NCBI GenBank assembly: GCA_018701175.1 | Contig: JABIWF010000079.1 | Coordinates: 1 to 37,168 of the forward strand | Reading direction: 5' to 3' | Source: Methanobacteriota archaeon | Lineage (GTDB): Archaea > Thermoplasmatota > Poseidoniia > Poseidoniales > Poseidoniaceae | Length of the DNA: 37,168 bases | Shown: positions 1 to 37,168 of the stretch, in pieces | How positions within the stretch are numbered: position 1 is the stretch's first letter | Layout of the letters: the number at the start of each line of letters is the position of its first letter | Notes under the pieces: generated by a model | What the model was told of the DNA's origin: nothing | Databases searched by the model: none | Seen by the model: only the letters and a program-made list of their open reading frames with translations | Position numbers and translations under genes: made by a program

Positions 1-1032
1 ACAATGGAAGTTCAAACCGTCCGTATGGTTGCTCCTCAACATTTTGAGCAATACTGGCAAGCCGGTGTTTTGGCAAACAAAACGGATTTCGAAATGAATA
101 TTCACGGACCATACTATTCCGAATTACTTGGCAACCGTGTAGAGCGCGGACGTTCGATGACGAAAATTGAAACGACCTTGCAGGCGGCTCGTACCATCAA
201 CGCACGCCACATCACACTCCACGCTGGCCACTACGGTGGCATGCATCCAGGCAGCGCAGCAAACGAACAAGTTGCAAACGTGTTCGCAGGTATCGTAGAC
301 AGAGTTCACGAGATTTGGCATGATGATGAAGATGAATTCCCCGTTTTCCCGTGGATTAAAGACGGAACACCCTCAAAAATTGGCGTAGAAACATCCGGCC
401 GTCAAGAACTCTGGGGAAGTCTCGAAGAAGTCCTCGAAGTCGTCAACCACGTCGAAGGTACCATCCCAGTTCTCAACATCGCTCACATTCACGCTCGCGG
501 TCACGGAAAGATGAGGACATCTGAAGACTACGGCGAATTGTTTGATGAGGTTCGAGAAACAATAGGTACAAAGGAATTCTATTGCCACTTCTCCGGTGTG
601 GAACACCGGTCTGGAAATGCCATGCATTACACGCAAATCAAGAAGTCAGATCTTAACTTTGAACCGCTTGCTGAATTCATCGTAGAGGATGGTGGATGGC
701 TCGACATCACACTGATTTCTGATTCACCGCTCTTGGAGCATGATGCAATGTACATGTTACAAAACATCGAAAAATCACGTCATCGCCAACTCGAACGCAA
801 GGCTCGAGAAGACCGTAGACGGGCACTGTCTGCACAAACCGGCTCCACACCCGTTGCATTGGCTGCTCGCGAACAACAGGCAGAACCTGCCGAAGCAGAG
901 AGCACGGTTGCAGAACCTGAAAAGGCGGAAGAGAAGAAGCCGGCAAAGAAAGCGGCTTCAAAGAAAGCTGCTAAGAAAGAGGAAGAGAATGTTTTCGATC
1001 TTGATGAAGAAGACGATGACGACCTTTTCTGA
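1..1032 (+). CDS. Endonuclease IV-like (AP endonuclease / xylose isomerase-like TIM barrel) protein, 5'-truncated at window edge
   Basis: Reading frame open to the window edge; 'MEVQTVRMV' looks like an internal beta-strand, not a true N-terminus. TIM-barrel motifs: 'NIHGPYYSELLG', 'HITLHAGHYGG', 'KIGVETSGRQELWGSLEEV', 'LNIAHIHARGHG'. Lys/Ala-rich and acidic C-terminal tail. Confidence 0.75.
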   Translation, partial: TMEVQTVRMVAPQHFEQYWQAGVLANKTDFEMNIHGPYYSELLGNRVERGRSMTKIETTLQAARTINARHITLHAGHYGGMHPGSAANEQVANVFAGIVDRVHEIWHDDEDEFPVFPWIKDGTPSKIGVETSGRQELWGSLEEVLEVVNHVEGTIPVLNIAHIHARGHGKMRTSEDYGELFDEVRETIGTKEFYCHFSGVEHRSGNAMHYTQIKKSDLNFEPLAEFIVEDGGWLDITLISDSPLLEHDAMYMLQNIEKSRHRQLERKAREDRRRALSAQTGSTPVALAAREQQAEPAEAESTVAEPEKAEEKKPAKKAASKKAAKKEEENVFDLDEEDDDDLF

Positions 1033-1131
1033 TGCTGTGCAGGACGGTTTTAACATCCGAAACCGCATCATGCGACTGAATTATAGTGGCAACTAAGATA
1101 AGTGAAGGGAGCGGCGTAGAGATTGTTCTCT

Positions 1132-2130
1132 ATGGCACATATTGCGATTTTAGGATTAGGAAATTGGGGGACGGCCATCGCTCGGATGTGGTTGGCTGAT
1201 AACCATCATGTCAAAGGATGGACCATTGAGCAAGAAGTCTACGAATCGATTACGATGGATTCGGTCAACGCCAAATATCTACCCGAACATTCTCTCGAAG
1301 GTTTAGAGGCGACCATGCACATAGAAGAAGCTCTCGAAGGCGTAGAAATCGTCGTGCTTGCAGTTCCATCCTCTGTGATTTTGAAAGTTGTAGACCAAAT
1401 TATTCCACACCTTCGGCCCGGGCATGTTTTACTTGACTTAGCAAAGGGATTGGCACCCGGAAACACGCTCATTTCAGAAGCTATTCAAGAGAAACTCAAT
1501 GCTGCTGGGAAAAACAACACATTGGCCGTTGTCACAGGTCCAACCATCGCTCCTGAAGCTGCCAGTGGTGTCATGACAACTGCACTCGTTGCCAGCGAAG
1601 ATGTATCAGTCGCTCAGCATCTTGCCACAACACTCACCACTCAAACATTCATTCTTCATCCGGCTGCTGACCCTGCAGGTGCAGAACTTTGGGGGGCGTT
1701 CAAAAACGTCGTCGCTCTTGCCTGTGGACTCGTCGATGGACTCAAAAAAGTAGGTTCACTTGGCGGTGATAACCTCAAAGCAGCCATTTTTATGGCTGGA
1801 TTCAAAGAAGGATGTATACTTCTTCCTCAACTCGGAGCGCGTGCTGAAGTTGCTTTTGGACCAGCCGGACTTGGCGATCTTTACGTTACAGCAACCTCAC
1901 CGCACGGCCGAAATCGAACGATGGGCGAAAAACTTGGAACGGGCCTGACCGTCGAAGAAGCCTTGGAAGAAATGCACATGGTCGCTGAAGGTGTTCGAGC
2001 GACTCGAATGTTTGCAGAACGTGCTGAAGATGACGGGATTGATACACCCTTTACCAAAGCGCTCAGCACACTGTTAGACGGCTACATCGACGCAGAAGAA
2101 TGCTGTCGAAGAATGGTCGCACTCGGCTGA
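1132..2130 (+). CDS. gpsA: NAD(P)-dependent glycerol-3-phosphate dehydrogenase
   Basis: N-terminal 'IAILGLGNWGTAIARMWL' Rossmann motif, 'VVTGPTIAPEAASG', 'AELWGAFKNVVALACGLVDGL', 'GPAGLGDLYVTATSPHGRNRTMGEKLG'. ORF opens at 1123; ATG at 1132 (MAHIAIL) is more likely. Confidence 0.92.
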   Translation: MAHIAILGLGNWGTAIARMWLADNHHVKGWTIEQEVYESITMDSVNAKYLPEHSLEGLEATMHIEEALEGVEIVVLAVPSSVILKVVDQIIPHLRPGHVLLDLAKGLAPGNTLISEAIQEKLNAAGKNNTLAVVTGPTIAPEAASGVMTTALVASEDVSVAQHLATTLTTQTFILHPAADPAGAELWGAFKNVVALACGLVDGLKKVGSLGGDNLKAAIFMAGFKEGCILLPQLGARAEVAFGPAGLGDLYVTATSPHGRNRTMGEKLGTGLTVEEALEEMHMVAEGVRATRMFAERAEDDGIDTPFTKALSTLLDGYIDAEECCRRMVALG

Positions 2131-2194
2131 ATGGGTGCTTTTTCACACCGTTTTTATCCGGTGCTGTTTTGAGGGTAGTCGCACTGCGATACTC

Positions 2195-2410
2195 ATGGCC
2201 GAGGAATTAACCGAACTTGAAGCTCGAATCTTTGAGTGGATTCGACAATCAGATTTTGAATCGGTTGCTTGGTCGACTTCCAAAGCTGCAAAGTCATTCA
2301 AAGTTAAAGAAGACGAAGTTTACGAAGCAGTCGCAGCCTTGACTCGTAAAGTTCCTGACAGAATCCAAGTCTTTTACAAAGAAGGTTCGTTGCACATCGC
2401 CGCAGAATAA
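2195..2410 (+). CDS. Small (71 aa) winged-helix-like protein of unknown function
   Basis: ORF 2135-2410 with a more plausible ATG at 2195 (MAEELTELEARIFEWIRQ...). Helix-rich composition compatible with a wHTH; no firm family. Confidence 0.5.
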   Translation: MAEELTELEARIFEWIRQSDFESVAWSTSKAAKSFKVKEDEVYEAVAALTRKVPDRIQVFYKEGSLHIAAE

Positions 2411-3298
2411 TCAAGCCACATCGCCTGATTTACTCCGTCGCTTTTGAGCTTGTATCAACATGTTCAACCACGTCGGTTTGCGAACATCTCCTTCCTCATT
2501 GACAAAGGATCGAACTGCTAACGACAGCAAGTCAATCAGTACAACGACGATGAAGATAAGAATCAACAGTGCGAAGACTTTGTCGTATTGAAGGAACTTT
2601 AGATACGTGTTGATGTAGTAACCAATTCCGCCTGCACCAACGATTCCTATAACGGTCCCGTGGCGTACATTGTACTCAAACATGAACATGATTTGACTGA
2701 GCAAATGGTTGCTGTTCTCGGGTATGACAATGTTGAATACAATACTTGAGCGACTCAAACCCATGGCTCGACCTGCTTCCAGCGGATCGTTTGGCATACC
2801 TTCAAACACTTCATATTGTAATTTACCAAGGTAACCGACCGTGTAGAACGTCATTGCCAATACGCCTGAAAGTGGGCCAAAGCCGATGACAATCACGAAC
2901 AAAATAGCCCAAATTAAACTAGGAAGGCTTCGAACTGCTGAAAGGAATATTCGAACTGGAAGCGAAATATACAGTGGCATCAAGTTTCGTGCAGCCAATG
3001 AAGAAAGGGAAATTGCTCCAACAAAACCGAGAATGGTCGAAACAAAAGCAATTTTTAGCGTTTCCATCATTCCAAGATAGCCAACTGAACAAAAGAATTC
3101 GATATCTTGTTCACACACTGGGTATGAGCGGGCTTCAAGAACCTTCCAATTTGGTGGCCACATGCTTTCTTCAAAGAAAACAACCAGGTTTGACAGGCCA
3201 CCCTCAAGTCGGCCCCAATCGCCTTCAACTAAACCGTCCAGCGTTTGCCACGCCAAGAAGAAAAGGATGAATACGATACCAAACAAACGGTATTTCAT
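2411..3298 (-). CDS. ABC transporter permease, PhnE-like; predicted to serve the adjacent transferrin-like binding protein
   Basis: Multiple TM segments and an EAA-type cytoplasmic loop 'EAGRAMGLSRSSIVFNIVIPE' with 'GIVGAGGIGYYI'. Overlaps the upstream ATPase gene by 4 nt. Confidence 0.88.
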   Translation of the reverse strand: MKYRLFGIVFILFFLAWQTLDGLVEGDWGRLEGGLSNLVVFFEESMWPPNWKVLEARSYPVCEQDIEFFCSVGYLGMMETLKIAFVSTILGFVGAISLSSLAARNLMPLYISLPVRIFLSAVRSLPSLIWAILFVIVIGFGPLSGVLAMTFYTVGYLGKLQYEVFEGMPNDPLEAGRAMGLSRSSIVFNIVIPENSNHLLSQIMFMFEYNVRHGTVIGIVGAGGIGYYINTYLKFLQYDKVFALLILIFIVVVLIDLLSLAVRSFVNEEGDVRKPTWLNMLIQAQKRRSKSGDVA

Positions 3299-4002
3299 TC
3301 CTCTTCCCCCAAATGTTGCTCCCGCCAGCTTGACTCATCTATATCCAGCCATTCTTCCAATGAGTAATCATGTAGATGATTATCCTTAATCAGCCAAATT
3401 CGAGTGGCGAAATCTTTGGCATTGTCTTCATGATGCTCAACCATGATCACTGCAGTTCCTTCCTCAACCAATTCATGAACTGCACTGAGGACAATGTCAA
3501 CGTTGGTTTGGTCAAGTTCGCCTAGGAATTCGTCCGCCAACATAAGCCGTGGACGTTGCGCCAGTGTGCGAGCTGTAGCAACCCTCCGTTGTTGTCCACC
3601 GGACAAGCGTCGAACTGGTTCCGAGGCCTTTTCCTCGATGCCAAGTGTACGAATAGCCTCGAACGTTCTTTCCTTTCGGTCTTTGAACATAGTTCTCGAC
3701 CAACCCACGCTCAAACGCGCCCCAAGAGACACATTGTGAGCGACGGTTGCATGACGAACAAGACCCAATCGTTGAGGGATGTATCCAAGCCCACCGCTTC
3801 GTTTGACTCGAAGGTCAAAGTCGCCATCAAGTGGGCGAACGAGTCCAGCAATGGTTCGAATCAGCGTCGTCTTTCCGATCCCAGAGGGTCCAAGGATAGC
3901 GATGATTTCTCCTTCATGAACATCAAGAGTAATCGGCTTCACCAGAGGCTGGTCATATCCGATGACCAAGCTGTTCAGAGACAGGATTGCATCTTCACTC
4001 AT
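3295..4002 (-). CDS. ABC transporter ATP-binding protein, PhnC-like
   Basis: Walker A 'GPSGIGKTT', signature 'LSGGQQRRVATARTLAQRP', Walker B 'LMLADEFLGELD'. Confidence 0.92.
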   Translation of the reverse strand: MSEDAILSLNSLVIGYDQPLVKPITLDVHEGEIIAILGPSGIGKTTLIRTIAGLVRPLDGDFDLRVKRSGGLGYIPQRLGLVRHATVAHNVSLGARLSVGWSRTMFKDRKERTFEAIRTLGIEEKASEPVRRLSGGQQRRVATARTLAQRPRLMLADEFLGELDQTNVDIVLSAVHELVEEGTAVIMVEHHEDNAKDFATRIWLIKDNHLHDYSLEEWLDIDESSWREQHLGEEE

Positions 4003-4195
4003 AGCATCCCCTCAAACGACCCTATGGCCGGGTCTTTTTGAAACGGTTGGCTATGGCCGTTCAAACATAGGTGTAAAAAACGGATATTACTCTGCATGTG
4101 AACGCCTCAAAGATGCCGACGAAGCAGCCCAAAACGGTTGGGTGAGGCGATTGGGGTGCTCCGCCGACGGTTTCAGTCAAGGAAGACTAACTGAA

Positions 4196-6310
4196 TTATT
4201 CTGTAATCTCATACTTTGAATCAAAGTATGTTGAAATGCCTGGTATGGCACTGATGAGACTGCTGTAGCTGCCGAGGTGTTCTTGCGAATTAACTTCAAC
4301 CAAACCACCTGTGTTCAACACATTCGACAGGATTTGATCGCCACAAGCCGATTGCGGCGAAGTCGAGTCTACTTGGTGAGTTACCATCGAGTAGCATCCG
4401 GTGTAGTTCTGTCCCTGCATAGGGTAATCTTCGACGTACATCTCAGTGTTCAATGCCAACATTGCGTTGAGTATTGCGGTTCGAGTCTGAACATCAAGTG
4501 TAGCTGGGTTGTACATCACTGGGTGAGAAGGTGCAGAACCGTAAGAAGGTAGCAAGATGTATTCAGATTCTGGAAGACACCACTCGGCATTCTCGCTTGC
4601 ATCATCCTTACCGCAGTATGAAGCTACAGTGGAATCCTTTGCAAAGGCGACATCGCCGACTCCTTCTGTCAAGCACTTCACTGCGCCGGAGTAGGAGTAG
4701 TAAGGAGTACCTGATTCTGGAATACTTGCATTTTCGTTGAAGAACGAAGTGATGGTGTCACGTAGTGATTCAATATCATCCTGTGGACCAACGACTGGAG
4801 CATATCCTTGGGAGATAAGGTGGCCCATTGGCAGAAGCATGCCAGCAGATTTGAGCCAACCGGTGTGGCACGAGGTCTTTCCTGCCATCATTGCAAACGG
4901 ATCTGTGGAATCATCGTCGTCCAAGTAGGCGTTCGCAATGTCTGAACCGTTGAGAACGACTGCATGTGCGTCGTAGTGCGTGCGGCCGTCAGATTTGAGG
5001 TCTGCAGCCATAGCCGCAAGGCCGTATTCTTTCCAACCAACCCACGCTGCGCCACCGTCCATGAAAGCGATGTCTGCATTACCAAAGCGAAGTGCTTCAA
5101 TGATGGCGCCTTCAGAAGTGACCGGGTATAGCGTTACTGTCACGCCAGTTTGTTCAGCGATGAAATCTGCTAGAACTTGTGGGTTCTCTGCTGGGTTTTC
5201 GTAATCGTCTTTCATTTCAAAAGCGATTCGAATGTTGGAGATTGTTGGGGTCACTGAATCATTGATTTCGAACTTGGTATCGTAGTATGCAGAAATACCA
5301 GGTACGTCTTCAATCAAGTTTCCATAGGATGCAAGGTGTTCTGTGGCAGTGGTAGCTGAAATTGCAGGTGTATTGAGAACATCACTGAGAATTGATTGAC
5401 CCTCGGTTGAATCCTTCATAGCCACGAGTGCGTTTTGTACGAGCGTCATTGTATCTGCATCGCTGGTTGCCGGGTTGTACATCACTGGGTGAGAAGGCGC
5501 ATTTCCGTACGAAGGCAACAAGATGTAATCGGATTCTGGCAAGCACCATGCTTCATTGGTTGTTGCATCCTCATTACCACAGTAAGAAGCGATGGTCGAA
5601 TCCTTTGCAAAGGCAACATCACCGACACCTTCGGAAAGGCACTTGACTGCACCACTGTAGGAGTAGTATGGAGTTCCGGAGTCTGGTATGCTAGCATCTT
5701 CGTTGAAGAAATTCGTGATGGTCGAGCGCAACGATTCCACATCGTTTGCGTCTCCAATGACGTTCGCATACCCGTTGCCAATAAGGAAGCCCATTGGCAG
5801 GAGCATACCGGCTGATTTGAGCCATCCTGTGTGACACGAAGTCTTTCCAGCCATCAAAGAAAATGGATCGGTGGAAGGGTCATCGTCAAGGTGGGCTGCT
5901 GCAATTTCTGAATCCTTCAAAACGACAGCATGAGCGCTGTAGTAAGTTCGTCCATCGGACTTTTGATCTGCTGCAATTGCATCGAGGCCGTATTGTTGCC
6001 AACCAACCCATGCTGCACCGCCATCCATGAAAGCGATGTCTGCATTTCCAAAGCGAAGAGCTTGTAGAGCAGCACCTTCAGAATCAATAGGATACAATGA
6101 AACATCCATATTGAGTTCTTCACTCATGTAATCTGCTAGACGTTGAGGATTTTCGTCGACGTTTGTGTAATCGTCTTTGATGCTGTATGCAATGACAAAG
6201 TCTTCTAAGTTGCTTTCTTCATTTTCGTCATCGCTACCTAAACAGCCTGCAAGTGATGCTGTGGCAATTAGGAATACAAGTATCGCGGATTTCAGTGTTC
6301 GCGTTTTCAT
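4196..6310 (-). CDS. Lipid-anchored, two-lobed transferrin-like (PhnD-related) ABC substrate-binding protein, predicted Fe(III) binding
   Basis: ORF 4196-6355 (719 aa). Likely true start is MKTRTLKS at 6310, followed by a signal peptide with lipobox 'LAGC'. Two near-identical lobes (about aa 52-366 and 371-719), each with 'FMDGGAAW', 'R-T-Y/H-Y-x-AHAVV', 'GKTSCHTGWLKSAGMLLPMG', 'YYSYSGAVKCLxEGVGDVAFAKDST' and 'APSHPVMYN'. These align with transferrin 'LDAG/LDGG', 'YYAVAVV', '[20 protein letters not shown]', '[22 protein letters not shown]' and 'VPSHTVV' (transferrin sequence recalled from memory). Confidence 0.85.
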   Translation of the reverse strand: MKTRTLKSAILVFLIATASLAGCLGSDDENEESNLEDFVIAYSIKDDYTNVDENPQRLADYMSEELNMDVSLYPIDSEGAALQALRFGNADIAFMDGGAAWVGWQQYGLDAIAADQKSDGRTYYSAHAVVLKDSEIAAAHLDDDPSTDPFSLMAGKTSCHTGWLKSAGMLLPMGFLIGNGYANVIGDANDVESLRSTITNFFNEDASIPDSGTPYYSYSGAVKCLSEGVGDVAFAKDSTIASYCGNEDATTNEAWCLPESDYILLPSYGNAPSHPVMYNPATSDADTMTLVQNALVAMKDSTEGQSILSDVLNTPAISATTATEHLASYGNLIEDVPGISAYYDTKFEINDSVTPTISNIRIAFEMKDDYENPAENPQVLADFIAEQTGVTVTLYPVTSEGAIIEALRFGNADIAFMDGGAAWVGWKEYGLAAMAADLKSDGRTHYDAHAVVLNGSDIANAYLDDDDSTDPFAMMAGKTSCHTGWLKSAGMLLPMGHLISQGYAPVVGPQDDIESLRDTITSFFNENASIPESGTPYYSYSGAVKCLTEGVGDVAFAKDSTVASYCGKDDASENAEWCLPESEYILLPSYGSAPSHPVMYNPATLDVQTRTAILNAMLALNTEMYVEDYPMQGQNYTGCYSMVTHQVDSTSPQSACGDQILSNVLNTGGLVEVNSQEHLGSYSSLISAIPGISTYFDSKYEITE

Positions 6311-6325
6311 GTTATGACCTACCGG

Positions 6326-6341
6326 TTTAGGCCGCCCTAAA
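6326..6341 (-). promoter_or_regulatory. Putative DtxR/IdeR-like metal-regulator operator, copy 1
   Basis: Plus strand TTTAGGCCGCCCTAAA (minus TTTAGGGCGGCCTAAA); perfect inverted repeat TTTAGG-N4-CCTAAA located 16-31 nt upstream of the ATG at 6310. Confidence 0.65.
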
Positions 6342-6350
6342 AACCTGATG

Positions 6351-6358
6351 TACATAAA
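6351..6358 (-). promoter_or_regulatory. Candidate TATA-like box (minus strand TTTATGTA) between the two operators
   Basis: AT-rich element about 40 nt upstream of the ATG at 6310, with operator copies on both sides. Confidence 0.35.
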
Positions 6359-6360
6359 GA

Positions 6361-6376
6361 TTTAGGCCACCCTAAA
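6361..6376 (-). promoter_or_regulatory. Putative DtxR/IdeR-like metal-regulator operator, copy 2
   Basis: Plus strand TTTAGGCCACCCTAAA (minus TTTAGGGTGGCCTAAA); one base different from copy 1, spaced 35 bp start-to-start. Confidence 0.65.
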
Positions 6377-6419
6377 AATTGCCAAGGAGCTTGCAAGTTA
6401 CTGCCAAAGAGGCTACTGC

Positions 6420-7319
6420 TCACGAAGAGAGCCATTCCAATGCGTATGATTCTGCATACCGGTCAGAAGTCAAACCGGGGTGGCCAATTGGCCGTACGAC
6501 AACCAAAATCTCGAGTGTCCCTCCCCAAGAACTGGTTGCAATGCATAGAACTTCTCCGACCTTGAGTCCCTCGTCTGAAGCACCGATAGAAAGACTTCGA
6601 AGTTCATACAATCGAACCAAAACTGATTCGTCAACTCCGGCCGAGGTTGACGAGTAATGGTGTGTATCTTCCGCAAGCATTGGTACAAGCTTCATTTCGT
6701 CAACATCCAATCTGAATCCGGACAATTCTTGATCAAGAATTTCGATGGCTTGGTTGAGGCGCCCCTGCTCCATGTTGAACAGTGAAGCAAGTGTAAATGC
6801 TGAAGATTCTGCCCCCAATGGCCCGTACTGGTATGGCAAACGTAATGTCAAGGATTGAATGATTTCAACCTCGAGGCCGCTGGATTCTGGCAACATCAAC
6901 CATGTGTATTGTTCACCGGATGGATAAAGTGGCGCATTTGGGTTTTCTGTTAACAAAGGAGTGCCCCATTCCGAGGGCGCCACTGGCTTGGAAACTGGTG
7001 AAAAGCCTCCAAGAAACAGCATGACGATAAGACCAACGCAAACGACAACTCTCGGCTTGCGATACGTTTCCCAAGCCAGCCGTCCAGCTGGGCTGAGAAT
7101 GGACAAGAAAAGCATCACTGGGCCTACGATTAAAAATCCACCCGGGAAAATCCAAAGGAGAACAATGAAAGAAATGAGTGCATGAAAACCGTATGGTCCG
7201 TACATGTCCTTCCATTCAGATTCAACTTCAGCAGAAGATTTCCGATGCACTGCATACACATGTACGGCTACAAAGACGATGAGAAAAATCGACGGTATGA
7301 AATCACCAATCATCTTCAA
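6420..7319 (-). CDS. Predicted membrane protein of unknown function (299 aa)
   Basis: Long ORF with about four N-terminal hydrophobic segments and a C-terminal soluble domain; no recognised family. Confidence 0.65.
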   Translation of the reverse strand: MKMIGDFIPSIFLIVFVAVHVYAVHRKSSAEVESEWKDMYGPYGFHALISFIVLLWIFPGGFLIVGPVMLFLSILSPAGRLAWETYRKPRVVVCVGLIVMLFLGGFSPVSKPVAPSEWGTPLLTENPNAPLYPSGEQYTWLMLPESSGLEVEIIQSLTLRLPYQYGPLGAESSAFTLASLFNMEQGRLNQAIEILDQELSGFRLDVDEMKLVPMLAEDTHHYSSTSAGVDESVLVRLYELRSLSIGASDEGLKVGEVLCIATSSWGGTLEILVVVRPIGHPGLTSDRYAESYALEWLSS

Positions 7320-7411
7320 CCCATCAATGGAAAGTACATTCTCAACATGAGTCTTGGGGTTTGAACAGCAACAAACGGTAGATTGTCAAACCTCGACCTC
7401 CACGCCGTGCC

Positions 7412-8431
7412 ATGGAGGAAGTGGTTCTGCGGCTCGAAGGAGCAACATACAGGCACTCAGTCTACGCGCCACTTCCACTAAAACCATGGCGTCGCATCAA
7501 AGGACCTGGTATCTTTGAGATCAATCTAACTCTTCAAAAAGGAACAATACTCGGCCTTGTAGGTCCAAACGGCGCCGGGAAGACGACCCTTCTACGCGTC
7601 CTAGCAGGAATTTTACCAATACACCGCGGCCGGGTTTATTCGAGGAGCGAAGAAATCGTTCTCGACCGACAGCAACTGCGACAAAGTGTTGGGCACATGC
7701 CTGAACAAGTTCGTTGGCAAGGAAGGAAGACTGTTCGTCAAGCTCTGCTTGAACTTGGTGAGATGCGACATGCAAGCGAAAAACGAATCGATGGAATTCT
7801 CAAACTCGTAGGCCTCAGTAGTCGAAAGGATTCTGCCCTAAGTGAATTAAGCCAGGGAATGCGTCAGCGGCTAACCCTTGCAGTCGCTCTGCTTGGCTCA
7901 CCAAAAATCCTCTTGCTGGACGAGCCACTCAACGGCCTTGATCCCGTTGGAGCAGCAGCGTTCATTTCACTGCTCAAAACGTTGACCGAAAAAGGAGTTT
8001 CAATCGTCTTATCATCGCATCAAGTTGAAGGCCTTGCCGGAATTATTGACCGATTAGCATTGATGCACAGAGGACATATTCTGGCGGAAGGTACACTGAA
8101 GGAAGTGGCGAAAGGTTTGCACCTTGACAGTAAGACAGAAATCAAAGGAACCGGTCAAGTGCCTCACTTTAGCAACTATGAAATTCAAGACGAGGATGTT
8201 GAAATCGAAATTCAAGACAACCATTGGACTGCACGGCTCGAGCAGGCACAACCTCACTTACTTGCCAAATTGATTAACGACGGGGTTGAAATTGCTGAGT
8301 GGGGTATTCGCCAACCCAATGTGGTCGAAATGCTGTGTGCTGCGACTGGACAATCCATTGAAGATGTAGGTCTCGAAGTAGCGTCCAACGCATATGTGCC
8401 GCTACGAACGTTTGGTGGTGAAGAAGAATGA
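7412..8431 (+). CDS. ABC transporter ATP-binding protein (ABC-2 exporter type)
   Basis: Walker A 'GPNGAGKTT', signature 'LSQGMRQRLTLAVALLGSPKILLLDEPLNGLDP'. Confidence 0.93.
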   Translation: MEEVVLRLEGATYRHSVYAPLPLKPWRRIKGPGIFEINLTLQKGTILGLVGPNGAGKTTLLRVLAGILPIHRGRVYSRSEEIVLDRQQLRQSVGHMPEQVRWQGRKTVRQALLELGEMRHASEKRIDGILKLVGLSSRKDSALSELSQGMRQRLTLAVALLGSPKILLLDEPLNGLDPVGAAAFISLLKTLTEKGVSIVLSSHQVEGLAGIIDRLALMHRGHILAEGTLKEVAKGLHLDSKTEIKGTGQVPHFSNYEIQDEDVEIEIQDNHWTARLEQAQPHLLAKLINDGVEIAEWGIRQPNVVEMLCAATGQSIEDVGLEVASNAYVPLRTFGGEEE

Positions 8432-9258
8432 GCGATTTCACCCGTGTCATGAAATTGGCGAAACGCCTCACGTTAGAACGGATGTTCTCTACTCGTATGT
8501 ACATCATGCTCCCTGTTTTGTTGCTGTTTATCCCTGGCATGGCTTGGGGTTTTTCAGACCCAAACATTGTCTTACCAGGAGGTCATCAACCTGAGAGTGC
8601 AATGGAGGTTCTCTTCTATGCCAGCCTGGGAGTTGTATTCGGAGCAACGATGTGCGCAGTGTTACTTTCCTATGACGCTGTGAGCCGTGAACGAGCAAGC
8701 GGGGTTTTGGAACTCCGACTTTCACAACCCATGCCGAGAGCGCATCAATCGTTGGCGATGATTCTCGGCTCATGGAAAGCTATTCTTATTCCAACATGGA
8801 TTCTTCTCATCATCTCTGTTTTCATCGTAAGATATCGGATGGGAGAATGGATTTCATTTGCTGACTTCCTCGTCTATTTTTCCTCTACCGCACTTATTTT
8901 ATTGTGGTATATTCTCTTCACCTTGTTAGCATCCTCATACACACGAGAACAAGGAACAGCGATTTCGTTTGGTGTTGGAATGTGGTTTCTTTTCACTTTC
9001 CTTTGGGCATTGATCACAACAATGGTGGCCTTTGCGTCGGGCGTTTCAATTGGTCAGGAGAACGACGCTTCGTGGATCATGCTGGAAGGTGCTTTGGATT
9101 TACTATCACCAAACGGCGTGTACCATCACTTGCTCGAAACACGATTACCACAAATCGACCGAGGTATTGTTGCGTGGCAAAGTTGGTTCATGGGCTTACT
9201 CTGGACGGTGCTCCCTTCTTGGGCATTCATTCGTAGAATGGAGAAGATACTTCCTTGA
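8428..9258 (+). CDS. ABC-2 type transporter permease
   Basis: Six or so TM segments, 'YDAVSRERASGVLELRLSQPMPR' motif; overlaps the ATPase gene by 4 nt (ATGA). Confidence 0.85.
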   Translation: MSDFTRVMKLAKRLTLERMFSTRMYIMLPVLLLFIPGMAWGFSDPNIVLPGGHQPESAMEVLFYASLGVVFGATMCAVLLSYDAVSRERASGVLELRLSQPMPRAHQSLAMILGSWKAILIPTWILLIISVFIVRYRMGEWISFADFLVYFSSTALILLWYILFTLLASSYTREQGTAISFGVGMWFLFTFLWALITTMVAFASGVSIGQENDASWIMLEGALDLLSPNGVYHHLLETRLPQIDRGIVAWQSWFMGLLWTVLPSWAFIRRMEKILP

Positions 9259-9284
9259 GGCAAAGGCGCATATTGGAGGCTCAC

Positions 9285-11342
9285 ATGAGCGAAAGCCTCT
9301 TTGAGGCATTATGTCAACGTCAATCCATGGCAGCACGCACAACGGTCGGCCCTTCCAACCCCCAAACTCAGATTTTTACTGCTTTTTTGATGGTTCTTTT
9401 GATGTTCTTCATGGGTACATCTTCACTCTACACTCCTCAAGAAGTGCTGTCAAACGAGGACAGTGAATCACCTACGAACGGCCGTCAAGGAGGACTTTCC
9501 ATTGAAGACGAATGTGAAGGACTGAAATTTGAAGATCTCTTCGATTATGATTTTGCTGATTTCAAGGTCTACATTGGTGACGATTGGGCGACAGCGGAAA
9601 TGGATGCAGGTGCGTTTGTGAACGGCAGTAAATCTGCAATTGTACGCGATAACCTCGATGGCTTGTTTGAGGGACTTTCTGGAGGAGGCAACGATTACAT
9701 CAGCACCGATGAAAGAGATGCAGTACGTGCTATTGGCCCAAAGTGCATTGGAGCTATGGATACCCGTATCGGCATGAAAGAAGGCAGTCCGCACCGAGGC
9801 GCTCCTGATTGGAATAACCTCACCTTTGTCGAAGATGGAATCGGGTTAGAAGAAATTGACCTCGTACCTGCAAACCACCCTGAGGAGCGTTCGTGTCAAA
9901 ATCTAGGATCAGCAAACGGGTGCAAAGAAGTTCCTGTGAGCGTCACCGACGACCTACAGATCATGATGTTCTTGGCGGAAGACCAATCGAACAATGTCCG
10001 CTTTGACAAACTTCCTAACGATGGGGATTCGAACTTCACATTAGCATTGAACGTCACCAACATGTCGTTCGCTCACCTCGAATTGAATTTCCCACTCAAG
10101 CAAGGATTGCGTATGAGTAATTATTCCATTCAAGATACGGTCACCAACAGCGACGGAACGATGACCGTTACCGAAAACACCGATCTTGCGGCTCCAGAGG
10201 CGCTTTACCTTCCTGACGGCCGACTCCGTGTCAACCAAGTGGTGACCTATGCTACGAGTGAATACCCTATTCAACGCGATTTATTCCTTGATTTTACGAC
10301 CATGGCCCCTGAAACCAATGAGGCACCTGAATGGTCCTCAAACGCTCCAGAGGACGGAACAGTCATTCCAATGTTGGATGGGCAGAACATCGTCGTGACA
10401 GGTGAAAAGACCGAGATGTGGGCCACTGATGACAGTGGATGGGGAATGGATTGCACATTCATCGAAAGTGGATGGACTTCATCGCTTGATGGTGAAGGGA
10501 ACTTTATCGTCGAAAACCAAAATTCTCAAGCCACCTCTTCAGGCGCAGAATGCTATGTTGTTGACCCATTCGGTGAAACTTCGATCGATTCACGTAACTG
10601 GACATTTGGTGAAGTGTTTACCTCAACCGCTGTTCTTTCCGCAACTGGAGACAACATCGAGTTCACACTCTCCCCAACCGGTTTAGTAAATGAAATGTCG
10701 ATTAATGCACATGCACACCAGTCGAACGCAATGGGGCAAATGCGAACAACCACGCTGGCCTCTGATGATGCAATTCTCACCCTTCCACTCGATGGTCTGT
10801 CACCTGGAATGGTCATGGTCATGGGACAAGCACAGAGCACGACCATGCTCGACCTTGACTTCATGTTGAACTTCGGACTCAAGAAGGCAAGTCTCGCCCC
10901 ACTCATTACCGTTTCCAAGAACCTCGACGGAATGAACGCAACATGGGAAGCCAACGGACTCACATTCACGCTCAAGGGCGATGTGTTGGACCCAGACGGT
11001 GAAGATGTTACACTCTCCCTCCTCCTGTGCGGATATCCAACCAATGATTTCCTACGCGATGGAAGTGGATGGGAAATCAATGTTAACATTGTTATATGCG
11101 CATCCCAGAACCCTCCAGTTACTGCTTACGACATCGTTTTGACTGCTACCGATGAATCCGGAACGATGACGACATACACTGTATTTGTCCCAGATCCATA
11201 CGCCTCAAACGACGACACATCAAACACCGATGACAGTGGAGAAGATTCTGAAGAAGAAGGGCTGCCAGCATTGTCAATGATGGCAACACTGAGCATCACA
11301 ATGCTTGGAGCTGCGTTTGCCGGAAGACAACGAAGAGACTGA
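9285..11342 (+). CDS. Large secreted/surface-anchored protein with C-terminal TM anchor
   Basis: ORF 9255-11342, ATG at 9285 likely. N-terminal hydrophobic segment 'IFTAFLMVLLMFFMG', long Asp/Thr/Ser-rich ectodomain, C-terminal acidic linker then 'LPALSMMATLSITMLGAAFAGRQRRD'. Confidence 0.75.
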   Translation: MSESLFEALCQRQSMAARTTVGPSNPQTQIFTAFLMVLLMFFMGTSSLYTPQEVLSNEDSESPTNGRQGGLSIEDECEGLKFEDLFDYDFADFKVYIGDDWATAEMDAGAFVNGSKSAIVRDNLDGLFEGLSGGGNDYISTDERDAVRAIGPKCIGAMDTRIGMKEGSPHRGAPDWNNLTFVEDGIGLEEIDLVPANHPEERSCQNLGSANGCKEVPVSVTDDLQIMMFLAEDQSNNVRFDKLPNDGDSNFTLALNVTNMSFAHLELNFPLKQGLRMSNYSIQDTVTNSDGTMTVTENTDLAAPEALYLPDGRLRVNQVVTYATSEYPIQRDLFLDFTTMAPETNEAPEWSSNAPEDGTVIPMLDGQNIVVTGEKTEMWATDDSGWGMDCTFIESGWTSSLDGEGNFIVENQNSQATSSGAECYVVDPFGETSIDSRNWTFGEVFTSTAVLSATGDNIEFTLSPTGLVNEMSINAHAHQSNAMGQMRTTTLASDDAILTLPLDGLSPGMVMVMGQAQSTTMLDLDFMLNFGLKKASLAPLITVSKNLDGMNATWEANGLTFTLKGDVLDPDGEDVTLSLLLCGYPTNDFLRDGSGWEINVNIVICASQNPPVTAYDIVLTATDESGTMTTYTVFVPDPYASNDDTSNTDDSGEDSEEEGLPALSMMATLSITMLGAAFAGRQRRD

Positions 11343-11398
11343 TGGCTTGAACCGGCATCCTCAAAAGAGGGCGTTCGGCCCAATAAGCAGGTGAAGGT

Positions 11399-12613
11399 AT
11401 GTTTACGGGTGTAATTGAGTCCAAAAGCCATGAAGGTGGTTTTCTTGTTTCATTCACCGGTTCATCACCGGCCTTGGAATCAATAATAATCAACGCTGAG
11501 ACCGGGATTTACATCGGTAAAGTCGATGGAGTCCTTGGAAATACCAACGCTCCACTCGCTCACGTGGCCCATATCGACCGAAAACTGGACCTCGATGCAC
11601 TCATCGGAGCGGAAGTAGGAATTCGTCCAAAAAAACAACGTGAAGAACGAAGCCGTGGCTCTGATAGAGACGGTCGAAGAGGAAACGACGGAGGATACCA
11701 GAGCAGAGACCGACAAGGTGGACGATTCGAACGAAACGACCGAGGCAACAGAGGCGACAACCGTAACGGTGGCGACTGGGATTGTCCAAAATGTCAAAAT
11801 TCTAACTTCGCCTTTAGAACCGAATGCAACCGATGCGGGGAACCTCGTGGCGGTGGAGGCCGTGGACGAAGCGATGACCGTCGAGGCGGTCGAGACGACC
11901 GTGGTAACCGGGGCGGTCGTGGTGGAGAAATCTACAATGACAACGATTGGGATTGTCCAAAGTGCCAAAATTCAAACTTCGCATTCCGATCCGAATGCAA
12001 CCGATGCGGTGAGCCTCGTGGCGGTGGAGGCCGTGGGCGAAGCGATGACCGCCGAGGTGGTCGTGACGACCGTGGCCGAGGCAACAGAGGCGGAGACCGT
12101 GGAGGATATCAGAGCCGCGACCGACAAGGTGGAAGGTTCGATCGAAACGACCGAGACAACAGAGGCGGCAACGAAGACCGACGTGATGGCGACTGGGATT
12201 GTCCAAAGTGTCAAAATTCAAACTTCGCATTCCGAACCGAATGCAACCGATGCGGCGCATCACGTGGCGGTGGCGGTGGCGGTGGCGGAGGCGGTAGCCG
12301 TGGACCTCGTGAGCACTCTCGAGATAGACCACAACGAAGCGACTCTGGAGGACGACCTCCCCGAAGAGATTCAGGAGACCGACCACCACGAAGAGAAGGC
12401 GACAGACCACCAAGAAGGGACGGTCGAGACCGACGTGAGGAACGTGGGCATCAAGACCGCGGATCATACAATCAAAATCGTTCACGAGGCGACGAGCGTC
12501 AACCAGAACGCAAATCCCGAGAGCCACGCACATTTCGCAAATCCCGAGGAAACGGCCCCGGCCATGCCCACAACCGACCTCCGAAACCATTGACTCGTGA
12601 TCGAGACGATTGA
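11399..12613 (+). CDS. gar1: Gar1-like H/ACA RNP-domain protein with RGG-rich tail and three RanBP2-type zinc fingers
   Basis: N-terminal 'GFLVSFTGSSPALESIIINAETGIYIGKVDGVLGNTNAPLAHVAHIDRKLDLDALIGAEVGI' resembles archaeal Gar1 ('GFLIVRTNWVPSLNDRVVDKRLQFVGIVKDVFGPVKMPYVAIKP...GEVLYV', recalled). Three copies of 'DWDCPKCQNSNFAFRxECNRCG' (CX2CX10CX2C) separated by RGG/DR-rich linkers. Confidence 0.8.
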   Translation: MFTGVIESKSHEGGFLVSFTGSSPALESIIINAETGIYIGKVDGVLGNTNAPLAHVAHIDRKLDLDALIGAEVGIRPKKQREERSRGSDRDGRRGNDGGYQSRDRQGGRFERNDRGNRGDNRNGGDWDCPKCQNSNFAFRTECNRCGEPRGGGGRGRSDDRRGGRDDRGNRGGRGGEIYNDNDWDCPKCQNSNFAFRSECNRCGEPRGGGGRGRSDDRRGGRDDRGRGNRGGDRGGYQSRDRQGGRFDRNDRDNRGGNEDRRDGDWDCPKCQNSNFAFRTECNRCGASRGGGGGGGGGGSRGPREHSRDRPQRSDSGGRPPRRDSGDRPPRREGDRPPRRDGRDRREERGHQDRGSYNQNRSRGDERQPERKSREPRTFRKSRGNGPGHAHNRPPKPLTRDRDD

Positions 12614-12627
12614 AACGGTGATTAAGC

Positions 12628-13662
12628 ATGAGTGCTGAACATCACTACCTTAACGCCGTTGAAGCATACGACGAAGGTAAGGCTGAAGAGGCATATGAGG
12701 AAGCTCATAAAGCCGTCAAATTAGACCCTGGCCATATCGATGCATGGCAACTCTGTGCAGAGACCATTCTCCCGCCGAAGGGTGAGAAACCAACCTTGAT
12801 TCAAGCAGCCAAATCTCTTGCTGCCGTACGTAAAATCATCGAACTGGACCCGAACAGAACTGCAATGTGGATGCTGGGAGGCCGCCTACTGTCCGATGAA
12901 CTCGGACTTCTCAGCGAAGGACTGCAATGGTGGCAAGACCTTCGCCACCACTTGCCAAAAGAAGTCACACCACTTGTAGAACAAGCCTCACTACTGGCTG
13001 ACATGGGTCATTACCTTGAAGCAAAGTACAGGCTTGACACAATTATTGAAGAAAACATGGACGGAGGGCCAAGCCAAATAGCGAAAATTCATCAACTGCG
13101 AAATCAGGTGATTGCTGCAGCAAATCTTCAAGCAAGTGAACACTTCAAACCGTGGGAGAAGCATCACAATGGCTGGGGTGCCATTGAATCGAAAATGGGT
13201 AAAGGTCCTGTTTCCGAAAGTTTCCTTTTTTTGATTACCACAGTCCCGGTCTTGTTTGCAGTCGTTATATTTTCAAGACAACTTGCTGGAGAAGGGTGGG
13301 GAGCATTTTGCCTAACGAGTCTCATCGTTTTTGCAACAGTGCTGTTTGGAATGCGCACTTCAAAGAAGATGTTCCACAACATCAATCGACCTGCGTTCAA
13401 CCTGCTTCGAGCAATGAACTTTGAAGCGAATACTGGCTTTTCAGTTATTCATGAAGAGATTCGAACTTCTACACTGTACATGTACATCATGCAGAGAAAG
13501 CCTGTAGCTTGGCAAGAACGAATGATCAAAATTATTGAAGATAACTCACCGCTACCGAAGAACTGGAAACCCCAGTTCCCAGACTTCGATTCCCACCTTG
13601 ATGAGATGGGATTCATTGAAGATGGCGAGGAAGACGCCTTCGAGCAGTTTGAAGAAGAGTGA
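12628..13662 (+). CDS. TPR-containing membrane protein
   Basis: 'HHYLNAVEAYDEGKAEEAYEEAHKAVKLDPGHIDAW' and 'KIIELDPNRTAMWMLGGRLL' TPR-like repeats; two hydrophobic segments around aa 190-235. Confidence 0.7.
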   Translation: MSAEHHYLNAVEAYDEGKAEEAYEEAHKAVKLDPGHIDAWQLCAETILPPKGEKPTLIQAAKSLAAVRKIIELDPNRTAMWMLGGRLLSDELGLLSEGLQWWQDLRHHLPKEVTPLVEQASLLADMGHYLEAKYRLDTIIEENMDGGPSQIAKIHQLRNQVIAAANLQASEHFKPWEKHHNGWGAIESKMGKGPVSESFLFLITTVPVLFAVVIFSRQLAGEGWGAFCLTSLIVFATVLFGMRTSKKMFHNINRPAFNLLRAMNFEANTGFSVIHEEIRTSTLYMYIMQRKPVAWQERMIKIIEDNSPLPKNWKPQFPDFDSHLDEMGFIEDGEEDAFEQFEEE

Positions 13663-13739
13663 AATAACTTGATTGAAGATGCAATCAAGTAGCATTCAAA
13701 TACCGTTTGAATAATTAGAGACGGCGGTTTGCTGAATTC

Positions 13740-14690
13740 GTGAGCCCAACAGACGAGCAGGCTGGAGCATGGACTGAGGCATTTGAATCAGGGAAATTTA
13801 TACGTAAATCCAGTGAATTCCGCGACCTCATTGCAGAGGGTGAACTCTTTGATGTTGAAACCGGTAGATATCACCTCTACATCTCCCATGCATGCCCATG
13901 GGCGCATCGCACCCTCATTACCCGAAAAGTGCTCGGACTTGAGAATCACATTTCAGTGGATGTCGTGGATTGGAGAATGAACAGTGATGGCTCATGGTCG
14001 TTTAACCCGGAAGAAGAAGGAGCAACTGCGGACACAATAAACGGTGAAAGCAGTCTTGAAGGAGTGTATAACCGGGCTTTTTCTGGCTGGAGCGAAAGCC
14101 GTCGAATTGGTACTGTCCCCGTCTTATGGGATCGTCAGCACAGCACTATTGTTAACAATGAAAGCCGTGAAATCATCAGAATGTTCGATGCGTTTGGGAG
14201 TGCAGGAATGGGAAATGGAACTTCGCTGTGTCCCATCGAACTACGTGATGAGATTGATGCCATGATTGATTCAAATTATGAACCCGTAAACAACGGCGTC
14301 TACAAATCTGGATTTGCGAGAACACAAGCAGCATACGATGAAGCAGTAACCGCACTCTTTACTCGTCTCGATGAATTAGAACTTCACCTTGAGGGGCGAG
14401 AATGGTTGGTAGGCGAAGGCAGAGGTCAACTTACAGAGGCCGACATATGTCTCTTCTCTACGCTGGTTCGCTTTGACTTGGTCTATGTCGTTCACTTCAA
14501 ATGCAATCTTCGAAGAATCATCGATTACCCAAACCTCCAATCTTTCGTCGAGCGAATGATCGATTTACCAGGTGTGAAGGAAACATGCCATTGGCATCAT
14601 ATCAAGGCTCATTACTTCTGGTCACATCAAAACCTCAATCCGTTCCGAATAATCCCGCTTGGGCCAATTGAAGGCGCTCACACGCACTGA
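13740..14690 (+). CDS. Xi-class glutathione S-transferase / glutathionyl-hydroquinone reductase-like (YqjG/ECM4 family)
   Basis: 'YHLYISHACPWAHRTLITRKVLGLENHISVDVVDWRM' with the catalytic CPWAH motif; C-terminal helical 'WLVGEGRGQLTEADICLFSTLVRFDLVYVVHFKCNLRRIIDYPNL'. GTG start. Confidence 0.88.
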   Translation: MSPTDEQAGAWTEAFESGKFIRKSSEFRDLIAEGELFDVETGRYHLYISHACPWAHRTLITRKVLGLENHISVDVVDWRMNSDGSWSFNPEEEGATADTINGESSLEGVYNRAFSGWSESRRIGTVPVLWDRQHSTIVNNESREIIRMFDAFGSAGMGNGTSLCPIELRDEIDAMIDSNYEPVNNGVYKSGFARTQAAYDEAVTALFTRLDELELHLEGREWLVGEGRGQLTEADICLFSTLVRFDLVYVVHFKCNLRRIIDYPNLQSFVERMIDLPGVKETCHWHHIKAHYFWSHQNLNPFRIIPLGPIEGAHTH

Positions 14691-14826
14691 GGGTTAGCTC
14701 CGGTTCCCAAGTTATCAATGCGAGTAATGCACCACTCGCAATTCAAACTGCTCATAGCATATCCGTACATGTGTTGTAAGACCATCCTAGCTTTCGCTCG
14801 CAACCTGCGCTTCAGTGAACTGATGG

Positions 14827-17800
14827 TCACTGCTGACTTTGCGCATACTGCATAGCATATTGCTGAGCATATGCTGCTGCGGTTTGGGCATCGTATCCTT
14901 GTGCGGTAAATTGCTGGTAATACTGCTCGTAAACTGCTTGATCCATAGCAGGGGCTGCCGCTGGAGCAGCGGCTGCCGGTGCGGCAGCAGCGGCTTGAGT
15001 CGAGTATTGTTGTGCATAAGCACGAGCAGTTTCCTCAGGATAACCTTGAGCAATCAGTTGCTGAACGTATTGTTCAGTCTGGTCGACAACGCCACCAAAG
15101 CCGCTATCGGTCATTGCAAAGTTCTTGACGTCATCTTCCCCGTTTCGACCAAGGAAGAACATGGTTCCAACAATAACCAGTAACAGTATGGCGCCAATCA
15201 TAATTGGGACTCCAAGGCCGCCAAGGGCGCTTTCAGACGAATCTTCTCCGCTGTCCGATTGAGGTTCAGACCAGTTGCCGTCGACGAGTGTCCAAGCACC
15301 GGACCATTCACATTCACCATCGATGAATACAAATTCGCCACCTGCTGCATCCGCTTCCGCAGGTGCTTCTAGACCTTGACACGCTGCCAATTGGAATTCC
15401 TGCCACTTGACAATCACGTGGCGTTCATCTGGTGCTTGTCCTTCGTAGATACGAATAAAGACACGCTGGCTAAGAGATTTGTTGGTGTAGAGTTCCTCAA
15501 GAGATAGAGTAAGGGAGAAGGTGTCTCCGTCACCCAAACCGCCTTCGGTCTTCGCCCATGTTTCGTCGTTCTTCATGTTGAACTTCTCAATAGCGCTTGC
15601 AGAGAAGCTGTCTTCCATGAATGCAATCTCGACATAAACATCGTTCTGAGATTCTGCACCCGAAAGAACTGTACCAGAGACGGTAATTGTTGGTGTAGTC
15701 ACTCGAGAGTTGTTGAGATCAAAGTTGATATCAACATCAGGTTCATCATCGCCGAAGTCGTTTGGAACGACCACGAAATACATTCTGTGCTTCTCAGAGA
15801 ATTTATCGGCGCCGTCGAAGACGACCAGTTCAATTCGGATTTCCGTGTTTGATGCACCGGTTGTGTCGGATGTCAGGTTGCGGAATGTGTAAGCAAACAA
15901 ACCGTCACTGGCGGCTGTTTCAATAAATTCGTGGCCTTCAATATCAAAGTCGTCATCACCGTATGGAGCGTCGAACAGAACCTTCCATTCGTAGCGTTCA
16001 ATGCCGTTTCCGTCGAGCGCATCCTCGTCTGAGGAGTTACCTGCATCGAAATACACGGTAACTTCACCGTTGTTCTCGTTCAATCGGATTTGGTGAACAT
16101 CCCATTCTTTCGATTGAATGGTGTTGGTTCCCAAGAATTCGATTTGCTCAGCATAATCATCTCGCATGTCGATTTCTGCATCTGCAGTTGGACGGAACGC
16201 ATCTGCATAGACATCGTTGGTTTCAACGGTGACTGTAATGACACGAGAGTGACCTTGGGCATCGTGAAGAATGAGGGTAATGTCCCATTGTTCGCCTTGT
16301 GTACATCCAGTAGCAGATGCGAGGTCGGTCTTACAGAACATCATCAACGGGTTGTTGTCCGTGGTGTGTGAAGTTCCGCTTGCCATGGTAGCACCAGTCC
16401 ATGATGTTGGTCCATCGATGATCCAGTCGGTGTTCAACGACTCAGTCGTATCAGATACAAAGGAGAAGGTTAGTTCTGCGTTGCTCTTGATGTAGTAATC
16501 CTTGTATCCGCCTGTGCTCGGGTCGTTATCAGGGATGATGCCGTTGATTTGCAAATCAAGCCCGTCTCCTAGGACACCAAAGCCTGTTGGGTAAGGTGTC
16601 ACTTGGTAACTGAGCATGTTACCGAGGAGAGGCAGTGTTGCACTGTCTGCACGCTCGGAATGGGTAGCAACGTCAATCGTCGAAACAATCAGTCCACCGG
16701 CTTGGTAACTGCAAACACCCAGGATAGTATCCTTTTGTTGTGCTTGAGTACCGTCTTGACGGATGATTCGTTGGAAAGTTCCGTCTTTCTTGGTTTCACT
16801 GTAACCGCCACAACGTTCTGGAACATTGTTTGCACTCTGGGAGTTCGTGTCCAAAACCGCCATTGCGACGGTCGAAGATGCATCGAATCCTTGGAACGCA
16901 GCCAAATCCACATTTTCCATGAGTGGATGGTATGGATCTGCAAAGTTTGTTTCAGCATAGGTGATTGGACTCTCTCCGAGGTTCTTGCTTTGGATGTTCA
17001 GTCCAAACGGAAGGCGCCCAGTTAGTCCTTGGTCAAGGCCGTAGACTTGACTGCCTTGAGGACCAAGGTGAGCCTGCACAGTTCCACCAGCATACATGAA
17101 GCCCTCAAGGGTGTTCTTGTTCGCTGTTGAACCCAACTTTTGATAGTAACCTCGGCCACCGTTTTCGATGTCCTTTGCAGCAATATCGGTTTGCCAAGGA
17201 AGCACAATCTTGTCGTAGTGCGTAAACCAACCGCTTAGGAAGTAAGTATCCCAGTCGTTGATGTCAAATTGTGTGTAGGTCATTCCAAGGATGTTTAAGT
17301 CTTCCTTAATCGCTGATGTGCGAGGGGAAGTATCCGAAAGAATAGCCACATCAACCGAGTCAGCAAAGGTTGCGTGGAAATAGCGAACGTTTCCGGACGG
17401 GTTTCCGTTTGCGAGTTCCGCATCAAAACTAATGTTGTACTTGTGTCCATCTTGCCATCCGTTCCACGGAGTGAAAGACACATCGATCAGTTGGTGCGAA
17501 TCGAGAGATTGTGCAGGACCTGCTGTTGTCGTGTGAGCTTGTGAACCATCGGTCATATCGAAGATGTTCATGTTGAACACATAGTCGCCTGCCAGAACAC
17601 CGTTGGTTGCCTTGATGGTCCAGTCGTGAGTAAGTGCGCTGTCGATTGGCATGACACATTCGAGTGTTTGGTCGTTTAGACAGTTCAGAGTGTTTGGCTT
17701 GCCCAGCGTAATGTCCACTGATTCAACGTTGAAGATTACAGTCTCGCGGTTATTCGAAACAGACACTTCGTTGTCATTGAACCATGCCTTACCTGCCGTT

Positions 17801-20800
17801 GTGTTGTCAAAAATAGTCTCGACGTCAATTTTGTAGACACCTGCAAAGAACTCGTGGCTGGCGATGAGGTCAGTAGACATCATGTCTGCGTCGATGTTCG
17901 TCTTGGAAATCGTGTAAGCGTTGTCTTCAATGAAGGTGAACTCTTGTAGAGAGATATTGTTGAAAGCAACTCCCTTGAACCCATCGTTGATTCCATTTCG
18001 GCCGTCATCATCGGATTGGAATTCAAAGTTGATATCAACCGTAGAACCAGCCAATGACATACATTCGAATGCCCAGTCCGAGGTGTCTGCGGAAGAGGTG
18101 TTGAGCGCATACAGGTGCGTCAAGTCGATGCTTGTAGTTGTAACAAGGTCATTTGTATTGAAGAACACATTGTAGTTCGTGCCGGAGCCATCGGTCGTTG
18201 CATCGTCTCCAATGTATGAAATCTCAGCGAAATCAATTGGTTCAGATTCGTTCACGATGTTATCGCCGTTTTCGTCAACTTGACACGTGCCATCTTCGTT
18301 GTAATCGTTCCATTGCCCCATAACGACGCTGCTGTATGTCGCACCGTCACGCAGGATGTCGAGGGTCATTGCTGCATAGTCATTGACATCGACGATGCTT
18401 GTCCCATCGGAATCAATACCGTAGAATGTATCTGCATAGTATTCGAAGTTTAGAGAGACGAAATCGCCGCCCATGGAAGTCAAATCAACACCTGGGATGG
18501 TCAGAGTTTCGTTTGCCCATGCGTCACCGTAGCCGTTCGAACCAGTATCACAAGGATGGCCAAACCAATAGCCGTGGTTGTTGAATATTTTCTCTTGACA
18601 ATTGTTTTCGTTGTAAACCGCACCTTGTGGGTTTTGGCTCTCTTCGTATCGATATCCGTCTGCACCGCCTTCGAATGTCTCTTCACACAGAGCACTCGGT
18701 GTACCACAGTAAATGTCTGAAGGGGTTGCCGAGTAAACAGTAGCCTTGACATCATAGTCAACTGCGGTGTTTCCGTAGTTGTTGGTAGCGACTTCAATGT
18801 CGAAGATTCCTTCCGCATACAATCCTCCAGGATTGAAGTATTCGAGGTTCTCGACCATTGGGTCGTAGAGGTTGAACGGAGTGATATATCCGATAATTTC
18901 GTCGTTTTGACTCTGTTCATCCCATGAATTTCCGGATAACACTGCAGAGATACGATACGTCGTATCGTTAAGGAGGTCAGCAGAAATCGAAGTGGTGAAT
19001 TCTTGACCTGGACCGAGATTATTCAGTGGAACATTGGCTTGTTGAACTTGTGGATTTGGTTGGAATGCTGTTGTTTGCTTCCAAATCGTTAGATTGTCGA
19101 CTGCATATCCATCGCGTCCTGACCACTCAGACTCGTTGTCGCTAGAAATTGAGCCTTCAAATCCAGTTCGCAATCGGAACCGGATATCAACGGTCTCACC
19201 AGCCCATGGGCTGAGATCGAATGCTCCGTCACCTTCTTCAGTGAAATTGTTCCAACCGTAGTATGTTCCAAAAGAGTATACACCGTAGTAGTAGATACCT
19301 TCAGGTGCGCCACCGATTGCTTGCTTGTACATGCGGTCCATATCGAATCCACCCCACATAGATTCGCCAGATGCACATGCTCCGGCGAGTTGTGCGCTTT
19401 GTGGGCAAGAAATTGTTGACCATCCAGTTTCAACGCTGCCGATTTCAATCATGGCAATGTCATCCCAGACATCACCAGCGAGGTAATTTCCGGATTGGTC
19501 GAGGCTTCCAAGGACTCCGTGGCCCAAGTGTCTGAACAGTTCAAGACTCATGAAAGCACGGTCTGAGCCTGTCAAGTCGACGTCTTCCAAGACCATTGCA
19601 TCGTCCCAATTGCGGCCATATCCGGACCATGTGTCTCCACTCGAATTGGTCTCGTAGTATCCAGCCCACATGAAGTCGGTCGGATTGTTGTAGTTTGCCG
19701 AAACGTTTGGATCATTGTTGTCGGATGTGCCACCAACTGAATTGTTGGTTTCTTCGTGCCACATCGTAGCTTGGTCGACGTATTCTTCGTAAGACCAAGT
19801 ACATCCGCTGCATGAAGCCTTGTTCTCCGGAGCATCCCAGTCCATCTCATAGACCGTCGTATTGGACGAATTTGGAGCGTCGACTATTTTGAGTTCGACA
19901 TCGAGAGTGGCTTGTTGACCGTTTAGAACATCCATGCCAGTGTTGGTCACTGTGACATTGATGTCGCGTGTTCCTTCGCCAACAATTCCATAGAATTTGT
20001 CAACAGGTGAGATCTCAATGGATGAAACGGACAAATCCTTGCTGTCCATTTCAATCACTGAAACGGTATCGTATTGACCATCCCATCCGAAATTGTCTCT
20101 CCAGCCACTGAAACGCCAGTTAGCGTGGCCGATAACCAAGTCATCAGAAGAGCCACTGGAACCTGCAAGTTGGCCGACGTCAACAACGTTTGGCCTGCGA
20201 CCTGCAGCGTACGATAGCGGGCTAAGATGGCCACCGTTACCGTTTGAAAGAGTCACTTGAACCGTAGTTGGGAAGTTAAGGTAAAATGAGGAAGTTGAAC
20301 CGCCTGCAGAATCCGATGTGTTTTGTTGATAAGCGATTGTCGGGTTGATGAAATCGGGCTCTTGGTCGCCGTTGAGGTCAGCGATTGTGACCGACCACGA
20401 GATGTAAGGGCCAAAGTAGGCTAGTGAAGGTGAGGACCAAGTTCCAACAGCAGAAGAGGTAACGTAGGTTACATTCTCGAGATTGCTGTCCATCATTACA
20501 ATTGAATCAATAACATTGTCATCGTCCATGTCTCCAATATCGAAGTTTTCGGAAGTGCCGGTGTTCATGTTAATGACATGAGTGTTTGGTGGAGGGCTTG
20601 TTGCGCTGAATGTGAAGGTGGCAGGATAAGTGTTGGTTAGACAACTGAATTCAATGATGGTCATGTTATCGTCGTTTCCAGGGTTTGTGACCTGGCCGGT
20701 TCTGTAGTCAACACCTTCTGCACGTTGTAGCCACAAGTCATCATCCGTACAGGTACCTGAAAGGCCACCTGTTTCGGTTTCTCCCCAGTCGCCGACTTCC

Positions 20801-21492
20801 AAGTTCTGGTATCTGTCTGATGTGGAGGAACCAAGCGAAGTGACTGTACCTTGTGTGTTGCTCGTGATTGGACCACGGTATGTGACCACACGTTGTGTAG
20901 CCAAGTCACCGAGCAGATCGAGAACAAAAATATCATCATTACCGTCTTGGTCTGCGTCACCCACTGTCAAATCCCAAGCGTAGAAGTGAGTGAAACGAGC
21001 GCCAATGCTCCATGATTTTTCGTTGCAACCACCGTTTTCAATGATGGTTACGTTTCCGGGGTCGCCTGCTGGTGCTCCATTGTCATCGGTCTTGAATGGA
21101 TTGTTGCGCTGATAGATGACAATGTCTGTTGCAGTGTCGCCAGTGAACTCACCGACTTCAATAAATTGAACATTGGAAAATTCGTCCCACTCGGCGTTAC
21201 GGCTGGTGTTCTTAGAGACCCAAACGTCTTGGCGCTCGCTAAAATCACCGTTTCCATCGTTCCATAGGATACTGATGGTGTGGGTTCCGTCGGTCGCCAT
21301 TGCCAAATCATTGTGTCCATCGCAGTTGAAGTCGCCAATAGCAACATCATGAGGGTCACGGTTTGTCGTGTATGAACGAGCCATGGACGCACTCGCTGTT
21401 GAAGCGATGGCAGCTGTGGTCGAAAGTAACATCAGCATGACAAGGAACATGCTTAGGGCGCGGCTCTTGAGGTGGTGGTTCTTGGGAATCAT
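14827..21492 (-). CDS. Giant surface protein (about 2220 aa): FG-GAP-like repeats, CARDB/PKD-like regions, C-terminal TM and Gln/Ala-rich cytoplasmic tail
   Basis: ORF 14827-21585; likely start MIPKNHHLKSRALSM at 21492, followed by a signal peptide. 'DPHDVAIGDFNCDGHNDLAMA', 'VGDADQDGNDDIFVLDLLGD', 'IADLNGDQEPDFI' FG-GAP-type motifs; C-terminal 'IMIGAILLLVIVGTMFFLGRNGEDD' TM. Confidence 0.85.
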   Translation of the reverse strand: MIPKNHHLKSRALSMFLVMLMLLSTTAAIASTASASMARSYTTNRDPHDVAIGDFNCDGHNDLAMATDGTHTISILWNDGNGDFSERQDVWVSKNTSRNAEWDEFSNVQFIEVGEFTGDTATDIVIYQRNNPFKTDDNGAPAGDPGNVTIIENGGCNEKSWSIGARFTHFYAWDLTVGDADQDGNDDIFVLDLLGDLATQRVVTYRGPITSNTQGTVTSLGSSTSDRYQNLEVGDWGETETGGLSGTCTDDDLWLQRAEGVDYRTGQVTNPGNDDNMTIIEFSCLTNTYPATFTFSATSPPPNTHVINMNTGTSENFDIGDMDDDNVIDSIVMMDSNLENVTYVTSSAVGTWSSPSLAYFGPYISWSVTIADLNGDQEPDFINPTIAYQQNTSDSAGGSTSSFYLNFPTTVQVTLSNGNGGHLSPLSYAAGRRPNVVDVGQLAGSSGSSDDLVIGHANWRFSGWRDNFGWDGQYDTVSVIEMDSKDLSVSSIEISPVDKFYGIVGEGTRDINVTVTNTGMDVLNGQQATLDVELKIVDAPNSSNTTVYEMDWDAPENKASCSGCTWSYEEYVDQATMWHEETNNSVGGTSDNNDPNVSANYNNPTDFMWAGYYETNSSGDTWSGYGRNWDDAMVLEDVDLTGSDRAFMSLELFRHLGHGVLGSLDQSGNYLAGDVWDDIAMIEIGSVETGWSTISCPQSAQLAGACASGESMWGGFDMDRMYKQAIGGAPEGIYYYGVYSFGTYYGWNNFTEEGDGAFDLSPWAGETVDIRFRLRTGFEGSISSDNESEWSGRDGYAVDNLTIWKQTTAFQPNPQVQQANVPLNNLGPGQEFTTSISADLLNDTTYRISAVLSGNSWDEQSQNDEIIGYITPFNLYDPMVENLEYFNPGGLYAEGIFDIEVATNNYGNTAVDYDVKATVYSATPSDIYCGTPSALCEETFEGGADGYRYEESQNPQGAVYNENNCQEKIFNNHGYWFGHPCDTGSNGYGDAWANETLTIPGVDLTSMGGDFVSLNFEYYADTFYGIDSDGTSIVDVNDYAAMTLDILRDGATYSSVVMGQWNDYNEDGTCQVDENGDNIVNESEPIDFAEISYIGDDATTDGSGTNYNVFFNTNDLVTTTSIDLTHLYALNTSSADTSDWAFECMSLAGSTVDINFEFQSDDDGRNGINDGFKGVAFNNISLQEFTFIEDNAYTISKTNIDADMMSTDLIASHEFFAGVYKIDVETIFDNTTAGKAWFNDNEVSVSNNRETVIFNVESVDITLGKPNTLNCLNDQTLECVMPIDSALTHDWTIKATNGVLAGDYVFNMNIFDMTDGSQAHTTTAGPAQSLDSHQLIDVSFTPWNGWQDGHKYNISFDAELANGNPSGNVRYFHATFADSVDVAILSDTSPRTSAIKEDLNILGMTYTQFDINDWDTYFLSGWFTHYDKIVLPWQTDIAAKDIENGGRGYYQKLGSTANKNTLEGFMYAGGTVQAHLGPQGSQVYGLDQGLTGRLPFGLNIQSKNLGESPITYAETNFADPYHPLMENVDLAAFQGFDASSTVAMAVLDTNSQSANNVPERCGGYSETKKDGTFQRIIRQDGTQAQQKDTILGVCSYQAGGLIVSTIDVATHSERADSATLPLLGNMLSYQVTPYPTGFGVLGDGLDLQINGIIPDNDPSTGGYKDYYIKSNAELTFSFVSDTTESLNTDWIIDGPTSWTGATMASGTSHTTDNNPLMMFCKTDLASATGCTQGEQWDITLILHDAQGHSRVITVTVETNDVYADAFRPTADAEIDMRDDYAEQIEFLGTNTIQSKEWDVHQIRLNENNGEVTVYFDAGNSSDEDALDGNGIERYEWKVLFDAPYGDDDFDIEGHEFIETAASDGLFAYTFRNLTSDTTGASNTEIRIELVVFDGADKFSEKHRMYFVVVPNDFGDDEPDVDINFDLNNSRVTTPTITVSGTVLSGAESQNDVYVEIAFMEDSFSASAIEKFNMKNDETWAKTEGGLGDGDTFSLTLSLEELYTNKSLSQRVFIRIYEGQAPDERHVIVKWQEFQLAACQGLEAPAEADAAGGEFVFIDGECEWSGAWTLVDGNWSEPQSDSGEDSSESALGGLGVPIMIGAILLLVIVGTMFFLGRNGEDDVKNFAMTDSGFGGVVDQTEQYVQQLIAQGYPEETARAYAQQYSTQAAAAAPAAAAPAAAPAMDQAVYEQYYQQFTAQGYDAQTAAAYAQQYAMQYAQSQQ

Positions 21493-21649
21493 CAACATCA
21501 CTAACCTTATCCAACCCCTGTTGCACTTTAATTCCTTTGCTTTCAAGTTCTCAAATGAAAACACCAAAAAGACCCGCAGTAACACGAATAGTGGTTTAGA
21601 AAACCGAAGGAAATAATTTCGGGAAAACGGCAGATCGTTTCAGGCGTTT

Positions 21650-22339
21650 TCAACTGAATTTACCTGACAACCAACGAGGTGAAGGGCCCCATCCGGTAGC
21701 ATCTCCGCCGTGAACTTTGACAAGCTTTCCTGCGGTGAAAAGGGACTCCAACCAAACTTCGAGTGTTGTGCCCTCACGATTACCGAGTCTTTTGCTTGCA
21801 ATTTCTTCGATATCTTCCGTCTTAAGAGCCGTGATACCATAATCACGCACTACAAGACTGAGCAGTTCTCGGAGCCAGGCTTCCGCCATTGGGTCGACGC
21901 TCATTGCACCCTGAACAGGACGAGGGGGTTCCATTTCTTCTAATGCCTCCATCAATTCAATAGGATCAGGACGTACAGGAGCTTCCAAGCCGAGTAAGTC
22001 CAGTTCTTCTTCAAGATTAAGCTGGCCAATGGGGCGGCGAACTACGGGGATTCTCGAAGGGTCAGGCGTTGGACCCATATCTTTGGGTTTCTGAGGCATC
22101 GAGGACGAATCACCGCCCTCAAAGTCTTCATCGTCATAATCGGCAACATCAATGCCAGATGTGTTTGTAGGACGCATTTCAGTTGCGATTGGCATGGTCC
22201 ACCCCACGCCTTCAAGACCCAAGTCAGAAACATGTTTCTTCACCCAAGACACTTCGCCCTCCAAGACAACATGGACATCATGTTCATCCGCACGAAAACG
22301 GTAGCGAACTTGACCTCTTAACTCAGCCATCATTCTCAT
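21650..22339 (-). CDS. Hypothetical protein (229 aa) with disordered acidic/proline-rich middle and winged-helix-like C-terminus
   Basis: Long ORF on the same strand as its neighbours; no recognised family. Confidence 0.6.
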   Translation of the reverse strand: MRMMAELRGQVRYRFRADEHDVHVVLEGEVSWVKKHVSDLGLEGVGWTMPIATEMRPTNTSGIDVADYDDEDFEGGDSSSMPQKPKDMGPTPDPSRIPVVRRPIGQLNLEEELDLLGLEAPVRPDPIELMEALEEMEPPRPVQGAMSVDPMAEAWLRELLSLVVRDYGITALKTEDIEEIASKRLGNREGTTLEVWLESLFTAGKLVKVHGGDATGWGPSPRWLSGKFS

Positions 22340-22377
22340 TCCAGTGCGTCAAGGGTATTCAAGTTGATGTATCAGGT

Positions 22378-25047
22378 TCACTCTTGTTTTGCTAATTGTC
22401 TCAAAACAGTATGCAGAATACCGCCGTTGCGATAATATTCAACCTCAACTGGAGTATCCAATCGAACTTGAGCCTCAAAAGTGGAAACAGTACCGTTCGG
22501 ATGGGAAGCAGTAACGGTTAGCATTTGCAAGGGTTCGACATCATTCGTCACGGGTATCGAAAACGATTCGGTTCCATCAAAGCCAAGTGAATCGTGAGAT
22601 TCTCCTTCAACAAAAGTCATTGGCAAAACGCCCATTCCGACAAGATTGGAACGGTGAATCCGTTCAAACGAAGTTGCAATAACCGCTGTGACACCGAGCA
22701 AGTATGTTCCTTTAGCAGCCCAGTCACGAGACGAACCAGTACCGTACTGGCTACCAGCGAGAACAATCTTTGGCCCGTCGTATGAATGGGCAGCATCGTA
22801 GACCGATGTGACTTCTCCTGTCGTGAAATCCGTAGCAAAGCCACCTTCCGTTCCTGGAGCCATTTGGTTGCGGATTCGTACGTTCGCAAACGTCCCTCGC
22901 ATCATGATTTCATGGTTACCTCGGCGGCTACCAAACGAGTTGAAATCTCCTTTAGCAATTCCACGCTCAACCAACCACTTACCGGCTGGCCCATCTTCAG
23001 GGAACGAACCTGCTGGAGAGATGTGGTCTGTCGTTATGGAATCGCCAAGTTTCAACAAAACCCGGGCATTGTCGATGCTCGAAATTGGCTGAGGTTCTGC
23101 AGAAAGGCCTGAGAAGAAGGTTGGTAAACGAATGTAGGTCGAATCTGGTTGCCATGGGTAAAGTGGACTCGGTTCAGATGGAATACTGTCCCAACGTGGT
23201 TCATTCATGGCATCAGCATATCGTTGACGGAACATTTCCGGTGTAATCACATTCAATGCTTCTTGCAATTGTTCATCGCTTGGCCATACATCATGAAGCA
23301 TAACCGGAGAACCATCTTGTGAGTATCCGAGAGGTTCTGTTGACAAATCGACTTCAAGTGAACCTGCAAGTGCATATGCAACAACCAACGGAGGGCTTGC
23401 CAAATACGACGCCTTGACCTTACCGTGAACCCGACCTTCGAAGTTTCTATTACCGGATATGACTGAACCAACGATGAGGTTTGCTTCATCAATAGCCGAA
23501 TCAATGGCTTCTGGCAGTGGCCCAGAGTTACCGATACATGTCGTGCATCCGTATCCAACTACATTGAACCCAAGGGCGTTCAAATCTTCTTGGAGTCCCG
23601 ATGCCTCATAGTATTCAGTAACGACACGGCTACCGGGAGCGAGAGAGGTTTTGACCCATGGTTTGACTTCAAGACCGTGTGCACGAGCATTTCGAGCAAG
23701 CAAGCCAGCAGCAAGCATGACTCCCGGGTTCGAGGTATTGGTACAAGAAGTGATAGCTGCGATGACGACATCACCATGATTCAAGTCGTAGGTTTGACCG
23801 TCGTTAGTAACAATGGCACCATTTGAGAGTTGGTCTTTCGAAAGGCCGTGTCCGTGGTGCCCGAGTTCTGCCGTGAGAGATTCGAGGAAATGAGATTTCA
23901 TTCCAGAAAGGTCAACACGGTCTTGCGGACGCTTTGGACCTGCCAATGCTGGTTGAACAGTCGAAAGGTCAAGTTCCAGTGTTGCGGTATACGATTTCTC
24001 TGCATCACCCGTCGAATACCAAAGTCCCTGAGCTCGTGCATACGCTTCAACACCTGCAATAGCATCGTCTTCGCGACCGCTCAGGCGCAGATATTCCAGC
24101 GTTCGCTCGTCAACAGGGAAGAACCCACACGTTGCGCCGTATTCAGGAGCCATGTTCGCAATTGTCGCACGGTCTGCGAGAGTTAATTCGACCATACCTG
24201 GGCCGAAAAATTCTACAAACTTCCCGACTACGCCGTGTTCTCGAAGCATCTCAACAATTCTCAGGGTCATGTCTGTTGCAGTGACGCCGGGATTGAGAGT
24301 GCCGTTGAGGCGCATGCCTACTACGTCAGGAGCCAGCATGTAGATGGGTTGGCCCAACATCACTGCTTCTGCTTCGATACCACCGACACCCCAACCAAGA
24401 ACACCGAGTCCGTTGATCATGGTCGTGTGGGAGTCAGTACCGACCAAGGTATCTGCCAGCCAAACGCCGTCCTCTTGGCGAGCGACGCTCGCTAGATATT
24501 CGAGGTTGACTTGATGCACAATACCTCGAGATGGTGGCACTGCTTGGAAATTGTCGAGGGATTGCTGACCCCACTTCAAGAAGGTATAGCGTTCCATGTT
24601 ACGATGGTACTCAATGTCCAAGTTCAATTGCAGAGCGTCGCTGTGACCCCCGTCAACGTCTACTTGTACCGAATGGTCGATGACCAAATCCACTGGAACT
24701 TGGGGGTTGACTTTTTCCGGGTCACCGCCCATCTCGACCATTGCGTCTCGTAGAGCAGCAAGGTCTACGACGGCTGGAACGCCGGTGAAGTCTTGTAGGA
24801 TAACTCGCGAAGGTCGGAAGGGGATTTCTCCTCGTTCGCCGTTCGGAGTCCAACCCGCAATGTTACGAATGTCTTCATCGCGAACCAAGAAACCGTCGTT
24901 TCCTCGCAGGGCGCCCTCGAGAAGGATACGAATTGAGTAGGGCAGTGAAGAGGTATCAATGCCGTTTTCATCGAGGCCGTCGAGCGCAAAATATTCTCCA
25001 CCGACAGAGAGGCTTCGTCGCGCATTGTAGGGGTCAAGAGTCGTCAT
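22378..25047 (-). CDS. acnA: Aconitate hydratase (AcnA/IRP type)
   Basis: 'VIDHSVQVD', '[36 protein letters not shown]', '[25 protein letters not shown]', '[14 protein letters not shown]', '[16 protein letters not shown]'. Confidence 0.97.
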
Positions 25048-25122
25048 AATTCAACCCAAAAGGCCGATGTCTATGAAGAAAACCCCTCAAGAGGTTCATT
25101 GGCAGCCACGGTGAAATTAAGA

Positions 25123-26202
25123 TTACCAAAACTGATACCATGGCGAACTTTCACCGCTAAATGAGGCACTGTTAAGCGACACTGTGTAATTCGGTGTGCT
25201 TCCTGCACTTCCACCGGTCTCGACTGCGTCGATTTTATCGATGACATCTTGGCCTTCAATGACTTTTCCAAAGACGGTGTGAACTCCGTCAAGATGCGAA
25301 GGCGAGGAGCCTGGAGATACAATGAAGAATTGTGATCCGCCAGTGTTTTCCTGACTGGTTTTGGCCATCGAAAGTGCATACGGTTCGTGGATGTAGCCGT
25401 TGTCTGCTTCGTCGGGCAAGGTCCATTCAGTAATATCGCAATCAGATGAGGAAGCGGAGGCTTGTCCGTTGCAGTAACCAGACCAAACTACTGCGTGACC
25501 GCCTGTTCCGTCTGAATTGGTGAAGTCGCCTCCCTGAAGCATGAAACCAGCAATAATTCGGTGATAAATGGTTTTGTCATATTTGCCATCGCTGACAAGT
25601 TGTTTGAAGTTGGCAACGTGGAATGGTGCTGCATCCTCATACAACTCAATGGTGACTTCGCCAGTCTCTTGAACACCGTTTTGATTGGTCCATGACATTT
25701 CAAAAATGACTTCATCCCCAGCAGTAGAGGGGTTCGCAAGGAATCCTGCGCCAGCGAGAAGAAGAAGTAGGCCTGCACCAAATGCAAGGACTCCAGCGAA
25801 CGTTGGTGTACCGTCGTTCAGCAATCGAGGCATTGTGCTTTGACTGATTCCCTTTTCCTGCATTTCATTCAACAAATCATTGTACGATGAATTGGATTTC
25901 TTGTCTTTAGGATTCATCTTTACCGAATCACGGAGAAGCGAAGCGGCTTTCCTATATTCTGATTTTGAATTCTCCCGTTGAGCGATTTGGCGGGTAGCTT
26001 CACCCGCAAGGCGAAGTGTTGTCGGATGAGTTCCACTTGCGTCAACTTCCCGAAGTGCCAAAAGAGCACCTTCCGCCTTACCTTGTGTGATGGACTTTTC
26101 TGCTTTGGTCCAAGCCTTCTTTCGAGCTTGTTCAGAATCGAAAGGACTGCTCTTGTCCACGATGTCTGTTTTCGATGAAGCCTTGTTCGCTTTGTCCGCC
26201 AT
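25123..26202 (-). CDS. Membrane-anchored cyclophilin-type peptidyl-prolyl isomerase with N-terminal helical/TPR-like domain
   Basis: 'YHRIIAGFMLQGGDFTNSDGTGG', 'ALSMAKTSQENTGGSQFFIV', 'HLDGVHTVFGKVIEGQDVIDKI' cyclophilin motifs; TM 'FAGVLAFGAGLLLLLAGAGFLA'. Confidence 0.9.
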   Translation of the reverse strand: MADKANKASSKTDIVDKSSPFDSEQARKKAWTKAEKSITQGKAEGALLALREVDASGTHPTTLRLAGEATRQIAQRENSKSEYRKAASLLRDSVKMNPKDKKSNSSYNDLLNEMQEKGISQSTMPRLLNDGTPTFAGVLAFGAGLLLLLAGAGFLANPSTAGDEVIFEMSWTNQNGVQETGEVTIELYEDAAPFHVANFKQLVSDGKYDKTIYHRIIAGFMLQGGDFTNSDGTGGHAVVWSGYCNGQASASSSDCDITEWTLPDEADNGYIHEPYALSMAKTSQENTGGSQFFIVSPGSSPSHLDGVHTVFGKVIEGQDVIDKIDAVETGGSAGSTPNYTVSLNSASFSGESSPWYQFW

Positions 26203-26379
26203 GATGTCGCCAGACCGGCGAAGGTTTTGAGAGTCGCGTAAAAAATTGGTTTCGATGAATGGCCTTTTTTGAGGATTTGGCGGAGATGCGCATCAACATG
26301 TTCAAAGAGTGTATGCTGAACCCAACCATAAGAGAGGCCAGTGAGTCATCACCGAACTACTCTCAGGGGAAAACACACA

Positions 26380-28167
26380 ATGGAGACCATTGCAAACGAC
26401 TTCACCATTAACATCGCCACTGCCAACGGAACAGGTTCGCAATCTGCAAACCTCATTCTCCTCCAATCCCTCTTCGAAATGGGAGTCCCTGTAAGCGGCA
26501 AAAACATGTTCCCTTCAAACATATCTGGACTACCAACGTGGTACATTGTTCGACTTTCAGACAATGGATATCAAGCCCCAGGCAATCGAACCCACATCCA
26601 AGTTCTCCTCAACCCAGCAACTTGGGACGAAGATTTGGCGAGCCTTGAACCTGGTTCAGTCGTCATTTGGAACGAGAATGCTAAAATGGAAATGAACAGG
26701 GACGATGTGATCTCATATCCTGTGCCTATGTCTGCACTGGCTCGTAAAATCAATCCTAAAATTGCAAAATTAGTAACGAACATCATTTATGTTGGCGTAC
26801 TTGCTGAACTTCTTGGAATCGATCAAGAAGAACTCGAAGCTGCCGTGGCGAAACAATTCAAGGGCAAGGCTACTGCCGTCGAACTGAACATCACTGCTCT
26901 CGGACTAGGCCGTGATTATTTCAAAGAAAACCTCTCCAAGAACGACCCGTATATCGTGGAAAAGCGAGTCATTGAAAAGCCGCAATTCTTCATCGAAGGA
27001 AACGAGGCTGCGGCCCTTGGGTGTCTCTTTGGCGGTGTTCAAATGCTCGCCTGGTACCCAATCACGCCATCGTCTTCACTCGCAGAGGGCATTATCAACT
27101 ACATCCCGCAATTACGTACAGACGATGATGGAAACGCTACATGCGCAGTTATCCAAGCAGAGGATGAACTCGCTGCTGCCGGCATGGTACTCGGCGCAGG
27201 CTGGGCCGGAGGCCGTGGAATGACCGCAACATCAGGCCCCGGTATTTCCCTCATGCAGGAATTTATCGGACTGGGTTACTTCGCTGAAATCCCTTCAGTG
27301 TTTTGGGATGTGAACCGCGTAGGCCCCTCTACAGGACTTCCTACGCGCACACAACAATCTGACATCACACTGCTGTACGAAGGCAGCCACGGTGACACAC
27401 AACACATCGTCCTCATTCCAGGAACCGTCGAAGAGTGTTTCGAATTCGGTTGGAGAGCATTCGACTATTCAGAACGCTACCAAACGCCTGTATTCGGACT
27501 GAGCGACCTTGACTTGGGGATGAACCGCTGGGCTTGTGAAGGATTTGAATACCCAGACCAAGCCATGGACCGTGGAAAAGTGGTACGAGAACGAGATGTG
27601 TTTGAAGCATTCGAAGAGTTCGGTCGCTACCTTGATGTGGACGGCGATGGCATTCCTTACCGTACACTACCGGGCTCCGGCATGGACCCTATACTCTACC
27701 GTGGAACTGGACACAATCCAAAGGGTGTTTACTCTGAAAAACCGGATGATTATTTTGAACTCATGCAACGGCTAAGGCGAAAAATCGACGGAGCACGCGA
27801 CGATCTACCTGCACCTATTCTCCGTGAAGAAGACGAATGTGAAGTTGGAATCATCTATTTGGGAAGTATGGAAAACACCATCCAAGAAATCGACGATATT
27901 CTCGAAGCCACTGGAATCAAAGTCAGCCAATGCAGAGTGCGAGCACTCCCCTTACACAGCGGTGTTGAAGAGTTCATTCGACGGCACAAGACGACAATTG
28001 TACTCGAAATTAACCGCGACGGACAAATGTACGGCATCCTGCGGAAGGAGTTACCAAACGATCTCATCACAAAGATTCGCTCTGTTGCTTACAGCGACGG
28101 CGTACCTCCACGCGCTGGAATCTATGCTAAACTTATTCTTGAAACCCTAAAGGAGGGAGACAATTGA
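26380..28167 (+). CDS. korA: 2-oxoacid:ferredoxin oxidoreductase, fused gamma-alpha subunit
   Basis: N-terminal gamma-type domain 'INIATANGTGSQSANLILLQSLFEMGVPVSGKNMFPSNISGLPTWYIVRLS', then alpha domain 'WYPITPSSSLAEGIINYIP', 'AAAGMVLGAGWAGGRGMTATSGPGISLMQEF'. ATG at 26380 preferred over GTG at 26341. Confidence 0.93.
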   Translation: METIANDFTINIATANGTGSQSANLILLQSLFEMGVPVSGKNMFPSNISGLPTWYIVRLSDNGYQAPGNRTHIQVLLNPATWDEDLASLEPGSVVIWNENAKMEMNRDDVISYPVPMSALARKINPKIAKLVTNIIYVGVLAELLGIDQEELEAAVAKQFKGKATAVELNITALGLGRDYFKENLSKNDPYIVEKRVIEKPQFFIEGNEAAALGCLFGGVQMLAWYPITPSSSLAEGIINYIPQLRTDDDGNATCAVIQAEDELAAAGMVLGAGWAGGRGMTATSGPGISLMQEFIGLGYFAEIPSVFWDVNRVGPSTGLPTRTQQSDITLLYEGSHGDTQHIVLIPGTVEECFEFGWRAFDYSERYQTPVFGLSDLDLGMNRWACEGFEYPDQAMDRGKVVRERDVFEAFEEFGRYLDVDGDGIPYRTLPGSGMDPILYRGTGHNPKGVYSEKPDDYFELMQRLRRKIDGARDDLPAPILREEDECEVGIIYLGSMENTIQEIDDILEATGIKVSQCRVRALPLHSGVEEFIRRHKTTIVLEINRDGQMYGILRKELPNDLITKIRSVAYSDGVPPRAGIYAKLILETLKEGDN

Positions 28168-29219
28168 GCGACAAACCAGCACGACCAGCACGCGCAATTA
28201 AACTGAATGTTTTGAATGAACCAAAGGAAAGTTACACAGGCGGAAAATCTTCACTATGCCCTGGCTGTGGACACGACCAAATCTCCAATGTCATTATTTC
28301 GGCAGCATGGGAAAACGGAATTGAACCGCACCGTGTAGCGAAGATGTCTGGAATTGGTTGCTCTTCGAAAACACCAGCCTACTATCTAGGACAGTCGCAT
28401 GGATTCAACACCGTTCACGGCCGTATGCCATCCGTCACAACAGGTGCTTATGCCATCAACAAGGATCTATTGTACATCGGTGTATCCGGTGACGGAGATT
28501 CTGCTTCAATCGGCATCGGACAACTTATTCACGCCATTCGAAGAAACATGGACATGGTCTACATTGTCGAAAACAACGGCGTTTACGGCTTAACCAAAGG
28601 ACAATACTCGGCTACTGCAGACATTGGTTCGAAGAAAAAGAAAGGTGAACCAAACAAAACCCAACCAATTGACTTGTGCGCTCTTGCCATCAACCTAGGA
28701 TGCACCTTTGTTGCCCGTTCGTTCTCAGGCTCAAAGAAGCAACTCGGTTCACTTCTCAAGGCTGCAATGTCTCACAAAGGCTTCGCACTGATTGATGTTA
28801 TCAGCCCCTGTGTTACGTTCAACAACAACGATGAATCAATGCGCTCGTATGGATATGTTAAGGAAAACGAAATCACACTGCACATGACCGATTACATCCC
28901 TCACTTCAATCCGGTTGAAGAAATTGAAGTCCCAGAAGGACACTTTAGAGATATCGAACTGCATGACGGCTCAACAATCCGCCTCGAGACTATCTCGGCA
29001 GAACACGACCCAGGAAATGCTGTGGCTGCTCTTACAGCACTTCACGAAGCTGAATCAAATCAAAAGCACGTTACTGGATTGTTGTATTTTGACAACACCA
29101 AACCTTCACTGGCCGAAGATATGGGACTCGTAGACATCCCTCTTGTCGATATCCCGAATGAGGACCTTCGACCAAACAGAGAAACTCTCGATAAAATCAA
29201 CGCTGCACTTCACGGTTGA
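28164..29219 (+). CDS. korB: 2-oxoacid:ferredoxin oxidoreductase beta subunit
   Basis: 'LCPGCGHDQISNVI', 'GIGCSSKTPAYYLGQSHGFNTVHGRMPSVTTGAY', 'GVSGDGDSASIGIGQLIHAIRRNMDMVYIVENNGVYGLTKGQYSAT' (ThDP binding). Confidence 0.95.
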   Translation: MSDKPARPARAIKLNVLNEPKESYTGGKSSLCPGCGHDQISNVIISAAWENGIEPHRVAKMSGIGCSSKTPAYYLGQSHGFNTVHGRMPSVTTGAYAINKDLLYIGVSGDGDSASIGIGQLIHAIRRNMDMVYIVENNGVYGLTKGQYSATADIGSKKKKGEPNKTQPIDLCALAINLGCTFVARSFSGSKKQLGSLLKAAMSHKGFALIDVISPCVTFNNNDESMRSYGYVKENEITLHMTDYIPHFNPVEEIEVPEGHFRDIELHDGSTIRLETISAEHDPGNAVAALTALHEAESNQKHVTGLLYFDNTKPSLAEDMGLVDIPLVDIPNEDLRPNRETLDKINAALHG

Positions 29220-29242
29220 TTTCTAGTGAAGTGTTAGGTGAG

Positions 29243-30316
29243 ATGATGGCAATTGCACCCATCTTGGTGACGGTTGCTGTTGTTGGTGGTGTGTGTTACT
29301 ACATCATCCACTCTCGGAGGAAGAAGAACAAGTTACTCAGTGCTGCGGCTCGGAGAGAGAAACACGCACCGAAAGAATCTCTTTCACCGCGACGTATCAA
29401 TTCAACAGGCAAAGCGGTTGAAGACGCTCAAGACGAACAACCAACTGAGAGATTGAGTGACAGCCAGATGGCAGGGGATAGCGTTTCGAGAGATAATCTG
29501 AACACAACCTCTTCTGAAAAAGACAACGCCCTCTCTGCATCCGGATCAAAAAACACCGTAACCGAATTGAGTGATTCAAGTCGTCAAATCGACGAACTCT
29601 CAAAACAAGAACGAGAAGAATACGATGAGAGAGATCAAGAGCGCGATGAAAATCTGATGTCGTTGAGACTTTTGGTAGAGGACCTTTTTGGGGACGAAAC
29701 AACGAACATTAAAACTACCGAAAACACCGGACAAACCGAGGAAAACGAAGTTCAAGACGACGAACTCACAAACTCAACCATCGAACTTCGAACCACTTGG
29801 ATTGAAGAAAATGAAGAACCCTTGAACCAACATGCCGCGTTGGTAGAGGCCGAAGAAATTGGCAGTGGAATCCAAGTCTTAGATTCGTCTTCCACAATCA
29901 ACGACGATATCGAAGAACGGCTTGAGCGTGAAGGTGGAAAGACTGGTGAGGTTCAGGTATCACTTGCTTGGGACGATTACAATGACTTAGATTTACACAT
30001 TTTTTGTCCTTCTGGTGAACGAATTTATTTCAACAATAAGACAAGTGAGTGTGGCGGAGAACTCGACGTTGACATGAATGTTCGACCGACAAGTAAGAAT
30101 GCAGTCGAAAACGTAGTTTGGATTGAAGACGCGCCGATTGGAAAATACAAGGTAGGTGTGCATTTTTACAAGCACCACCCGAAAGAGGACACGACCGATA
30201 CATGTTTGTTCAGGGCAAGAGTCACCATTCACGGCGTGGTTCGCGATTATTCCGGTCAAATTACTCACGGCCAAGCCATGCAGATGGTGACCAGTTTTAC
30301 TTTGAAAGAGGCGTGA
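29243..30316 (+). CDS. N-terminally anchored protein with C-terminal YfaP/DUF2135-like domain
   Basis: N-terminal TM 'IAPILVTVAVVGGVCYYII', long acidic low-complexity linker, C-terminal 'VSLAWDDYNDLDLHIFCPSGERIYFNNKTSECGGELDVDMN...APIGKYKVGVHFYKHH'. Confidence 0.75.
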   Translation: MMAIAPILVTVAVVGGVCYYIIHSRRKKNKLLSAAARREKHAPKESLSPRRINSTGKAVEDAQDEQPTERLSDSQMAGDSVSRDNLNTTSSEKDNALSASGSKNTVTELSDSSRQIDELSKQEREEYDERDQERDENLMSLRLLVEDLFGDETTNIKTTENTGQTEENEVQDDELTNSTIELRTTWIEENEEPLNQHAALVEAEEIGSGIQVLDSSSTINDDIEERLEREGGKTGEVQVSLAWDDYNDLDLHIFCPSGERIYFNNKTSECGGELDVDMNVRPTSKNAVENVVWIEDAPIGKYKVGVHFYKHHPKEDTTDTCLFRARVTIHGVVRDYSGQITHGQAMQMVTSFTLKEA

Positions 30317-30323
30317 TTCAAAC

Positions 30324-30644
30324 TCAATAGATTCTACCCGTTAAACGGCGCATGATACGAGTGAAAAAGGATACATTCGGCCGTTCACTCAAGCCTAAAC
30401 GCCAATCAAGTTCGTTTGCATTGTCAAACTTAAGAAGTTCTTCAAATCCTCCAATCCATTCATCGTCAATGAATATTTGTGGAATCGTTTTGCTCCCATT
30501 GGTACGAACACGAAACTCCGAGTCGGTACGCCTCGATGAACCGAGACGGATTTCATCGTACGCGACACCTTTCGAATCGAGTAACCGTTTGGCATTTACG
30601 CATGCACCACAGCCTCTGTTCGTGTACAATTCGACCTTGGCCAT
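30324..30644 (-). CDS. Glutaredoxin
   Basis: 'VELYTNRGCGACVNAKRLLDSKGVAYDEI...TIPQIFIDDEWIGGFEEL' with CGAC active site and TIPQIF cis-Pro motif. Confidence 0.92.
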   Translation of the reverse strand: MAKVELYTNRGCGACVNAKRLLDSKGVAYDEIRLGSSRRTDSEFRVRTNGSKTIPQIFIDDEWIGGFEELLKFDNANELDWRLGLSERPNVSFFTRIMRRLTGRIY

Positions 30645-30697
30645 GAAACTCGGTAATCACTAAGTGTTTCAAAACCTTTGATTCTTTGATGCGGTGG

Positions 30698-30770
30698 TAG
30701 TCCCTCTCGGATTTGAACCGAGGTCGGAGGAACCAGAATCCTCCATGATGGACCGCTACACTAAGGGACT
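30698..30770 (-). tRNA. tRNA-Gln(CTG)
   Basis: Minus strand AGTCCCTTAGTGTAGCGGTCCATCATGGAGGATTCTGGTTCCTCCGACCTCGGTTCAAATCCGAGAGGGACTA then encoded CCA (30695-30697). 7-bp acceptor AGTCCCT/AGGGACT, anticodon stem GAGGA/TCCTC with loop TTCTGGT, T-loop GGTTCAAATCC. Confidence 0.95.
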
Positions 30771-30873
30771 GTTCGTCTGTGCCAAGAACCATTCCTTCTT
30801 CAATTGAGCGGTGCTGAAACTAAAAAAACGAGGGAGACATTTGCAGTCCTTTCAAAGAAACTACTCACCGGTC

Positions 30874-31068
30874 TTAGACAGTGACGAATCGGAAGAGAAC
30901 CTTCGACACGGCGCTTAGCATGAGGACAATCATGAAAGAGCCCAAGGCCCAACGAGCCCATGGCCGTTCAGTCTTCTCAGGCGGCCACGGGTCAATACCG
31001 AGAGCCTCGGCCTCACGTACGAGTGCCGCGAGTTCTTGCAGTTCCTCTTCCATGGACTGTGCTGCCAT
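30874..31068 (-). CDS. Small membrane protein (64 aa)
   Basis: 'MAAQSMEEELQELAALVREAEALGIDPWPPEKTERPWARWALGSFMIVLMLSAVSKVLFRFVTV': N-terminal helix plus C-terminal TM. Confidence 0.5.
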   Translation of the reverse strand: MAAQSMEEELQELAALVREAEALGIDPWPPEKTERPWARWALGSFMIVLMLSAVSKVLFRFVTV

Positions 31069-31159
31069 GCGTCAACGCACCCGTTGGACCTACATGAGAT
31101 TCACGCATTATCATCCCGACGAAACAAAGACTTGAAGCCAATGGAGTAGAGCGAAAAGT

Positions 31160-32677
31160 ATGAGTGAAGTACCTCAAGGCGTATCATTCCAAGATGTCGA
31201 GCGTAAAGCGCCCCGTCCAACGGCCACGATGACGATGACCCGTGATGGGCCAAATGGTGTCGAAGTTCTTCTGGGACTTCGCTCCGAAACCATGGTTGCC
31301 TTCCCCGGTTACTGGGCTTTCCCTGGTGGGGGATTGTCGCGTGTTGATATTGCCGCTGTAGAGCAATTGGAAGGTTTTGACATCGACGAATCAAAAGCCG
31401 TTGCTTGTATCCTTCGTGAAATGAGTGAAGAATTGGGGTTGGCTCCTTCAAAACAAGGACTTGTTCAATTACCTCTCGAAGCTCGCAAAGAAATCATCGC
31501 TGATAAGAGCAGATATCTACCACTCGCACTCGAAGGTAAATTCCCCTACAACACGTCGGCAATTCGAGTCCTAAGCCATAGGATCACCCCTCCTTTTGGG
31601 CCAATTCAATTTGACAACGCGTTCATGCATGTCCACGCAGGTGCGATTGAAGATGTTCCTGATATCGACCTTGAACCGCAAACTGAGTTCACCGAAATAA
31701 TGTGGGCGACGCCCGTGGAGATTCTCAGGAGATGGGCGAACTATGAAATCAAGGTCGCACCTCCAGTTGTCACCTTAATGATGGAAATTGAAAGAACTCT
31801 TGAACGAAAAAACCGCGATATGGAACTTGCCGCTCACGACATAAGTAAACGATTACCGAGCCGTCAATCGATTCTGTTTGCGTACGGAGTCGAAGTCGTA
31901 CCTGTGAAGACAGCCACATTACCTCCTGCCGACCACACCAACTGTTACCTTGTTGGAGACCCAGAGGGCGAATTCATACTCGTCGATCCTGCCTCCCATT
32001 TACGGGAAGGTATGGAAGATATGGCACAAGCAGTTGACAGACACAAAGGTGAACTGATTGCAATGATGTTCACCCATTCTCATGGCGATCATGTGGGCGA
32101 TATAGGATTGCTAAGAGAAGCATTTGATGTTCCCATTTGGGGAAGCGAATATACTGCTCAAACCGTCAAATGTGACCGGATACTCGAGGACGGAGATATA
32201 CTGGAACTCGGAAACCAATCATGGGAGGTTCTCATTACACCTGGGCATCATCCCGGCCACATTTGTCTCCTCAGCAAGGCAGGATTAATTGCTGGAGACA
32301 TGGTTGCTGGAATTGGAACAATACTGATTCCACCCCACACTGGAGACATGAATGTATATCTTGAGCAACTCGAGCGGCTCAAAAATTTAGACCCACACCT
32401 CCTGTTCCCGAGTCACGGACCCGTAATTGCGCTGCCTGAACAGAAATTCGATCATTACATTCATCACAGAATGGCTCGGCATCAGGCTGTTTTTGATGCC
32501 GTCAAAAAAGGAATGCAAACCCTTTCCGAGATAGCTCAGCACGCATATGCTGACACACCAAACGCTCATCCGGGATTAGCGATGGACCAAACTCTTTCGC
32601 ATTTGCTTTCACACCAACGGGCCGGTGTATTGTCTGAAAAATCCTCGCAGTGGTCCATCGTGGAGACCAAAGTTTAG
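31160..32677 (+). CDS. NUDIX hydrolase - metallo-beta-lactamase fusion protein
   Basis: Nudix box-like 'GYWAFPGGGLSRVD...ILREMSEELGL', followed by MBL 'NCYLVGDPEGEFILVDPASH', 'MFTHSHGDHVGDIGLL', 'TPGHHPGHICLLSKAGLIAGDMV', 'LLFPSHGPVI' and a C-terminal LACTB2-like helical region. Confidence 0.9.
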   Translation: MSEVPQGVSFQDVERKAPRPTATMTMTRDGPNGVEVLLGLRSETMVAFPGYWAFPGGGLSRVDIAAVEQLEGFDIDESKAVACILREMSEELGLAPSKQGLVQLPLEARKEIIADKSRYLPLALEGKFPYNTSAIRVLSHRITPPFGPIQFDNAFMHVHAGAIEDVPDIDLEPQTEFTEIMWATPVEILRRWANYEIKVAPPVVTLMMEIERTLERKNRDMELAAHDISKRLPSRQSILFAYGVEVVPVKTATLPPADHTNCYLVGDPEGEFILVDPASHLREGMEDMAQAVDRHKGELIAMMFTHSHGDHVGDIGLLREAFDVPIWGSEYTAQTVKCDRILEDGDILELGNQSWEVLITPGHHPGHICLLSKAGLIAGDMVAGIGTILIPPHTGDMNVYLEQLERLKNLDPHLLFPSHGPVIALPEQKFDHYIHHRMARHQAVFDAVKKGMQTLSEIAQHAYADTPNAHPGLAMDQTLSHLLSHQRAGVLSEKSSQWSIVETKV

Positions 32678-32702
32678 AACACCTGCATCCCGACGCCAAC
32701 AT

Positions 32703-33722
32703 ATGGCTCGTAGAGTTGAATTTACCAAGGCAGGTTCGCCAAGCACCATTCGAGTAACTGAAATGCCGATGCCAGAACCAAAACAAGGTCAAGTACGGGT
32801 GAAAGTAGCCTTTGCCGGAATCAACTTCGCAGACCTTCTGATGCGACTCGGCTTCTACCAACCGCGCCCACCCTATCCATTCACACCAGGATACGAAGTC
32901 AGTGGAACAATCGATGCTTTGGGTGAAGGTGAATCACACTTTACCATTGGCCAGCGTGTTGTCGCAGCAATGTCCACGGGTGGACAGTCAAGTCATGTCG
33001 TGGTTGATATCAAACGCGTCTTACCATTGCCGGAAGAGATTTCTCTCGAGGCTGCAGCCGCAATGCCGGTAACGTACCTCACAGCACACCATATGTTGCA
33101 TCACCTTGGTCATCTCGATGAAAACGAGTCCGTACTCATTCACGGAGGTGCCGGCGGAGTTGGAACTGCAGCGTTGCAGTTGTGTCAGTGGGCTGGAGTG
33201 AGTAAGGTTTGGGCAACTGCTTCAGGCTCAAAATCAGATATTATCGAATCCTATGGTGGAAGAGCCATCGACCGACACAACCAAGATTTCGTATCAATAA
33301 TCAAAAAAGAAACTGACAATGAAGGCGTAGACCATATTCTTGACCCCATTGGAGGCGACAACCTTACTCGTTCTCTATCGGTTCTAAAAGAAGGCGGCCG
33401 CCTCTATACATACGGCATGTCTGCTGTAGCACCAACCTCGAAACGTTCAATGATTCGTTCGTTTTTAGCATGGAGAAAAACCCCCGCATTTGACCCACTC
33501 AGACTCATGACCAGGAACAGAGGAGTGTTTGGAATCCATATGGGGACTTGGAAGAATGAAGCGGTCATGTTGAAACAATTAGAGCGAATCATGGAGGGAG
33601 TCCTCACTGGAGCACTCAAACCCGTTATTGATTCCATCTTTGATGTCGAAGACGTAGCAAAGGCCCATCAATACCTCCACGATGGAAAAAACATCGGTAA
33701 AGTCCTACTACGGTTTGAGTGA
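32703..33722 (+). CDS. Zinc-type alcohol dehydrogenase / quinone oxidoreductase-like (MDR family)
   Basis: 'VKVAFAGINFADLLMRLGFYQPRPPYPFTPGYEVSGTIDALGEG', 'VLIHGGAGGVGTAALQLCQWAG', 'GGRLYTYGMSA'. ATG at 32703. Confidence 0.9.
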   Translation: MARRVEFTKAGSPSTIRVTEMPMPEPKQGQVRVKVAFAGINFADLLMRLGFYQPRPPYPFTPGYEVSGTIDALGEGESHFTIGQRVVAAMSTGGQSSHVVVDIKRVLPLPEEISLEAAAAMPVTYLTAHHMLHHLGHLDENESVLIHGGAGGVGTAALQLCQWAGVSKVWATASGSKSDIIESYGGRAIDRHNQDFVSIIKKETDNEGVDHILDPIGGDNLTRSLSVLKEGGRLYTYGMSAVAPTSKRSMIRSFLAWRKTPAFDPLRLMTRNRGVFGIHMGTWKNEAVMLKQLERIMEGVLTGALKPVIDSIFDVEDVAKAHQYLHDGKNIGKVLLRFE

Positions 33723-33765
33723 GCATTGAAGAAGCGTCGATGGCAGGTTGGTTTGAGGCGAGCGA

Positions 33766-35940
33766 ATGAAAGCAGCAATGTCAAGTTTCGACCTACGCGC
33801 AGTGGCACGTGAAATGAACGCATTTGCAGGAGCGTATGTCAAAAAAGCATACATGCCTCACTACGAGCAAATTGTGCTGCGAATCAATCCAAAAGAAAGG
33901 GATCAGTTTGACCTCGTATTGGTACGAGGCGCCCGTATTTACACCTCGAACCGAGACCGCCCAATGCCCATGACACCGCCGCCGTTTGCGATGGTCTTGC
34001 GAAAGTATCTGAAAAATGCGCGAATGACTGGTGTACGACAACTCGGATTTGACCGAGTCCTCTGCTTTGACTTCGATACGAAGTTTGGCAAGTACCACCT
34101 GTATGTTGAGGTGTTTCGAGATGGAAACATCATCTTAACCGACGAAGAGGGCGTCATTATCCAACCACTTACACACGCTTCATACGCCGGAAGGACGCTC
34201 AAAAAAGGCGTTGTATACATTCCGCCGCCTGCTGCAATGGATCCACATAACATCAGCGAGGAAGAACTTTCTGAGATGTTCAAATCGTCAGACAGAGACC
34301 TTGTATCGACACTCGGAGGCAAGGTAAACCTTGGAGGAACTCACGCAAATGCTGTCTGTTCTCTCGCAGGTTTTGAAGCAAACATCGACACACAGAGCAT
34401 TGATGCTGGGAAAATACATGACGCCCTTCAGTCGTTATTGGCTGACCTTGCTGAAACTCGTGTAGGCTACTTGTTGCTGAAAGCGGATGAAGAAACGTCT
34501 GCCTCAGAATTAGAAGAAAAAGCAAAGAGTTACTCTCCCAACGGCGACAGAGATCGATTTTATGAAAAATACGCAACTGAAGCAACGCCTACTCTTCTAC
34601 CGAATCATGCTGAGGCCCCAAAGGCCACTTTCTCTTCACTGTGCCAAGCAGTCGACGCTTGGAAAGGAGCGCACGACGCAATGGCGCTGGCTCGACGAGA
34701 GGCCGAAAAATTGGATTTCGCTGCACCAGGGCGAGGACATTCGACCGATGTTGAGCGACTAGAAAGGCGAAAAGCGCAACAAGAAAAGGCACTGGAAGGT
34801 TTTTCTGCGAAAATTGAGAAACAACAAATGCTCGGACATACGATTCAAAACAACTGGACACACATAGAGAGTTTACTGAGCCAAGTTTCTACAGCGGTCG
34901 ATGAAAAGGGTTGGAGTCAAGTTAAAAAAGACGCAAAACAAGTGGATTGGATTGTTTCACTTAACCCAGCACAGCGAACATTCGTGACCGTTTTACCCGA
35001 TGAAGAAGGACGACCGAATGGGCCTCAAGCAACGCTTTCTCTCGATCAAACCGTTCATCAAAATGCTCAACGGCATTTCGAGGCTGCTCGCAAGCAAAAG
35101 GACAAAACCTCTGGAGCGGTTCAAGCGTTGGAAGATACTGTTTTGCATTTACAACGAGCCGTGAAGAAAGAGGCAAAACAGCAAGCGAGTGGGAAACTCA
35201 ACAAAGTGAAACGAAGCAAGCGGTTATGGTTTGAAAGTCACAAATGGAGCATGCTTACTGGAGGGCATTTATTGGTCGGTGGCCGAGATGCCAAAGGCAA
35301 CGACTCCATCGTCAAAAAGCATCTTTCAGGAGCCGATATGTATCTTCACGCAGACTTGCACGGCGCACCAAGTTGTAGCCTACGAGCAACTCAAGGGTTC
35401 GCTGTTGACCAACACAAACCTGCGCACATACCTGATGATGTTCCTGCCTTCAGACTCGTCGACAAACTTGGCGATGAGCGAATAACAACTGAAAAACTGG
35501 AAGAAGCTGCCACGCTCGCTCTGTGCTGGAGTCGTGCTTGGGCTGGAGGGGGGGCTCACGGAACTGTGTATTCAGTCAAGCCCGCACAAGTATCAAAGAC
35601 GGCCCAAACGGGAGAATACGTTGGTAAAGGCTCGTTCATTGTTCGTGGGCAACGCCAATGGTTCAAAGATTTAGATGTTCAAATTGGCATTGGAATCGTT
35701 GCGATTAATGGTGTGCCTCTGCTCATGGGGGGGATGCCTGAGACCATACGATCAATCTGCCAACGGTTTGCTATTCTTCGACCAGGTCTCACTAAAAAGG
35801 AGCAACTCGCCAATCGGATTTACAAAAATACTGGCCTTATGACCGATGATGTACTACCAGTGTTACCCGGTGCTGCAGAAATTATCGAAGATTACGGAAT
35901 CTTCAGTCCTGTGAAAACCAACAACTCAGAAGAAGAGTGA
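33766..35940 (+). CDS. rqcH: NFACT-family protein (RqcH/Rqc2/NEMF homolog), ribosome-associated quality control
   Basis: 'MSSFDLRAVAREMNAFAGAYVKKAY', 'PPPFAMVLRKYLKNARMTGVRQLGFDRVLCFDF', coiled-coil centre, NFACT-R domain 'WFESHKWSMLTGGHLLVGGRDAKGNDSIVKKHLSGADMYLHADLHGAPSCSLRA'. Confidence 0.92.
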   Translation: MKAAMSSFDLRAVAREMNAFAGAYVKKAYMPHYEQIVLRINPKERDQFDLVLVRGARIYTSNRDRPMPMTPPPFAMVLRKYLKNARMTGVRQLGFDRVLCFDFDTKFGKYHLYVEVFRDGNIILTDEEGVIIQPLTHASYAGRTLKKGVVYIPPPAAMDPHNISEEELSEMFKSSDRDLVSTLGGKVNLGGTHANAVCSLAGFEANIDTQSIDAGKIHDALQSLLADLAETRVGYLLLKADEETSASELEEKAKSYSPNGDRDRFYEKYATEATPTLLPNHAEAPKATFSSLCQAVDAWKGAHDAMALARREAEKLDFAAPGRGHSTDVERLERRKAQQEKALEGFSAKIEKQQMLGHTIQNNWTHIESLLSQVSTAVDEKGWSQVKKDAKQVDWIVSLNPAQRTFVTVLPDEEGRPNGPQATLSLDQTVHQNAQRHFEAARKQKDKTSGAVQALEDTVLHLQRAVKKEAKQQASGKLNKVKRSKRLWFESHKWSMLTGGHLLVGGRDAKGNDSIVKKHLSGADMYLHADLHGAPSCSLRATQGFAVDQHKPAHIPDDVPAFRLVDKLGDERITTEKLEEAATLALCWSRAWAGGGAHGTVYSVKPAQVSKTAQTGEYVGKGSFIVRGQRQWFKDLDVQIGIGIVAINGVPLLMGGMPETIRSICQRFAILRPGLTKKEQLANRIYKNTGLMTDDVLPVLPGAAEIIEDYGIFSPVKTNNSEEE

Positions 35941-35941
35941 T

Positions 35942-37168
35942 TCAGTTCTTTTTCCCACCACGGTAGCCACCGCTTTTGTTACCGTAACCGCCGGAGGATT
36001 TCTTGCCACCTTGGTAGCCTTTGCTTGAATTTTTACTTGGTTTGTAATTTTGACCACGTGATTCACCACGGTAAGAATCGCTCTTGCCGTTGCCGCCACC
36101 GCCAGATTTTCCACCACGGTATCCGCCGCCGCCACGACCACCGCCGCCACCGCCACGGTATCCACCGCCGCCACCACGACCACCGCCGTTGCGTGAACCG
36201 TAATGTCCACCGCGGCCACCAGAATCGTTACGATTCGAACGTTGACTACGGTCTGCCGCAATGTATTCAACTTCAAATTCTGGAAGTACTGAAAATTCGG
36301 GTGGTTCAAAATCAACACGGATTCCGACATCTCGTTGAATGCGGCCGTATTGTTTCTTCTGAGGTTTTTGAACAAGGGAAATGACGATGCCCGTATTTCC
36401 ACCTCGAGCTGTTCGACCGCTTCGGTGCTTGTACGCCTTACCGTTTTCAGGAGGATCGTAATGAATCACACAATTTACGCCTTCGACGTCAATTCCACGG
36501 GCTGCAACATCGGTAGCAATCAAGGCCATGCACTCTCCATGTTGGAAACGTTTCATTGCACCGTCTCGCTGACGTTGTGAAAGACCACCGTGGAGCGTTT
36601 CGATTGCCATGCCGTCGAATTGCATCTCATCCCCAACCCGGTCTACCCCGTTTCTGGTTCGACAGAAAATGATGGTTCGTCCACACTTTCGAATGATTTC
36701 AGAAGAAATCGTTGACTTCTTCGAATTTGGCATGAGCCAGAAGTAGTGCGTCATGCTTTCCATGGTCACTTCTTTAGGACCAACTTCGATGGTTACCGGA
36801 TCGGTTTGATAATCACGTACAAGGTCAGCGACTTCGTCATCGAGAGTTGCGCTGAAAAGAATCGTTTGACGGTCTTTCTTGCATCGGTCAAGAATCTTGC
36901 AGACAGGTTCCATGAACCCCATGTCTGCCATTCGATCTGCTTCATCAAGAACAACTATTCCTACGTCATCGAGCGAAACTGCACCCCGCTCCATCATGTC
37001 AATCAAACGACCTGGGCAAGCCACGAGAACATCGATTCCACGTTCGAGTGCACGGTATTGTTTCTGGTAAGAACTACCACCGTACATGGCTTGAACATAG
37101 AGTTGCAATTCGTAGGCTAAAGGATCAAGGACATTGAAGATCTGCTCGGCCAATTCACGGGTTGGTGT
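35942..37168 (-). CDS. DEAD-box RNA helicase with Gly/Arg-rich C-terminal tail, 5'-truncated at window edge
   Basis: 'TPTRELAEQI' at the window edge, 'VACPGRLIDMM', 'VVLDEADRMADMGF', 'ILFSATLDDEV', 'ALIATDVAARGIDVEGVNCVIHYDPP', 'YKHRSGRTARGG'; tail '...GGRGGGGGYRGGGGGGRGGGGYRGG...'. Confidence 0.95.
   Translation of the reverse strand, partial: TPTRELAEQIFNVLDPLAYELQLYVQAMYGGSSYQKQYRALERGIDVLVACPGRLIDMMERGAVSLDDVGIVVLDEADRMADMGFMEPVCKILDRCKKDRQTILFSATLDDEVADLVRDYQTDPVTIEVGPKEVTMESMTHYFWLMPNSKKSTISSEIIRKCGRTIIFCRTRNGVDRVGDEMQFDGMAIETLHGGLSQRQRDGAMKRFQHGECMALIATDVAARGIDVEGVNCVIHYDPPENGKAYKHRSGRTARGGNTGIVISLVQKPQKKQYGRIQRDVGIRVDFEPPEFSVLPEFEVEYIAADRSQRSNRNDSGGRGGHYGSRNGGGRGGGGGYRGGGGGGRGGGGYRGGKSGGGGNGKSDSYRGESRGQNYKPSKNSSKGYQGGKKSSGGYGNKSGGYRGGKKN

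Follow-up and report, generated by a model that had tools for sequence, protein, structure and literature searches.

The Fe(III) site of transferrins consists of an Asp-Tyr-Tyr-His set that includes two tyrosine ligands. The eukaryotic members of the family (PF00405: serotransferrin, lactoferrin, melanotransferrin) share four iron ligands, an anion-site threonine, a core cysteine pair and a two-lobed arrangement with the archaeal protein described here. The latter, however, is a lipoprotein paired with an ABC importer, has a lysine in place of the anion-site arginine, and appears to have duplicated its lobe separately from the animal proteins. The PhnCDE and PtxABC importers belong to the same permease and substrate-binding protein (SBP) superfamilies as the archaeal cassette, which differs from them in its SBP site, its PhnC score, its iron-type control and in that no phosphonate catabolism was found in the genomes searched. 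Fe(III) ABC importers of the Fbp/Fut type have the same inferred function, in which an SBP passes Fe(III) to an ABC importer. The known Fbp/Fut SBPs belong to another branch of SBPs and use another set of ligands. A further comparison is offered by Fea1/phytotransferrin of algae, since these archaea have Fea1-family lipoproteins, also iron-related surface proteins, whose genes lie under the same operator box as the cassette. Diatom phytotransferrin has been described as convergently evolved (PMC7972479). The product name in use at NCBI, "PhnD/SsuA/transferrin family substrate-binding protein," indicates that annotators are aware of the link between PhnD and transferrin.

Marine Group II (MGII) archaea are among the commonest archaea of the surface ocean and, to our knowledge, have no cultured isolate. 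The window analyzed here is a contig of 37,168 nucleotides (JABIWF010000079.1, assembly GCA_018701175.1) from a Candidatus Poseidoniaceae (Marine Group IIa) archaeon. Its minus strand carries a cassette of three genes. The first in transcription order (4196–6310) encodes a two-lobed transferrin-like substrate-binding lipoprotein, recognized by Pfam, lobe alignment and a PDB profile search. It is followed, after a gap of 193 nt (4003–4195), by a PhnC-like ATPase (3295–4002, 235 aa, ABC_tran) and a PhnE-type permease (2411–3298, 295 aa, BPD_transp_1), whose reading frames overlap by 4 nt (3295–3298). This is the arrangement that the sequence-only reading had described, with the two transporter genes directly downstream of the transferrin-like gene. 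The start of the SBP was set at M16 of a 719-aa reading frame, because the upstream extension crosses an operator and M16 is followed by the lipobox ATASLAGC.

Comparison with NCBIfam models gives a divided picture. The permease passes the PhnE cut-off (TIGR01097, 224.7 vs. 216.7 bits), whereas the ATPase falls far below that of the PhnC equivalog (TIGR02315, 127.1 vs. 266.1) and the SBP below that of PhnD (69.3 vs. 261.1). In Pfam the SBP scores 148.5 bits for Transferrin (cut-off 20.3), a profile without a match in 14 control genomes, and 144.5 bits for Phosphonate-bd (cut-off 27). The permease score and the Phosphonate-bd match would suit a PhnCDE-type importer of phosphonate, phosphite or phosphate, in line with the annotation of the cassette, and "transport of phosphonates" is listed in the published MGII core genome (Tully, 2019; PMC6336850). 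The large shortfalls of the PhnC and PhnD models speak against such an importer, as do the searches for C-P lyase and phosphonatase: the C-P lyase gene PhnJ occurs in 0 of 116 Poseidoniales genomes, the window genome included, and phosphonatase passes its cut-off in 0 of 60 genomes. The sequence-only reading had noted the absence of C-P lyase and other phosphonate genes nearby, and no phosphonate gene was found among the window genes examined.

The two lobes of the SBP occupy 5201–6220 (lobe 1) and 4199–5200 (lobe 2) and are 69% identical. Counted from M16, the relevant residues are D96, Y124, T161, K165, Y218, and H274 with Cys159/Cys224 in lobe 1, and D418, Y446, T483, K487, Y540, and H596 with Cys481/Cys546 in lobe 2. 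In a joint alignment both lobes place Asp-Tyr-Tyr-His at the transferrin ligand positions and retain the anion-site threonine, with lysine at the position of the transferrin arginine, an exchange that may lessen carbonate binding. The core cysteine pair, a predicted disulfide that we take to correspond to Cys115/Cys198 (lactoferrin numbering) or Cys118-Cys194 (serotransferrin), is invariant across 34 aligned lobes from relatives. Nearly all archaeal lobes contain the Asp/Glu-Tyr-Tyr-His residues, the threonine and the cysteine pair, with glutamate for aspartate in some and glycine for the anion-site lysine in a few. The same alignment shows that this combination is absent as a set from PhnD and PtxB; Escherichia coli PhnD and PtxB have the first tyrosine alone in common with the transferrin site, so that the SBP differs from them at most positions, a further argument against the PhnCDE-type importer. 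The residue table can recognize a degenerate lobe, as it registers the loss of the aspartate and of the anion-site Thr/Arg in the C-lobe of melanotransferrin.

A PDB profile search with the 34-lobe alignment returned transferrin-family proteins for all of its best 60 matches, the first being melanotransferrin (1.4e-47), and the alignments span the ligand positions. Lobe 1 modeled alone reaches a pLDDT of 91.8 and a pTM of 0.84. Its fold neighbors are a mixture of transferrin lobes, PtxB, which is a phosphite protein, and AioX, a sensor of arsenic oxyanions; although the last two could be counted in favor of the PhnCDE-type importer, the mixture is expected if all three belong to one superfamily. 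The full two-lobe model is moderate (pLDDT 71.5, pTM 0.52) and was kept out of the evidence. At one related locus the two-lobed SBP is present twice in tandem, and lobe 2 of the second copy (L047:8498-10591) has lost most iron ligands.

The order SBP-PhnC-PhnE is conserved in about 20 syntenic loci of related genomes and is thus not due to chance. Transferrin matches occur in 113 of 390 genomes of the phylum, and strong PhnE matches, always in single copy, in 76 of 293. Co-conservation of the genes, proposed earlier as a check, is borne out by the 72 of these 76 genomes that also have a Transferrin match; the four exceptions comprise two genomes with PhnD-like SBPs (G109, G117) and two with PhnE at contig ends (G070, G330). 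The receptor had been read as a tethered protein with two sites, which agrees with the two lobes in the window species but not with the many relatives whose SBP at this locus has one lobe. The SBP gene lies apart from PhnCE in several genomes, as might be expected if the lipoprotein buffered or sensed iron while PhnCE imported something unrelated. Given the close linkage in most genomes, the co-occurrence in 72 of 76 and the presence of an operator box directly before PhnC in six related loci, we give that proposal almost no credence.

In the permease tree every transferrin-linked permease falls into one clade (30 rows, support 93/87), which leaves out E. coli PhnE, the phosphite permease PtxC and arsenic-linked PhnE. 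Its sister rows accompany PhnD-like SBPs that miss most of the transferrin site. The suggestion that a permease clade might track transferrin-like SBPs is therefore upheld, and the converse pairing, of this clade with genuine phosphonate SBPs or phn catabolic genes, was looked for and not found. With bona fide PhnE and PtxC so far outside the clade, and with the iron-type operators and box partners described below, we regard import of phosphonate, phosphite or phosphate as very unlikely. The transferrin-type cassette is instead the probable source of the phosphonate-transport call in MGII, and this published trait is put in question.

Two TTTAGG-N4-CCTAAA palindromes, both exact matches to TTTAGGNNNNCCTAAA, lie just upstream of the SBP gene (6326–6341 and 6361–6376) with a TATA-like stretch between them; none would be expected in the window. 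They are the only two sites in the whole 1.9-Mb genome, and a relative assembled as one contig (G011) likewise has two, both at its SBP gene. A relaxed search of the window (2 mismatches) added chance-level matches to the two exact sites; we therefore assign no box to PhnC in the window, and the intergenic gap in front of it contains none. The box upstream of the SBP is conserved in relatives. Across 40 genomes it occurs at 66 sites, against 12 for a reversed-pattern control (totals summed by hand from the per-genome table, the 66 then checked by script). A script with hand-entered positions shows that 35 of the 66 either accompany the SBP or immediately precede PhnC. In 24 of the 26 transferrin-positive genomes with sites, a box is found at the SBP; in one of the two exceptions (G052) the SBP is split over contig ends and the box lies at the other piece.

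The TTTAGGNNNNCCTAAA box includes the 14-mer TTAGGNNNNCCTAA, which a structural study of IdeR (PMC8464063) proposed as the consensus for DtxR/IdeR regulators that depend on iron. DtxR-family proteins are encoded in 58 of 60 genomes. The window genome has one on contig C117 (L180:2537-3220) in addition to the TTAGGNNNNCCTAA operator, the two features by which a DtxR/IdeR iron regulon was judged. Two class-level relatives have a DtxR-family gene (confirmed by Pfam in one) divergent beside the SBP with boxes between the two genes. A DtxR-family protein is the candidate binder of the boxes as judged from sequence, though a manganese-type relative of DtxR might exert the control instead. A search of a collection of freely accessible papers found no description of a transferrin in MGII; new here are the TTTAGGNNNNCCTAAA operators upstream of the SBP and the set of genes that share the box across the order.

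This set consists largely of iron-related genes. The box stands before flavodoxin, before lipoproteins of the Fea1 family ("low iron-inducible periplasmic protein"), and before ferrochelatase and a 4Fe-4S ferredoxin. It also precedes SufC-like and Nfu-like genes that were assigned by eye from sequence; Pfam reports a plain ABC ATPase for one of these candidates and nothing for the other. In one genome (G047) a pair of boxes precedes a Fea1 lipoprotein gene heading a same-strand run of genes, the heme-type importer operon described below, that ends in PhnCE. A few sites precede genes without an evident link to iron (e.g., L209, L212, L139). Fea1-family lipoproteins were seen right behind a box at L177:5212-7068, L179:4732-5883, L128:1781-3442, L152:8875-10110, and L213:929-2203.

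In four Poseidoniales genomes (G001, G206, G165, and G183, at loci L210, L216, L219, and L221) the box lies beside the iron permease FTR1 and the transferrin cassette is missing. FTR1 is present in 10 of 116 genomes, none of which has a Transferrin match, vs. 19 of the 20 listed FTR1-negative genomes (p = 4e-7 on the listed rows). The cassette has the behavior of an iron importer under iron control, and FTR1 takes its place where it is missing. FeoB was found in none of 60 genomes. FecCD was considered as the main iron route and rejected, being over its cut-off in 7 of 60 genomes and absent from the window genome.

Some other loci point to a possible cargo other than Fe(III) bound in the manner of transferrin, be it an iron chelate or another metal such as manganese. 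Beyond Thermoplasmatota a relative of the cassette was seen on one plasmid, from Natronococcus occultus (NC_019976.1; L153:4309-7687), where a DtxR-family regulator, whose best NCBIfam match is the MntR model (under cut-off), adjoins a transferrin-like SBP, PhnC and PhnE; the SBP reading frame is broken as deposited. On a Roseovarius plasmid (NZ_CP030100.1; L164:722-5579), mntR and a cytochrome c peroxidase gene lie beside a PhnD-like SBP, an ATPase and PhnE, a PhnCDE-like set for which a metal may be the cargo. In four genomes (G047, G027, G032, and G060) PhnCE forms the end of a heme-type importer operon with FecCD, a FecE-type ATPase, a HugZ-like protein and a Peripla_BP_2 SBP, accompanied in three of the four by flavodoxin; these genes were assigned by domain searches in the first three genomes and recognized from sequence in G060. 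The heme-type operon, however, has its own SBP and permease for that cargo, the Asp-Tyr-Tyr-His set with two tyrosines is the transferrin Fe(III) site, and the box partners (flavodoxin, Fea1, ferrochelatase, FTR1) are iron genes. Another metal or a chelate is accordingly an improbable cargo.

The cassette is most likely an iron importer and not a phosphonate transporter, since agreement is found among the gene arrangement, the binding-site residues, the pairing of SBP and permease across genomes and in the permease tree, the operators with their partner genes and the exclusion of FTR1. The Fe(III)-importer role first proposed gains support, at the level of sequence, from the iron-type boxes, their partners and the mutual exclusion with FTR1. 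Counted against it are the passed PhnE cut-off, a Phosphonate-bd score as high as that for Transferrin, the lysine for arginine, and the SBP and PhnCE genes unlinked in some genomes. Under the proposed scheme, the membrane-tethered lipoprotein would capture Fe(III) in two transferrin-type lobes, with (bi)carbonate probably held beside it by the threonine and lysine, and would hand the metal to the PhnE-branch permease, powered by the PhnC-like ATPase. When bound to Fe(II), a regulator of the DtxR/IdeR family would shut off transcription from the SBP promoter region (6311–6419), with one TTTAGG-N4-CCTAAA operator on either side of the promoter. We infer that the cargo is Fe(III), that carbonate serves as the anion and that the SBP delivers to this permease; the scheme as a whole, an iron-repressed Fe(III) ABC importer with a transferrin-type SBP and DtxR/IdeR-type control, we hold to be very probable. 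It names a candidate iron importer and regulon for Marine Group II.

The origin of transferrin is an old question, for which the archaeal SBP offers a testable prokaryotic counterpart. The SBP tree separates archaeal SBPs and transferrins from PhnD (100/100) and groups the animal lobes together (100/99) and the archaeal lobes together (88/66); it includes five vertebrate lobes taken from alignment output, some of them partial, and does not settle the ancestry. As the animal and archaeal lobes group apart, the two-lobed forms look independent. The phylum-level outgroups G109 and G117 and the Roseovarius cassette have Tyr-Tyr-His without the aspartate or the CHTG loop, and from these residues their SBPs are apparent intermediates. 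It is conceivable, and we put it forward tentatively, that the transferrin iron site arose within a prokaryotic PhnD-type importer and that the cassette survives as a relative of the system that gave rise to animal transferrins. The steps would lead from a PhnD-like anion binder through Tyr-Tyr-His to the Asp-Tyr-Tyr-His archaeal SBP and on to transferrin, with two-lobed forms appearing separately in archaea and animals.

Two further genes of the window are worth noting. The first (11399–12613) specifies three repeated CxxC...CxxC zinc-ribbon-like units joined by Gly/Arg-rich linkers, and the second (14827–21585) a secreted-looking surface protein of 2252 aa that has a membrane stretch close to its C-terminus and a tail rich in Gln and Ala.

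Follow-up and report, generated by a model that had tools for sequence, protein, structure and literature searches.

A pair of near-identical palindromes in front of a transferrin-like gene very probably forms the switch of the iron-starvation response in these Marine Group II (MGII) archaea. From comparisons of sequence across relatives, we consider it highly likely that the palindromes are the operators of the genome's single DtxR/IdeR-type repressor, whose iron-loaded dimers would block the promoter of an importer. MGII are among the commonest archaea of the surface ocean, and iron is limiting in much of the ocean; to our knowledge the group is uncultured, so that its iron response must be read from sequence. 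The literature searched contained no paper on transferrin or DtxR in MGII. The window, by which we mean the whole stretch of 37,168 nucleotides that was analysed, belongs to a draft MAG of Candidatus Poseidoniales (MGII; 1.9 Mb in 149 contigs, about 86% complete).

An earlier note on this DNA had described two inverted repeats of the form TTTAGG-N4-CCTAAA, differing at one base, upstream of the ATG at 6310 and with a TATA-like stretch between them, and the coordinates were confirmed (Table 1). Their starts lie 35 bp apart with 19 bp in between, and their near edges are 16 and 51 bp from the ATG. Read along the minus strand, which is that of the gene, the elements follow one another as operator 1, TATA box, operator 2, GGTAGGT and the ATG. 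The palindromes were also said to have no other copy in the window; there is indeed none with up to one mismatch, and the sole match with two mismatches, at 17294, falls inside an open reading frame. A genome-wide search of the 1.9 Mb assembly found no exact copy besides these two. Under a first-order Markov model, 0.0007 exact copies are expected per window and about 0.03 per 1.9 Mb genome, and at such an expectation for the window the pair is not a product of chance. The reversed pattern AAATCC-N4-GGATTT proved a poor null because the word is itself common (127 occurrences at two mismatches), and random positions, a de novo ranking and the Markov expectation were used in its place. Almost all other genomic sites with up to two mismatches are inside open reading frames, with no convincing match to a regulon family. 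No second target was found in this assembly, whose missing sequence (about 14%) may conceal further ones, and Fea1, a low-iron-inducible protein, was looked for in the same genome and not detected.

Table 1. Elements of the palindrome-bearing promoter and the genes behind it (window coordinates)
Feature	Position	Strand	Basis and remarks
Operator 1, upstream half-site, TTTAGGGTGGCCTAAA (plus-strand letters TTTAGGCCACCCTAAA)	6361..6376	-	Sequence; ortholog conservation; ends 2 nt before TATA, over the expected BRE
TATA box, TTTATGTA	6351..6358	-	Sequence; TATA-like stretch aligned in orthologs
Operator 2, downstream half-site, TTTAGGGCGGCCTAAA (plus-strand letters TTTAGGCCGCCCTAAA)	6326..6341	-	Sequence; the better conserved of both operators among close orthologs
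Shine-Dalgarno-like GGTAGGT	6317..6323	-	6 nt before ATG; sequence reading
Two-lobed transferrin-like lipoprotein, 704 aa	4196..6310	-	Pfam Transferrin 148.6 bits (gathering score 20.3 bits), Phosphonate-bd 144.6 bits
ABC transporter ATPase, PhnC-like	3295..4002	-	Downstream, same strand; PhnC-like by NCBIfam model; synteny 54/59 loci
ABC transporter permease	2411..3298	-	NCBIfam PhnE model above cut-off; synteny 55/59 loci

The classical DtxR/IdeR box is a 19-bp sequence, TTAGGTTAGSCTAACCTAA, bound by two dimers (PMC10317159). IdeR of Saccharopolyspora erythraea was found to bind, as a single dimer and with an apparent KD of 78 nM, a half-site with two CCTAA repeats, and Marcos-Torres et al. 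2021 proposed the 14-bp TTAGGNNNNCCTAA as a consensus and predicted new targets (PMC8464063). Both window sites are exact TTAGGNNNNCCTAA half-sites with the TTAGG-N4-CCTAA core, and each has two CCTAA repeats where TTAGGTTAGSCTAACCTAA has four. The view that these are DtxR/IdeR-type palindromes, put forward before, is supported and can be refined: they match the 14-bp IdeR half-site exactly and do not amount to the full 19-bp DtxR box. We therefore read the pair as two predicted single-dimer sites, in the manner of S. erythraea, where one dimer occupies each half-site. They share the 14-bp core with the operator at the S. erythraea nuo promoter and with the half-site designed in that system, and differ from these in being paired, in their stepwise spacing, in flanking an archaeal TATA and in an extra T/A on each side. 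With the classical box they have CCTAA repeats, iron-gene targets and a core-promoter position in common; in contrast to it, the overlapping second repeat pair is absent at both window sites, and two dimers per box would not be expected. These promoters show the IdeR half-site in nature and conserved in evolution; the 2021 study left the function of the half-site open (PMC8464063).

Conservation upstream of orthologs was assessed in two sets of loci. The records with orthologs that carry a name belong to Candidatus Poseidoniales, Poseidoniaceae and Thalassarchaeaceae, all Marine Group II, and the nearest ortholog shares 97% of the protein. In the first set, 30 loci picked by protein similarity and not by motif, at least one upstream copy with up to two mismatches is present in 28, mostly as pairs; one of the other two (L052) has no upstream copy, and the other (L076) has a weak match only, inside the gene. 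The second set comprised 71 transferrin-like loci with a complete upstream region on named genome contigs. The motif (up to one mismatch) stands directly upstream in 57 of them, 48 with an exact copy; in 13 of the remaining 14 the motif comes first, followed by a same-strand Fea1 gene immediately upstream of the transferrin-like one, and in the last the upstream region is masked by N. A first score that had counted such transferrin-like promoters as motif-less was overturned, as these genes lie behind Fea1, and in the 13 loci the sites likely head a Fea1-transferrin operon. In several genomes (L298-L308) another conserved element, ACTCACATT..AATTT, is repeated in the intergenic stretch that separates Fea1 from the transferrin-like gene, no more than about 200 bp before the latter.

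When all hexamer palindromes with spacers of 0-12 were ranked de novo over 62 non-redundant promoters, TTTAGG with spacer 4 came first, in 41 of the 62, and the next unrelated (non-shifted) palindrome occurred in three. The alignment of close orthologs shows the two sites and the TATA as conserved islands, and the islands persist in species that have another upstream stretch (tRNA-like by reading) in place of the usual neighbour, though with a degenerate operator 1. Conservation upstream of orthologs, one of the properties by which the earlier note was to be judged, therefore holds also at loci with a different neighbour gene upstream. The single-contig relative G056 (CM001443.1) has two exact copies in all, both at the transferrin-like promoter. 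That the palindromes are a coincidence, or serve as an RNA or structural element that no regulator reads, has a practically negligible probability, given the 0.0007 exact copies expected in the window and the persistence of the sites into other families with diverged flanks; conservation refutes it.

The 704-aa product of the regulated gene has lactoferrins as its best PDB relatives (E about 6e-30) and contains the transferrin signature SCHTG and the YSGA...CL...GDVAF stretch, with D96, Y124, Y218 and H274 as candidate Fe ligands in lobe 1, by motif and alignment. In both lobes the Arg of the carbonate site is replaced by Lys (SCHTGWLKSAG), and for this reason we class the protein, on its sequence features, as transferrin-like only. 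The gene order transferrin-like, ABC ATPase, permease is kept in 54-55 of 59 loci. Matches of the 704-aa protein to PF12974 (Phosphonate-bd) and of the permease to TIGR01097 (PhnE) lend themselves to a reading in which the sites respond to phosphate or phosphonate, as a PhnD/PhnE/PhnC-type importer annotation would suggest. We regard this as very improbable, because the substrate-binding protein matches Transferrin at least equally well and keeps candidate Fe ligands, and because the genes co-regulated in relatives are iron genes, with no phosphate-uptake family among the recurrent ones. Automatic annotation would label 2411-4002, a probably iron-regulated importer, as a phosphonate transporter, and the operator provides evidence, independent of protein homology, for iron import by this cluster. 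In some genomes (L300:4639, L306:4648, L308:4648 and similar) an extra motif copy follows the transferrin-like gene and precedes the ABC ATPase, and may there supply the transporter with an operator of its own.

Across the order, the motif is present in 126 of 146 genomes. Seventy-seven regions around motif copies were fetched from about 20 genomes, with mechanical gene calls. Of the 106 copies, 89 fall between -20 and 110 bp relative to a gene start; for positions drawn at random from these regions the share is 9.3%. Rather than being scattered at random, the motif thus lies in promoters, and across relatives it keeps returning at iron genes. The fetched set was selected by motif and consists mostly of copy-rich genomes, so that the following counts show the composition of the regulon and not its frequency: Fea1 (18 promoters in 16 genomes), transferrin-like genes (15 in 14), an M28 peptidase-ZIP fusion (9 in 9), the glutamyl-tRNA reductase HemA (7 in 7), SufC, over its equivalog cut-off and divergent from a small Nfu-like protein (6 in 6), flavodoxin (4 in 4) and the ribonucleotide reductase small chain NrdB (2 in 2). 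The small Nfu-like protein opposite SufC has no family match. Genes for Fea1, transferrin-like, ZIP, HemA, SufC, Nfu-like, flavodoxin or NrdB proteins adjoin 59 of 90 copy clusters; the other clusters include a rhodopsin, NADH dehydrogenase chain 3 and several unknowns, and about a third of the motif-bearing promoters in relatives precede genes without an obvious iron tie. When Fea1 loci were selected by Pfam family alone, the motif was found at 28 of 30. A phylum-wide search outside the class gave mostly 0-2 copies per genome, and eight copies checked in two such genomes had no obvious iron gene. The operator in this way predicts a list of co-regulated genes to be sought in metatranscriptomes of iron-addition experiments.

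Fea1 responds to low iron in algae. The two protein families of the algal low-iron systems (phytotransferrin ISIP2a and Fea1) recur here, in contrast as archaeal lipoproteins, the transferrin-like one beside an ABC importer and with a predicted DtxR-type repressor site. For phytotransferrin (ISIP2a) of marine algae, a response to low iron is described (PMC7972479). Two single copies lie before genes of other function. In genome G087 one is 63 bp upstream of a rhodopsin gene (L098:2559-2574), a single case that may hint at iron-linked phototrophy or may be due to chance. Another is 85 bp upstream of an NADH dehydrogenase chain 3 gene (L128:2491-2506); in S. erythraea, too, a half-site at the nuo operon is bound by IdeR (PMC8464063).

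The absence of any DtxR/MntR-family regulator would have spoken against an iron-dependent repressor; a DtxR-family protein is encoded here and, across the order, in 139 of 146 genomes, spanning 22 of 22 genera. In the genome that holds the window, a single protein of 223 aa, encoded in single copy at L003:1474-2145, has the Fe_dep_repress domain (PF01325), together with the metal-binding/dimerisation domain PF02742, over cut-off. Fur was not found in this genome and is present in 11 of 60. Archaeal DtxR-family metal regulons have reportedly been described by Leyn and Rodionov in 2015 (work cited in PMC10317159), and a DtxR regulator, a palindromic site and metal-uptake targets are what they have in common with the present case. 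Autoregulation in the own genome was considered and dropped, since no motif copy with up to two mismatches lies near the DtxR gene in L003, nor in nearly all relatives read; some DtxR-bearing relatives are without exact motif copies.

It is possible that the sites form operators of an iron regulon read by another, uncharacterised regulator, and the missing link between DtxR gene and site in the own genome would fit this. We nevertheless hold it to be quite unlikely: the sequence equals the IdeR half-site, Fur is mostly absent, and no regulator other than DtxR was found next to such paired sites. In family f3 of the same class, probably MGIII, a DtxR-family gene with an FeoA domain and the gene of the iron permease FTR1 diverge from a region with two operators 35 bp apart (L342:1894-2700). 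Three copies occupy the same place in L341 (L341:1910-2700), on a contig too short for the partner gene to be read, and in L343 one copy precedes FTR1. This DtxR-FTR1 arrangement is the strongest link between DtxR and the site. The recognition-helix stretch TEMIQRL is, moreover, identical in the own, f2 (L175) and f3 DtxR proteins. Within f2, the three genomes G096, G110 and G120 of genus g17 are devoid of exact motif copies; in G120 the DtxR (L169) has an altered recognition helix, SASEMLKRL, a possible case of covariation between regulator and site.

A second alternative concerns the metal. In IdeR terms, the ligands H79, E83, H98, C102, E105 and H106 are conserved in the own DtxR by alignment, and M10 is replaced by Glu; in MntR, too, the residue at the M10 position is acidic. 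The protein scores 81 bits against MntR models of NCBIfam versus 46 bits against DtxR, all below cut-off, and a ZIP-family transporter is among the targets. These features would accord with a manganese-sensing (or zinc-sensing) repressor of the DtxR family that draws transferrin-like and Fea1 proteins into a broader metal response. Such a sensor appears unlikely to us, as iron functions dominate the targets (transferrin-like, Fea1, FTR1, SufC, HemA, flavodoxin, NrdB) and the C102 position holds Cys as in IdeR, whereas in the MntR-like paralog of one f2 genome (L161) this position is Glu and the palindrome upstream of the gene is another, TTTAGC-N4-GCTAAA. Were each DtxR type to read a site of its own, such a difference would be expected. 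The copy in question, TTTAGCCAAGGCTAAA at L161:1705-1720, is 31 bp upstream of the paralog gene and is a possible operator of a second, manganese-type regulator. The proposal that an iron-dependent repressor controls the transferrin-like gene is thus supported by conservation, by recurrence at iron genes and by the presence of DtxR, and iron is favoured over manganese because of the target genes and the ligand residues, the Cys at the C102 position among them.

Start-to-start spacings of 98 unique pairs fall at 21-22 bp (2 pairs), 32-35 (57), 43-46 (34), 53-56 (4) and 59 (1), clustering near 22, 34, 44 and 54 bp in steps of about one helical turn; these pairs are related by descent and form a pattern, not an independent-sample test. 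In 48 paired promoters covering both main spacing classes, the TATA-like stretch starts 1-3 nt after operator 1, which indicates that operator 1 is fixed beside TATA and that operator 2 shifts by a turn. Archaeal transcription starts about 25 nt after TATA, and the expected start would fall inside operator 2. We infer DtxR binding, iron as the metal, repression and the exact start site, and propose the following course of events. When iron is sufficient, Fe(II)-loaded DtxR dimers would bind, one per palindrome, the dimer on operator 1 beside TATA and covering BRE, that on operator 2 over the start site, and the two would deny TBP, TFB and RNA polymerase access to the promoter of the transferrin-like importer, which would consist of the substrate-binding protein, the ABC ATPase and the permease. 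As iron drops, DtxR would be released and the importer made.

More tentatively, and with somewhat less than an even chance of being right as a whole, this may amount to an order-wide iron-starvation regulon of Poseidoniales, built on paired single-dimer DtxR half-sites at helical-turn steps (about 22, 34, 44 and 54 bp), in which a pair of dimers, held in constant phase on the helix, would clamp both BRE/TATA and the start site, with the transferrin-like ABC importer as core target; in some genomes, the present one included, the importer may be the sole strong target. For neighbouring IdeR dimers, cross-linking by a swap of SH3 domains was suggested as a possibility in the half-site study (PMC8464063).

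At hemA the motif sits within the first codons (LGxP) of the gene, for example at L138:1480-1495 and in L311-L335. Among 30 hemA loci collected by protein similarity, 28 of them evaluable, the motif (up to one mismatch) is present in 23, in almost every case at one and the same position; the five genes that lack it are the more divergent members of the set. Leu is TTA and Pro is CCT in 23 of 23 motif-bearing genes, the residue that separates Gly from Pro is unconstrained, and a Leu a few codons further on varies between TTA, TTG and CTT. This codon use leads us to reject coding coincidence as an explanation of the hemA copies; the constraint at the start of hemA acts on DNA, and the copy would be an intragenic operator just past the start codon.
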